Part shown: positions 1-51,824 of the stretch, piece by piece
Position numbering within the stretch: the stretch's first letter is position 1
Layout: the number at the start of each line of letters is the position of its first letter
Origin: Candidatus Hodarchaeota archaeon
Lineage (GTDB): Archaea; Asgardarchaeota; Heimdallarchaeia; Hodarchaeales; YT1-039
Length of the DNA stretch: 51,824 nt
NCBI GenBank assembly: GCA_016840025.1
Contig: JAEOTF010000286.1
Location: 1 to 51,824 of the forward strand
Direction: 5' to 3'
The notes under the pieces: model-generated
Database searches by the model: none
What the model was told of the DNA's origin: nothing
The model's input: the letters and a program-made list of their open reading frames with translations, nothing else
Made by a program: the position numbers and the translations under genes

Positions 1-384
1 GTGAGTAACTTTATATCTTACTCCAGGCAGATCACCTATAGCTCCGCCCTTGGCTCCGCCAATTCCTTGTACAATGACTTCATCGTGTTCATCAATGAAA
101 AGGAGACCACCATCGCCCGCAACAAAGGCTGTAACCTGTTTTCCATTCTTTATGAGCTGGACTCGAACACACTTTCTTATGGCTGAATTGGGCTGTTTGG
201 CTTCTACGCCAACTTTCTCTATTACTATGCCACGGGCTTGGGGAGACCCTTCAAGTGGGTCAAACCGCTGCTTCAATCGAAGGGTTCGTCTTTTGTAGTG
301 TTTGTCTTTCCATCTAAATCTTGCACGCTTCATTCGTAATTTTCTAGCGGCGAATTCTCCAGTAGGTGATTTTGCTCCTGTCAT
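1..384 (-). CDS. rps12: Ribosomal protein uS12 (Rps12/S23e type), 3' end cut by window edge
   Basis: Small-subunit ribosomal protein of the decoding centre. The minus-strand frame opens with ATG at 384 ([17 protein letters not shown]) and stays open to base 1, giving 128 codons, so about 15-20 C-terminal residues lie outside the window. The conserved uS12 loop [13 protein letters not shown] is present, followed by the [10 protein letters not shown] and [14 protein letters not shown] segments of archaeal/eukaryotic S23e. Archaeal uS12 usually sits in an rpo-nusA-rps12-rps7 operon. Here the next gene upstream on the same strand is a methylase 550 bases away, so this copy seems to have its own promoter. 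Confidence 0.95.
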
Positions 385-935
385 CTTCTAAAACTCATTT
401 ATGTTTTTCTTTATTTTAAGATGGTTCTCTTTTCCTTTTTTTCTTTCTAAGATGTGATAATCACTTATTTCAGATCTTTTATCATGCAGATCAGTATCAA
501 TTACTAGAAACAATCAACCTAGCCGCTACTTTTTTGCCTTATTTTAATTATTTTGGTTTTGTATTGTGAAAGTAAATTACTCCACCACAGAGGACAGATA
601 GAAAAAACCATCATTTTTAATTGAGAACCTTTTCAAATGTCCCTTCAAGGGTTTATTCTAATCCAATTGGGGCAAAGTTGTATAACTAATGTTATCGGCA
701 ACTTTTAGTTATTTAAATGTTCCTTTTTGTCGGTTCTGAGCCTTCATTTGAGGGAAAGAAAGTTCTGGTAAGCTAATAAGAGGCAATATAGTCATTATGC
801 CACCGTATTTCATACTAAGCCTTTCTTTACAGGGGATGCAGAGCTGCCTTCCCTCTAGCTCTCAAGACCCCTTTTCATTATAAACAGGCCTTCTATAACT
901 TTGATCTTTCTAGAACAGGATAAAATTACATGAAT
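385..935. other. Intergenic region, no gene seen
   Basis: This is 551 AT-rich bases between rps12 and the METTL5-like gene, both on the minus strand. Only very short open frames without conserved features were seen, the longest being about 34 codons. It presumably holds the rps12 promoter. Confidence 0.5.
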
Positions 936-1571
936 CTAGCATGAATACCTATAAATACTGACTTTAACCTGATAGCTTTCTTTTTGATGAAAATGATGGA
1001 GTTTTGGAATTTTAAGAAATCTATCACGTAGTTTAGTTGTTTTAATCCGTCTGTCACGCTCTAAATCCTTAAGAAGGGGTGTGAAGGGTGTCTGAATAGA
1101 ATATACTACTGGAGCAAGAACTAAAGCTTTTCTAATAAAACACTGGTCTATGCCCTTCCTTTGTGCTCCAAAGGGTGGATTCATGAAAATTGTATCAAAA
1201 TTGTCATAGAACTTACGAGCTACAAGTGTTTCCACAGGTTGAATTAACCAATCAAGTCTGGTCCAATTTTCATCCTGTGTTGCCGCTTTACCCCTTTTTA
1301 TAGCTTTTTCTGAAATATCAATCAGTAATACGCGAGCTGCTCCAAGCATGGCTGCTCCTAGTCCTATCTTCCCTGTTCCACATCCTAAGTCAATTATTCT
1401 TTTATCTCTAACGTCATTAAATGTAAAACTCGCTAATAATAAGAGTTCTGTAATGAGTTCATCTGGGGTTTGATATTGTTCAAAGGCTATACTGGGGTTT
1501 TCAAATGATGGAAGTTTCTGAAGTTTTGTTAAAAGGGAATTAAATGTGACTAGTGTCTGTTTTTCTGCCAT
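936..1571 (-). CDS. METTL5-like RNA N6-adenine methyltransferase (COG2263 family)
   Basis: A Rossmann-fold SAM-dependent methylase of 211 residues, the normal length for the archaeal/eukaryotic METTL5 family; human METTL5 modifies an adenine in 18S rRNA. SAM motif I is DLGCGTGK at residues 61-68. The catalytic motif NPPFGAQ is at 131-137; NPPF is the signature of N6-adenine methylases and GAQ is typical of this family. An acidic VLLIDIS strand follows motif I. In other archaea this gene is often near csl4, and here csl4 begins about 1 kb away on the other strand. An rRNA target is family-based inference. Confidence 0.88.
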   Translation of the reverse strand: MAEKQTLVTFNSLLTKLQKLPSFENPSIAFEQYQTPDELITELLLLASFTFNDVRDKRIIDLGCGTGKIGLGAAMLGAARVLLIDISEKAIKRGKAATQDENWTRLDWLIQPVETLVARKFYDNFDTIFMNPPFGAQRKGIDQCFIRKALVLAPVVYSIQTPFTPLLKDLERDRRIKTTKLRDRFLKIPKLHHFHQKESYQVKVSIYRYSC

Positions 1572-1982
1572 TATTTCTTCTCTCTTATTATTTAAGAAGT
1601 CTTTATTGTTTTGGATGCCAGTTTGCTACGGACTCGAAAAATAGTAACTTCTTTACTTCAATCTTGAAGACCTTATTCAAGGTTTTCATAAACAGGCAAG
1701 AGAATTTAAAATTTTTAGGAAGAAAATATTCCTTCTCTTCTTCCTCGGAACAATTTTTCTCATTTATATTAATATAACTTCTTCCATCATAAACAATTTT
1801 CTGAGAACTGCTTGAAAGGTTGATATTTTGAGAAATACTTAAGATTAATGACAGGTTATAAGATTCTATCGATATTTACATCGCTATTATTATAAAAACA
1901 CCGGTTTTTATAAGACAATTTCTGAGTTTAAATTCAATATAAGATAACAATTTAATGATTGTTACTTTATGTTGGCGAGTTT
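1572..1982. other. Intergenic region, no gene seen
   Basis: This is a divergent spacer between the METTL5-like gene (minus) and a small plus-strand frame. It is very AT-rich with T and A runs. No RNA gene or conserved frame was recognised. It must contain the promoter of the methylase. Confidence 0.4.
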
Positions 1983-2168
1983 ATGGCTATACAACTATTG
2001 AATTCTATAAAACCATCCCTTCCTCAATATTTATTTTCTAAAGAGGTAGGATTTGTCCTTATTCTATTAGGATTGGGTATTTTCTGCATAAATTCAAGAA
2101 GGGGTAAGTTTATTGCTTCGTTAGGGTTACTAGTATTTCTTTTTTGTAACATATGGCCAACTACTTAG
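1983..2168 (+). CDS. Possible small two-helix membrane protein
   Basis: A 61-residue frame opens at ATG 1983 (MAIQLLNSIKPSLPQYLF). Two hydrophobic stretches, about residues 20-36 and 43-58, are separated by the basic loop NSRRGK, giving a hairpin membrane topology. I do not recognise the family and no clear Shine-Dalgarno precedes it. An upstream ATG at 1959 would add eight residues. It could be a chance frame in AT-rich DNA, but the loop/helix pattern argues mildly for a real gene. Confidence 0.35.
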   Translation: MAIQLLNSIKPSLPQYLFSKEVGFVLILLGLGIFCINSRRGKFIASLGLLVFLFCNIWPTT

Positions 2169-2548
2169 TTTTGGTATAGTTTGATCACTTCATAAGATTC
2201 AGTCTGAGTGATAGTTTTCTGAAACGATCCATTCACAAAACTAACCATCAAGACCAAAAATATAGATAAAACGACATTTCTCAGAAAGATTTCGTAAGTC
2301 GCCTCTTGTCCTTTAACAGAGAAGGCATGAACATTTTAAAAAGACAGCACTCTCATATGACTCCTAGTAATCAAAACATATTTTAGTTGAGCCAAATTTA
2401 CTTCAATGACGCCATTGAACATTTTTAGTAGTGCGAATACTTCCTTTTATAGCTATTCAGCGCCCAAGTCAGGATGAAAGACTTCTAACGATTCAAATGA
2501 AAAAAACTTAAGAACATCTCTTGAATTTAGACAAGTTGTGATTACGTA
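2169..2548. other. Intergenic region, no gene seen
   Basis: This is 380 AT-rich bases upstream of csl4. No structured RNA or reading frame could be supported. It probably carries the promoter of the csl4-rpo11 unit. Confidence 0.4.
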
Positions 2549-3181
2549 ATGAATAGTAAAAATACAAAAATATTGTCTTATGTCATTCCTGGGGATCAAC
2601 TAGGTGTAATTGAGGAATATATCCCCGATAAGAATTGCTATGAAGCAGAAGGAATAATATATGCTGATATAGCAGGAAGTGTACATATCGACGTTGAAAA
2701 TCATCGGATTAGTGTAAAAGGAAGGAGAGAGCCTATAACACCTGCAAAGGGTCAACTAATCATAGGTCAGGCCACAATAACTAGAAAACAGGCCTCAACC
2801 ATTTCTATCTTCCGATTAAATGGAGAAATTATTCCTGTTCCATATACAGGGATTTTACATATATCCAATGTTTCAGATAGATATGTACATAGTATGTTTG
2901 AAGTTATTAGACCAGCTGACTGGGTTCGGGCTGGAATTATTCGAGATGATATCCCTCTAGGGTTAACATTGCTGGGTGACACTTATGGAGTTATTCTTGC
3001 ATACTGCACAATCTGTGGTTCTGAGTTAGATTTTATACGAAGAAACCTTTTAAAATGCCCCGAATGTGAACACATTCAACCTCGAATAACTTCTCGGCTC
3101 TACGGAAGTAATAATATGTTAAAAATAACTAAAGAGGGTAATAAACATAGAAGAAGACCTTCAAGATCACGATCACGTTAA
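2549..3181 (+). CDS. csl4: Exosome RNA-binding subunit Csl4
   Basis: Csl4 forms part of the RNA-binding cap of the archaeal exosome, which degrades and tails RNA from the 3' end. The order of parts matches the family: an N-terminal domain (VIPGDQLGVIEEY, with GIIYADIAGSVHID), a central S1 domain (about residues 60-145, KGQLIIGQATI to GIIRDDIPLGLTL), and a C-terminal zinc ribbon with CTICGSEL and KCPECEHIQPR. The tail is unusual: KHRRRPSRSRSR, an Arg/Ser-rich basic end beyond the zinc ribbon. The stop is 15 bases before rpo11, so the two are probably co-transcribed. Confidence 0.93.
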   Translation: MNSKNTKILSYVIPGDQLGVIEEYIPDKNCYEAEGIIYADIAGSVHIDVENHRISVKGRREPITPAKGQLIIGQATITRKQASTISIFRLNGEIIPVPYTGILHISNVSDRYVHSMFEVIRPADWVRAGIIRDDIPLGLTLLGDTYGVILAYCTICGSELDFIRRNLLKCPECEHIQPRITSRLYGSNNMLKITKEGNKHRRRPSRSRSR

Positions 3182-3196
3182 ATAGAAGGGATAATT

Positions 3197-3466
3197 ATGG
3201 AACTCAAACTTTTAAGAAAGGAACAAGGTTTACTTGAATTTGAAGCCCAAGGAGAAGAGCACACTCTCTTAAATATAATTAGAGAGACCTTAAAAGATCA
3301 GGAAGGTGTTTTATTCGCTGCTTACAGAACAAACCACCCGATTTTATCAAATCCGATCTTCTATCTAAGAACAAAAGAAGAAGAAGATCCTATAAACGCT
3401 ATTCAAAAAGCAACTACTGCAATTAGTGATAAATGTTCAAAATTAATAGATTATCTAAGTAAATAG
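3197..3466 (+). CDS. rpo11: RNA polymerase subunit Rpo11 (RpoL)
   Basis: Rpo11 pairs with Rpo3 to form the alpha-like assembly platform of archaeal RNA polymerase. The 89-residue length is normal. The family core is visible: LEFEAQGEEHTLLNIIRETL, then VLFAAYRTNHPILSNPIFYLRT and a C-terminal helix with KATTAISDKCSKLID. The ATG at 3197 follows the csl4 stop by 15 bases with a GAAGGGATAA purine stretch as ribosome-binding site. The csl4-rpo11 pairing is common in archaea and supports both calls. Confidence 0.93.
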   Translation: MELKLLRKEQGLLEFEAQGEEHTLLNIIRETLKDQEGVLFAAYRTNHPILSNPIFYLRTKEEEDPINAIQKATTAISDKCSKLIDYLSK

Positions 3467-3576
3467 TAACAGTTTTTCCTAGTAATCGAGTTATTACATT
3501 CATCCTAGGGCTCGCTAAAATTAAATAATAACAATACTGGTTTACTACATATGAGGAATATTATTAATCCCCCATT

Positions 3577-3583
3577 AGGAGGT
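3577..3583 (+). promoter_or_regulatory. Strong Shine-Dalgarno (AGGAGGT) too far from the annotated start
   Basis: A consensus AGGAGGT lies 45 bases upstream of the GTG start at 3629. A TTG three bases after it opens a 19-codon frame (MKIVKGKMIIHLQRC...) that ends just inside the RNase III-like gene in another frame. It may be a leader peptide or a missed start context. Confidence 0.4.
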
Positions 3584-3628
3584 AGTTGAAAATAGTAAAA
3601 GGTAAAATGATTATTCATCTACAAAGAT

Positions 3629-4120
3629 GTGAGTATTTTGCATAAATCTGATGAATTAATCTCTCAATTTGATGATAAAGAGTTTATTGAAAGCATTACT
3701 TCTTTAATACCTACTGGATACAATATACAAACTGTTACAACTTCTAAAGGACTTGCTCAACTTGGTGATGCCTTTATCAACTTTTTATACTCGCTTTCTC
3801 GTTCAATAGCACATAAACAGGCTTCAGGGTGCAAAGTTTCAGATGCTATTCTTTCCAATGCCTACAGAGCATCACTTCTCAAAAAAAAAGTGCTATTGAA
3901 AGGTGATCGAGACAAAATTGGTGATGGGGTTGAAGCAATTATCATCTGGGCGTGGATCCAGAATTACTTCACAATGAAAGAGATTTTATATATCATTACC
4001 TCACATCTATCTAGTATTCCATTGGATGAACGAAATATTGAGAAAACAGCTGCTTCAGATGCTTTCAGAAATTTATTGAATGAATTAGTGAGACGACTAG
4101 AAAAAAAAGAAAATTTGTAA
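3629..4120 (+). CDS. RNase III-fold family protein (archaeal)
   Basis: A 163-residue protein matching the archaeal ribonuclease III family members that sit near rpo11/csl4. The RNase III signature is partly retained: LAQLGDAFINFLYSLSRS at about residues 42-59 corresponds to the ERLEFLGDA helix, and DKIGDGVEAIIIWAW at about 96-110 to the second DxxEA helix. The first catalytic Glu of the canonical helix is not present (KGLAQLGD), while the Asp and the later Asp/Glu are. No double-stranded RNA-binding domain follows. The start is GTG at 3629. The role is probably in RNA processing; catalytic activity is uncertain. Confidence 0.7.
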   Translation: MSILHKSDELISQFDDKEFIESITSLIPTGYNIQTVTTSKGLAQLGDAFINFLYSLSRSIAHKQASGCKVSDAILSNAYRASLLKKKVLLKGDRDKIGDGVEAIIIWAWIQNYFTMKEILYIITSHLSSIPLDERNIEKTAASDAFRNLLNELVRRLEKKENL

Positions 4121-4221
4121 AGTATCAGGATTTTTTTTATGATTTAAGGTTAAATTCATTCTTTGCAATTTGTAATGGTAATCTGAGTCTAAAATCTTAA
4201 AAATTTAAAGCAATTAAATAT

Positions 4222-6201
4222 TTATTTGAAACTTACCGCCATCCTCTCATGTGATTTTTTCACAAGGGGATGCTGACGAGCTTGTTCCCATGTTCTCTCA
4301 GTAACTTTGGGGAGTATAACGTCATATACTTTTAAGAGAAATGGATTCCAATATGGAAGATGAATTATTGCTACCTGTTCTGGTAAAAACATAGACCCTT
4401 TTGATAAGTTAAGTTCTTTGGGGACTTCGTAGTAGATATTCAATGCAGTATTATCACTGATTGCTTCCTCTACTTTTGGAGTGGTTCCTGAAAAAATCAG
4501 CCGTGCACCATAACCTCGAAGTGTTGACGCTCCATAACCAAATATTGATGTAGGATCGCCTTTTCTCCTTTCAGGCGCGATCAATTGTGTTTCTTCAAAT
4601 ACAAAGACTGTGCCTATCTCATTTGGATCTGAGATCGGTCCCTTAAGATTCATCATTGCATTAGAAATAAGATAAAAGAGAATCTCAGTTACAAATTTGT
4701 AACCTTCCCCACCTTTTTTAAAAAGAGCACTGAGGTCAAAGATAATACTAGTTTTAAGTAGTTCTTCAATGTCGATTGTATTATTTTTGAACTGTAAAAC
4801 TATCCCACCTACACCCCTTGTTAATCTTTTAATTCGACTAGCTACTGCTTGTCCACTTTTCTCAATATAAGCTCCCTTTATGCCCAGATCATTGGCACGA
4901 TTGGTAAGAAGGTCTATGAAAAAATGAAAATCCCCCTTCTGTCCAATAGTCTTCTTTATAGCACTTTCTAAAAGTTCTTCCATTTGTCCAGATGTCTCCT
5001 CTCCCCCTGATTTTATTAAAGCTCTGAAAGTTTCAAAAAGAAAGACAAAATGGTCTCGTATGTGTACAAATTTCGGAACTTCAAACGGGTTTAATCCAAA
5101 TCCAAAATCAGACGATCCAGGTTTTAAGTATGCGAGATCACTAGGATCATGTAATTCCAAGAGTGGATAATAATCACCCTTTAAATCAAAAACACACACT
5201 GTAGAACCTGTTTTAAGAAGACTTTCAATTAATTTTATAGATAAACGGGTTTTTCCTGATCCAGTTCTCCCCCATATCCCCACATGTTGAAATAAGTCTT
5301 TTTTTGTCAAAGAAAACGGTTTTTTATATTGAATCCCATTAACGATAGGAAATCCAATAGGAAACTGTATAGTAGTTATATCACGTACAGGGGGAACACT
5401 AAATCCTTCAAAACTCGAGGTTGCATTTAAACCACAGTGAATGTTTTTGGGAAGTTGAAGATAGGATGAAAGATCCAATGAAGAGAGCATTGATGGTCTA
5501 ATATGTTTTCTTTGTTTTAATGAAAGTAAAGGAGATCGTATCAATCCCCAGAAACGAGGCCATGCCTTTGTTTTAAGATTAAATGAGTTGGCAAAAGCCT
5601 TGATATCCCAAAGGAATTTTTTTAGATCTACTTCATATGGATTGAGAGCGATAACTTTTGCAGAGACTTGAAACTCTGATATTCTCAAGTGATTTCTTTC
5701 TTCTCCTTTGAATCTCTTAGAATGTGTCTTAACTCTTTTAGGATTTTGATAACGGAAGGTAATCTGTAGATTTGAGTATTCTATCTCATTAGACATAATG
5801 ATATCAATGTATTCATCGAGAAGATTTCTATCCTCACCCCCAGAAGGAATTCCCTTAAATGAAATCACGACATTTCTATATTTTCTTGGAATGAATTTTC
5901 CCAAGTTTTCACATTCGTTAATAATGAAAGGAAGGTTAGAATCCGTTATTTCCTCTATGGAAGAATCATGTAGTCCAAGTGATCTCAAAAACTGTCGAAT
6001 TCGTGCAATTCCTTCAATTGAACGTTTTTCACGAAAGAAACGTTTGTTTTTATTTGGAATAAAGAAAATGGAAACAATCTCTCCAATTTTTTCAACTTCA
6101 AAGGTGATATCTGAGCGAAACCCATTAAATACCTTTAAAGCGTCAACAAGCTGCCGTTTGTCCATCTTTGGAACTTCTAACAGCTTTATCACATTATACA
6201 T
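4222..6201 (-). CDS. HerA/VirB4-like P-loop ATPase (DUF87 type)
   Basis: A 659-residue ATPase of the HerA-FtsK-VirB4 class, which are hexameric DNA or protein pumps. The N-terminal 280 residues are a separate alpha/beta domain of unknown fold. Walker A is GRTGSGKT at 311-318, followed by the HerA-typical VFDLKGDY at 337-344. Walker B is FVFEE at 533-537 in the sequence VFVFEETQLIAPERR, and the distal region has ARLIFSGTTP near 566-575, resembling the HerA sensor region. No nurA, mre11 or rad50 is adjacent, so this is not the standard HerA repair operon. Its neighbour 79 bases upstream on the same strand is a membrane-anchored protein. An internal ATG at 6168 (MDKRQLVDAL) is an alternative start. 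Confidence 0.75.
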   Translation of the reverse strand: MYNVIKLLEVPKMDKRQLVDALKVFNGFRSDITFEVEKIGEIVSIFFIPNKNKRFFREKRSIEGIARIRQFLRSLGLHDSSIEEITDSNLPFIINECENLGKFIPRKYRNVVISFKGIPSGGEDRNLLDEYIDIIMSNEIEYSNLQITFRYQNPKRVKTHSKRFKGEERNHLRISEFQVSAKVIALNPYEVDLKKFLWDIKAFANSFNLKTKAWPRFWGLIRSPLLSLKQRKHIRPSMLSSLDLSSYLQLPKNIHCGLNATSSFEGFSVPPVRDITTIQFPIGFPIVNGIQYKKPFSLTKKDLFQHVGIWGRTGSGKTRLSIKLIESLLKTGSTVCVFDLKGDYYPLLELHDPSDLAYLKPGSSDFGFGLNPFEVPKFVHIRDHFVFLFETFRALIKSGGEETSGQMEELLESAIKKTIGQKGDFHFFIDLLTNRANDLGIKGAYIEKSGQAVASRIKRLTRGVGGIVLQFKNNTIDIEELLKTSIIFDLSALFKKGGEGYKFVTEILFYLISNAMMNLKGPISDPNEIGTVFVFEETQLIAPERRKGDPTSIFGYGASTLRGYGARLIFSGTTPKVEEAISDNTALNIYYEVPKELNLSKGSMFLPEQVAIIHLPYWNPFLLKVYDVILPKVTERTWEQARQHPLVKKSHERMAVSFK

Positions 6202-6280
6202 GAATACTGTTCAACTCCATGGACAAAGAGGGTTATAATATAATAGTTACCAATATTGATTGAAATAATTATACACAGGG

Positions 6281-8152
6281 TTAGTTAGAAGCTAATGAAC
6301 AAGTAGAATGGAATCTAAGATTCCTTATCAAAACAGATGTTCGGGATTGGTCATTAGACTCAGATAAATCTTTGCTCCATCTTTTTAGAGTAGCTATAAT
6401 CTTTGGTTTATCAGTGGGGGTTATGTCAACTATCCCTTCACTTAAAAAATGTCTCAGAATGCAGAGTTTTAACCCTTGTTCAATCGGTTCAGTGCTGAGA
6501 GTTTCGATTAAACTGTCAGTTGGGATTGAACTGGCTTCTCCTAAAAGATTGTTTTTTTCTTGGGGGAATAACTCATCTTTCCAAAAAGTCCTCCATGCTA
6601 TTTCGACTTCTTCTTTTATCATTTTACAAGTGTCAGATTCTTTTTGATAAGAACATTGACCACAAACCGTATTTTCAATAGTTGGGATTGAATTATTATC
6701 ATCATAGCTCTCAATATTTTCTTTGTAGAGAATTTTCACTTTATTCTCAATTTCAGAGTAGTTTATGCCCTTAATGGAGTGAGGTAGACTAAAAAATCTT
6801 TGGGAAAGGCACCCATTAACGATACAACGAATCCCTGTTGGAGAAATTTTGGGGTTATCTCTTTGGATTGTCCTCAATAAATAATCAAATCCAAAACGAG
6901 CATTTCGTACCAATTCATCTTTTACTTTCACGTTAGAGAGATATGTAAACATATTCTTGAGATGCTCAGTACAAATCTGATCGTTTAGGGTAGATAAAAA
7001 ACTGGAAGCGTCACAAGATTTGCATAGAATACCCTGATTTTTGAAGTTAATTTTTAATCTTTTTAATTCATTTTTTTGGGATTTTTTTCCAAAATCCGAT
7101 AATTTATGGCTAGTAGAAGCATTAGATGGTCTTTTTTTGGGTTTTATAGGATTTTTTTGCTTATTATTATTCTGTGAACTGTTTTGGGATTTTAGATTCA
7201 TTATTAGTCTTTTTGGGTTTTCAGTAGCAACTTTTTCTTCTACGAGCCTTTTTCTATCTGAAGTTTTTACTTTTTCTGGGGATGAGATTTTTAAGGAACT
7301 TTGAGGAGTATAAAGATATTTATTTACTAATCTCTCAATTCTATGAATCCCTTCCTCTATTGAATGTACCCCTAGGCCATAAGGGGGAATTCGAAATCTC
7401 ATAGCGGTGATTTTTGTACTTTCTGGATTTTTAAATTCTAATGAATCTATAAATGAAAGAAATTTTGGAATTATAGAGATAGAAGATTCTTTAGAATCCT
7501 TTTTGATTCCCACTTGAGTTATACTTCCTCTAAATACCTCCTCTGTATGATCAGAGGATTGTTGCATGTTTTTCTTACTAAAAAAATACATAGACCTAAT
7601 ATCAAGTGTTGGGCTTAGTTCATCTAGATTATTCTCTTGTGATTGAGAAATAACACCAAAGATAGATCTTCCATCATCTAACAGTGTTAGCTTATTTTTT
7701 AGTGTTATTGAGGTTAATCCCTGATAATAATTCCTTAATTCTCTATCTTTCAGGATTTTAATATCACCAGAGAGTTTTTCAAACCAGAACGACGCCTTAG
7801 TAATTCTCTGCTTATATATTTCCTTATCTGTGAATATTGTTAAAAACAACTCAATCTCGGATTGATGCTTACGAATCTCAAGAGTACATGGAGATAACCG
7901 CCATATCTTGCTTAAAATCATCCTATCAAGAATCTGAGGCTTTGAATAGAACGTTACCGCAATCCATTCTCTACCATCATCTCTTTTAAAGATAACTTCT
8001 TTATCAGTAAAACGATCAAATTGAAGATAGGCACCTGTACTTGTAAATAGTCTTATAAAACTTTTAAAGGCTTTAATTAGACCATAGCTCAGTAATACCC
8101 CTAATATTACTGAAACAAGACGTAAATTGCTACTGTACAGTAACCAATCCAA
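6281..8152 (-). CDS. Membrane-anchored Cys-rich protein, partner candidate of the HerA-like ATPase
   Basis: A 623-residue protein I do not recognise. It has one N-terminal membrane segment (about residues 10-32, LRLVSVILGVLLSYGLIKAF) and then a mixed alpha/beta domain to about 270. A Lys/Asn/Ser-rich linker (about 295-370) contains repeated KRL-x-x-N-x-K motifs. The C-terminal domain has possible metal-binding cysteines: CKSCDASSF, VNGCLSQRF and CGQCSYQKESDTC. Start is TTG at 8152. The spacing and strand suggest an operon with the ATPase, as would be expected of a membrane anchor or assembly factor for a pump; that link is inference. Confidence 0.6.
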   Translation of the reverse strand: MDWLLYSSNLRLVSVILGVLLSYGLIKAFKSFIRLFTSTGAYLQFDRFTDKEVIFKRDDGREWIAVTFYSKPQILDRMILSKIWRLSPCTLEIRKHQSEIELFLTIFTDKEIYKQRITKASFWFEKLSGDIKILKDRELRNYYQGLTSITLKNKLTLLDDGRSIFGVISQSQENNLDELSPTLDIRSMYFFSKKNMQQSSDHTEEVFRGSITQVGIKKDSKESSISIIPKFLSFIDSLEFKNPESTKITAMRFRIPPYGLGVHSIEEGIHRIERLVNKYLYTPQSSLKISSPEKVKTSDRKRLVEEKVATENPKRLIMNLKSQNSSQNNNKQKNPIKPKKRPSNASTSHKLSDFGKKSQKNELKRLKINFKNQGILCKSCDASSFLSTLNDQICTEHLKNMFTYLSNVKVKDELVRNARFGFDYLLRTIQRDNPKISPTGIRCIVNGCLSQRFFSLPHSIKGINYSEIENKVKILYKENIESYDDNNSIPTIENTVCGQCSYQKESDTCKMIKEEVEIAWRTFWKDELFPQEKNNLLGEASSIPTDSLIETLSTEPIEQGLKLCILRHFLSEGIVDITPTDKPKIIATLKRWSKDLSESNDQSRTSVLIRNLRFHSTCSLASN

Positions 8153-8504
8153 TTTCTAACACTCATTTTTTTGTACGAAATAGCAAATAAAAACACCAAG
8201 AATCTTATTTACGGAAAAATATGAATTATAAGACCAATAGTATTTTAGGATATGAATTTGGGTTATTTTTTACTTGGAAATGAATGTTAATACAAAAAAT
8301 AGATGCAAAAGCTTTGAAACTCCGTCTAACCAAAGTGGAAATTAGAAATGAATGAAGTGAATTAACTGGGTTGAATATACCGTTCTATATGATATTGATT
8401 TCTTCCTTCCCCCGAAGAATGAGGGATATCAAATGAACTATATAAGGAAACTGCTTTTAATTAGAAATAGAGGATTAAGTTTTCATAATTATTGAAGTCG
8501 AATC
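8153..8504. other. Intergenic region, no gene seen
   Basis: This is 352 AT-rich bases between atpD (minus) and the membrane protein gene (minus). No conserved frame or RNA was recognised. It should hold the promoter of the downstream membrane protein/ATPase pair. Confidence 0.4.
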
Positions 8505-9164
8505 TCATGCTGTTGCTTGTGCTTCGAGGCGCTTTTTAATTTTTTTCAGGCGAGTAAATTCTTCTCTTTCTCGCTCTGCTAAGATGAGTTGTATTTGTGC
8601 TAACGAATTTTTGACACGAGGGATCACAATAAAATTTAGGGCGTTTACACGTCTTCTAGTATTTGAAATTTCCTTTGCAAGTCTAGAGATAGTGGCTTGG
8701 ATTTCTGCGAGTTTAATCAACATTATCATTGCAGTTCTGAGTACCTCAACTGCTTCATCCAATTTAACCGAGGTTCCATGAAGTGAATATGCAAGTATCC
8801 CTTCTAAATCCTTATTAATTTGGATAACTGGTACAGATACTCCCATTAAGTTTTTTGTAGCAGTAGTTACAGAAATTGTTCTTGGAATCCCTAGAGAAAG
8901 ATCCCTAACCTCTGCTGACCCCATTATCATTTTTGTTTCCGAATAGGCAATTTTTGCATGCTCAACCGATTCTATAGTGTTAGTTCTAACATTACGATAA
9001 GTTGAAAGGGCCGAAAAGAGTTCATTCGTAAGTGCTTCGAGTTTCTCTTGAAGTAAGGCATGACCCTTTTCTGCAAGTGTGAGTCGTTCTTTAAGGGCAA
9101 GGAGTTCCATTCTAGTGGCTTTTACGCCTTCTGTCGATGTTTCTTTACTCATTGGGATTTCCAC
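8505..9164 (-). CDS. atpD: A-type ATP synthase subunit D
   Basis: Subunit D is the coiled-coil central rotor shaft of the A1 motor. The family start TRMELLALKERLTLAEKGHALLQEKLEAL lies at residues 17-45. A long second helix, RRVNALNFIVIPRVKNSL, in the last quarter is the classic C-terminal rotor motif. The protein has 219 residues, normal for the family. The better start is probably Met5 (MSKETSTEG, 9152). The 5' end is only 13 bases from the tRNA-Leu(CAA) 3' end on the same strand, so the tRNA and atpD appear to share a transcript. Confidence 0.93.
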   Translation of the reverse strand: MEIPMSKETSTEGVKATRMELLALKERLTLAEKGHALLQEKLEALTNELFSALSTYRNVRTNTIESVEHAKIAYSETKMIMGSAEVRDLSLGIPRTISVTTATKNLMGVSVPVIQINKDLEGILAYSLHGTSVKLDEAVEVLRTAMIMLIKLAEIQATISRLAKEISNTRRRVNALNFIVIPRVKNSLAQIQLILAEREREEFTRLKKIKKRLEAQATA

Positions 9165-9177
9165 AGTTTTTATGTGA

Positions 9178-9312
9178 TGCGGGGGAAGGGATTTGAACCC
9201 TTGAAGGCCTGCGCCAACAGATTTCTCGGATTCGAGTTCTCTTGAGTGTGGACACTTCCAACAGGGGAGATTTGGAAGACTGTCCCCTTTGACCTAGCTC
9301 GGGTACCCCCGC
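9178..9312 (-). tRNA. tRNA-Leu(CAA) with two introns
   Basis: Class II tRNA. The acceptor GCGGGGG pairs with CCCCCGC, followed by discriminator A; the D-arm contains GAGCTAGGTCAAAGG and the T-arm AAGGG-TTCAAAT-CCCTT. The anticodon stem ACAGA/TCTGT closes the loop CTCAAGA, with anticodon CAA at 9242-9244. To form this stem two inserts must be removed: 32 nt inside the 5' strand of the anticodon stem (position 30/31, with internal helix CTTCCAA/TTGGAAG), and 18 nt at the usual 37/38 region. Removal leaves 85 nt, a normal tRNA-Leu length, with a short variable hairpin GGC-GCAG-GCC. CCA is not encoded. Confidence 0.9.
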
Positions 9313-9641
9313 GCCATGTCACCAAATTCTCTATGATTGCTCTCAAAAGTTCTTTTTTTGCTTTTTTATTTTTATTCTTGGGTATTGATTACTAAAGGGC
9401 TTAATCAGATATTTAATCTTATTAATGAACTTTTTTAAATGAAAATGTCTATTTTTATAAATTTAATAGAAAAAAAAGCTTTAAAATACCATGAAAAAGT
9501 GATACAGCAAAAGGTAGGCTATTATATCCATTTAAACAATGAAAGAGTCAAAATTTATAGTGGGTTCACCTGCCAACATATTTTATAAGGGGAAATGATG
9601 AGCGTTAGAAAAGTCAGTTTCAAAACAATACTGGTGATAAG
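9313..9641. other. Divergent promoter region between tRNA-Leu/atpD and atpB
   Basis: This is 329 very AT-rich bases with no frame. Candidate TATA-like stretches occur before atpB (for example near 9520-9530 and 9580-9590). Transcription leaves in both directions from here. Confidence 0.4.
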
Positions 9642-11075
9642 ATGCTTGGTGAGAAGATTTCTCAAAAAAGGACTTATAGGACAATCGATTCAATCACTGG
9701 CCCATTAATTTTTGTGAAAGATACCAAAGGTGTCTCATACAGCGAAATCGTTCTTATAGAAGATCCTGCGGGTGAGAAACGTACTGGGCAAGTTTTGGAA
9801 GTTGCGGAAGATCTAGCAATTATTCAATCTTTTGAGGGAACACGAGGTCTAGATACTTCAACTACCACAGTCCGTTTTTTAGGTGAAACTATCAAACTTT
9901 CTGTATCCCAAGAAATGATTGGTAGGGTTTTTTCTGGAAGTGGGAAACCAATTGATGGTGCTCCCCCTGTAATACCAGAAGATCGAGTCGAAATACATGG
10001 AGCTCCAATTAATCCTTATGCTAGGGATTTCCCGCGGGAATTCATTCAAACTGGAATTTCCTCTATAGATGGATTGAACACATTAGTAAGAGGTCAAAAA
10101 CTGCCGATTTTTTCTGGAAGTGGATTACCTCACAATAAAGTGGCTGCCCAGATCGCGCGCCAGGCAAAAGTATTAGGTGAAGAAGAAGAATTTGCAGTAG
10201 TATTTGTAGCAATGGGAATAACGGCTGAAGAGGCCCGTTTTTTCAGAGAAGATTTCGAAAAAAGCGGTGCCCTAGAGAATGTAGTATTATTTCTGAATCT
10301 TGCGGATCAACCTGCCGTAGAACGTTTGATTGCTCCTAGAATAGGATTAACTGCAGCTGAATTTTTAGCTTATGAATATGATATGCACCTCCTTGTTATT
10401 CTTACTGATATGACTAACTATGCTGAAGCGCTCAGAGAAATCTCCGCAGCTCGTGAAGAAGTTCCAGGCCGCAGAGGATATCCTGGTTATCTGTATACCG
10501 ATCTAGCGACAATTTATGAACGTGCAGGCCGTATTCAAGGCCGTCAAGGATCCATCACTCAACTGCCTATTCTATCTATGCCAAGTGATGACATTACACA
10601 TCCTATTCCTGACCTTACAGGCTATATTACCGAAGGGCAATTAATTGTCGATCGTGGGCTTTACAGAAAAGGCATTTATCCCCCAATTGATCCATTACCG
10701 TCACTTTCACGATTGATGAGAGAAGGAATCGGAAAAGGGCGCACACATGTCTGCCATCAACCGGTTTCAGATCAACTCTATGCAGCTTATAGTCATGCTC
10801 GAAGTTTAAGAGATTTAGTAGCTGTAGTGGGTGAAGAAGCGCTCACTTCTGTAGATAGAAAGTATCTCATATTTGGAGATCGGTTTGAGCTTGAATTTCT
10901 TAATCAAGGAGATAGAGAAGAACGAGCTATTCTTGATACTCTTGACCTCGGATGGGCCTTATTAAACGACCTTCCTGAATCCGAACTGAAACGTATACCG
11001 CCGCGAATAATGATTTTCCACCCAGCTCACCGTACAAAAGAATTGGAATTTGCCGACGAAACCCCTAAAGAATAA
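9642..11075 (+). CDS. atpB: A-type ATP synthase subunit B
   Basis: Non-catalytic B subunit of the A1 headpiece, 477 residues. The N-terminal barrel contains [20 protein letters not shown] and [15 protein letters not shown] degenerate P-loop-like segment [18 protein letters not shown] at about 164-181 is typical of B rather than A. The family signatures [16 protein letters not shown] and [22 protein letters not shown] are present, as is [29 protein letters not shown]. Start ATG 9642 follows GGTGATAAG. Usually atpB lies between atpA and atpD in one operon; here it is alone and divergent from atpD. Confidence 0.97.
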
Positions 11076-11227
11076 AATGAATGAAGAATGGTTTAAATCT
11101 AATTGAAAAACCAGAATTGTAAATATTCTTTCTGATCAATATAGCGTACAAAATAAAAAGAACAGAAATGATAGATAATTTACAATTGTGTTCCATTGAT
11201 ATAAAAGGTTAAATTTGCTCTGAGATC

Positions 11228-11512
11228 ATGTCCGCCTTTGAAATAAACATGAAATTATCCTTTGAAGGGCCATTTTGGTTAATAAATCTTTTAGATGGGG
11301 TTCTAGCTCCAGATAATACAAAAAAATTCATTTTAAAGCAGTGGATTCAAGAAAATGAAAAAAACACTTCAATAGCAAATCTTTTTTTCAGCTTCACACC
11401 AACTCTCTCTATAGAGTCGATTTTAACTACAATAGAGGATATGTTTGAGTGTATCACTCTTATTCTTCGTTTGCTGACTTATTTTATTGATTTTAATTTG
11501 TTTTTAATATGA
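11228..11512 (+). CDS. Possible KEOPS subunit Pcc1-like protein
   Basis: A 94-residue protein with the beta-alpha-beta-beta-alpha pattern of Pcc1, the dimerising subunit of the KEOPS complex that makes t6A on tRNA. The strand EINMKLSFEG leads into a helix (WLINLLDGVLAPDN), then strands ending ANLFFSFTP. A C-terminal helix SIESILTTIEDMFECITLILRLL matches the Pcc1 helix that usually reads S-x-R-x-x-x-N-x-x-L-R-x-x-x-x-A. Family-specific residues are weak. In several archaea pcc1-like genes neighbour the eS1 gene, and here the two converge with a 20-base overlap. It could also be an unrelated small protein. Confidence 0.45.
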   Translation: MSAFEINMKLSFEGPFWLINLLDGVLAPDNTKKFILKQWIQENEKNTSIANLFFSFTPTLSIESILTTIEDMFECITLILRLLTYFIDFNLFLI

Positions 11513-12119
11513 GTTGAGAAAGAACTTTGCTTTTTTGAACCTCTACACGCTTTAATGGAAATATCTTTTTACACCCATTGTAAACTTCTGACCCAAGCTT
11601 ACCAAAGATAATCTCATCAACAAAGTCTTTAAATGGAAGTTCTTGAGCTTTTCTATTTACAACAGCCTTCATTATAGCTCTAATAGCGAATTTCTGAGAT
11701 GTTTTTGCTCTATGTGTTGTAAATGCTGTTACAGTTACTCGGATTAAGTGGCCATCGGTTGTTCGCACATCAAACACCCCATCAATTCGTGTCCTGCGAC
11801 GACGAACAAGAAAACGAAGATAATCATTTGCAAAGGAATGGCCCCTGAATTGGGTAGTAGCTGTATCTCCAATCACACTGTCAATCTGAAACCTGAGTTT
11901 AAAATGAATCTTTGAATAATCTTGAGTTATATCGCTCAAAGGGACTTCAATAGTACGGCCATAAAGTTTTTCAGGGTCATCTGCAACAGTTTCACCAATT
12001 TTTTGGCCATTTCCAATCTCTTCAGGCGAGTTAATAGTGTAGAACTTCTTTAGTGCCCAACGATCTACTGATTTACCTTTTGTAGATTTTCTACGCCTTT
12101 TTGAGGACGTACGGCTCAT
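11493..12119 (-). CDS. rps3ae: Ribosomal protein eS1 (S3Ae)
   Basis: Archaeal/eukaryotic small-subunit protein, 208 residues. The N-terminus is basic with KSVDRWALKKFYTINSPEEIG, close to the conserved DKWKxKxWYTVxAP start of the family. Further signatures are GRTIEVPLSDITQDYSKIHFKLRFQI, the FRGHSFANDYLRFLVRRRRTRIDG block and RVTVTAFTTHRAKTSQKFAIR. It is preceded by a TCTCCTTA complement, i.e. a TAAGGAGA ribosome-binding site before the start. Its 3' end overlaps the convergent small gene. Confidence 0.95.
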   Translation of the reverse strand: MSRTSSKRRRKSTKGKSVDRWALKKFYTINSPEEIGNGQKIGETVADDPEKLYGRTIEVPLSDITQDYSKIHFKLRFQIDSVIGDTATTQFRGHSFANDYLRFLVRRRRTRIDGVFDVRTTDGHLIRVTVTAFTTHRAKTSQKFAIRAIMKAVVNRKAQELPFKDFVDEIIFGKLGSEVYNGCKKIFPLKRVEVQKSKVLSQLILKTN

Positions 12120-12278
12120 TTCATCATTATCTCCTTATTCTTTTTCCATTTCTTGTCATTTACGGGCCATTTTCTATCTGCACAAAAGAGTTTCTCATTA
12201 GCTTATAATGAGTGGTACTGATTTTTTGTTCAATAATGTCAAAAAACAGCCCTTTGATGGGATCAAAGACCATTTAAC

Positions 12279-15200
12279 CTAATCTAGTCTTATGGTCTCT
12301 TTTTTCCTCCAAAAGGATAAAATTGAAAAAAGTCCTTTTGTACCCAAGGTTACTAGTGCACTTAAGAAGACTACATCCTGCAAATTCATATTAAACCCGT
12401 TTTGTGGCTTTAAAATGAGATAATCGTCGTTTTGAGGAAGAAATATCTGATTTCCAGCCTTATCACGAACTTGTAGCCTTATCTTTGATTCTTCATAGAG
12501 TTTAATCTCAATTATCCATTCTTGACTCGAATCATTTGAAGGAGATAAGACCTCTGTTCGATTTTCGTTATCATTCAAGATTAATAGTAAAACTTGGTCT
12601 ATCCCTGACTCGAATGTATGTTCTTCCCAACAATTTGCAGAAAAAAGAAAAGTGTTATCTTCCATTGACTTTATATTCAATACCGCCTTTGGGTTGATTG
12701 AATCAGTTACATTTAGAAAAAAATAGGAACTATGATAGAACCATCCATTGACATCCCAAACTAGAATTCTATACTTAGCACTGGTATTATAGGGAAAAGG
12801 GCCAAAACTCGCGGTAAGTAGGTATTTGTGTTCTGTAAGATTTGTAGTTAAAAGAGAAATGTTCTGAATACCCTGGTTTAGCATATTGAACTCAATTAAA
12901 CCAAATGGAACGCTTACCAATGATGTAACGTTTATCTGGATATGCAAACTTTCATTACAATCAATAGTTTCGGGTAAAGAATCCAATTCTACCTCGATGG
13001 GAACAGGAACACCTGTGAGGACAAGAGATTTGGTGCTATTCGCGTTAATCGTGCCAATATGAATCGATAGCAAAGAAGATGTCTTTTTAGTAATATTAAT
13101 ATCTTGTGTTATGTTCCTTCCGAGAATATCAAAGGCAAACCAGTCCGTAACTGTTTTTTCCAAGACTGTCAAAGGAATTTCTATTCTTACAGAGTAGAAT
13201 TTCAATCTTGAAGTTATATTTAGATCGATTTTGGGCCAAGTTGTGCCATTATATTCCCCATGTTTGATTAAAACCGTTGGCCCTCCCACTTGAAACACTA
13301 ATTCATCCAATTCAGAACTAAAATTATTAGGAAGTTCCCAAAATAACTTATCCTGTTCTAATCTAACATTAATAGTTTCAGATTCATGTAATAATTGAAC
13401 TGATTTTATCTCATTAGATGGAAAAGGTGAAAAAATATACCAATAACGTCCTTCAAATGGATAACTAACATTGGTGTGGACTATCACTGTTTCATTACAT
13501 AATACAGTTTGAGGCTGGATAATTTCATCTATAGTTGCCTCGTTATATTGGATTAGTTCAGATAGAAGAATATAGGAAGTATTCTCCCAAAGAATTTGAA
13601 CTCCCCATATTATCTGTATCCTATATTCAAAGGTATTAAGTATAAAATTTGGGGGAAGAGAAAAGTGAATAATTGACTGACCAAAGTCATCAGTAAAACC
13701 TGCGCTAATTAGAGTATCATTATGGCTTACTTTGATAGAAAGGCTGGGTATAGGGGTGTATTCTGAATTTGTTACATTTAGATGTAACTCATAATATTCA
13801 TCTCCAAGAGAATTGGTTTTTTGCTTCACTAGGATTGGAGATTGTTTAACAGTTATTTCTACTTCCTTATTAGGGACTATATAACCACCTATTACAGCAG
13901 AAATTACAAGGTTTTTGTTTCCAGGGCTTGAAATAATTGGACCGATTAAGATATCAAAATTCTTATCAAATTGGAAACTTTGAGACCATGATTCAAACAA
14001 TATTGTAATGTTTCCATTTTCAATGCTTGTGTTTGTATGATGATCTAATATTGTACCGTTTATGCGAATCTTTTCATATTGAAAGGCTTCAATCCAATCA
14101 GAAGTAATTATTTCACCTACATCAGTAGGAATAAATAATTCAATAATTCCAATACCAGCTTCTGAAGTAGATATCCAATAAACTTCAATAGATACATTAC
14201 CTTTTGGAGCTTCAAGAGGGATTTTTAAGTTAGAAAAGAGGGCTATACCAGAAACAAAACAGATTGTTTCAGTCTGAAGTAAAACAGTGTTTTGTGGATT
14301 TTTCAGCAACAATAAAATTGGACCTTGAACAACATATTTCATACTAACTGTAATATTGACATAGTCGCCTTGCAGCGGATAACTAGCATCGCATTGAATC
14401 TCTTCTATATAATTCGGCGTTATAGCTGTTAAAAGATAGCCAGTTACATTCTCATTAACAATATCAGCAATATAACATGATTCTGTGACCTTTTCTAGAA
14501 AGATAACACCTTCATTGTATAATGTTAACTGATCCCAGTCTGTAGGTACATTCAAAATAAGTTTTTTGATTGAAGATGAAGTTTCGAAAGTGAAAAAAGA
14601 GATATTAGCGTATAGGTACCCTGGTTCAGATATAGAAAAGTTACTTTCGAAAGATAATGAAGTAGAAATGAAAATTTCTAGATCTATTATTCCTTGAACA
14701 GTATTATTGCCTTGATTCACAATAAATTGGAGAAGAGTAGTTCCCCAGTTCACAGTATTGAAGTTCAGAATAATAGGAAATGTACTACCAGTGAATAGGC
14801 TAGGAGGTTCATTGTCTAAATATAGCTCTAATCCCACATCCTCTGGTTGTACCGACATATTACATTTAAATTCATCAATAAAAAACAAACTTGAGAAAGG
14901 CGAAGGAAAGGACCCACAAGCAATCTCTATCTGATATAACCTACTAACACTAGTATTGCAGTAAGTTTCTATAAGACTAACTAGGTCTACCACCGAAAGA
15001 TTATGCCATACACCATCCCATGTCGAATTTATAAAATAATAAAGATAATTAGAATCCACTCTAATATCCTCTCTATCCGTAGGAGTACCAATTGGGAAAG
15101 GAGATTGCCGCCAAAGGAAGAATGTTACAGAAGCAGTATCAAAAATCAGAGAAAGTGTGATTTGAGAACTGGTTCCATTACTATCAAGACCTGTTTGATT

Positions 15201-15800
15201 AAGAAGAAGAAAACTAAAAGAAGCATTAGCATAGGCAGATATAGTTTGATTCAGATTTGAAATTTTCCATTTAGCCCATAATTGGGGATAATCGGTTATA
15301 TTGAACATCCAAGCCCCTTCCCCTTTTGAAAAATTCTCTGTTGATCGATTGCAGTATGCATATTCTTCTACGCCTTCCAACTCCCAGGGGTTGGATAAAG
15401 ATTCGGCATTTCCATTAGGAATGGTTTCATTCCAAAGAGAAGAAAGCTTTACAGTACCATTGATCGAATTTGTAGCATTTTGTTTACCGAGTACTATGGT
15501 TTCATTAATTCCCAAAGTTCTATTGATTGATTCTTTTTGATAAATTGTGAGTTCTTCATCGAATAAATTTATTCTTTCCGCGCTCACGACTTTCTTATCG
15601 TTTTTATCTTGGTATTTAGTATTAAAATTCACATTATGTTTGTTTAGCGGTTCAGATTTTATCACAGAATTATTATTTTCATTTTCTTGTGAGATAGATC
15701 GTTTATTTCCATAAGATTCAATAAATTGAAGGTTGTACGGTAATATAAGTAATAAAATTAAGAGAGAAAGGACACTATGGATCCTCAATTTGAACACCAA
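12279..15800 (-). CDS. Large secreted, C-terminally anchored Ig-like/S-layer-type protein
   Basis: A 1173-residue extracellular protein. An N-terminal signal-like segment (residues 6-24, LRIHSVLSLLILLLILPYN) is followed by Asn/Ser/Thr-rich beta-strand sequence with dozens of N-x-S/T sequons, then a C-terminal hydrophobic helix (about 1140-1160) and the basic tail WRKKETIRLD. Repeated phrases such as PLQGDYVNITVSMKY, and the CNET and CNES motifs before VHTNVS and IHINVTS-like strands, suggest tandem Ig/Big-type beta-sandwiches. No catalytic motif was seen. It is plausibly a cell-surface or S-layer-associated glycoprotein. The start is TTG at 15800. Lineage-specific; family not recognised. Confidence 0.7.
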   Translation of the reverse strand: MVFKLRIHSVLSLLILLLILPYNLQFIESYGNKRSISQENENNNSVIKSEPLNKHNVNFNTKYQDKNDKKVVSAERINLFDEELTIYQKESINRTLGINETIVLGKQNATNSINGTVKLSSLWNETIPNGNAESLSNPWELEGVEEYAYCNRSTENFSKGEGAWMFNITDYPQLWAKWKISNLNQTISAYANASFSFLLLNQTGLDSNGTSSQITLSLIFDTASVTFFLWRQSPFPIGTPTDREDIRVDSNYLYYFINSTWDGVWHNLSVVDLVSLIETYCNTSVSRLYQIEIACGSFPSPFSSLFFIDEFKCNMSVQPEDVGLELYLDNEPPSLFTGSTFPIILNFNTVNWGTTLLQFIVNQGNNTVQGIIDLEIFISTSLSFESNFSISEPGYLYANISFFTFETSSSIKKLILNVPTDWDQLTLYNEGVIFLEKVTESCYIADIVNENVTGYLLTAITPNYIEEIQCDASYPLQGDYVNITVSMKYVVQGPILLLLKNPQNTVLLQTETICFVSGIALFSNLKIPLEAPKGNVSIEVYWISTSEAGIGIIELFIPTDVGEIITSDWIEAFQYEKIRINGTILDHHTNTSIENGNITILFESWSQSFQFDKNFDILIGPIISSPGNKNLVISAVIGGYIVPNKEVEITVKQSPILVKQKTNSLGDEYYELHLNVTNSEYTPIPSLSIKVSHNDTLISAGFTDDFGQSIIHFSLPPNFILNTFEYRIQIIWGVQILWENTSYILLSELIQYNEATIDEIIQPQTVLCNETVIVHTNVSYPFEGRYWYIFSPFPSNEIKSVQLLHESETINVRLEQDKLFWELPNNFSSELDELVFQVGGPTVLIKHGEYNGTTWPKIDLNITSRLKFYSVRIEIPLTVLEKTVTDWFAFDILGRNITQDINITKKTSSLLSIHIGTINANSTKSLVLTGVPVPIEVELDSLPETIDCNESLHIQINVTSLVSVPFGLIEFNMLNQGIQNISLLTTNLTEHKYLLTASFGPFPYNTSAKYRILVWDVNGWFYHSSYFFLNVTDSINPKAVLNIKSMEDNTFLFSANCWEEHTFESGIDQVLLLILNDNENRTEVLSPSNDSSQEWIIEIKLYEESKIRLQVRDKAGNQIFLPQNDDYLILKPQNGFNMNLQDVVFLSALVTLGTKGLFSILSFWRKKETIRLD

Positions 15801-16252
15801 TGCTTTTTCATTAAATCGATTACTTGTCTTTCAAAGCTGATTTAAGATCCCAAACAATATGTTCGAAAAGAAGATAATTGGAACTTACTAATTTAATAGC
15901 AAATCACACAATTGTTGCTAATATTATTCCTAACCGTTCTTTTTCTTATGGTCTTCTGTTATCAAATCTTCTCAGCTCTCACAAGATGAGGGGGCTTGCA
16001 TTTACAGTGCCTACCCTCTCAAAACTCCTTTAGGGACTTCATCAGGGAATTTAAAAATTTTAAAGTGAATATCATCTACAAAATCTTTATACAGAGGATT
16101 TCAATATTTACCTCTTTAGAAAAATGTTAAAGGACTTAGAAATTTAATATTTGTACAATTAGATCCACAAAAGGATGTTTATTATAACTTAAAGAGTACA
16201 GCTGAGAAAACATTTCATATAAATTATTGATCCTAAACTAGCTGGAATTTAC
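15801..16252. other. Divergent intergenic region, no gene seen
   Basis: This is 452 bases between the surface-protein gene (minus) and an unknown plus-strand gene. It contains a short GC-richer stretch near 15985-16015 (GAGGGGGCTTGC with TACCCTCTC), which can form a small hairpin. No tRNA or coding frame was supported. Confidence 0.4.
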
Positions 16253-17023
16253 ATGATCATTAAAGAGGTCCCATGTCCCGACTGCCAGGTCAATGTTCTA
16301 TTTCAAATAGATCCTGAGAGTCAAGATGTTAAGAATAAACCAATCTTTACACTGACAAGACTCCATAATGAGGGAACATCCGTTCTTCAAGTTAGCTTTG
16401 ACCAGAACTACTCGGCACGACGGGTACGTTGTTTCAAACTTCATGAAACATCAGAAACTGAGATCAGTAGTAGTGCTCAAATTGAAAGTTTACTTCAAGA
16501 TATGATAAACCTTAATGAAGTAGCTAGAATACTAGTCGCAAAATTTGATATACTTGATATTTCCCTCGCTGTGAGTTTAGCTTTCCTATTATTTCCAAAT
16601 ATAACAAAATTTGACAGATTAGAAGAAAAAGTAAATTTTGCCAATAACAATCTCCAATTTTTTACTGGAAGAATAAGATCAAGTGACCATCTCAAAAAAA
16701 TGAAAGAGAATCTTAAGAAAGTGAACGGAGTGATTTTTCTCTTCCGCGCAGAATCTCTGACGGAAAAAAGGCAAAAATTGTTTTTAAAGATCCTAAAGCA
16801 AATGGATTTAGCAGCATTCATTGTAATATGCCCAGTTGGCAGTACTGGATTTCCCAATGAGCAGGCAACTATTGACAGGATAATTGATCAGGTATCGGGA
16901 TTGGTTTTCGGCGTTCATAGTACTGCAAGATCAATTGCATTTTTTCCTCTTTCAGATGATCGACCCGAAACTATTCTTGATCTTTTCAGTTGGATTCTTA
17001 GCAGAAAAGCATTAAATAGATAA
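16253..17023 (+). CDS. Uncharacterised protein with N-terminal CxxC and GTPase-like C-terminal pattern
   Basis: 256 residues, family not firmly recognised. The N-terminal part starts IIKEVPCPDCQVNVLFQID and continues into a beta-rich region with FDQNYSARRVRCFKL. The C-terminal half has an alternating strand-helix layout: VNGVIFLFRAESL, AAFIVICPVGSTG and SIAFFPLSDDRPETILDLFSWIL. That order resembles the second half of a Ras-like fold (strands 4, 5, 6 and last helix), but there is no P-loop, DxxG or NKxD motif. If related to small GTPases it is a nucleotide-free derivative. The gene stands alone with its own promoter region. Confidence 0.45.
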   Translation: MIIKEVPCPDCQVNVLFQIDPESQDVKNKPIFTLTRLHNEGTSVLQVSFDQNYSARRVRCFKLHETSETEISSSAQIESLLQDMINLNEVARILVAKFDILDISLAVSLAFLLFPNITKFDRLEEKVNFANNNLQFFTGRIRSSDHLKKMKENLKKVNGVIFLFRAESLTEKRQKLFLKILKQMDLAAFIVICPVGSTGFPNEQATIDRIIDQVSGLVFGVHSTARSIAFFPLSDDRPETILDLFSWILSRKALNR

Positions 17024-17134
17024 TTCAGTTATGTAGAGGTAATAACCAGAATATATTTTGTATGAAAATTCACAATTAAAATCCACTGACATAATAAGTC
17101 TTAACTATGAAATCCCCTATATTAGGGCTCTAAA

Positions 17135-17806
17135 TTAAAATAAAATCTCCGTTATTCTTACCAGTTCGATACCAGTTGTTTCTTTTCCACAAATTCCACC
17201 GTTTGAATTTGCTACGAGACCAGAAGATATGAATTGGTTTCCTCGATTTATCGTACCTATATTGACTTTTTCTACTTTCATCCATTCTTTAATCTTAGTT
17301 AATTCATCTTCTTTAGCTAAGGGACTAACCAGAGTGCCCTTATTAGTGCTGTAAGCTATCGATCCACAGAGCTCACTTCCCGCAATTCTAGTTTGGAAAG
17401 TTTCAACGTCTAGAGTTTCTTCAATTAGAATGGCGGTTTCCTTATTTATTATAGGCGAGAGAATGGCTGCATGGTCATTAGCAAGTACCACATTCCCTAA
17501 AGCAAAATATTTCTCATGTGCGCGTGCTATTCTAGGGACTAATTCATTCTTTTTCAGAAATGCAACCTCTTCATTACTGGCTAACGATGATACTACCATT
17601 CCAGAACTATTAGCCACTGCTAAAACAGCAAGTAGATTTGTACCACCAATAGTGACGTTTTCCTGTATAGAAGCATGAAGTACTCGTGAAACTGCATTCT
17701 TTAGATTATCACCAAGATTCTCTGGAATAAGGATATATTTGTTCGTTGCTAACACATAAAGTCCAATATTAGGATTTTTGTTTAAATCCCAACGTTCTAA
17801 AGACAT
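17135..17806 (-). CDS. eif6: Translation initiation factor aIF6
   Basis: Anti-association factor that binds the large ribosomal subunit, 223 residues with five-fold pseudosymmetry. The repeats are visible as NPNIGLYVLATNKYILIP, then GGTNLLAVLAVANSSGMVVSS, LGNVVLANDHAAILSP, AGSELCGSIAYSTNKGTLVSP and the final STGLVANSNG-like segment. It is the last gene of the uL11-uL1-eL39-eL31-aIF6 operon and starts 43 bases after eL31. In most archaea aIF6 is followed by LX-pfdA-ftsY. Here those genes are about 19 kb away on the other strand. Confidence 0.95.
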   Translation of the reverse strand: MSLERWDLNKNPNIGLYVLATNKYILIPENLGDNLKNAVSRVLHASIQENVTIGGTNLLAVLAVANSSGMVVSSLASNEEVAFLKKNELVPRIARAHEKYFALGNVVLANDHAAILSPIINKETAILIEETLDVETFQTRIAGSELCGSIAYSTNKGTLVSPLAKEDELTKIKEWMKVEKVNIGTINRGNQFISSGLVANSNGGICGKETTGIELVRITEILF

Positions 17807-17849
17807 TTACTTGCTCCACTCCAAGCGATTCTACCTATTCCAGCATTTC

Positions 17850-18137
17850 TCACGCGAGAAATACCTCAGCAACCTTTTCTTCTGTTTTAACAACTCTTAT
17901 TTTAATCCTACGAGGGGGTTTCTTGATTCCACGGGACCACATTGCGTGGTTAACCTCGGGATCGATAATAACTCTGTCTACCTTCATATGACGTTTTGTA
18001 AAATCACGAAGGTGTCTTATAGCTCTTGGAACCCTCTTGTTTCGAGAAATATGCCTTTTTAAAAATGGGAAAAAGGGTACAACATAAATCCTTTCTTCAA
18101 TGATTTCCTCTGTAGCGGATATTTCATTTTCTGCCAT
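17850..18137 (-). CDS. rpl31e: Ribosomal protein eL31
   Basis: Large-subunit protein at the tunnel exit, 95 residues. The family pattern EERIYVVPFFPFLKRHISRNKRVPRAIRHLRDFTKRHMKVD is followed by VIIDPEVNHAMWSRGIKKPPRRIKIRVVK, the signature NxxxWxRG(I/R)xxPPRRIRVR. It lies between eL39 and aIF6 on the minus strand, the order usual for archaea. Confidence 0.96.
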   Translation of the reverse strand: MAENEISATEEIIEERIYVVPFFPFLKRHISRNKRVPRAIRHLRDFTKRHMKVDRVIIDPEVNHAMWSRGIKKPPRRIKIRVVKTEEKVAEVFLA

Positions 18138-18239
18138 TATTGGTCACTTACTTCTTGTTCTATGATTTAAGAGTGATAGTTTTCTTCTTGTAATAATCTC
18201 GCGTGATGTAGATCTATTTCGAAGAAATAAAATATTTTA

Positions 18240-18395
18240 TTATTTTTTTAGTCTTTTAGTTCGCCAGACCCTCTTTTTTGGGTGATGACGTACTTTTCCA
18301 TTTGTTTTAACGATAACCCATGTTGGGACAGTATTATTTTGACGACCTGCTTTTGCTAAGCGAATTTTCTTCCCATGAGGTTTCACTCTCGCCAT
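18240..18395 (-). CDS. rpl39e: Ribosomal protein eL39
   Basis: A 51-residue basic protein found by translating the gap between eL31 and uL1: [19 protein letters not shown], then [20 protein letters not shown] and a tail ending [10 protein letters not shown]. The PxWVxxKT and the W-R-x-x-x-L ending are the eL39 signature. The start is ATG at 18395, 20 bases after the uL1 stop. It is expected just before eL31 in archaea and lines the exit tunnel. Confidence 0.95.
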
Positions 18396-18415
18396 CATTA
18401 TCACCTATTTCTAGA

Positions 18416-19060
18416 TTATAAATGGATAATTTTTCCCATCGTTGTTTTAATTGAAACCTTATTTATTTGTTGGATCCCTCTTTCAAGTTTATTTGCTAAT
18501 GTGTTGATTACAGAACTTGCATTTTCTGCCAATTCTTGGTCAGAATTCTCAATCGTGCCAATTTTGCTATTAATGCTGGGATTTGTTCTAAGACGAAGAT
18601 TTATTGTTCTGTTATATTCGGATAACAACTTTTCAAGATCTGAGGAAGGAGGAATAGGTTTAGGCATCTTTCCTCTGGGTCCTAAGAATTTCCCCCAATA
18701 TCGACCAACTAAAGGCATTAAAGGAGCAAGGGCAACAAAAAAATCATAGTCAGATGCTATTTTTTTGGCAGCTTTAGGATCTTTCGCTAATGATTCTGTT
18801 TCTTCCTTAGAGATTACTCTTAAACCAAGTTTATTTGCATGAACGGCGAGTTCTCCTTCAGCAAACACCCCTAACTTTGTTTTTTTCCTTACTGGATGTG
18901 GAAGAACTGCAGAAATATTAAAACGCTTGGAAGGATCTTTTAAATCAATTTCTCTGAGACCGACAAGAATTTCAACTGATTCTGTGAATTTTGGCTTTTT
19001 TTCAGCCGAATTTCTGACTTTTGTAATGGCTTCTTGAATTTTGTCTATTGAATAGGCCAT
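18416..19060 (-). CDS. rpl1: Ribosomal protein uL1
   Basis: L1-stalk protein, 214 residues. Conserved elements are KFTESVEILVGLREIDLKDPSKRFN, VLPHPVRKKTKLGVFAEGELA, DYDFFVALAPLMPLVGRYWGKFLGPRGKMPKPIPP and a C-terminal KTTMGKIIHL. The GPRGKMP motif is the RNA-binding signature. It follows uL11 by 61 bases. The usual next genes, uL10 and L12, are missing here and lie elsewhere in the window. Confidence 0.97.
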   Translation of the reverse strand: MAYSIDKIQEAITKVRNSAEKKPKFTESVEILVGLREIDLKDPSKRFNISAVLPHPVRKKTKLGVFAEGELAVHANKLGLRVISKEETESLAKDPKAAKKIASDYDFFVALAPLMPLVGRYWGKFLGPRGKMPKPIPPSSDLEKLLSEYNRTINLRLRTNPSINSKIGTIENSDQELAENASSVINTLANKLERGIQQINKVSIKTTMGKIIHL

Positions 19061-19121
19061 TTTATCTCACCGTTTTATATTCGTCTTACTTCTTAATAAA
19101 CAATTAATTTTACGGATAATT

Positions 19122-19601
19122 TTAGGTAAAAAGGTCGTTAAACTCGTCGTTATCTATTTTTTGACAAATAATTTTAGGATTCTCTTTCTCACAGGTAATC
19201 CCACAAGAAATTGCAGTTCCGAGAACTTCCTTTGTTAATGCTTTTAGGTTTGAACCTAACATCTTTTCTCTCTTGAGTTTGGCTATCTCTACACAGGCCT
19301 TAAGAGATATATCTCCTGCAAAGTCGGTTCCTGCAGTACCACTCCCTTTAGATGCGCTTATCTCTTTAAGTAAAAGCGCAGAAGTAGGAGGAAGACCTGG
19401 AATTATCTCAAAACTTTTATCGGGATTAATTTGAATAATAACGGGGACTTTCATCCCTTTTAATGATGATGTTTTCTTATTTATCTCTTGTACTATTCTT
19501 GGTATATTTACTCCCATTGGTCCGAGAGCAGGGCCAATTGGAGGACCTGGAGTAGCTTTTCCACCTTCTACTAACACTTCAATCTTGGTAGATTCTGCCA
19601 T
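19122..19601 (-). CDS. rpl11: Ribosomal protein uL11
   Basis: GTPase-associated-centre protein, 159 residues. The N-terminal domain has GGKATPGPPIGPALGPMGVNIPRIVQEIN, the uL11 signature, and PVIIQINPDKSFEIIPGLPPTSALLLKE. The C-terminal rRNA-binding domain holds GSGTAGTDFAGDISLKACVEIAKLKREKML. It is the first gene of the minus-strand ribosomal operon and is divergent from truD with a 152-base promoter region between them. Confidence 0.97.
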   Translation of the reverse strand: MAESTKIEVLVEGGKATPGPPIGPALGPMGVNIPRIVQEINKKTSSLKGMKVPVIIQINPDKSFEIIPGLPPTSALLLKEISASKGSGTAGTDFAGDISLKACVEIAKLKREKMLGSNLKALTKEVLGTAISCGITCEKENPKIICQKIDNDEFNDLFT

Positions 19602-19753
19602 TTGTGCTCTTCTCTTAATTTCATTTTGTTTCTCTAGATAAAAGATCTAAATATCCATTTCTTGTAAGAAGAAACTGCGAAAAATTACTAAATTTAAACT
19701 AATTTATCTACGAAAAATTACTAATTTAAGCTATAATTACACAAAAAATTCAA

Positions 19754-20962
19754 ATGACTAACATTAAATATGATCAAATCATAGGAATTGAGACATTTTG
19801 GACGAAGGGATTGGGGTTTGGGGGCTCAATAAGAACTTTACCATCTGATTTTGAAGTTAGAGAGATATGGAAAGATAATTTAATCGTTGGAAGAGACTCA
19901 ATTATACCTATGGAGCCAGGTGGGCTTTATCTGCATTTTACACTGGAGAAAAGAGGGATTGATACGTTACAAGCAATCCGACTTCTCTCAAAATTATTAA
20001 AACGTCCAATTGACGATTTTGGATATGCAGGACTAAAAGATGGTAATGCAATAACTTTTCAACGTATTTCTCTCTGGAAAGGAAAAGAGAAGGACTTTTT
20101 GGAGATAATCAATAAAGCTTCAGGTATAAAGATATATTCATCTTCCCATGCCAGATATGGAATTAAATTAGGCAGTCATTGGGGGAACCAGTTTAAAATT
20201 ATAATTCGTAACATCTCGTTAAGAGAAAATAACCTAAAATTTAGATCAAAAATTCTGATCCAAGAACTCAAAGAAAAAGGAAATTTAATTCCAAATTATT
20301 TTGGCTCTCAAAGATTTGGAGGAAGCAGGTTAATCACCCACCTCGTAGGACGACATATTGTCCGCCGTGAATGGAAGCAAGCAGTAATGACTTATCTAGC
20401 CACAAGCTGTTCGAGAGAGGGACCAAATATCCTCTTAGAAGCACGAAAAGAACTTCTTGAAACAGAAAACTTCAAAAAATTTCAAAATAAACTTGAAAAC
20501 GTAAGAAGGAGACTAAATATTGAACGAATAATGACCAAACAGCTTATAAAAAGACCTAATGATTGGGTCGGAGCAATTCAGAAGCTACATAGGAAAGAAA
20601 TCTCTCTTTTCATTGGAGCATATCAATCTTACTTATTCAATAAGTGTTTATCTCACTTAATTTTGGAACCCTCTGATATTTCAGAAATTCCTCCTAATAT
20701 TCCATTACCTGGTTGGAAAACATGTTTAGATAATTTTCCGTTTCTTGAGAGATTGTTAGAAAATGATAGAATATCACTAGCTGATTTTAAAAGTGAAAAT
20801 CGCCGATTTTCAGCAAAAGGCGCGTTAAGAAATAGTTTTGTAAAAATAATTGATTTCAAAATTAATTTTATAAGAGATCTCGCAAATATATACTTCTCTC
20901 TTCCCAAAGGAAGTTATGCAACAGTTGTATTACGAGAAATAATGAAAGAATCGTTTGGGTAG
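19754..20962 (+). CDS. truD: tRNA pseudouridine synthase TruD
   Basis: Makes pseudouridine-13 (and related sites) in tRNA. The protein has 402 residues. The catalytic motif DDFGYAGLKDGNAITFQR at about 91-108 contains the active-site Asp of GLKD. Family signatures NYFGSQRFGG and QSYLFNK are present. ATG 19754 opens the frame (MTNIKYDQIIGIETFW). Divergent from uL11; no operon partner. Confidence 0.95.
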   Translation: MTNIKYDQIIGIETFWTKGLGFGGSIRTLPSDFEVREIWKDNLIVGRDSIIPMEPGGLYLHFTLEKRGIDTLQAIRLLSKLLKRPIDDFGYAGLKDGNAITFQRISLWKGKEKDFLEIINKASGIKIYSSSHARYGIKLGSHWGNQFKIIIRNISLRENNLKFRSKILIQELKEKGNLIPNYFGSQRFGGSRLITHLVGRHIVRREWKQAVMTYLATSCSREGPNILLEARKELLETENFKKFQNKLENVRRRLNIERIMTKQLIKRPNDWVGAIQKLHRKEISLFIGAYQSYLFNKCLSHLILEPSDISEIPPNIPLPGWKTCLDNFPFLERLLENDRISLADFKSENRRFSAKGALRNSFVKIIDFKINFIRDLANIYFSLPKGSYATVVLREIMKESFG

Positions 20963-21047
20963 ACTGTAGAACCTAAAAAAAATCCCTTTGTTAGAAATAG
21001 TTGAGAATAACTTGGGCATATTATGCCTAAGTTATGAATAGAATCGT

Positions 21048-21350
21048 TTAACCAAAGAGAGATGTAAGTCCAAGGTCTTCTTCTTCTTCTTCTTCTTCTT
21101 CTTCTTCAGGTTTTTCTTCTGGTTTCGATTGTGTGGTTGCTGCTGTAGGGCCAACGGCAGCGGGTGCAGCAAACATTGGAGCAGATTTTACAGCTTCATC
21201 TATATCTACACCATCTAACGCTGCGATCAGACTTTTCAGCCGAGTGGTGTCTATTTTTACGCCTGCAGCTTTGAGAATTTTGTTCACTTTATCTTCTGTA
21301 ACAGATTGGCCAGCACAGTGCAGTAAAAGAGCAGCATGAATATATTGCAT
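21048..21350 (-). CDS. rpl12: Ribosomal protein P1/L12 (archaeal L7/L12 functional analogue)
   Basis: Stalk protein that recruits translation GTPases. It begins MQYIHAALLLHCAGQSVTEDK, the helical dimerisation domain, then has an Ala/Pro hinge (APAAVGPTAATTQSKPEE). A run of ten Glu follows, encoded by a (TTC)n tract on the plus strand near 21078-21110, and the universal tip here reads DLGLTSLFG rather than GLGALFG. The trinucleotide tract is prone to length change. The gene stands alone instead of following uL10. Confidence 0.96.
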   Translation of the reverse strand: MQYIHAALLLHCAGQSVTEDKVNKILKAAGVKIDTTRLKSLIAALDGVDIDEAVKSAPMFAAPAAVGPTAATTQSKPEEKPEEEEEEEEEEDLGLTSLFG

Positions 21351-21481
21351 TCTTAATCACCTTTCTTGCATAGACAAACTAATATTTACTGATATTTTGA
21401 GCAAATAAGTTATTTTTTTGCCTTTCTATTCTTCTAGATCCTAGCTCATGAGGAATTCAGTGTGTAGCAGGCACATTTTGA

Positions 21482-21550
21482 GACAGCTTTATTAACCTTC
21501 CTTCAAATTGGACAGTCAAGTAAACAAATTAGTTTGAGTTGGTAGTCTAG
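21482..21550 (+). pseudogene. Partial duplicate of the tRNA-Val promoter and 5' end
   Basis: These 69 bases are a diverged copy of 21657-21724, which is the promoter and first 15 bases of tRNA-Val(UAC). Shared blocks include CAAATTGGACAGT, AAGTAAACA and TGGT/AGTCTAG. The copy reads GAGTTGGTAGTCTAG where the gene reads GGGCCGGTGGTCTAG, so the acceptor strand can no longer pair. After TCTAG the copy diverges fully. It is a truncated tRNA duplication with a retained TATA-like TTTATTAA. Confidence 0.7.
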
Positions 21551-21559
21551 ACTGGTTTT

Positions 21560-21612
21560 CTTTTTGCTTTCTATCGTTTTCGAGGCTCTTTTTGCTTTCT
21601 ATCGTCTTCGAG
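21560..21612. repeat. Two-copy tandem repeat, 28-base period
   Basis: CTTTTTGCTTTCTATCGT occurs at 21560 and again at 21588, each followed by TTTCGAG or CTTCGAG (one mismatch in 25 bases). It lies between the tRNA 5' duplicate and the intact tRNA-Val, in a locally rearranged spacer. Confidence 0.85.
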
Positions 21613-21656
21613 AAGCCAGATCATGATAAGTTGAACCATTAGGAGTCGGAGTCTAG

Positions 21657-21709
21657 GACAACTTTATTAAGCTTCATCAAATTGGACAGTTAAGTAAACA
21701 TATTAATTT
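21657..21709 (+). promoter_or_regulatory. Probable promoter of tRNA-Val(UAC)
   Basis: An AT-rich TTTATTAA and AAACATATTAATTT region lies directly before the tRNA. The same block is duplicated at 21482-21535, which supports its being a functional unit copied together with the tRNA 5' end. Confidence 0.5.
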
Positions 21710-21852
21710 GGGCCGGTGGTCTAGCGGTTATGACGCCTGATTATCCGCTGTTTACAAAGCATAAGGCGAAGCTTACAAGCTTTTAAAGACGCTAAGACAC
21801 CAGGAGATTAGAATATAACCTGAAGTCCCCAGTTCGAACCTGGGCCGGCCCA
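21710..21852 (+). tRNA. tRNA-Val(UAC) with three apparent introns
   Basis: The acceptor GGGCCGG pairs with CCGGCCC, plus discriminator A, and CCA follows in the DNA (21853-21855). The D-arm GTCTAGCGGTTATGAC and T-arm CCCAG-TTCGAAC-CTGGG match the other tRNA-Val in this window. A sound anticodon arm CCTGG/CCAGG with loop CTTACAA (anticodon TAC at 21774-21776) forms only after removing 31 nt at position 30/31 (21740-21770), 21 nt near 37/38 (21779-21799) and 18 nt after position 43 (21805-21822). This leaves 73 nt, equal to spliced tRNA-Val(GAC). The first insert folds as TTAT-CC-GCT...AGC-ATAA. Exact splice points are inferred and could slide by a base or two. Confidence 0.8.
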
Positions 21853-21915
21853 CCAGATCCTATCTATAAGATAGGTACAAGAAAATCAAAAGATCTACAA
21901 AAGGGGGATGATAAT

Positions 21916-22593
21916 TTGAAAGCAGAAAAAGAAGAACTTGTCAATCATTACAAAAGAACTGGTATGATCAAAGACTCGCTTAACTTAGAAAGTTTTCTCA
22001 ATGTTCCAAGAGAAGAATTCTTACCGCCAAAATTTAGAAATAAAGCTTATGTTGATCGACCTTTTCCTCTATTTTCAACAGGACAAACCATTTCTGCACC
22101 CCATATGTGTCTGTTGATACTTGAATACCTTAATCTAGAAAGTGGCTTTCACGTTTTAGAAATAGGGGCTGGATCGGGTTATCAAGCAGCGCTCATAGCA
22201 GAAAGATTGAGACTTGCTGAGAAGCCAAAAAAAATCGAAGTTTCTAGCAGAGTATGGAGCATTGAATTAGTTCCTGAGTTAGTTAGATTCGCTCAAGAAA
22301 ATATCAAAAGAACAGATTATGATGATGTTGTGGCAATTATTAAAGGAGATGGAACTTTAGGCTTGTCAGAAAAAGCACCATTCGACAGAATTATTTTGAC
22401 AGCTGCAGGCCCAAGAATTCCACCTCCTCTCATTGAACAACTTAAACCTGGAGGAAAACTTTGTATGCCATTAGGAGGAGAACGTATGTGGCAATCAATG
22501 ATTTTAATTTCTAAAGATGAAAATGGTAAACTTACTCAAGAAACGCTTGCTAGCGTAGCATTTGTGCCTTTACGTGGTAAATATGGAGTGTAA
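21916..22593 (+). CDS. pcm: Protein-L-isoaspartate O-methyltransferase
   Basis: Repairs damaged L-isoaspartyl residues in proteins using SAM. It has 225 residues. The PCMT signature is present: FPLFSTGQTISAPHMCLLILEYL, SAM motif VLEIGAGSGYQAALIAE at about 76-92, and FDRIILTAAGPRIPPPLIEQLKPGGKLCMPLG. The start is TTG at 21916, supported by an AAAGGGGGATGA Shine-Dalgarno region. It follows the tRNA by 60 bases and converges with the XTP pyrophosphatase gene. Confidence 0.96.
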   Translation: MKAEKEELVNHYKRTGMIKDSLNLESFLNVPREEFLPPKFRNKAYVDRPFPLFSTGQTISAPHMCLLILEYLNLESGFHVLEIGAGSGYQAALIAERLRLAEKPKKIEVSSRVWSIELVPELVRFAQENIKRTDYDDVVAIIKGDGTLGLSEKAPFDRIILTAAGPRIPPPLIEQLKPGGKLCMPLGGERMWQSMILISKDENGKLTQETLASVAFVPLRGKYGV

Positions 22594-22608
22594 GGATCTC
22601 GCTTAAAC

Positions 22609-23178
22609 TCATGAAAGTTTTTCTCCCAGCGCTCGTAAAGCCTTTGTTCGATGAGACATTTGTATCTTTCCTTCCCCCATCTCTGAATATGTAAGCCCTT
22701 TTCCCTCTTCAGGTTCAAAAATGGGGTCAAAGCCCCATTGTTCTCCTCTTTTTTCAAATGTGATTTTTCCTGTTGTTACACCTTGAAAAATTGAGTATTC
22801 AAAATCAATAGAATTCGGTGATAAGGTTCTCAGTACGATAATTGTTTTGAAATAGGCATCACGGTTTGAAATATTATTCATCAGCTTGATAATTCCCTCA
22901 TTCCCTAAGGTACGATACACATATGAAGAATAAGGGCCAGGGAATCCTCTCAAAGCATTAATAAAGAGTCCTGTATCTTCTACAAAGATATGATTGCGAA
23001 TTTTGGAACAAATTTGCATAGCAGAGAACTTAGCAATATCCAATAAGTTATCTTTTTGAATTTCGGGTAAATCTACAAAATAATGATCCAAATGGATCTG
23101 ATACTCGGTTAGAATTTGACGAGCTTCTGTTACTTTATGATGATTGGATGTAGCAAAGAATATCGTTCTTATTGACAC
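22609..23178 (-). CDS. rdgB: XTP/dITP pyrophosphatase (RdgB/HAM1)
   Basis: Cleans the nucleotide pool of deaminated purines by hydrolysing XTP/ITP to the monophosphates. 189 residues, start GTG at 23178. Family motifs are FFATSNHHKVTEARQIL at the N-terminus (SNxxK loop), VEDTGLFINALRGFPGPYSSYVYRTLG at about 72-98, and WGFDPIFEPEEGKGLTYSEM followed by KIQMSHRTKALR. It is about 100 bases downstream of cbf5 on the same strand and may be co-transcribed. Confidence 0.96.
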   Translation of the reverse strand: MSIRTIFFATSNHHKVTEARQILTEYQIHLDHYFVDLPEIQKDNLLDIAKFSAMQICSKIRNHIFVEDTGLFINALRGFPGPYSSYVYRTLGNEGIIKLMNNISNRDAYFKTIIVLRTLSPNSIDFEYSIFQGVTTGKITFEKRGEQWGFDPIFEPEEGKGLTYSEMGEGKIQMSHRTKALRALGEKLS

Positions 23179-23285
23179 AGGAACATCACCTGCTAGAAGA
23201 AAAGGCCTAAATTATAGTAGTAAATCGCTGCATGACGCCAGTATCCATAATGGATTTTTTAGTCGATTTAATTTCTCAGAAATAC

Positions 23286-24269
23286 TCACCATTTACGTGG
23301 ATAGACCCCTCTTTCCATTAGAACCTCTGTTGGTCTTGCTGCTATCCCGTGATTTTTATCAAAGATCTCTTTCGCGGATAATAATGATTTACCTAAAGCT
23401 ATTGCCTCTTTTTTTAAGGTTTGAATAACTACGAGGGTATTCTTTCTTATTTCTTTTGATACTCTCACTATACCTGGAATTGTTACACCTGCCCCGTGAC
23501 AAATCGCATCAACCGCAGAGTCACGCACAGTAATTTTAGGAAGAGGAGATAATATGTATTCTATTGGATGGACAATTTTTCTCAGATCATTCTCCTCTCC
23601 GTCTTCAAAATAAGCATCTGATGCTTCTTGAAGCTGGCTAAGGGTGACAAGCTCATCTTCTCCAAAAATTCCTGTCTTTGTTCGCCTTAATTCTTTCATA
23701 TGTGCACCAACGCCTAGTGAAAGTCCTACATCATGGCATAATTTGCGAATATAAGTCCCTGCTTGGCAAACAACGCGAAAGAGTACTAAATTACCCCTTA
23801 TTTCAAAAATGGTGATTGAATAAATTGTACGAGTCCTCACTCGTCGTTTTACAGAAGACCGAAGAGGTGGTCTTTGGTAAATTGTCCCTACAAAATCTTG
23901 AATGGTTTTTTGAAGTCTTACCGAATTAACAGAATTATGAAGTCTCATTATACAAATATACTCTTTGGTCGAAGCTAGTAAAACTTGTACAACCTTTGTT
24001 CCTCTCCCTAATGCAATGGGTAAAACGCCTGTAACCTTGGGATCTAATGTTCCTCCATGCCCTGCTTTTGAAATTTGCAAAATTCTCTTCACCCATGCAG
24101 TAACTTCATGAGAAGTAGGATTTGGAGGTTTGTCAAGAATGAGTGCTCCGAGTTCTAGAAGTTCTTTTATTGATCGCGACTCTGGAGAACATCCTAAAAG
24201 CGGATTAGTGTCCGCATGAGCCTTAATGTAATCTGAAGAGATGATTTTTCTCTCCACAAACATTGCCAA
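23286..24269 (-). CDS. cbf5: tRNA/rRNA pseudouridine synthase Cbf5 (TruB family)
   Basis: Catalytic subunit of H/ACA RNPs and also able to make tRNA pseudouridine-55. 327 residues. The catalytic loop GHGGTLDPKVTGVLP has its Asp at 76. Downstream are TKEYICIMRLH, the RPP-rich VGTIYQRPPLRSSVKRRVRTR and the PUA domain beginning around 245 (LPKITVRDSAVDAICHGAGVTIPG). The start is TTG at 24269 or ATG at 24263. It follows eL14 by 26 bases in the common archaeal eL34-(cmk)-eL14-cbf5 order, with cmk absent. Confidence 0.96.
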   Translation of the reverse strand: MAMFVERKIISSDYIKAHADTNPLLGCSPESRSIKELLELGALILDKPPNPTSHEVTAWVKRILQISKAGHGGTLDPKVTGVLPIALGRGTKVVQVLLASTKEYICIMRLHNSVNSVRLQKTIQDFVGTIYQRPPLRSSVKRRVRTRTIYSITIFEIRGNLVLFRVVCQAGTYIRKLCHDVGLSLGVGAHMKELRRTKTGIFGEDELVTLSQLQEASDAYFEDGEENDLRKIVHPIEYILSPLPKITVRDSAVDAICHGAGVTIPGIVRVSKEIRKNTLVVIQTLKKEAIALGKSLLSAKEIFDKNHGIAARPTEVLMERGVYPRKW

Positions 24270-24295
24270 AAAGCAAAAGGAGGCAAGATAGAAGC

Positions 24296-24571
24296 TTAAA
24301 GGGCAGGATTAGCTGCCGTTGCGAATTCTTCCAGTAATCCAGCTGATTCTAGAGCAGTTCGAATTTCTTCATCTGAAGCTCCGCGTGGAACGTTAAGTTG
24401 GGTTTCCAGAGGCATCAGATGCCGAAGGTTAGCACGTCTTCTTCTTACTCCAGAGACCCCTGCACCGCTAATTAGAACAAAGTTTTTATCGATAATTTCA
24501 ACAATAACCGCTTTCTTAGTTGCTTCTCTTCCATTTAATTTAATAACTATACGTCCAACATCAATTGGCAT
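24296..24571 (-). CDS. rpl14e: Ribosomal protein eL14
   Basis: Large-subunit protein with an SH3-like core: MPIDVGRIVIKLNGREATKKAVIVEIIDKNFVLISG, then RRRRANLRHLMPLE. The ATG at 24571 is preferred over the TTG six bases earlier because GAGG lies about 8 bases before it. The protein has an Ala-rich C-terminal helix. eL14 is patchily distributed in archaea, which is useful for placing the organism. Confidence 0.93.
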   Translation of the reverse strand: MPIDVGRIVIKLNGREATKKAVIVEIIDKNFVLISGAGVSGVRRRRANLRHLMPLETQLNVPRGASDEEIRTALESAGLLEEFATAANPAL

Positions 24572-24613
24572 AAGCAAAACCTCTTATTGACTTTTAATCG
24601 TTATTATAGTATT

Positions 24614-24889
24614 TCAGCTCTTTTTTGAATAAATTATCTCCTCAATTGAGGATTTGAGACAACTCGCACATAACCGCCCACCGTACGGCCGATTCGGTCT
24701 CTTCGCGGACTTACTTAAGCTACGAATTTCACTTTTACGAGCTTTTGGGGTTCCTTGTAAAGGTTTTTTACATATTCCACAATTTGAAACGCTTTTTTTG
24801 CGCCTAGAATAATGGACGGTTAATCTTGCACCTGGTGTTTTTGTTTTTCTCGCTTTTTGGCTTTTTGTTCTTCTTGCTGGTGCTGGCAT
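24614..24889 (-). CDS. rpl34e: Ribosomal protein eL34
   Basis: 91 residues with the eL34 pattern: a basic N-terminus (KTKTPGARLTVHYSRRK), then the zinc-binding pairs CGICKKPLQG and CASCLKSSIEE flanking the RPNRPYGGRLC motif. It is followed 42 bases later by eL14. Archaeal eL34 is absent from several lineages. Confidence 0.95.
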   Translation of the reverse strand: MPAPARRTKSQKARKTKTPGARLTVHYSRRKKSVSNCGICKKPLQGTPKARKSEIRSLSKSAKRPNRPYGGRLCASCLKSSIEEIIYSKKS

Positions 24890-24987
24890 TTTGATTCCTC
24901 AATCAAGACGGGGGATATTTCTTTTCTGTACGTTTTCTACGGATTCTTTTCATAGCCTTTTGAATTCTTCTTATGCTTCTATTGCTT

Positions 24988-26112
24988 CTATTCAGGCTGA
25001 AGACCAGCTACTTTTTGAACTATTCCTCCAATTGAAATGTTAACAGCAAAATACCACCAAACGAAATGCAGGGATGTATATGTTGGAGCAGTTGGCAATG
25101 TTTTGTAGTCTTCACCAAAGAATGTTTTTGGAAGAAGGGGTAGCCTAAGTTTATAAGGAATTACTGCAGGTCGATTGTCTCTATGAGCTCGAAGTTCGAT
25201 GGAATCTATCTTTATGAGTGAATCGTTTTGAGGTGTTGTGAAATCTTGACTTGTATCCTCTATTCTTAGCACTAAGCTTCTTAGGGGATTGTCTGGCGTA
25301 TTTAATTGATACATGACTTTCCCTGGTCTATCTGAGATTAACCCTTGAATGAAAGTCTGATTATAATATTGAGTATGGTTTGTTACAATTAATGTTCCAT
25401 TTTCAATCTGCGCTATTTCAGTCCAATCATCTTCTGTCGGTTTTTCTATGTTTATACTATAGCTGACAGTGAAATTCTCATTTCCCTGGGTTTCATTTAT
25501 CTGAAGTTGGATCTTAAACTCAGGATAATCTATCAGATCCTTAAAAAGGACTTGAATGTTTAAACTATCATTTACTTCCCTAATATCAAGAGTTTTGACT
25601 TCTTTCTCTCTCTTACCATGACTTTTTATATAAGGAGAGTAGTGTGTATCTTCATACTTTCCATTAATCGCTCCATCTACGACTGAAGTGTTTTCCGCAC
25701 TCATATAATATTTCTCTGTGTGCCCATTGGAGTTATAAAAACTACTCAATGAAAAGAAGATAAGCATAAGTGGTATCATGTAGATGAGCATTGGTCTCAT
25801 TCGCATGTTACTTAGTTCACTGTTTATCCGCTTCATCCGTCTGGATTTTCTATCAAGTTCGAGTTTTAACTTTCTATCGGCAGTTTGCTGGACTTTCCGC
25901 TGAAGTTTGCGATATGCTTTCTGTTCACGAGTGTACTTTTTCAACTTCTCTATATCTATCAATTGCCGAGAAATAAGTGCAATGGTGATTGATAGGCACA
26001 TCCCCACCAGCATTATAAAAAGGCTTGAAAAAGGTGGATCTGGGGGAGCATAATTTCTAACAAGATCTGGTAAAAAATCGCCGATGTCTTCTAGGATTCC
26101 TGCAAATGCCAA
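24988..26112 (-). CDS. EMC3/YidC-like membrane insertase (DUF106) with large extracytoplasmic insert
   Basis: Archaeal member of the Oxa1/YidC/EMC3 superfamily, which inserts membrane proteins. The first membrane helix is around residues 29-48 (SLFIMLVGMCLSITIALIS). A cytosolic coiled coil (EKLKKYTREQKAYRKLQRKVQ to RRMKRINSELSNMRMRP) and helix MLIYMIPLMLIFFSLSSFY are the DUF106 core. The last helix is SLHFVWWYFAVNISIGGIVQKV. The protein is 374 residues, nearly twice the usual length, because about 190 residues of beta-rich, N-glycosylation-sequon-bearing sequence lie between the second and last helices. It is co-directional with eL34, as is usual. Confidence 0.88.
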   Translation of the reverse strand: MAFAGILEDIGDFLPDLVRNYAPPDPPFSSLFIMLVGMCLSITIALISRQLIDIEKLKKYTREQKAYRKLQRKVQQTADRKLKLELDRKSRRMKRINSELSNMRMRPMLIYMIPLMLIFFSLSSFYNSNGHTEKYYMSAENTSVVDGAINGKYEDTHYSPYIKSHGKREKEVKTLDIREVNDSLNIQVLFKDLIDYPEFKIQLQINETQGNENFTVSYSINIEKPTEDDWTEIAQIENGTLIVTNHTQYYNQTFIQGLISDRPGKVMYQLNTPDNPLRSLVLRIEDTSQDFTTPQNDSLIKIDSIELRAHRDNRPAVIPYKLRLPLLPKTFFGEDYKTLPTAPTYTSLHFVWWYFAVNISIGGIVQKVAGLQPE

Positions 26113-26622
26113 TTCTGTTACACTACTCCAATTTTTCTATTATTTCTTTAATAATTGTATAAAATTCTTTGATATCGATTTTACTTCAGTTTTGTTGCTT
26201 CCAGAGCAACGAAGAAAAAAAGAAGAAAAACTTTGCTTCTGAAAAAAAATGTCTTTAAAATCAACTATATAGAAGATAATAGAACAGATATCTCAGAATT
26301 AGCTTCCATGGAGAAAAAAGTATGGAAAACTTCAGAAAATACAGAAAGAAACTATCATCATTCAATTTATGGGGACAAAGGGCCATTATGGTGGGATGAT
26401 TTGCTCCAACTTTCCTAAGCATATTTGCAAATAAAATCTCAAACCTTCAAGAAAGAATGCTGCATTTTCATCAAGAAACTTTAAGCTGGTCTTGAGGATT
26501 GAAAAACCCTCGATTGATTGCATCAGTAGTTAGAAGTGAAGTTTCTTCTACTCTCAGTCATAATATTAATATTAATATGGAATTTACTCTCATAAAATTT
26601 CCATCATTCTGGAGAAAATTAA
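26113..26622. other. Intergenic region, no supported gene
   Basis: This is 510 AT-rich bases, divergent between the EMC3-like gene and an HTH regulator. A 61-codon frame at 26233-26418 starts with TTG, has no recognisable motif and is probably chance. An alternating AATATTAATATTAATATGG stretch at about 26563-26580 resembles a TATA region for the regulator. Confidence 0.45.
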
Positions 26623-27360
26623 ATGGCAGACTCGATGGGTGATTATTTTAGAAAAATAATGGCAGCAGACATAGTACTATCCGATGATACGGGAAATTGC
26701 CTAAGGAAATGGTTGAATCTCCTTAATATAACTCAAACGGAAATTTCAGAGCATTTAAGTATTAGTTCAAGTGTTATTTCCGATTATCTGGGCAATAGAA
26801 GAAAATCACCAGGGATTTTATGGATCAGGAATTACATTAATGCACTCATAGAATTAGAAGAAGCAAGTGGGCTTTCGACTCTTGCTGTTTTAGCCCCTCT
26901 TATTGAAAGAATAGGTACAATAGACCCCATAATTACGGCAATGCAATTTTCTGCTCCAATTTCACTAATAAGCTTTAGTAAGGCACTTGAAGCTACTATT
27001 GTGTTCCCAACCAAAGAAGAATATGATTTAGAAACATATATTCTCGGTGTTTTAGGTGTCAACGCAAGGAAAATTCTTGAAATCCGCTCTTCTGACTTGA
27101 AAGGGAATTTATTAGAAACTACTTCAAAAACAGCTATAATATTCGCGAATACACAAACAGGAAGAGGAATATTTTCTTTTTTGCCCATTAATGATCCAAT
27201 ACAGACTCCTATTTGGGTTTTTCCCGAAAAAAGAATTAATTTGAGTGTTATAAAAGCATCAGTTAAGAGATTACAAAAGGCAAAAGCAGTAATCCTCATT
27301 TCTAAATTAAACTCAGTAGAAAAAATGATTACGAGTTTAAGTAGCAGTTATTGTGTCTAG
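26623..27360 (+). CDS. Archaeal HTH transcriptional regulator (COG1709-like)
   Basis: 245 residues. An N-terminal Cro/XRE-type helix-turn-helix (NITQTEISEHLSISSSVISDYLGNRRKSPG, about residues 35-64) is followed by a helical linker. A C-terminal alpha/beta domain of about 130 residues contains LETYILGVLGVNARKILEIRSSDLKGN and TAIIFANTQTGRGIFSFLP. This layout matches the archaeal COG1709 regulators. It lies 74 bases from the convergent tRNA-Val(GAC). The ligand and targets are unknown. Confidence 0.75.
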   Translation: MADSMGDYFRKIMAADIVLSDDTGNCLRKWLNLLNITQTEISEHLSISSSVISDYLGNRRKSPGILWIRNYINALIELEEASGLSTLAVLAPLIERIGTIDPIITAMQFSAPISLISFSKALEATIVFPTKEEYDLETYILGVLGVNARKILEIRSSDLKGNLLETTSKTAIIFANTQTGRGIFSFLPINDPIQTPIWVFPEKRINLSVIKASVKRLQKAKAVILISKLNSVEKMITSLSSSYCV

Positions 27361-27433
27361 AAACGGATTCCAGATAGAAGCTTGAGGAGAGATCACTCAC
27401 TCCATCATTTGGGTTTCTACAAAGAAGAATTGG

Positions 27434-27535
27434 TGGGCCGGCCCAGATTTGAACTGGGGATTTCCTCCGTGTCAGGGAGGCTTCATGCTCAAAACGCTCA
27501 GCCTTTGAGTGTCATAGCCGCTAGACCACCGGCCC
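27434..27535 (-). tRNA. tRNA-Val(GAC) with intron at non-canonical position 25/26
   Basis: The acceptor GGGCCGG pairs with CCGGCCC, plus A, and TGG on the plus strand encodes CCA. The anticodon arm CCTCC-CTGACAC-GGAGG gives anticodon GAC (27471-27473). T-arm: CCCAG-TTCAAAT-CTGGG. Between the D-arm (GTCTAGCGGCTATGAC) and the base before CCTCC there are 29 extra nt containing CTCAAA...TTTGAG, which form the central helix of a bulge-helix-bulge. Removal gives 73 nt. No insert is present at the canonical 37/38 site. Confidence 0.92.
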
Positions 27536-27664
27536 TATGATGCTTCACTTTTGAGTCTTTTTAGTTTGGTTTTAATTTTTGTTATATATTTTTTCTATGA
27601 CTAACATAAGCAGTAGCCAAATAACCTATTCTTTAGATAAATACCTTTATACTTCTTTGAGACG

Positions 27665-27673
27665 TTTAAATAA
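27665..27673 (+). promoter_or_regulatory. TATA box for orphan RNA A
   Basis: TTTAAATAA centred at about 27669 lies about 24 bases before the first structured nucleotide at 27692. That is the expected archaeal TATA-to-start distance, so the RNA seems to be transcribed on its own. Confidence 0.55.
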
Positions 27674-27691
27674 TAACGGATGAATAAAGAT

Positions 27692-28041
27692 GTCAACGAC
27701 CCACCGACACATGTGATCGGTGGGCTTGGGTGGTACCCTCCCCCAAGCCCAGTTGATTAGCCTCAGTCACCGTCTGCGACCCTATGGCTCTCAGATGACG
27801 GGACTCCGTTACCTTAGAATGGATAGGCACTTTAGGATGCTCCACAAGTCTTGAACTCTGCGGTCAGTGGTTAAACAGTTCTGCAGGGATAGGAACAGTG
27901 CTGCTGACGAGTAAAGGAAACCTAGGGTAACATTGGCGATGTGGACCACTCCCATTAGGGAGGCAGGCTCCTTATTAGCCTGCAGCCTTATCCTTTCGGA
28001 TAAGAGGGCAATTCATCCCACGGATCGCTTGCGTCCGTGGG
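27692..28041 (+). ncRNA. Orphan structured RNA A, about 350 nt, class unknown
   Basis: A GC-rich island in AT-rich DNA with no reading frame and many perfect helices. TCAAC/GTTGA closes two hairpins, CCCACCGA/TCGGTGGG and CTTGGG/CCCAAG. AGTC-CCGTC/GACGG-GACT follows. TCCACA/TGTGGA (27841-27846 with 27940-27945) encloses GTCAG/CTGAC. Then come four hairpins in a row: CTCCC-ATTA-GGGAG, GCAGGCT/AGCCTGC, CTTATCC-TTTC-GGATAAG, and CCCACGGA/TCCGTGGG (28017-28041), which is followed by TTTTCTT. I could not match the RNase P core or the SRP helix 8 motif on either strand. A stand-alone IscB omega-RNA is possible but unproven. Confidence 0.6.
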
Positions 28042-28050
28042 TTTTCTTGC
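28017..28050 (+). terminator. Hairpin plus T-rich tail at the end of RNA A
   Basis: An 8-bp stem CCCACGGA/TCCGTGGG with a 9-nt loop is directly followed by TTTTCTTG. It would serve as a 3' end or terminator for RNA A, or be the last domain of the RNA. Confidence 0.45.
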
Positions 28051-28172
28051 CTAATTTCTATAAAAAGAAGATTATATGAAAAGATTTGAAGCTATTTTTA
28101 AGGAGTCTTGACTAAGCGATACTTGAACGAGATCAATTGACTATTTTAATTATCGCTACGCGGCCTCGTTCT

Positions 28173-29192
28173 TCAGATGCTGTTTGGGGGTCGAAATGAA
28201 TCCCACCAGCCTTTTCTTGGCAGTTCAACTAACTTTCTTTCCTGTTCAAGATAAACCCCAGTTTTTCCTTCTGTGATGTAGCCGATACTCTCAATTTTAG
28301 AATCTGAAGCTCCTAATTTTTGTTTTAGAGGTCGAAATGACTTTGGAGGCACACAAAACACTAATTCATACTCTTCGCCACCATAAAAAACGACATCTAT
28401 AGGATCCAGATTATTATCTTTAATAAAACGCAAAACTGATTCTTCTATTGGTAACCTAGTTATTATGATTCTTTTTTGAGATTGAGTTGCTAACTCCCAA
28501 AGTGATCGGGCTAAGCCATCAGAACTGTCAATAGATGCTGTTACATTACCTGATTCACTTAATAGTCGCCCTTCTATGACTTTCGCTCTTGGTTCCATCA
28601 TTTTTTTCAACCATTTATGGGGCAGTTCATGAAGAGGCTTTTTTTGATGAAGATAATCAATAACCACTCCCGTTGATCCAAATTTACCTGTTACGCATAC
28701 CAAATCTCCCTCTCTTGATCCATCTCTTCTTAAGATTTGCCCAGTGGATAGATCACCTATCACAAAACCTGCAATAACCCCCTCAATCGCAGTTCCTAAG
28801 TCTCCCCCTAAATATTTCATTCCATAACCATGAGCAGCCTCTTTCATCCCATTTACAATATCTAACAGAACACTCACTTTCTCAGTAAAAGGAAGGTTAA
28901 TTGAGGACATGAATATTTTGGGAATAGCCCCTTTAGCTGCGAGGTCAGAGACTGTAATAGAAACAACTTTCTTCCCAATTTGAAATGGTGCCATATTGGG
29001 TAAAACATCGCTTTTCCAAGAGATTGCATCGGTATTCGCCACTAAAACCGAACCATGCCACTCTTGTGCAACAGCGTCTTCGTTTCCCCCTAGAATACTG
29101 CTTTTGTCAATAAAATTTTCTAAAAATTCGACTATACGCCCTTCTCCAACCTCTTTTAGCTGATAAGATTTCCATTTATCATTCGATTCCAT
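28173..29192 (-). CDS. thiL: Thiamine-monophosphate kinase ThiL
   Basis: Last step of thiamine diphosphate synthesis: ATP-dependent phosphorylation of thiamine monophosphate. 339 residues with PurM-like fold. Motifs: GGNEDAVAQEW and VANTDAISWKSDVLP near the N-terminus, VVSITVSDLAAKGAIPKIF, YLGGDLGTA, LVCVTGKFGSTGVVIDYL, and ITASIDSSDGLARSLWEL-like (VTASIDSSDGLARSL). The C-terminal GGEEYELVFCVPP is typical of ThiL. It is a single gene, divergent from the presenilin homologue with 87 bases between. Confidence 0.93.
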   Translation of the reverse strand: MESNDKWKSYQLKEVGEGRIVEFLENFIDKSSILGGNEDAVAQEWHGSVLVANTDAISWKSDVLPNMAPFQIGKKVVSITVSDLAAKGAIPKIFMSSINLPFTEKVSVLLDIVNGMKEAAHGYGMKYLGGDLGTAIEGVIAGFVIGDLSTGQILRRDGSREGDLVCVTGKFGSTGVVIDYLHQKKPLHELPHKWLKKMMEPRAKVIEGRLLSESGNVTASIDSSDGLARSLWELATQSQKRIIITRLPIEESVLRFIKDNNLDPIDVVFYGGEEYELVFCVPPKSFRPLKQKLGASDSKIESIGYITEGKTGVYLEQERKLVELPRKGWWDSFRPPNSI

Positions 29193-29279
29193 AAAATTCC
29201 CTACTAAAGCTGTAAATCTAACTAGAAGTGAATAAGAGGTAGTCTGGAATAAGTAGTTAAGTTTTAACTGAAAGATGAT

Positions 29280-30290
29280 TTGAAGCTATCTATGACAAGA
29301 GAAGCACAAAAACCATCTTTTTTACCATCTTCACGGTTTTTTCGGTTTATTTTGCCAGTATTAGCAATAATTCTGCTCTCATGGATTTTCGCTCATTATA
29401 CATTGGAAATTTATTATCCTAGTGAGGCTCCTGTATCAATTACTCCTGTTAAAAGTGAAAAATCATCTCAAGAAGAAGAAATTGGACTCCTTAACGGGCT
29501 CATTTACATGTTCTTAGCTTTAGGTGGTGGATTTTTAGTATTATTCCTTCTTCGGCGAGGATTGCAAGATATTTTAAGAATTCTATTCCTTTCTGTGATA
29601 GCAATGGCAAGTTTCGTTATGGGGCTTTGGTACTTCTCTCCTTTTGTGTATATGACTTTTTATTCCATTCTCCCTTCTACTAGATTCCTTGAGGAATTTA
29701 TTAGTTATTGGTATAGTATGGTCCTTTCTTTACTCTATAGTATTTTTGCTGTTTATGTAATGAATAAAACTGGAAAGAAGATTCAATTCTTGAGAAATAT
29801 TTACCTTATTCTATTTGGAGCTCAGCTAGGCGCATTCATGGGGATTCATTTTAAACTCTGGGACACAGTTTTCGCGCTTATTCTTCTTTCGCTGTACGAC
29901 ATTTATGCTGTCTTCAAGGGACCCATTCGAGGGATACTTGAGGAAGATGAAGGTGGCTTTTTGGCAGATAGATTCGAATCTGATGAAGAAAGTCTGATTT
30001 CTCCAGATGAAAATGAAAAAAAAGTTGAGAGCTCAGTACAGCTCTTTCCTATCTTACCTATTTATGTTTCGGGAGAAATAATTATTGGATTGGGCGACTT
30101 TGTATTTTATGCGCTGCTTATTGGTTTTGCAAGTAAATTAGGAACTACTGTTTTCTTTGCTGGAATCGCAGTACTCTTAGGTGCTATAATCACTTATAAA
30201 TTACTTGAAAAACGGAGTGCCCTGCCAGGGCTTCCCATATCAATGTTTATGGGTGTTTCTGTCCTTCTTATAGATACCTTTGTGTTATAA
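29280..30290 (+). CDS. Presenilin/SPP-type intramembrane aspartyl protease
   Basis: An archaeal presenilin homologue (family A22) that cleaves membrane helices. 336 residues with about nine hydrophobic segments. Both catalytic motifs are present: SLYDIYAVFKGP with Asp207, and GLGDFVFYALL with Asp273. The PAL-equivalent loop ALPGLP is at 314-319. The cytosolic loop between the catalytic helices is acidic (ILEEDEGGFLADRFESDEE, 219-237). The start is TTG at 29280 or ATG at 29292. Confidence 0.92.
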   Translation: MKLSMTREAQKPSFLPSSRFFRFILPVLAIILLSWIFAHYTLEIYYPSEAPVSITPVKSEKSSQEEEIGLLNGLIYMFLALGGGFLVLFLLRRGLQDILRILFLSVIAMASFVMGLWYFSPFVYMTFYSILPSTRFLEEFISYWYSMVLSLLYSIFAVYVMNKTGKKIQFLRNIYLILFGAQLGAFMGIHFKLWDTVFALILLSLYDIYAVFKGPIRGILEEDEGGFLADRFESDEESLISPDENEKKVESSVQLFPILPIYVSGEIIIGLGDFVFYALLIGFASKLGTTVFFAGIAVLLGAIITYKLLEKRSALPGLPISMFMGVSVLLIDTFVL

Positions 30291-30483
30291 CCAATCAAAT
30301 AGGTTCGATTCGACAAAAAAAGGGATCATTAGTCGAATAACATGGAATTATCAAGATATATTAAAAAAGGCCACACTTATAAGGCTTGGAGAGTTGGTTG
30401 ATGTATCAAGGCTTGAGGAGTTAACTCAAATATAAGACCTAAAAACGTTGAGAATAAACTATCAAGAAATTGGTGGGGTATTT

Positions 30484-31119
30484 TTATTCTTCTTGTTCAT
30501 CAACGAAGTTCCATTCGGATAATTTAAAATTAAGGATCATGTCTTCTCCTTGTGGACATTCAACTCTCAAAATGAGCTTATCCACTGTTTTCATAACTAT
30601 TTCAGGGTGTAAACAACCCTCTCTAAGTTTCTCCATAAGGTAATTTACATAGGTGTCACTGATTACGTTCAGACTTCCTTTTTGTAGTAACTCTGCGGCC
30701 TGCCCAAGGAAAACCCTGACCATACGATTTCTTTCTAAACATACAAGATTTAGCTTCTCGAGGCGGGAAAGATGATATCTAACAGTATCATGATGGACCG
30801 GGGGAGAAAGTCCCTTAGCAATTTGTAATTGATATTGACCTGGATTATTGAACACAAAGAGAAGGATTTTTTTCGCTGTTTCGTTTTGAAGGGCTAAAAA
30901 TATTTTTTCGGCATCAGCAGAACGTAAGCTCATAGGGAAATATACTCTTTTTCCCCCAAATTTGATAGAACCGATTAAGCCTTCTTTTTCCAGACGTTTA
31001 ATATGCCAACTAAGCGTACCTTGAGGGGTATTAAGGACGTTTATGAGTTTCAGGAAATAGCTTCCTGGGGACTCGACAATGAGAGAATAAACCTTTCGTC
31101 TAAGGGGGTGGAGTAGCAA
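30484..31119 (-). CDS. Tandem winged-helix transcriptional regulator
   Basis: 211 residues with two winged-helix domains in a row. The first (residues 1-65) has LLHPLRRKVYSLIVESPGSYF and TPQGTLSWHIKRLEKEGLIGSIKFGGKRVYF. The second (about 78-140) has AKKILLFVFNNPGQYQLQIAKGL and HHDTVRYHLSRLEKLNLVCLERNRMVRVF. Each shows the ArsR-like recognition helix and wing. The C-terminal 60 residues are mixed alpha/beta with HPEIVMKTVDKLILRVECPQGED. It belongs to the archaeal double-wHTH regulators, which often sense membrane or stress cues. The target is unknown, but RNA B begins 250 bases upstream of its start, divergently transcribed. Confidence 0.75.
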   Translation of the reverse strand: MLLHPLRRKVYSLIVESPGSYFLKLINVLNTPQGTLSWHIKRLEKEGLIGSIKFGGKRVYFPMSLRSADAEKIFLALQNETAKKILLFVFNNPGQYQLQIAKGLSPPVHHDTVRYHLSRLEKLNLVCLERNRMVRVFLGQAAELLQKGSLNVISDTYVNYLMEKLREGCLHPEIVMKTVDKLILRVECPQGEDMILNFKLSEWNFVDEQEE

Positions 31120-31369
31120 GCTACCGCCTACTTCAGATGAAATTTTCTTTCACTTCCACTATTACTGCGTAAACCCATAATTTCTTTGTGATATAGGGAT
31201 TTAAAACTTTTTCATTAGATTTTATGTTGTTTCATGAAATTCTTATATTTATTCGCTTTAATTTGTAATTCTGTTAATATAATCCATGAATTTCCAAATA
31301 AAACCAATTTTTTTGATGTACACAAGAAAAGCGTGACTTTTAATTGATTTAAAACATAGTAAAATGTAA

Positions 31370-31722
31370 AGTTTCGTGGGGAAAGAGGGAAGAGGTTGGG
31401 TAGGCTATAGGTGAAGCATGAGGTGATAAAAACAGGATAAAAACGCGCAATGATGGATTAATGAGGTCAAAGGGATAACAAGATGCTTCCTTTCCTCCTT
31501 ATCGTCTTACCCGATGAGGTCACTCTCGACTGGTGGTTGATAAACCCATTTTTTCTGGTTAAAATGATGTAAGAGTGACAGGATAGAATCTACGGGTGCA
31601 AAGCAGGATTCATGGATCAGTAGCCCCGAAAACGAAGATAAAATTACCCCAACTGTGCCTTGGGGTAAAGGAACCCGCAAGCTCCAAAATAATGCGGATA
31701 ATCGTTCTATCCGAGTGAAACT
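31370..31722 (+). ncRNA. Orphan structured RNA B, about 350 nt, class unknown
   Basis: A second intergenic multi-domain fold. AGTTTC (31370-31375) can pair with GAAACT (31717-31722) to close the molecule. Three adjacent domains follow. The first is GGGTA/TACCC enclosing GAAGCAT/ATGCTTC (31413-31419 with 31483-31489). The second is GTCACTCT/AGAGTGAC. The third is GGATAGAA/TTCTATCC, which encloses CGGGT/ACCCG and the hairpin TTACCCCAA/TTGGGGTAA. A TTTAAAA at 31348-31354 is a possible TATA box. Short frames cross it but none looks like protein. No RNase P or SRP core was recognised. Confidence 0.5.
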
Positions 31723-31940
31723 ACAGTTATCTATACTTCATTACATTCATCAACCTTTGGAGCATACTGTATAATATAATCTCTAATTATAGCTGAAAAA
31801 ATAGAATAAATCTCCAATAGAACTTCTTGGAAGATAAAGTAGCAAGTTATACTTTGTATAGTGGGAATGTGATCCCACTTACATACTCAAGGCAGAAGGA
31901 AAGCGAAGGCTGGTTAGTATCAAGAAATTCCAGCGGTAGA

Positions 31941-32402
31941 TTAGACTTCTAGCGTTGTAATTTCTACTTTACTGACACCTTTGATCCCATGAAGTTCGGA
32001 AGAGAGCTGATCTTCAGGTAAGGTAATGTCAGACATGTCAATATATCCTTCGTAAACGCAGGTGTCCGCTGTGAAACAAAGTCCCGTACTGTATAATGTC
32101 TTGATCTTGCTGCGCATGAAGACTACACCCAACTCCTGTAGGAAATCAGGGCTGAGTTCACCGATCTCTATAGCAATTTTGATCACTTGTGCGCTCTTCG
32201 TTGGGATTATTCTAATAATCTTCGTTGATGGAGCCAGAATCATCACAGCGTGACTTCCGTTATCTTTCGGACGAAGTGTTTCAAGGAAATCTTCAGGAAG
32301 CTGTATAGGCTTACTTGAGTCCAGTTCTACCATTTTTGCTACTGTTACACTACTTGACAAAGTAATAAATCCTCCAGTTGGGCAAAAGATCTTCTGTAAC
32401 AT
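31941..32402 (-). CDS. Probable AbrB-like/ACT-like regulatory protein
   Basis: 153 residues. The segment MVELDSSKPIQLPEDFLETLRPKDNG (from about residue 24) resembles an AbrB/SpoVT swapped-hairpin DNA-binding domain. It is followed by an ACT-like beta-alpha-beta domain: KIIRIIPTKSAQVIKIAIEIGELSPDFLQELG, then KTLYSTGLCFTADTCVYEGYIDMSD and a last strand KVEITTLEV. ACT domains bind small ligands such as amino acids. The first 23 residues look like an over-extended start, and Met24 may be the real one. Confidence 0.5.
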   Translation of the reverse strand: MLQKIFCPTGGFITLSSSVTVAKMVELDSSKPIQLPEDFLETLRPKDNGSHAVMILAPSTKIIRIIPTKSAQVIKIAIEIGELSPDFLQELGVVFMRSKIKTLYSTGLCFTADTCVYEGYIDMSDITLPEDQLSSELHGIKGVSKVEITTLEV

Positions 32403-32982
32403 TTAACTCTTTAGATTAAGTATAAGTATCGGGAATAAATCTCCTAATTTATGAATCGAAAAGGTCATTAAAAAAGGTTTATGGAGTAGAGTTATATGTC
32501 TCAGTTCTGCTAGGGGCATGGTAAAGCATCAATGATATGATATGATTCTGAAAGATGTTAAAAAAACTGTTTTTTTTCCTTTCTTTTATGATGTTTTAAT
32601 TGTTTTTTAGGCTTTTCTAATTGATAGATCTGAAGTAATCATATCATTGACAAACTTACTGGATTAATTTCAACAACTTGTAAATGGCTATAGAGCCCGA
32701 CGCTTAATATGGATCTGAAATATATTAAACTAATAATTAGAAAGTTTCTATCTTCTTAGAACACTTGCATTCACAAATATTTAAGTATTTTAAACTTTAA
32801 TACAACTACTAGTATTATATTTTGATAATAATAGGTTAATGTGTTATCAAGAAGTCAACTCCCAGAGATGTACGCATTCAGTGGGGTTTCTTGATTGATT
32901 CTATAAATAAGATCTCTTTTGTAATTATGTTTTCTGAAATTATTTTGATTGTTATTGGTCAAATACGTTATATTGTCTTTTT
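32403..32982. other. Intergenic region, no gene seen
   Basis: This is 580 very AT-rich bases between two minus-strand genes. Long T runs occur near 32565-32615. No tRNA, repeat or conserved frame was recognised. It should hold the promoter of the AbrB/ACT gene at its left end. Confidence 0.4.
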
Positions 32983-34035
32983 TTATTTCTTCATTGCATC
33001 AATACGGACAACAACTTTATGTGGTGCAACCGCTCTTAAAATAGAGGCAGATAATATTTGGAACTGATTCTTAGTTATAGAATTAAATTTGGCCACCTCA
33101 ACGGCGAGAGGACCTTCTTCTCTCGAAAAGGTATAGAAATGGACAACACCCCTAGTTTTAAGAAAGGAAGTAGCCAACAGCAGATATTGATAAGCAGCAT
33201 GGGGTAAATTCATTATAATCCTGTCGAATCTAATCCGCTTGTGAAAAACAAATGTTGAATCAGCCACAATCGGATAAATCATTCCGTTTAGTTTATTAAG
33301 TTTTATACTTCTTTTCAAGCAATCTATTGCTGTAGGGTTAATATCAATAGCGAAGACTCTTGATTTGAATTTTTCCGAATCATTTCTTCTCATAGTGATT
33401 AGTTTTTTCACAATGTGAAGAGAATAAGGACCTACTCCAGTAAACATATCAAGAATTTGCTCCGAATCAGAAACAAGGGAAGCTACTCTGTTATGTTCAT
33501 TCGCTAAGCGGGGATTAAAATATGTCTTCTCTAAATTAACATAAATTTTGATCCCATATTCTATATGAATGGTTAGGGGTATTCTTGAACCTGAAAGATG
33601 TCTAATAGCTGGAACCCGATAAAGACCCTTTATTTCGGAAATTTTCTCGAAAATCCCTTTAATTTTATAGGTTTGTTTAATTGCGGTAATGATTTCTTGT
33701 TTATGGAGTTTAAAATCCTCGGTTACAGAAAGAAGAGCGAGATCACCAATCCTTTCTATTTTTAATTCTGGTTGGTGACCATAAATATCCTCAAGTCCAA
33801 TGAGAAGAGATTCTAGAGGGGGTTTTGGATTTTTCTCTAAGTCAACTGTTGTTAAGGCGAAGGGAACTTGTATTTGCCCTAAAAACGATAATGAAGAATC
33901 AATTAAGGGGAAACAGACTAGTTTGTCCCTTCTCAATGGACGATACCCCTTATCCAATAGCTCTATCTTTAAGAGAAATCTCCGAACGATTTCTGCGTCT
34001 TTTTTATTAACCGCTATCACATATTTCTTGGGCAT
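32983..34035 (-). CDS. trm5: tRNA (guanine37-N1)-methyltransferase Trm5
   Basis: Makes m1G37 next to the anticodon, preventing frameshifts. 350 residues. It has an N-terminal D1/D2 region, then the family block RVPAIRHLSGSRIPLTIHIEYGIKIYVNLEKTYFNPRLANEHNRVA at about 141-186. SAM motif LDMFTGVGPYSLHIVKK is at about 195-211, with VFAIDINPTAIDCLKRSIKLN next and the catalytic-loop equivalent FDRIIMNLPHAAYQYL. The NLP motif marks this family. The gene is monocistronic. Confidence 0.94.
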   Translation of the reverse strand: MPKKYVIAVNKKDAEIVRRFLLKIELLDKGYRPLRRDKLVCFPLIDSSLSFLGQIQVPFALTTVDLEKNPKPPLESLLIGLEDIYGHQPELKIERIGDLALLSVTEDFKLHKQEIITAIKQTYKIKGIFEKISEIKGLYRVPAIRHLSGSRIPLTIHIEYGIKIYVNLEKTYFNPRLANEHNRVASLVSDSEQILDMFTGVGPYSLHIVKKLITMRRNDSEKFKSRVFAIDINPTAIDCLKRSIKLNKLNGMIYPIVADSTFVFHKRIRFDRIIMNLPHAAYQYLLLATSFLKTRGVVHFYTFSREEGPLAVEVAKFNSITKNQFQILSASILRAVAPHKVVVRIDAMKK

Positions 34036-34259
34036 AGTATAAAACCTAGATTTTATGCTGTTCTTTCCTATTTAGCAGCTTAGATCAATTCGTTGAAATA
34101 TAAATGAGATTTAGGAGATATGAATGAAGAACAGCGGCTTATAGGCCTAGTTATTAGTGGTTGATCACTTAATGATATTAAATACTTCTCCTAGAACATT
34201 AGATCGATTCTAATCAGAATTTACGTAAATTAAGACTAAATTCCAACATGTGAATTCAT

Positions 34260-35765
34260 ATGAAAAGGGTATTTCAAAGAGCTTTACAAGAAAAATACGC
34301 GGGAATTAGGAACAATAATGACAATTTTGAGAAGTTCTGTCAAGTCATTAAACAAAAGGATAGGCAATTGCTAAATAAAGAGATGTGGTTGAATAGTATT
34401 CCTTGGACACTCGCATTTATGATTCTTACATTCCCTATACTCGAAAATTTGGCTCTTACTGTTATTTTTGGAGGGTTTACTTTCATAGGATTCAAGATAT
34501 TATATGATAAACTCCTCGAAAAGGAATTTGAAAGTTGTGGGCGGAGTATGACTGCCAAATCAATCATTGCAGCCAATGAATTTATACTTGTACTCGATTC
34601 CACACATTCTTTGCAAGATGCTTGTGAATTGATAGCTTCTGGAAAGTATGGGATAATCACAGCAGTATTTCAAGATGCTATACGGGACGCAAATTATGGA
34701 AGCCTCCTTCAACATGCAATAATTAAAAATTTGAAAAAATCCACTTTTGGTAAAGCTGAAGAATTACTTCTAAAAATCGTTCAAACTTGGAGTGAATCAC
34801 CAGAATCCATAAGTATTATGGCAGATCATGTTATTTCTCTTGCTGAATCACAGCTTGTAGAGCAAAATGAAAAAATTAACACAATGGCATCTATTCAGGG
34901 AATCGGAGCAGCTTTTCCTCCTGTCTTAACGGCACTTCTCCTTATCTCAGGCCTTTTCTCTATTTACTCATCAATAATAATGTGTATACTCTTATACATC
35001 CTTCTAAGATTCAATTCAGCTAGTCAAATTTATGATGAAGACTGGGAACAATCCTCCAGATCATTTGGGCAATGGGGACGATCCACAATCATATCTACTT
35101 TTGCAGAACAGCTTAGAAACCATAACAATTATTTTACAGCGCTTTTTGGAGTTTTAAATCGGTTCGTCAATAAAAACCAAGCTGAAACTAGAGCAACGAT
35201 CAATTCAATAGCATATGGGATACCAAAACCGCTAAATGGCATTATAGACGAACAGTATAGTAAAGATATGGATGATAGAACAATAGAATACCTTCGTATG
35301 GCAAAGAGATTCTCTGAAATTGATCCTAAAAAGGCTGCCACCCATCTAATGAGATTTTCTAATAAGCTTCAAAAAATAGAGGCAATTATTGCTCAAAAAA
35401 ATGCAAAAATAAGGGCAGAAAGAGCAAGATTACAAGTACTTCAGACATTTAGCACTATTTCTTTAAGTTTAATAGCTGCCATCTCTCCAGTACTCATTAT
35501 TGTTGCAATGGTTACTTCCCACCCCTTAGGAAGTATTCCTGCGCAAACTTTCACATTACAGCAGCATTTGTTTGTACTTCTTCAAATATTTCTAATTCAT
35601 ATACTTTCAGTAAGATCGACTGTTGAATTTTTTCCTAAATCTCAAAATGAGAAGGAGAAAATTATCAAAATGGTAAGATATATTGTACTATTTTTCCTTT
35701 CTTTAATAATTGGAGAGATTCTTTTTTATAAAACACTTGGACGAATAAGCCTTACATTCAGTTAG
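34260..35765 (+). CDS. TadC/ArlJ-like type IV pilus membrane core protein (probable)
   Basis: 501 residues with a tandem layout like archaeal TadC/ArlJ (T2SF domain) proteins. A membrane pair lies at about 47-83 (WTLAFMILTFPILENLALTVIFGGFTFIGF) and a soluble helical domain follows (NEFILVLDSTHSLQDACELIAS). Two close helices (about 212-250), a second helical domain and a final membrane group (about 400-495) complete it. These proteins anchor pilus or archaellum assembly ATPases. No pilin, ATPase or prepilin peptidase is adjacent, so it is an orphan here. The fold call rests on topology; motif support is weak. Confidence 0.5.
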   Translation: MKRVFQRALQEKYAGIRNNNDNFEKFCQVIKQKDRQLLNKEMWLNSIPWTLAFMILTFPILENLALTVIFGGFTFIGFKILYDKLLEKEFESCGRSMTAKSIIAANEFILVLDSTHSLQDACELIASGKYGIITAVFQDAIRDANYGSLLQHAIIKNLKKSTFGKAEELLLKIVQTWSESPESISIMADHVISLAESQLVEQNEKINTMASIQGIGAAFPPVLTALLLISGLFSIYSSIIMCILLYILLRFNSASQIYDEDWEQSSRSFGQWGRSTIISTFAEQLRNHNNYFTALFGVLNRFVNKNQAETRATINSIAYGIPKPLNGIIDEQYSKDMDDRTIEYLRMAKRFSEIDPKKAATHLMRFSNKLQKIEAIIAQKNAKIRAERARLQVLQTFSTISLSLIAAISPVLIIVAMVTSHPLGSIPAQTFTLQQHLFVLLQIFLIHILSVRSTVEFFPKSQNEKEKIIKMVRYIVLFFLSLIIGEILFYKTLGRISLTFS

Positions 35766-36065
35766 ACATTCTCTTGATCCAAATGGATAGGAACTCTTGA
35801 TGGTTAATAGGTTAGCTCGATAATTCTTATATCTCAGGCATTTTATTAATCATGCAGACATAGAAGGCTATTATTGAGTATAAATAATTGTAATTAGGGT
35901 TCTTTCCGTTGAAATCTATACTAAAACGAGTCAATTAGCCTGTTTCATTAGATCTATTTACTTTTAAGCGTTAGACTTGCAAGGAAGTATAGGCAACAAA
36001 TAATAAAACAACTTGAAAAACCCACCAAATACAATTAAATGCGATCAGTAGGAACGTTGAGCACA
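35766..36065. other. Intergenic region, no gene seen
   Basis: This is 300 AT-rich bases before eL40. No supported frame or RNA was found. A TATA-like TTTATTAA lies near 35840. Confidence 0.4.
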
Positions 36066-36227
36066 ATGTCTCTCTCTGAAAGTGAAAAAAAAGAACTTGC
36101 AAAAAAAACATTACTCTATGTTCAGATATGCAGAAAATGCTATGCAAGAAACCCAATCAATGCAACCAATTGCCGAAGATGCCGCAGTACACGCCTAAGA
36201 CCAAAACGTCGCGAACGAGCAGGCTAA
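36066..36227 (+). CDS. rpl40e: Ribosomal protein eL40
   Basis: A 53-residue zinc-binding protein: MSLSESEKKELAKKTLLYVQ, then CRKCYARNPINATNCRRC and a basic end RSTRLRPKRRERAG. The four Cys and the RNP-like ARNPxxATxCRRC are the eL40 signature. ATG 36066 is chosen over the upstream ATG 36039 because archaeal eL40 starts just before the helix and the extra nine residues are not conserved in kind. Confidence 0.95.
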   Translation: MSLSESEKKELAKKTLLYVQICRKCYARNPINATNCRRCRSTRLRPKRRERAG

Positions 36228-36703
36228 ATCATTAGTAGAATTGATATTCTTCAAGATGAACAAATTATTCTTCTAATAATATGAATTATGGCATATTTTC
36301 CCTTTTTTGAATTAATATTCCCACTTCTAATAATAATATAGCGTCCAAATTCTAAATGTCTAAACTCTAAAGAAATCCCTCTTCATATTTATCTACATAA
36401 TTACATGTTTATCCTCATTTTGAATCAACTGTTTCCTACACTTATTTTGAATGGAATCTAAATATTTTGTTAGGTAAAGCAGAAAAGCGTGTAAAACTCC
36501 AAAACATAAGAATAATTCCCTTAACAAGCTGATAACAATGAAACCACTTAGTTCAAGTTTAGTATGGGAATGAGAAAAAATCGAATAACCGAAATCCCTT
36601 TTAATTTAAAGAAGTCAGAGCGGAGAAAAACATCAAAATAAAAACAAGTCAATAAAATAATTAATTCATGTCATTAGAAACTTTTAAGGAGCTAAAAAAC
36701 ATA
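36228..36703. other. Intergenic region, no gene seen
   Basis: This is 476 AT-rich bases with a repeated CTTCTAATAATA phrase (about 36269 and 36333). Purine-rich sequence precedes the LX gene. No RNA or reading frame is supported. Confidence 0.4.
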
Positions 36704-36961
36704 ATGAGTCTTAAAATTTTTCGTTTGAAGGGTACATATGGCACAAAGAAGAAAAAAGCAGTATTCAATCGCGAAATCAGAGCTATAAATGAAAGTGAAG
36801 CTAAAGAACAACTTTATTCAGAATTAGGAAGCAAGCATCGGGTAAAAAGGCATTTAATTAAAATTGAGGATATTAAAATCCTCAAGAATGCCGATGAAAT
36901 TGCTGATCCAATAGTGAGAAGTCTTACAAGCGGGGAGGTAAACTCATTACAAAACGAATGA
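36704..36961 (+). CDS. rplX: Ribosomal protein LX (eL20/L18Ae)
   Basis: 86 residues: MSLKIFRLKGTYGTKKKKAV, then FNREIRAINESEAKEQLYSELGSKHRVKRHLIKIEDIKIL, the archaeal LX pattern ending in an acidic strand. ATG 36704 is preferred over ATG 36668 because AAGGAGC lies about 13 bases before it and the family begins with M-x-x-K-x-F-R-x-x-G. It heads the LX-pfdA-ftsY-dtdA operon. Confidence 0.9.
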   Translation: MSLKIFRLKGTYGTKKKKAVFNREIRAINESEAKEQLYSELGSKHRVKRHLIKIEDIKILKNADEIADPIVRSLTSGEVNSLQNE

Positions 36962-36986
36962 GTTACTTGCACAGGCGGCAAATGTA

Positions 36987-37424
36987 ATGATTCAACAAAA
37001 TGATGAAGGATTGAGAGCACTAGCTGGTGAAGTAGAACAATATAGATCACAGATTCAACAATTAGAACAGCAAATCCAAACTATCCAATTTGCAAAAGAA
37101 AGAATGAGTGTTTGCCGCGAGACAATACAGGAACTCAAAAATAAGAAAGAAGGCGACATTATCCTCGTGCCATTGAGAGGAGACGTTTATTTAAAGGCAA
37201 ATATTGCTAGTGTAGAATCAATAATTGTCGGTGTCGGAGCAGAAATTGCAGTTGAGTCCAACCTTGAAGATGCTGAGAAAAGGATAACGGCAAAAATTGA
37301 TGAAATGGAAGAAGGCATCAAAAGATACTCACAGCTTTACTCTCAACTCATCTCGAAATACAAAGAGCAGCAAGCAAAGCTCCAACAGTATCTCAATCGA
37401 GGTACACAGAAAAAAACGATTTAA
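36987..37424 (+). CDS. pfdA: Prefoldin alpha subunit
   Basis: Chaperone subunit with two long coiled-coil arms. 145 residues: helix one IQQNDEGLRALAGEVEQYRSQIQQLEQQIQT, the beta-barrel segment GDIILVPLRGDVYLKANIASVESIIVGVGAEIAVESNLEDA, and helix two EKRITAKIDEMEEGIKRYSQL. It follows LX by 25 bases and precedes ftsY by 24 bases. This LX-pfdA-ftsY order is conserved in archaea. Confidence 0.94.
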   Translation: MIQQNDEGLRALAGEVEQYRSQIQQLEQQIQTIQFAKERMSVCRETIQELKNKKEGDIILVPLRGDVYLKANIASVESIIVGVGAEIAVESNLEDAEKRITAKIDEMEEGIKRYSQLYSQLISKYKEQQAKLQQYLNRGTQKKTI

Positions 37425-37432
37425 TTTTGCTA

Positions 37433-37438
37433 AGGAGG
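37433..37438 (+). promoter_or_regulatory. Shine-Dalgarno supporting TTG start of ftsY
   Basis: AGGAGG ends 10 bases before the TTG at 37449, a standard spacing. It supports the TTG start. Confidence 0.7.
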
Positions 37439-37448
37439 AATAATCCTC

Positions 37449-38360
37449 TTGTTGGAGGCCTTACGTAACGGGCTGACTAATTTTACAAAGAAACTCAGTT
37501 CTTATGAGATTACAGAAGTCAACATTGAAGAAACTCTAAAAGATCTTCAACTGCTTCTGATAAAAAATGATGTATCCGTAGAAGTAGCCGAGAAAATTAC
37601 CAAAGATGTATCACATTTGATGTCAGGAACGAGAATAAGGCGCTTTTCTGATAAAAGAAAGGTTCTTAATGTTGCACTAAAACATACACTCACAAAAATG
37701 CTTACACCAACGCAACTGGTAGATATTCTGCAATTATTAGATGAAAGAAAAGAAAGCAAAGAAGAGCCGCTAATCATCCTATTTATGGGAATTAACGGGA
37801 CTGGAAAAACAACAACTATAGCAAAATTAGCATATAAACTAAAAAAACAGGGGTACAGATGTGTATTAGCATCGAGTGATACTTTTAGAGCAGGGGCACA
37901 AGAACAATTGCAGAAACATGCCGATAAATTAAAAATCAGGATCATTTCGGGCGAAAGAGGATCAGATTCGGCATCAATTGCATATAATGCGATTCAACAT
38001 GCAAGAGCACGTCATTATCATGTTGTATTGATAGATACCGCGGGAAGAATGGCAATTAATACTGATCTTATGGGGGAAATGAAAAAGATCAAGAGAGTAT
38101 CTGAACCAGATATAGTTATCTTAGTTGCTGATGCATTAGCGGGTAATGATGCAGTAAACCAAGCTAAAGAATTCAATGAAAGAATTGGAATCGATGGTAT
38201 TATTCTTACCAAAATGGACGCAGATGCAAAAGGAGGCGCTGCCATCTCAACCACTTATATCACAGGGGGAAAACCAATATTATATCTTGGAACGGGGCAG
38301 AAATATAAAGATCTTCTTCCTTTTAATGCGAAAGAATTTGTTAAATTAATGCTGGAATAG
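37449..38360 (+). CDS. ftsY: SRP receptor GTPase FtsY
   Basis: Docks the signal recognition particle at the membrane. 303 residues with N-domain (1-100) and G-domain. P-loop GINGTGKT is at 114-121, then SSDTFRAGAQEQL, DTAGR, and TKMDADAKGGAAIS, all diagnostic of SRP GTPases; the DTFRAGA form separates FtsY from SRP54. There is no long acidic A-domain. Start TTG 37449 is backed by AGGAGG. Confidence 0.97.
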   Translation: MLEALRNGLTNFTKKLSSYEITEVNIEETLKDLQLLLIKNDVSVEVAEKITKDVSHLMSGTRIRRFSDKRKVLNVALKHTLTKMLTPTQLVDILQLLDERKESKEEPLIILFMGINGTGKTTTIAKLAYKLKKQGYRCVLASSDTFRAGAQEQLQKHADKLKIRIISGERGSDSASIAYNAIQHARARHYHVVLIDTAGRMAINTDLMGEMKKIKRVSEPDIVILVADALAGNDAVNQAKEFNERIGIDGIILTKMDADAKGGAAISTTYITGGKPILYLGTGQKYKDLLPFNAKEFVKLMLE

Positions 38361-38372
38361 AGAAAGGGAATC

Positions 38373-39236
38373 TTGAATTCTATAATTGTAACCTCATCTA
38401 AGGATGAAGCAAGCTTAACAATTCGTGAAAGACTGCTGGAAAGTTTTTTATTCCAGAAAAGCGACAAAATATTTGAAAAATCCTCTGTATTTATGCTCAA
38501 AGAACAACCAAATATAAAATTAATTACAACAGAACAAGAATTAGTTGATACAGAGCACTTAAATTCCCTAGATGCAAGTTTACTCATCTTTGCGTCAAAA
38601 CACAGTTCAGAAAGCGCAACTCCAGCTCTTCTTACGCATTTCTCGGGAAATTGGACTGAGGAAGTATTTCTAGGAGGAACTCCAAAAACTCTCGGATTAG
38701 CTGCGGCAGGGGCATTGAAAGCTGCACTTAGGGAATTAAAGAAAAGAACGAGAGAGAAACAAATGCTAGGATATAAGGTGTCCGTTGAAGCAACACATCA
38801 TGGACCTACATCACTAAAAACCCCCATTGTCTTTGTTGAGCTAGGAAGCGGACCAACTCAATGGAGAGACAAAAATGCTGCAGAAATTGTCGCTGCAGCA
38901 TGTATAGCAGCAGCAAAAAATGAGGAAACGCATAATTATGCACTAGCGTTCGGGTCCTCTCATTATTCTCCCCGTTTTACAGAGTTAATTCTGAAAACAG
39001 ATGTAGCATTGAGTCATATCGCTCCCCGTCATGTTTTGGATAATCTTGGGAGAGAAATGATCCAACAAGCGATAGAAAGAACTGAAGAAACAATAGAATT
39101 CTTTGTAATTGATCATAAAGGTATGAATTCACTCCAAAGGAATAAAATTGAAAATTTTGCTAATGAATTAGGTTTTCCTATCAAAAGAGCTAGAAAAATA
39201 ATCAAAACGATAGAATACAAAAAAAGAAACTTTTAA
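38373..39236 (+). CDS. dtdA: D-aminoacyl-tRNA deacylase DtdA (GEK1 family)
   Basis: Removes D-amino acids from mischarged tRNA. 287 residues, start TTG at 38373, 12 bases after the ftsY stop. Family motifs: LLIFASKHSSESATPALLTHFSGNW at about 70-94, VSVEATHHGPTSLKTPIVFVELGSGPTQW at about 135-163, and YALAFGSSHYSPRFTELIL with the later SHIAPRHVLDN. The HHGP and GSSHYSPRFT blocks are specific to this zinc-dependent archaeal/plant type. Confidence 0.95.
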   Translation: MNSIIVTSSKDEASLTIRERLLESFLFQKSDKIFEKSSVFMLKEQPNIKLITTEQELVDTEHLNSLDASLLIFASKHSSESATPALLTHFSGNWTEEVFLGGTPKTLGLAAAGALKAALRELKKRTREKQMLGYKVSVEATHHGPTSLKTPIVFVELGSGPTQWRDKNAAEIVAAACIAAAKNEETHNYALAFGSSHYSPRFTELILKTDVALSHIAPRHVLDNLGREMIQQAIERTEETIEFFVIDHKGMNSLQRNKIENFANELGFPIKRARKIIKTIEYKKRNF

Positions 39237-39281
39237 CCGAACAAAAGAAATAATGTCAATCGTCTGGATGTGATACTCGCA

Positions 39282-39680
39282 ATGGCTAGAAAAAAGAAAA
39301 TTATGTGCAAAAAATGCAAAACAGTTCTCAATCCTCAAGAAAACCCGCCAAAAAAGACATGGAATATATTATCACCTATGCCAGACAAAGATTGACGAGT
39401 AACAGTCACAATCATGGGTTCTTTCAGATGTGCCAATTGTGGAGCATCAATTAGAACCTCAATTCAAAAAATAAAAGGTGACGATTTCTCTACTGGAAAA
39501 AGCAAAAGGCAAGAGATGCTGGAATTAATTACAGCTAGTGAAGAACCTATAGAAATCGATGAATTAAGTACTCGACTAGGAATGAATACTATAACTATTA
39601 GAAAGGCCCTCACTGCCATGATTAAAAAAGGAATAATTACTGGTACAGTCGAGGGAGAACGATTCATCCCAGAAAGCTAA
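39282..39680 (+). pseudogene. Zinc-ribbon plus winged-helix protein interrupted by an in-frame TGA
   Basis: One reading frame runs from ATG 39282 to 39680 with a single TGA at 39393-39395 (codon 38). The N-terminal part MARKKKIMCKKCKTVLNPQ...SPMPDKD and the part after it, RVTVTIMGSFRCANCGAS, together make a four-cysteine zinc ribbon (CKKC and CANC). Archaeal relatives I recall have Gly at the TGA position, in a DK(D/E)GR(I/V)TVT context. After the ribbon comes a winged helix: RQEMLELITASEEPIEIDELSTRLGMNTITIRKALTAMIKKGII. Options are a real nonsense mutation, readthrough, two separate products (ATG 39414 could start the second), or sequence error. Confidence 0.8.
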
Positions 39681-39755
39681 TCAGAAAAAAAGTCCAATAG
39701 CCAAAATAAAGAAAAGTGGAAGAGAATATTCTTAGAAAAGGTCTCCTACTTCTAT

Positions 39756-39845
39756 TTATGGTTCAACTTCTTTCTTCTTATCCTGATCTTTTTCTGATTC
39801 TATGTTTTCTGAGCTTGAAGCAGGAGAAACACCAGCTAGTTGAGC
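39756..39845 (-). other. In-frame extension after the uL10 stop codon
   Basis: Directly after the uL10 TAA the same frame stays open for 29 codons (AQLAGVSPASSSENIESEKD, then QDKKKEVEP) and ends with TAA at 39756-39758. The Ala/Ser hinge and charged tail resemble a P0 C-terminal tail, though there is no GLGxLFG tip. Confidence 0.55.
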
Positions 39846-40727
39846 TTAAATATCGGTGGAAACCGCGTTTGGATCCTTCTCCCTTAATACGCTAGCCAAA
39901 GAGAAGGCTTGTGAGGATCCTTTGCCTAGGAGAGGGGGAAGAGTATCTTTTGAAAGATAATCGATTTCTAAAGCCAAATTTAAGGAACTTTGACTGGCTT
40001 TCTTGAGAAGAGGAATAATAGTTTCACCACATAGATAACTGATCTCTAACCCAAGTGAAAAAGCATTCTGGCGAGCGGTCTTTAGCTGACTTAGAAGGCT
40101 TGCAGTATCTATGCTTAAATCCTCTCTGTTAAAAATGACGCCATCCTCGTATGCTGCTAGCATTTCCAAGCCTGATTCAAAAGGAAGAATCCCTAACCTC
40201 GCTAATACTGAAGCATGTGTTTCAGTTACTGCATCTCCAGCCTGCAGGATTGTTGCTGATTTTAGAATCTTGATTTTGCCCTTTTCTATTCGTGTTGTAA
40301 GACCAACACTATTTAATTCACCAATAACAGGGCCTGGATCGAGATTTGTGTTTCCTTCTGGTACAACTACATCTATAGGTGCTATCTGCCCTGTTCGAGC
40401 TGGTGCTGGTTTTCTATTTTGTTGAAGAATCCTTTGGAGCTTGAAAGGATTCATATTTGAAAAGATGAGTCCACAGGATCCGTCAATATGATCTTTCAAT
40501 GAATCAAGACCAGATTTTAATTTGGACTTTGAGGACATAACTTCATCGATTGCTCGGGTTTTTAGAGTGTTCTTGGCAATCTTCAGCTCGGTTTGTCCAC
40601 GTAGACTTCTCCTGATTTGTTGGATAACAGAACTAGTTATGTTATTTAAGGAAAATAGACCTACTACAGTATAGTTCGTCATTAACCTTTGAATCTCAGA
40701 GATCTGTTCTTCCTTTGAAAGCGTCAT
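39846..40727 (-). CDS. rpl10: Ribosomal protein uL10 (P0)
   Basis: Base of the ribosomal stalk. From ATG 40727 (MTLSKEEQISEIQRLMTNYT) it has 293 residues; an ATG at 40799 would add 24 residues that overlap the gene upstream and are not family-like. The rRNA-binding domain has VVGLFSLNNITSSVIQQIRRSLRG and LKIAKNTLKTRAIDEV. The archaeal insert has ARTGQIAPIDVVVPEGNTNLDPGP. The C-terminal part has three similar L12-binding helices (LLSQLKTARQNAFSLGLEISYL and two relatives). The expected charged tail is cut off by an in-frame TAA. Confidence 0.93.
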   Translation of the reverse strand: MTLSKEEQISEIQRLMTNYTVVGLFSLNNITSSVIQQIRRSLRGQTELKIAKNTLKTRAIDEVMSSKSKLKSGLDSLKDHIDGSCGLIFSNMNPFKLQRILQQNRKPAPARTGQIAPIDVVVPEGNTNLDPGPVIGELNSVGLTTRIEKGKIKILKSATILQAGDAVTETHASVLARLGILPFESGLEMLAAYEDGVIFNREDLSIDTASLLSQLKTARQNAFSLGLEISYLCGETIIPLLKKASQSSLNLALEIDYLSKDTLPPLLGKGSSQAFSLASVLREKDPNAVSTDI

Positions 40728-40752
40728 AGTGAATCTTTTTCCTGATAAATAA

Positions 40753-41239
40753 TTATGGCGCTTGTTTTGAGATCTCATCAAAATTCTTTCGCTGTTCATT
40801 AATCTTTTCTTTGTTCATTCGCACGAAGTGATAGAGGAGACTTTTTCCTTGTTTTCGGAGTTCTTCTTTCTTCATCTTCCTTTTTTCGTTTGTATTACAC
40901 CATTCTTTTATCCTTTGAAAATCAAAATCCCCGTTAAACCAATGAGAGAGAACATCTCTTATTAATCTTAGACGTTTGCGTTCTCGTTTTTCATTTCTCG
41001 TTAACTTTGTTGATTTTTCATCGATTCGTCTAATTTCTGATTTTAAAGCACGGGTTGTTCTTATAACATCAGCTCGAGTGACCTTGTCAAGATTGTCGAA
41101 ATTTAGACCTAACTCACATATTAGTGGGTCTGATTTGAGAAAAGTGGGTATATTAAAATTAGTTTGTCCTACTCCCCATAGGAGAATGTTTTTCCTTTAT
41201 CAGCCGTTGGAGTTGTGTGATTTGTTCTTCTTTTGTCAA
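40753..41239 (-). pseudogene. Unknown gene between spt5 and uL10, with one-base frameshift
   Basis: Starting at TTG 41239 the frame reads MTKEEQITQLQRLIKEK and then stops soon. The frame one base over continues ILLWGVGQTNFNIPTFLKSDP and stays open to TAA at 40753 without any start codon of its own. The total length is 487 bases, one more than a multiple of three. The junction is at an A5 run (T run at 41189-41193 on the plus strand). With A4 a 161-residue protein results. It is Lys/Arg/Glu-rich and helical, with NEKRERKRLRLIRDVLSHWF and CNTNEKRKMKKEELRKQG. Its first 20 residues resemble the uL10 N-terminus (SKEEQISEIQRL). Family not recognised. Confidence 0.6.
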
Positions 41240-41266
41240 CAACGGGTATGGTCTTCCTAACTAATA

Positions 41267-41731
41267 TTATTTTGTATTTTTGTCCAGGCTAACTTCTACC
41301 GTTCGCACATAGTCAGCATGAATCACCACGGGGATAGTAACTGGTGAATCTAAGAGTTCAACCGTAACTTCCTCTCGTGTCATATTTACAGCAGAGATTT
41401 TTGCATGACTTCCCTTGAACGGGCCACTAATAATTTCTACACGATCTCCTACTTTCACCCCAGAGATGGTTGGCTTGGGGATTAGTAGATGTTCTAATTC
41501 TTCAATTGGGACACGTCCTACAATCTTGCTTCGCACATGGGGAACCCCACTAATTGCCTCATCAATCTCTTGAGGATTAGCTTCAATGAAGAGGTAGCCT
41601 TTTAGAGCCTCGGGTACAATTAAGCTGCGGATTCCAAGGTTTCTAACACGAACCTTCTGGTAAATAAGGTTAGCTGCATTTTTTTCTTGGCCAATAGTCG
41701 TTCTTAAGGCATATATTTGCACACGAGGCAA
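41267..41731 (-). CDS. spt5: Transcription elongation factor Spt5 (NusG)
   Basis: Processivity factor for RNA polymerase, paired with Spt4. The NGN domain has VQIYALRTTIGQEKNAANLIYQK, IRSLIVPEALKGYLFIEA and VPHVRSKIVGRVPIEELEHLL. The KOW domain has VKVGDRVEIISGPFKGSHAKI. I choose the TTG at 41731 (MPRVQIYALRTT) because GGAGG at 41743-41747 sits 11 bases before it; the TTG at 41749 overlaps that same Shine-Dalgarno. Upstream is secE, as expected. Confidence 0.95.
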   Translation of the reverse strand: MPRVQIYALRTTIGQEKNAANLIYQKVRVRNLGIRSLIVPEALKGYLFIEANPQEIDEAISGVPHVRSKIVGRVPIEELEHLLIPKPTISGVKVGDRVEIISGPFKGSHAKISAVNMTREEVTVELLDSPVTIPVVIHADYVRTVEVSLDKNTK

Positions 41732-41749
41732 TTTTATGAGTTCCTCCAA

Positions 41750-42115
41750 GGTATGGAAGTTGTAGGATGTTAAGTTCTTATTTTTAAACTAATCTCATGC
41801 TACTTTAAGGATGAAGGAAGAAAAAATCGAGTTAGTTTTTTTCTCTTCTGTGAAACACAGAAAAACAGTAGTTGAAATGGATGAGTCCTATAAAAGCAGA
41901 GGGGTTCTCCTTCACTTATAGCACCCTTTTTTATCCTTTTTTTATATAGACACCGTTAATTTTTCTTTAATGGGTCCTCAAATTTCTCTCTATTAAAAAA
42001 GAATCCTAAAGAGAACATTAGAGAAACGAAAACGAAAGGAAAAAAAGCTAAAGACATTTAACATAGTTGAATAGCGATGAAAACACTCCGAATAAGACCA
42101 AATATCGGAATGGCA
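41750..42115. other. Spacer between secE and spt5, no gene seen
   Basis: This is 366 AT-rich bases, unusually long for the normally tight secE-spt5 pair. It contains a TTTATATAGA stretch near 41940-41950 and a CCTATAAAAGC stretch near 41888. No coding frame beyond 26 codons was found on the minus strand. Confidence 0.4.
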
Positions 42116-42295
42116 TTAGGGCCTTAACGCATCGTTTATAGGGATAAATATGGTCTGAATAAGGTAACCTAAAAAGCCAATAAACGTCATTCCAACTAGG
42201 GTGACCTTTGTTACTAACCACACTTCGTTTCGATCTGGTTTTTTTGCGATTGCCAACAAACGCCAACTATTCTTGGCAAATGAACGTAATCCCAT
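42116..42295 (-). CDS. secE: Protein translocase subunit SecE (Sec61 gamma)
   Basis: Found by translating the gap upstream of spt5. It has 59 residues: MGLRSFAKNSWRLLAIAKKP, then DRNEVWLVTKVTLVGMTFIG and FLGYLIQTIFIPINDALRP. The amphipathic helix, the KKPxxxEVWxVxKVT hinge and the single membrane helix GMTFIGFLGYLIQTIFI are the archaeal SecE/Sss1 pattern. It clamps SecY in the translocon. ATG 42295, stop 42116. Confidence 0.92.
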   Translation of the reverse strand: MGLRSFAKNSWRLLAIAKKPDRNEVWLVTKVTLVGMTFIGFLGYLIQTIFIPINDALRP

Positions 42296-42666
42296 TCTTC
42301 TTCACATCTTTTGCGATTCTTTTCTTGACCCGTTTAAATTTGATGGGTAACCAAAAAGTCTTATTCGTTAAAGCATTTAACAGAAACACCTCTAAGAGTA
42401 ATTTTAAATACTTCCTTAATTCTATTTTTATTCTATTTTTAACTTTTAAGCATTTTAAGATATTAACTGATAAAGGGCTAAAGATTCAAAGAATATTCCC
42501 ATTAATATAGGAGAATTACAGTCTAGAGAAAGTGAATTCCTCTGATAGAAACCTTCATCTAGGTTAACAAACATACAGTCACATGTATTCATTTGTAATC
42601 AGATAATAAAATCACATATACTGGGCAGTATAAGGCCCAACAACAAAAGAAAAGGTGTAAGCACTC
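42296..42666. other. Divergent intergenic region, no gene seen
   Basis: This is 371 AT-rich bases between secE (minus) and a radical SAM gene (plus). ATTTTTATTCTATTTTTAAC near 42420-42440 is low-complexity. No supported frame or RNA; it holds both promoters. Confidence 0.4.
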
Positions 42667-43794
42667 ATGTTTTCTCTTCTTCGACCAGATAGCCGACGAG
42701 TTTGGAATGACCCAGAAGTTCGTACCCGTTTTTCACGTTATTACGCAATCATGAAAGGAGAAAAAAAAGCCAGTTATCTTATTGCTAAGAAAATTAAAGT
42801 AAACTACAATCAAAATAATTCACTTCAGAAACTTTGGGCCGTCCATGAAGAGGGACACAAAAGATTTATTCGTATTCTTAAGTCAATTGATGAAGGACAG
42901 CCTCTTGAAGAAATAGAGTCACCATACAAGTCATATCTTGACCTAAAATGCGAAATTGCCAATAAAATACTGGAAAATTGTCAATTTTGTGAAAGAAAAT
43001 GTTACAAAAATCGAGCAGCAGGAGAATTAGGATTTTGTAAAGTGGGTAAGGATGGTATTATTTCTTCAGCGTTCCTACATTATGGTGAAGAGTCGGTACT
43101 AGTACCTTCAGGAACTATCTTCTTTTCAGGATGTACTTTCCGATGTGTTTTCTGCCAAAATTACAGCATTTCTCAATTTTGGCGATCAAGCGCGGGTAAA
43201 ATTCTTGACGGAGTAATCAGCACTTCAAAGCAAACTGCGGCGATTTGTAGTCATTTAACAAGAGAAGGAGCTCGAAATATCAACTGGGTAGGTGGGGATC
43301 CTACTCCTAATATCCCTCATATTCTTCAAGTTCTGAATCGCCTTGATATAAACATCACTCAATTATGGAATAGTAACATGTATTTGACTAAAGAATCGAT
43401 GAAACTCCTTTTAGATGTGATGGATTTCTGGCTTCCCGATATAAAGTATGCCGATAATGCTTTTGCGCGGCGGATGTCTAGAATCAAAAACTATTGGGAG
43501 ATAGTAACAAGAAATGTCAAGTTAGCGTATGAAAAAGGAAGCGGAGAAGTGATTGTGAGACATCTTTGTATGCCAGGACGAATTGAAGCAGATACTTATC
43601 CTATCCTTGAATGGTGCAGTAAAGAAATTCCTAAAGCCATGGTAAATATTATGGGGCAATATAGGCCGCTTAATTTAGTGACAAAACGCAAAAATAAGTA
43701 TAGAGATATAAATAGAACACCAAACCACGAAGAAATGAAGAAAGCACGTAAAAAAGCGGATGAATTAGAGGTTTTTTGGCAACCAATTTCGTAA
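42667..43794 (+). CDS. Radical SAM protein, PflA-like (COG1313 type)
   Basis: 375 residues. The radical SAM cluster motif is CTFRCVFC (Cys156, Cys160, Cys163), followed by QNYSIS. An N-terminal extra cysteine set CQFCERKCYKN...GFCKVG (Cys105, 108, 112, 124) matches the PflA-like COG1313 family. The GGDP motif (NWVGGDPTPN) binds SAM. An N-terminal helical stretch of about 95 residues precedes these domains. The substrate is unknown. No partner gene is adjacent, so function cannot be inferred from context. Confidence 0.82.
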   Translation: MFSLLRPDSRRVWNDPEVRTRFSRYYAIMKGEKKASYLIAKKIKVNYNQNNSLQKLWAVHEEGHKRFIRILKSIDEGQPLEEIESPYKSYLDLKCEIANKILENCQFCERKCYKNRAAGELGFCKVGKDGIISSAFLHYGEESVLVPSGTIFFSGCTFRCVFCQNYSISQFWRSSAGKILDGVISTSKQTAAICSHLTREGARNINWVGGDPTPNIPHILQVLNRLDINITQLWNSNMYLTKESMKLLLDVMDFWLPDIKYADNAFARRMSRIKNYWEIVTRNVKLAYEKGSGEVIVRHLCMPGRIEADTYPILEWCSKEIPKAMVNIMGQYRPLNLVTKRKNKYRDINRTPNHEEMKKARKKADELEVFWQPIS

Positions 43795-43807
43795 TTTAAA
43801 GAAAAGG

Positions 43808-45049
43808 CTACAAATTAAAGAATATTGCTAATTCCGAATAGATTTCTCGAGGAAGAGGAAGACAAAGAAATGCAAGTAAAAAGGATAGAACTCCAATAAC
43901 CTTACGGGTTGCTGTAATACTGGTAACATCGTCTAGTGGGCCAGGATGACCCACAAGAAGATAAAAGAAAAGAATAATCAGAGCCATTAGATAAAACTGT
44001 AGGAAAATCATTAGAATCGCTGTTGCAAACGTGACATATTTGTGTTTCTCATCATCCAGCATCGACCTAGCTACATGACCGCCATCAAGTTGACCAAGAG
44101 GAAGAAGATTAAGTCCTGAGATCAAAAAGCCGACCCATCCTGCAAAAGCTATTGGATGAATTACGGTCACATATCCTGCAGGACAATTAACAACCAAGCG
44201 TTCAAGTAAATTAAATAGGATAACCTCGAATGGTAAGGGGCCTAGGTTTTCTACAGAACCTATAGGTACTGTTTTAGATATACTTAGTCCAAAAGCTGTT
44301 ACAAGGAAAGTCACAGCAAGACCAGTATAGGGACCGGAAATTCCAAGGTCAAAGAGAGCATTACGATCTCGAAGAGGACTTCGTTGATTAATAAAAGCCC
44401 CCATAGTCCCATAACCTACAGGTAAAGGAATAAAATAAGGTAAACTTGAATCCACACCATGTTTTCGAGCAGCAAGTTTATGACCAGTTTCATGTACGAG
44501 TATAATGCCCAGAAGAGCAATTGTATAACCAATAGCACTGAAAAGTGGGTCTGTGAATATTTTGGAGATGTAAAAAAAATCAATGTTCCCTATAAATGGA
44601 TGGTCTACGTTCCTTGTGACGCTTATTGACAGATTCTCATTGGCTTCACCCATTAGCCACCCCACAAAGAGAACGGAGATGAGAGTCGCTAAAAAGAGAA
44701 AAAGCGCCTTATTTCGCTCATTCGACGCGGGTTTAGTTTTAAATGGAAAAATAAGCAAAAGTAGTCTCGATTTTTCAATATTGGGATCCGCACGGAGAAA
44801 TGGAACAAAACCTAAAGGAGATATTTCTTTCATAAGGATCTTCATTCGGATACTAGCATCTGTTCTTCTAAGAACTTCAAAGGCAGGGACATATTGAGGA
44901 ATTTGATCTTTTCCTGCTTTGGTCCGAATTTTACGAAAAGAATAGCTCGCAACCGTAAAATTCGCATAAATCAGCTCTCGAATTCGCTGTTCCTTATCAG
45001 TATCGTATATTTCAGAGTTAGAGTAAAAGCCGTAACCCACAATTCTCAC
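43808..45049 (-). CDS. Site-2-protease-like membrane metalloprotease (M50)
   Basis: 413 residues. A soluble N-terminal domain of about 110 residues is followed by several membrane helices. The zinc motif HETGH is at 186-190 inside GIILVHETGHKLAARKHGV, and the third ligand region is NLLPLGQLDGGHVARSM with Asp322. An FIPLPVGYGTMGAFI helix between them is typical of archaeal/plant EGY-type S2P proteins. It cleaves substrates within the membrane, often in signalling. The IscB remnant lies just upstream, divergent. Confidence 0.9.
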   Translation of the reverse strand: MRIVGYGFYSNSEIYDTDKEQRIRELIYANFTVASYSFRKIRTKAGKDQIPQYVPAFEVLRRTDASIRMKILMKEISPLGFVPFLRADPNIEKSRLLLLIFPFKTKPASNERNKALFLFLATLISVLFVGWLMGEANENLSISVTRNVDHPFIGNIDFFYISKIFTDPLFSAIGYTIALLGIILVHETGHKLAARKHGVDSSLPYFIPLPVGYGTMGAFINQRSPLRDRNALFDLGISGPYTGLAVTFLVTAFGLSISKTVPIGSVENLGPLPFEVILFNLLERLVVNCPAGYVTVIHPIAFAGWVGFLISGLNLLPLGQLDGGHVARSMLDDEKHKYVTFATAILMIFLQFYLMALIILFFYLLVGHPGPLDDVTSITATRKVIGVLSFLLAFLCLPLPREIYSELAIFFNL

Positions 45050-45152
45050 AGCTGGAGGTCTTATTTGAGCGAGTCTTCTTTGTTTTTAATCTTAATCCAT
45101 ATAGTGTGCATATGCCTTCTTAAGCATTTCATTTTGGAAGGTGTTCTAGAAG

Positions 45153-45623
45153 ATGAAACGCAAGAACTTGAAATTGTCGAAATCTCATACCAACGATGCC
45201 TTTGTCATTGTAAATGGCACAACTCAAAAACGGACCATGCCTGTAGCCTTCGAGCAGATCAGACGTAATAATCGGTCTTTGCAGAAGTTCTACGATGCGA
45301 AATACCTAGACACCCGTACAGGCAAGAAAGCGAGTGGACAGGAGCTGTATAGTGGCAGACGCACTCGCAACAAGAATCTGAACGACGAGAATTTATGGAA
45401 CTATAGAGGGCATAAGACCAACAAAGGACGGGTCAGTATCCGTAGACAACGCTACAAATATCAACCTAAAGATATTGTGCAATTTCAAGGCAAGATATAT
45501 CTGGTCAAGGGAATGCAGAATTTAGGACACTATGTCAAACTTGCGGGGCTTCCCAAACCTGTTAAAGTCGAATTAGTGACCCCTGTTCGGTGGCGGAAAG
45601 GAATTTGCCGCGTGATTGAATAA
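45153..45623 (+). pseudogene. C-terminal remnant of an IscB-type RNA-guided nuclease
   Basis: 156 residues matching only the end of IscB (the IS200/IS605-linked ancestor of Cas9). It opens with LKLSKSHTNDAFVIVNG; SHTNDA (His12, Asp15) is the RuvC-III motif that follows the HNH domain in intact proteins. Next come RRNNRSLQKFYDAKYLDTRT, SGQELYSGRRTRNKNL, and the target-adjacent-motif interaction domain with IRRQRYKYQPKDIVQFQGKIYLVKG. The bridge helix, RuvC-I/II and HNH (some 250-300 residues) are missing; an in-frame TAG sits two codons before the ATG. Codons are richer in CGC, AAG, CTG and GAC than in neighbours, suggesting transfer. Confidence 0.75.
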
Positions 45624-45706
45624 TGGACTATCAATGGAAGAACAGGAACAGAAATAAAAACTGTTCCTAAACAGATAATTCCCTTGTAGATAAGTACTTT
45701 TTTTGA

Positions 45707-46603
45707 TCATCTAGATTGTTTTTTCTTCATCTTTTGGATTTGACGATTAGTTTCTGTCAATTTTTGGTTTTCCTCTCTCAATCTTTTGATTTCTTCTCTA
45801 AGCTTCTCCCGATCCATGTCTTGAATTTTTGTGATATCTACAGCAAGAGATAAGGTGTTTTGTACATTATCAAACAGCACGTCAAAACGCGACTCTTTTA
45901 ATTCAATATCTTTAGCACGCTCAAGATAAGCTTCCAGCAGAAGATGAACGTTTTTTGAATGGAGAAAAGGATAAGTCTTAGAAAATAGCAAAAAAACGAA
46001 TCCAGGACGACCATATTCCCTAATTCTAGAATCTTTAGATTCGGGGGCAGGAAGATGAAAAGAAAAAACCAATGTCTGAAGATCAGTCCGACTTGGTACG
46101 GGAATGGGGCCATGAAGGCCTTCTGTTAATATCGTACCCATCCCCACAATTGTCGCTCCCTGGATTGAGAGGCTCAAAAGCTCAGTTTCCGATAATGATG
46201 ACTGATTTTCTACTACCATCGGTCCAAGATCATCATCATGGATTGCTACGACCATACCTACGATATCCACTCGTGAAACAGAAATCTCTTTGAGAGTAGT
46301 AAAGTGAGATCTCAAAGAATCTTCATCAGTCTCTGGTGTAGCCATGACAATAAATGTCTCTCCTTCGGAGACCATCCAGCCACCGATTCTTGATGGCTCT
46401 CCATAAAACTTTCTAACTTCCTCTGTTGATAAAAGAGTCATTTTGTTCTCATTTTCAACATTAACGTTGCGTCCCTTAAGAAAGATATACAAAAGTAACT
46501 CACTTTGCTTGGTTCTGTCGATTCTTGGATCAAGCGGAGTCTGATCCCAAGAATAGTATACAAGCCCCTTCTTGTTCAGGATCCATTTTGCTAATATCAT
46601 CAA
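45707..46603 (-). CDS. Uncharacterised protein with C-terminal coiled coil
   Basis: 298 residues, not recognised. It starts ILAKWILNKKGLVYYSW, like the first strand of a longin or roadblock-type domain. An alpha/beta middle region has IGGWMVSEGETFIVMATPETDEDSL and VGMVVAIHDDDLGPMVVENQ. The last 40 residues form a strongly charged coiled coil (REKLREEIKRLREENQKLTE) ending in KMKKKQSR. No membrane helix. It lies 15 bases downstream of pssA on the same strand, so it is probably the last gene of the psd-pssA unit. A link to membrane or vesicle function is only suggestive. Confidence 0.55.
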   Translation of the reverse strand: MMILAKWILNKKGLVYYSWDQTPLDPRIDRTKQSELLLYIFLKGRNVNVENENKMTLLSTEEVRKFYGEPSRIGGWMVSEGETFIVMATPETDEDSLRSHFTTLKEISVSRVDIVGMVVAIHDDDLGPMVVENQSSLSETELLSLSIQGATIVGMGTILTEGLHGPIPVPSRTDLQTLVFSFHLPAPESKDSRIREYGRPGFVFLLFSKTYPFLHSKNVHLLLEAYLERAKDIELKESRFDVLFDNVQNTLSLAVDITKIQDMDREKLREEIKRLREENQKLTETNRQIQKMKKKQSR

Positions 46604-46618
46604 ATGGTCTCTCCAATC

Positions 46619-47452
46619 TCATAGAGAAATAAATGCAGCACCCACTAATGACAGTCCATAAACACTTAGTAAAATATACTTAATGACCTCGTGAGCATAT
46701 ACTCGCTGAACACGAGCAAGGTAGAGGTAATAAAAGCCACCAACTCCATAAAATAGCCATGTGACCATGAGAAGTGAAGCAAATAATACGTTGGAGGATA
46801 CTAAATAGGATATAGCGACAATACCCCCTACAGCTAAAGAAATCCTATCAACTGCAGTTAAACCTTTGAAAGAAGGAAAAGGTAATTTAGTTACCATTAA
46901 GATTGAAATTATAATTGTAAGCAAAGATAAAACTATTTCTGAGCCAAATAACCAATCCCATTTAGAAGACTGGCTTACTACACAACACGAAGCCTCAATG
47001 ACTGCTGCGGCAGGGGCGGGGATTCCTTCAAAGTATAAGCCAGTAGGAGCCATTGCGAAACGAACAAGACGAAACCAGCCGCAGATGGTGAAAAAAGCGG
47101 CTATTAATAATGCGGAGTTAATATTAAATCCTAAGAAATCTATTGGATAAATATCGAGTAAATTATCGGATTTTAGAAGCATGTAGCCTGGAAGTACTGC
47201 AAAAGTCACAACATCAGCTGCAGAGTCTAAATAAACCCCGAGATCAGATTCTGTAGGAACCATTTTGGCAACTTTACCATCTAGAATATCAAAAACCCCA
47301 CCTAAAATTAGGAACCACATTGCTTGCATTAAATCCTCATTGATTGCTGCATCAATCCCAAAAATACCGCAAAGTACATTCAAAATGGTAGAAAGATTAG
47401 CAATACTGCTTAGGAGAAGAGTATAGGATCTATTGTCCTTAGTGAAATTCAT
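46619..47452 (-). CDS. pssA: CDP-diacylglycerol--serine O-phosphatidyltransferase-like enzyme
   Basis: CDP-alcohol phosphatidyltransferase that makes phosphatidylserine-type (archaetidylserine) lipids. 277 residues with about eight membrane helices. The family motif is complete: D55xxDG(58-59)xxA62 then G72xxxD76xxxD80, with the usual Arg after Ala replaced by Lys63. It overlaps the decarboxylase gene by four bases (ATGA-type coupling), which strongly supports serine as the head group. Confidence 0.88.
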   Translation of the reverse strand: MNFTKDNRSYTLLLSSIANLSTILNVLCGIFGIDAAINEDLMQAMWFLILGGVFDILDGKVAKMVPTESDLGVYLDSAADVVTFAVLPGYMLLKSDNLLDIYPIDFLGFNINSALLIAAFFTICGWFRLVRFAMAPTGLYFEGIPAPAAAVIEASCCVVSQSSKWDWLFGSEIVLSLLTIIISILMVTKLPFPSFKGLTAVDRISLAVGGIVAISYLVSSNVLFASLLMVTWLFYGVGGFYYLYLARVQRVYAHEVIKYILLSVYGLSLVGAAFISL

Positions 47453-48045
47453 AGTGAAACCTCGACCAATTTTGCTGCTGGAGTTTCCCCAGCTTTGACT
47501 TTATCGCCTTTTTTAACCAATATTTGAACAGTATCTTTCCTAGGGAAAACTAAATCAACTTCACTCCCGAGGCGAATGATCCCTAGTCTAGAACCTCGAA
47601 TAACCATATCATCCTCACGTTTATAACAAACACAACGACGTGCAAGCATTCCAGATATTTGGACTACCTCAAAATCAAGGTGTTTACCTTGAATCTGAAT
47701 TATTTGATGGGCATTCCTTTCTGAACCACGTCTTAGAAAGGGAAGAAAAGGCCAATATGCTCCAGTGTAACGAGTAATGGAAGTTATTTTCCCAGAAAAG
47801 GGGACTCTATTAACATGAACATTAAAAAGAGACATTCTAATACGAATTCTGAGAGCATGTAATGAAGATTCAATAGAATAAACATAGCCATCGGCGGGAC
47901 TCAGTACAAGATCTTCGTCACTTGGGGGAAATCGTTCTGGATCCCGAAAAAAGTATGTCAAAAGGATAAAAAGAATTAGACTAAACAAGAATAAAATTAG
48001 AAATGTCGAGATGAAAAGTGTTAATAAAAATGAACATATTAACAA
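47449..48045 (-). CDS. psd: Phosphatidylserine (archaetidylserine) decarboxylase
   Basis: Converts the serine head group to ethanolamine with a self-generated pyruvoyl group. 198 residues, the short archaeal/bacterial type. It has one or two N-terminal membrane helices (ICSFLLTLFISTFLILFLFSLILF), then YFFRDPERFPP, LSPADGYVYSIE, and RIRMSLFNVHVNRVPFSGKI, the standard motifs. The cleavage site is LGS with Ser161 as the future pyruvoyl residue (GIIRLGSEVDLVF). Its stop overlaps the pssA start. Confidence 0.93.
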   Translation of the reverse strand: MLICSFLLTLFISTFLILFLFSLILFILLTYFFRDPERFPPSDEDLVLSPADGYVYSIESSLHALRIRIRMSLFNVHVNRVPFSGKITSITRYTGAYWPFLPFLRRGSERNAHQIIQIQGKHLDFEVVQISGMLARRCVCYKREDDMVIRGSRLGIIRLGSEVDLVFPRKDTVQILVKKGDKVKAGETPAAKLVEVSL

Positions 48046-48218
48046 ACATAAACCTGCAAATATAAATGGTTGAGAGCCTTGGGCGAGTTTAATTTGATTT
48101 TATCCTCCAAATCACGGGGTAAACAACTTATGACTGCTAACAAGACTGAAAGAAGTACACCAATTAAACTTCTCCTAACGATCTAAATGAGAATGAGCAC
48201 AATGGAGCAGCTTAAAAC

Positions 48219-48884
48219 ATGAATATGGATGAAGTCCAATGCACCATGGCTGAATATTGCCTATCAGAGAAGAAAAAAGCTTCCAAAGTAGGGATTGGGC
48301 TTTTTTGGTGTAAAAGATGTTACCAGAGGCTAAAAATCGGATTTATCGAAAGGAAGAGTAAAAATAAGAGCAATCTCCCCGATGAGCTGATTCTATCTCT
48401 AATTCAAACCTCTTCTAATAATCAAAAGATAGCTGATAGCCAGAAGTTGCGTATAATTTATGCAAAAGTCTTTTCAACTGATCTTTCAGTTGCAGATACT
48501 TCTATCTTCCTCTCAATGATGACCAAACAGGTTAGTCCCAAAGCTAGCTCCCAACAACGGCTTTCATTCATGTTAGCTGCTTATTTTTGCTGGAAATATG
48601 GGAAAGTTCAGACGGGAGAAAAAATTTCCCAACGAAGAATCTTGGCGCTCATTAGATTAGCAAATAATGTCTTTCAGGACTTATTACTCACATTTGGATG
48701 GACAAAAGGGGTATTTGCTCGGAAATTGAGTGAAGATGGGTCTGACTACGAATATCGTCTATTAGAAAAGAAAAAAGGAAAAAAGTGGTCGAAAAAAGCA
48801 TTTCGGGAGATATTTGAAACAGTTATGCCACAATTCCCTCAAGAAAACTCTTTAGTCAAAGAAATCCTCAAACAAAAAATGTAA
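48219..48884 (+). CDS. Uncharacterised protein with N-terminal Cys cluster
   Basis: 221 residues, not recognised. The N-terminus carries CTMAEYCLSEKKK and FWCKRCYQRL (C-x5-C and C-x2-C), a likely zinc-binding pair. The rest is helical and basic, with SQQRLSFMLAAYFCWKYGKVQ and a Lys-rich C-terminus (EKKKGKKWSKKAF). It is followed 43 bases later by the nitrilase-family gene on the same strand. Nucleic-acid binding is plausible but unproven. Confidence 0.55.
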   Translation: MNMDEVQCTMAEYCLSEKKKASKVGIGLFWCKRCYQRLKIGFIERKSKNKSNLPDELILSLIQTSSNNQKIADSQKLRIIYAKVFSTDLSVADTSIFLSMMTKQVSPKASSQQRLSFMLAAYFCWKYGKVQTGEKISQRRILALIRLANNVFQDLLLTFGWTKGVFARKLSEDGSDYEYRLLEKKKGKKWSKKAFREIFETVMPQFPQENSLVKEILKQKM

Positions 48885-48927
48885 GAGTACGCCTTAAGCA
48901 GAATCCCGAAAACGGAAGTATGTAGAA

Positions 48928-49737
48928 ATGGATGAACTCAATGTTGGATTTGTGCAATTTAGTCCAAAATTTGGTCAGAAAGAACAGAATCTTGAACAAA
49001 TAGCGCGTTTTATTGAATCTGAGCCAACAGCTGATCTTCTTGTCCTCCCAGAGTTACCTATAACTGGATATCTGTTTTTAAATGCTAAAGAAGTTAATGA
49101 ACTCGCCGAACCAATTCCAGGGAAAAGTTTTGATTATCTCCAAAGCTTTTCATCACAAAATGACACTTATCTTGTCAGTGGGTTTTGTGAAAAGAAGGGT
49201 GACCATTTTTTCAATTCTGCGGTGGTCATAAGCCCCGAAAAAGGATTATTAGGCACTTATCAAAAGCTTCACTTGTTTTTCGAAGAAAAACAGCTGTTTA
49301 CGCCTGGAAAGAGCTTACCTCTCTCTTATGAGATTCGAGGGACGCAAGTTGCGACGATCGTATGCTTTGACTGGATATTTCCTGAAATAACACGAATAAT
49401 GGGGCTGAAAGGGATTGAGATATTATGCCATCCAGCAAATTTAGTCCTTCCCTTTGCACAGGAGGTAATGAAGGCACGTGCTATAGAAAACCGAATCTTC
49501 ACAATTACAGCCAATCGTGTGGGGACTGAAAAAAGAAATGGAAAGGAGTTAACATTTACAGGACTAAGCCAGATAGTGAAGCCAAATATGGAAATTTTGA
49601 GTAGGGCAAATGAAATGGAAGAAACTGTAACTATTCGTAGAATTAAACCCGCCGAGGCAAGAAATAAGAACGTTACTGAGCTCAACCATATCTTCGAAGA
49701 CCGAAGAGAAGATTTGTATTCCCTTTCGGAAAAATAA
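48928..49737 (+). CDS. Carbon-nitrogen hydrolase (nitrilase superfamily)
   Basis: 269 residues, typical length. The catalytic triad is visible: Glu42 in VLPELPITGY, Lys112 in GTYQKLHLF, and Cys145 in IVCFDWIFPE. The family GY motif and the NRVGTEK segment are also present. It hydrolyses an amide or nitrile, but the substrate cannot be told from sequence. The probable operon with the Cys-cluster protein gives no hint. Confidence 0.9.
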   Translation: MDELNVGFVQFSPKFGQKEQNLEQIARFIESEPTADLLVLPELPITGYLFLNAKEVNELAEPIPGKSFDYLQSFSSQNDTYLVSGFCEKKGDHFFNSAVVISPEKGLLGTYQKLHLFFEEKQLFTPGKSLPLSYEIRGTQVATIVCFDWIFPEITRIMGLKGIEILCHPANLVLPFAQEVMKARAIENRIFTITANRVGTEKRNGKELTFTGLSQIVKPNMEILSRANEMEETVTIRRIKPAEARNKNVTELNHIFEDRREDLYSLSEK

Positions 49738-49831
49738 CTGTTTATTAACCAAAAACTTGTGAAGCTGTGTCTTTATTTTACTAAAAAAAATTGACGAAGT
49801 TCAGGACCTAGAGGGAGTAACTAAATGATTA

Positions 49832-50734
49832 CTAGGCAGAAAGGCGTAGATCAAGGTCTTGGTGAAGAGATTGAATTGTAAATGTTAGTTTGGTCTTGAG
49901 AGCGAAGTTTTTAGTGGTAATTAAAGCTTTTTTGCCAGTAATTCGTTTGTAGGCCAGCTCTACTAATGCATGTGCATAAACTTCGGGGTCATGAGGGTCA
50001 ACCCTTTGAAGCGCTAATAAAGTGCAAAGTTCCTTCGCCTGTTGGAGAATTTCACGTTGTTTTTTGGGTGGTACGGGTAAATTAAGACTGAGAGCGACAA
50101 TTTGACCACGCATAATAGCAAATGTATCTCGATTAGATCGCCAATCTTGGAAGTATGCAAATGCACCAGCTGAAACAGCCCTTAGATAATAATCGAAGAT
50201 CAGGGTTTTAGTGAGCTTCATACTGAACTCAAGATTGAGGATCCAAATCACGCGCCAAGGGATGGTACGACAACGGATTCGAAGAGAGCATTCAAGATGA
50301 CCTAAAATGCGCGCAAGAGCATGCTCATCGTCTAAGATTTCAGAGAGATCTGTTCGATGAAGCTCGATAAGGACCTCAATCAGCAAGGGTACAGGAAACC
50401 ATGGCTCGAGTTTCGCAGCAAAGGAAATGTTTCGTTCTACAGTTTGAGAATGGCAGGTTTTGCTTACAATGCTGCGATGAATGGAGGCAAGGCGAGTATA
50501 ATTAGCATAAATATTGAGAGGAGCCTCACTGGAGTGAACTCCGTCTTTTGTAATTTTCGGTGGATTCATCGGTGTAGAATTTAGAGAAATTTCCTTAAAA
50601 GAGGGAGATGAGGTAGTTGGAGAGCCTTTGGGGTGAGATTTGCCGCGTTTGCCCGAAAAGGTATATCCATCGGCTCTCCAATCAGCAGAAAGGAGACTTC
50701 GTAAATCAATTGGTTGTTTCTCGCTTTCTTGCAT
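49832..50734 (-). CDS. Uncharacterised helical protein (cyclin-like fold possible)
   Basis: 300 residues. The first 90 are Ser/Pro-rich and probably disordered (KRGKSHPKGSPTTSSPSF). From about 95 on it is helical, with RLASIHRSIVSKTC, LHRTDLSEILDDEHALARILG and EVYAHALVELAYKRITGKKALIT. The last segment is reminiscent of TFIIB/cyclin repeats but lacks firm motifs. Codon use looks somewhat less AT-biased than its neighbours. It stands alone. Not recognised. Confidence 0.5.
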   Translation of the reverse strand: MQESEKQPIDLRSLLSADWRADGYTFSGKRGKSHPKGSPTTSSPSFKEISLNSTPMNPPKITKDGVHSSEAPLNIYANYTRLASIHRSIVSKTCHSQTVERNISFAAKLEPWFPVPLLIEVLIELHRTDLSEILDDEHALARILGHLECSLRIRCRTIPWRVIWILNLEFSMKLTKTLIFDYYLRAVSAGAFAYFQDWRSNRDTFAIMRGQIVALSLNLPVPPKKQREILQQAKELCTLLALQRVDPHDPEVYAHALVELAYKRITGKKALITTKNFALKTKLTFTIQSLHQDLDLRLSA

Positions 50735-51034
50735 TTAATAAATCCTCTTTCCTCATAGGAGGGGTTGGATGTACTATAGAATAAGGATTGTAATAACTAC
50801 ATACAAGATATTTCTTTAAAAAGGACTTAAGAGTATTTATATTCTTTTTAAAAGACCAACCAATTTCACTTCTAGTCGCCTTTCACTCATATATAAATCC
50901 GTTTCTTTTAATAGATATTAAAAACAGTGTTTTAAAAGCAATTTTGTATTTTTTCTTAAATAAGAAACTTATGTTTGTTTGCTTTTCTTTCAATTTAATG
51001 ATTCATCTAAAACGGTGAAGGGAATCTTTTTCCC
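50735..51034. other. Intergenic region, no gene seen
   Basis: This is 300 AT-rich bases between two minus-strand genes. It contains a TATATAAA stretch near 50889 and long A/T runs. No frame or RNA was supported. Confidence 0.4.
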
Positions 51035-51824
51035 TCAAGAGATTAGAGTTTTTGCTTCTTGAATTATCTTTTCTGTTAGTTGTACTGCTTCTTCTGCGTC
51101 CTTAACGTCAAAAATCTCAACCGCTGAGTGAGGATATCGACTTGCGGGTAAAATACAGACAACAGGTGTACCAGTTAATGCCCGAGCAATAGACCCCGCA
51201 TCGGTGCCACCTGACTCCATGACTTCTCTTTGAAGGTTTATATTAAGCTCTTTAGCCATAGCTATGAGTTTATCACGCATTTGACGAGGTAGGATGATAC
51301 TACGATCTAAAAGAGTTAAAATTGGACCTTTCCCATCAATAATTGGATCCATTACATATGTGGTGTCAAATACTATCCCAAAATCTGGTTTTAACCTTCT
51401 TGCTGTTGTGAGTGCACCTTCACTGCCCCATTCCTCGCGTGTAGAGGCTACAAGATAAACATTTGCCTTAACACCAGACTCTTTTAGCTTTTTAGCAAGT
51501 CCTATCAACATTGCTACCCCCAAGCGGTTGTCTACTGAAGTACTCATAATCTTTGAATCGGAGAGTACAACCATTGTTGGTAAGAATGTGATGGGATCCC
51601 CGATCTCTACACCCATTTCTTGTAGTTTCTTAGTGGAATATCCTGTATCTATGAAAAAACTCTCATCTTTTTCGCTGATAATGACTCCATTCACGCTTTC
51701 CTTTTCTGTATGGATGATAACTCGTTGATGGTGCAATGCACGCATATTTTTTAAGCCTAGACGTGCGAATTTGATGTGACCATTAGGAGCAAGTGATTTG
51801 ACCATGAAACCAGGTGTATCCATA
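51035..51824 (-). CDS. M42-family aminopeptidase, 5' end outside window
   Basis: Metal-dependent aminopeptidase of the tetrahedral TET type. The visible 262 residues begin MDTPGFMVKSL, equivalent to the HMDEIGFMV metal-binding start, so roughly 60-80 N-terminal residues lie beyond base 51824. Further ligands and catalytic residues are in SVDNRLGVAMLI, STREEWGSEGALT (catalytic Glu pair), GIVFDTT and YPHSAVEIFDVKD. All conserved positions appear intact. Confidence 0.93.
   Translation of the reverse strand, partial: MDTPGFMVKSLAPNGHIKFARLGLKNMRALHHQRVIIHTEKESVNGVIISEKDESFFIDTGYSTKKLQEMGVEIGDPITFLPTMVVLSDSKIMSTSVDNRLGVAMLIGLAKKLKESGVKANVYLVASTREEWGSEGALTTARRLKPDFGIVFDTTYVMDPIIDGKGPILTLLDRSIILPRQMRDKLIAMAKELNINLQREVMESGGTDAGSIARALTGTPVVCILPASRYPHSAVEIFDVKDAEEAVQLTEKIIQEAKTLIS

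Follow-up and report, generated by a model that had tools for sequence, protein, structure and literature searches.

The left end of a HEARO element is also the start of its conserved RNA, the guide is supplied by the flanking DNA, and insertion at ATGA or GTGA is preferred. Palindrome-associated transposable elements (PATEs) and other non-autonomous derivatives of IS200/IS605 consist of element ends only, and their mobility would need TnpA in trans. IS200/IS605 is taken here as the name of the element type under study, following published statements on IscB. The guide of IscB is a 5' extension of its omega-RNA, with an effective or preferred length given as about 14–17 nt for OgeuIscB and OrufIscB, and a guide of 24 nt is given for the HEARO nuclease MG35-1. 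The preferred TAM of OrufIscB is stated to be ATAAA (PMC13180657). Stand-alone omega-RNAs are described in PMC9581776 as able to function with IscB, and a 2026 survey of archaeal genomes lists IscB-HEARO as one of the OMEGA systems it detected (PMC12988326).

In the current study, the window (the whole stretch of DNA that was analysed, 51,824 nucleotides) was searched against Rfam, and HEARO was the only match above threshold in the 51.8 kb. RF02033, the family of the IscB omega-RNA, matched the structured RNA with 118 bits, the cut-off being 83 (E = 7.8e-24 over the full window, and 1.1e-25 when only 27500–28200 was scanned). The features of the locus, together with a protein-coding remnant discussed below, are the following.

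27665–27672, + strand: TTTAAATA, a TATA-like box of the host flank, agreeing at 8/8 positions with the archaeal TATA consensus and centred some 24 nt upstream of the first base of the RNA
27676–27691, + strand: putative 16-nt guide formed by the host flank, predicted from the anatomy of IscB omega-RNAs and needing transcription from far enough upstream
27692–27951, + strand: HEARO/omega-RNA core, starting with GTCAAC, the left end of the element (RF02033, model positions 1–211 complete)
27949–27962, + strand: short hairpin CTCCC-ATTA-GGGAG after the core, read from the letters and absent from a fold given only 27952 onwards
27963–27983, + strand: omega-RNA 3' hairpin GCAGGCT-loop-AGCCTGC, with the same stem in loci L001, L042 and L045
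27987–28004, + strand: hairpin CTTATCC-TTTC-GGATAAG adjoining the right end, read from the letters, its inner five pairs also in the computed fold
28007–28059, + strand: right end of IS200/IS605 type, consisting of GGCA ATTCATC, a hairpin at 28017–28041, and TTTTCTTGCC to ...TTTCT
28060–28065, + strand: predicted TAM of the empty site, ATAAAA, from right-end flanks compared by eye and the published IscB TAM
45153–45623, + strand: C-terminal remnant of IscB, 156 aa, corresponding to about residues 295–449 of the 449-aa Asgard IscB P0125 (68% identical)

The window RNA has the whole consensus, the GTCAAC start and the helices in common with RF02033, and differs in that no IscB frame lies downstream. 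It is 260 nt long compared with 211 for the consensus, the extra bases being inserted in several loops, and all 35 consensus pairs can be formed by its own sequence. A preliminary description of this DNA had treated the RNA as an orphan. The HEARO family covers its entire 5' 260 nt, and so strong a covariance-model match to a known family refutes the orphan status as well as a new class.

Covariation was assessed in 16 aligned sequences, i.e. the window RNA and 15 chosen HEAROs, whose predicted consensus fold has 35 pairs. All 16 begin with GTCA at the 5' end. Compensatory changes were found, with changes on both sides in 24 of the 35 pairs and 94.1% of cells paired, and on each of five measures all 500 shuffles stayed below the real alignment. 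In a control in which the partners were slid by 1–3 columns, pairing was 33–42% and 10–17 pairs had changes on both sides. The structure came from the same 16-sequence alignment, which is a bias in its favour; the margin is wide. These results make it close to certain that the window RNA is a HEARO (omega) guide RNA of an IscB nuclease.

The earlier picture of a structured, GC-rich RNA in AT-rich DNA holds. The fold of 27692–28045 had an energy of -143.7 kcal/mol, the shuffle mean being -116.3 (n = 100, z = -5.3, 0/100 as low), and the GC content was 52.7% in 27692–28059 compared with 36.1% in the window. The strong fold and the GC contrast would also suit a divergent housekeeping RNA (RNase P or SRP) or a new class of RNA, both of which had been proposed, but these explanations are ruled out for practical purposes by the full-length HEARO match together with the covariation. 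RNase P and SRP, whose core and helix 8 motif, respectively, had not been found on the earlier inspection either, gave no match above the Rfam gathering score anywhere in the 51.8 kb and none up to E = 1 in 27500–28200. Besides HEARO, the permissive scan of 27500–28200 to E = 1 returned only anti-hemB at 27961–28048, which was below threshold (18.1 bits, 49.5 needed) and was dismissed as a chance match.

The four hairpins previously noted at the 3' end (27949–27962, 27963–27983, 27987–28004 and 28017–28041) were all confirmed by letters; the minimum-energy fold is without some of their outer pairs. In L001, L042 and L045, GGCAGGCT-loop-AGCCTGCA lies between the core and the start codon of IscB. 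The window has this stem (GGCAGGCT..AGCCTGC) at 27963–27983, but no IscB after it. The sequence context of the window's right end was found directly 3' of the IscB stop codon in six of 11 loci (L001, L002, L003, L005, L010 and L011; the version in L005 is AGAGGGGCAATTCATC...GTCTTCTTGCC), and ATTC.TC is present in 10/10 chosen right-end sequences in the alignment. In L007 the ORF runs into a similar hairpin at its end, and L004 (the same place as L019), L006, L008 and L009 have another type of end or none in the stretch inspected.

A looser right-end finder was run on 32 rows, comprising the window and 31 loci, among which three pairs (L002/L028, L004/L019 and L009/L022) stand for one place each. 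A right end of the window type was detected in 14 rows (13 distinct places), and the other 18 had none or unrelated hairpins, the downstream sequence being short for some rows. The rows without this end include complete IscB loci with ample sequence (L004/L019, L006 and L009/L022), which counts against the element reading given below. In a stricter scan of the window, the motif occurred on the + strand at 28011 only, where 0.17 were expected (100 block shuffles), and there was a weaker 7-bp match of this kind on the - strand at 2618. The right end begins 59 nt past the HEARO core. With regard to membership in the IS200/IS605-type elements, a sub-terminal right-end hairpin in the sequence context of the family is present. 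The T-rich end described earlier exists, in that TTTTCTTG comes after the last 3' hairpin (28017–28041), but it is part of the right end of the transposon and does not have to act as a terminator.

At 13–19 nt past the stem, the right ends in the 13 places lead into ATGA, ATGG, ATAA or GTGA (read by eye). The junction in the window reads ...TTTCT/ATAAAA, and accordingly the element would span 27692–28059. The ORF list (at least 90 aa) has no frame that overlaps the feature, as had been stated, and none between 27360 and 28173, so iscB is absent from the element. There is a strong case from the sequence that the feature would be a non-autonomous IS200/IS605-type element of about 368 bp (27692–28059) without iscB. 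To judge from the omega-RNA fold, the common right end and the absent iscB, which are read from the DNA itself, the locus is very probably a HEARO RNA gene residing in such an element. The proposal that this is a stand-alone omega-RNA is thus borne out by a full-length RF02033 match with no iscB following it.

Three bacterial genomes and a single viral record gave 26, 7, 5 and 3 HEARO matches (41 in all), compared with 0/14 control genomes. The matches examined were 36 of the 41, each of the five left out being below the family cut-off. HEAROs were also contained in the viral contigs L032–L034. A HEARO lies upstream of the IscB match in all 11 IscB-related loci (L001–L011), with scores of 100.7–132.5 bits in ten of them and 88.7 in one. 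Downstream sequence of 1,200 nt or more was available for 30 of the 36, and seven of these had no IscB by tblastn (L017, L021, L027, L031, L037, L038 and L043; L031 scores below the family cut-off). Downstream iscB or isrB is absent at the window HEARO, and since these seven testable loci are also without it, the gene is not essential for the family.

Four of the seven (L017, L038 and L043 in genome G001, and L021 in G002) have the layout of the window, with a right end at most 150 nt from the core and no IscB in 1,256–1,500 nt downstream. The spacer between core and right end is 80–131 nt in these bacterial copies and 59 nt in the window. In another stand-alone bacterial copy, L027:1840-2040, the right-end hairpin seems by eye to be interrupted by an insert of very roughly 130 bp. 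Two loci of an Ardenticatenales bacterium MAG, L001 and L003, have the motif TTGGCGA.GTGGACCAC in common with the window; L001 also has the 3' hairpin stem of the window, and the right end after IscB is of the same type in both. Unlike the window, they retain iscB between the omega-RNA and the right end. A similarity search with the element gave no match in phages and a single match in plasmids, from Priestia megaterium (34% of the query, 71.5% identity). The window element differs from PATEs and other non-autonomous IS200/IS605 derivatives by its additional guide-RNA gene.

The 156-residue IscB fragment reported about 17 kb away is indeed a C-terminal piece of IscB. A scan of genome contigs gave eight loci, all bacterial. 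The piece is 61% identical to the IscB of L001, 58% to that of L003, 78% to P0002, and 80–81% to P0047 and P0101, two pieces on one contig of Promethearchaeota. The piece retains the segment SHTNDAF, assigned to RuvC-III, and the C-terminal region; all that lies upstream is missing, which by alignment means RuvC-I, the bridge helix, RuvC-II and HNH. For P0001, the best match among solved structures had E = 0.26, with none in Pfam at E 0.001 and none in NCBIfam at E 1. No HEARO was detected in 44000–46000 around the piece and no right-end motif near it on the + strand. A perfect 7-bp hairpin, GGAACAG-AAATAAAAA-CTGTTCC, lies soon past the stop of the remnant (45645–45667, + strand) and is not of the right-end type. 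It was also considered whether the RNA and the piece are halves of one split element, and this was rejected, since the RNA comes with a right end of its own and none was found on the + strand near the piece. Because that right end lies 59 nt past the core, the piece does not appear to be the displaced partner of the RNA; the two look like separate remnants.

The conserved RNA starts at the left end of the element, and the host flank 27676–27691 is therefore the putative guide. In the predicted empty site, position 27691 of the flank would directly adjoin 28060. A search of the window for guide plus TAM returned the element's own junction (one mismatch) and one site with three mismatches, a yield matched by 10 of 100 shuffles. 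Exact empty-site patterns for the related elements L010 and L011 had no matches in viral contigs.

The preliminary description had placed a TATA box about 24 bases upstream, which is the TTTAAATA box, and had argued that a start at the first stem leaves no room for a guide and speaks against an omega-RNA. This argument hangs on one TATA box, and a structured part that starts at 27692 is what a HEARO should have, since its RNA begins at the left end and the guide is the flank. With the usual spacing from box to start, transcription directed by the TTTAAATA box would begin at about 27692–27695 and yield no guide. Boxes that agree less well with the consensus lie at 27632 (7/8), 27636 (6/8) and 27646 (6/8), with predicted guides of 30–33, 26–29 and 16–19 nt, respectively, under the same spacing. 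Matches of at least 7/8 occur at 0.26 per 100 nt on the + strand of the window and the flank is AT-rich, and starts directed by the lesser upstream boxes would be compatible with a 5' guide; for these reasons the TTTAAATA box is weak evidence on the transcript start. If it were nevertheless used, its 8/8 agreement and its position would suggest a regulatory RNA without a guide, started exactly at the left end, whose scaffold might bind IscB without a target and act as a decoy or repressor. The box sits outside the element, in AT-rich host flank, and such a guide-less RNA is considered quite improbable.

For the HEARO gene in a non-autonomous element, the following course of events may be envisaged. 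The element would have been inserted by a transposase of the TnpA type acting in trans. If a host promoter farther upstream than 27676 drives transcription, the flank 27676–27691 would become the guide. An IscB from another locus of the cell could take up this RNA and cut the empty site (the flank followed by ATAAAA), and cutting of the empty copy would aid the element in being copied back.

Two readings within this explanation, action in trans with an IscB encoded elsewhere and a dead relic, are about equally likely. In the relic, an IscB element would have been shortened by deletion to a remnant that still folds owing to its recent origin, yields no guide-bearing transcript and serves no nuclease; it would remain a HEARO element, though a functionless one. 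The missing iscB, the C-terminal piece as the only IscB in the window, and the best TATA box yielding no guide are in line with this, and the chance that it is correct is just short of even. The core itself is not visibly decayed, since it is complete, forms 35/35 consensus pairs and scores 118 bits, within the range of IscB-adjacent cores, which argues against a relic. Alternatively, an intact IscB elsewhere in the genome may use the RNA as a trans-acting guide, with the small element persisting or spreading. The function of stand-alone omega-RNAs with IscB stated in PMC9581776 and the guides of 16–33 nt permitted by the weaker TATA-like boxes are consistent with such a role. It would also fit that full-length IscB occurs in Asgard MAGs among the matches listed: among 120 relatives of the L001 IscB (the best 120 of 5,727), 14 carry names of Asgard MAGs and are 61–67% identical, one of the 14 being partial. 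The names of these at least 14 are Odinarchaeota, Heimdallarchaeota, Hodarchaeota or Hodarchaeales, Thorarchaeota and Promethearchaeota MAGs. The trans-acting role is tentatively given a somewhat less than even chance. The 30 ORFs of the window that were scanned with Pfam (out of 63 of at least 90 aa) included neither an intact IscB nor a transposase, which speaks against the explanation as a whole. A further step would be a nuclease-free omega-RNA mini-element that is kept as a gene for a trans guide (or guide-less decoy) serving an IscB elsewhere, giving a dispersed, CRISPR-like set of one protein and many guide genes; this is unlikely.

Taking the locus as a HEARO gene in an iscB-less element, an apparent orphan RNA is settled as a member of a known guide-RNA family, and its 3' hairpins are explained by the omega-RNA 3' hairpin and the transposon right end. 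The analysis contributes a stand-alone omega-RNA element from an Asgard archaeon, for which the guide (27676–27691) and the TAM (ATAAAA) are predicted. The gain is modest, as archaeal IscB-HEARO (stated in PMC12988326) and stand-alone omega-RNAs (stated in PMC9581776) are already in print; such copies being known, the window element is an ordinary find.

The window contains archaeal genes of the eIF-6, S3Ae, L1, L11 and L10 families, TruB with DKCLD, TruD, ATP synthase subunits and an SRP54-type GTPase. Among the best eight matches for TruD, which include the query, one protein from a Promethearchaeota (Asgard) MAG is 66% identical and the other six are 37–40% identical. Judged from TruD and from the Asgard MAGs named among the listed IscB relatives, the host is an Asgard archaeon.

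Three long ORFs on this stretch, 12279–15800 (- strand, 1173 aa), 6281–8152 (- strand, 623 aa) and 34260–35765 (+ strand, 501 aa), had no Pfam match at E 0.001 and no NCBIfam match over the cut-off. Other genes of the window include one for an EMC3/TMCO1-like membrane protein (24988–26112, - strand, PF01956) and one for a membrane protease of the presenilin family (29280–30290, + strand, Pfam PF01080, E 1.5e-21). A gene for tRNA-Val(GAC) was found at 27431–27535 on the - strand, with a non-canonical intron of 29 nt (27482–27510) between the D arm and the anticodon arm. ARAGORN misses this gene with default settings, reports tRNA-Gln with its intron option, and identifies tRNA-Val when the intron is removed.
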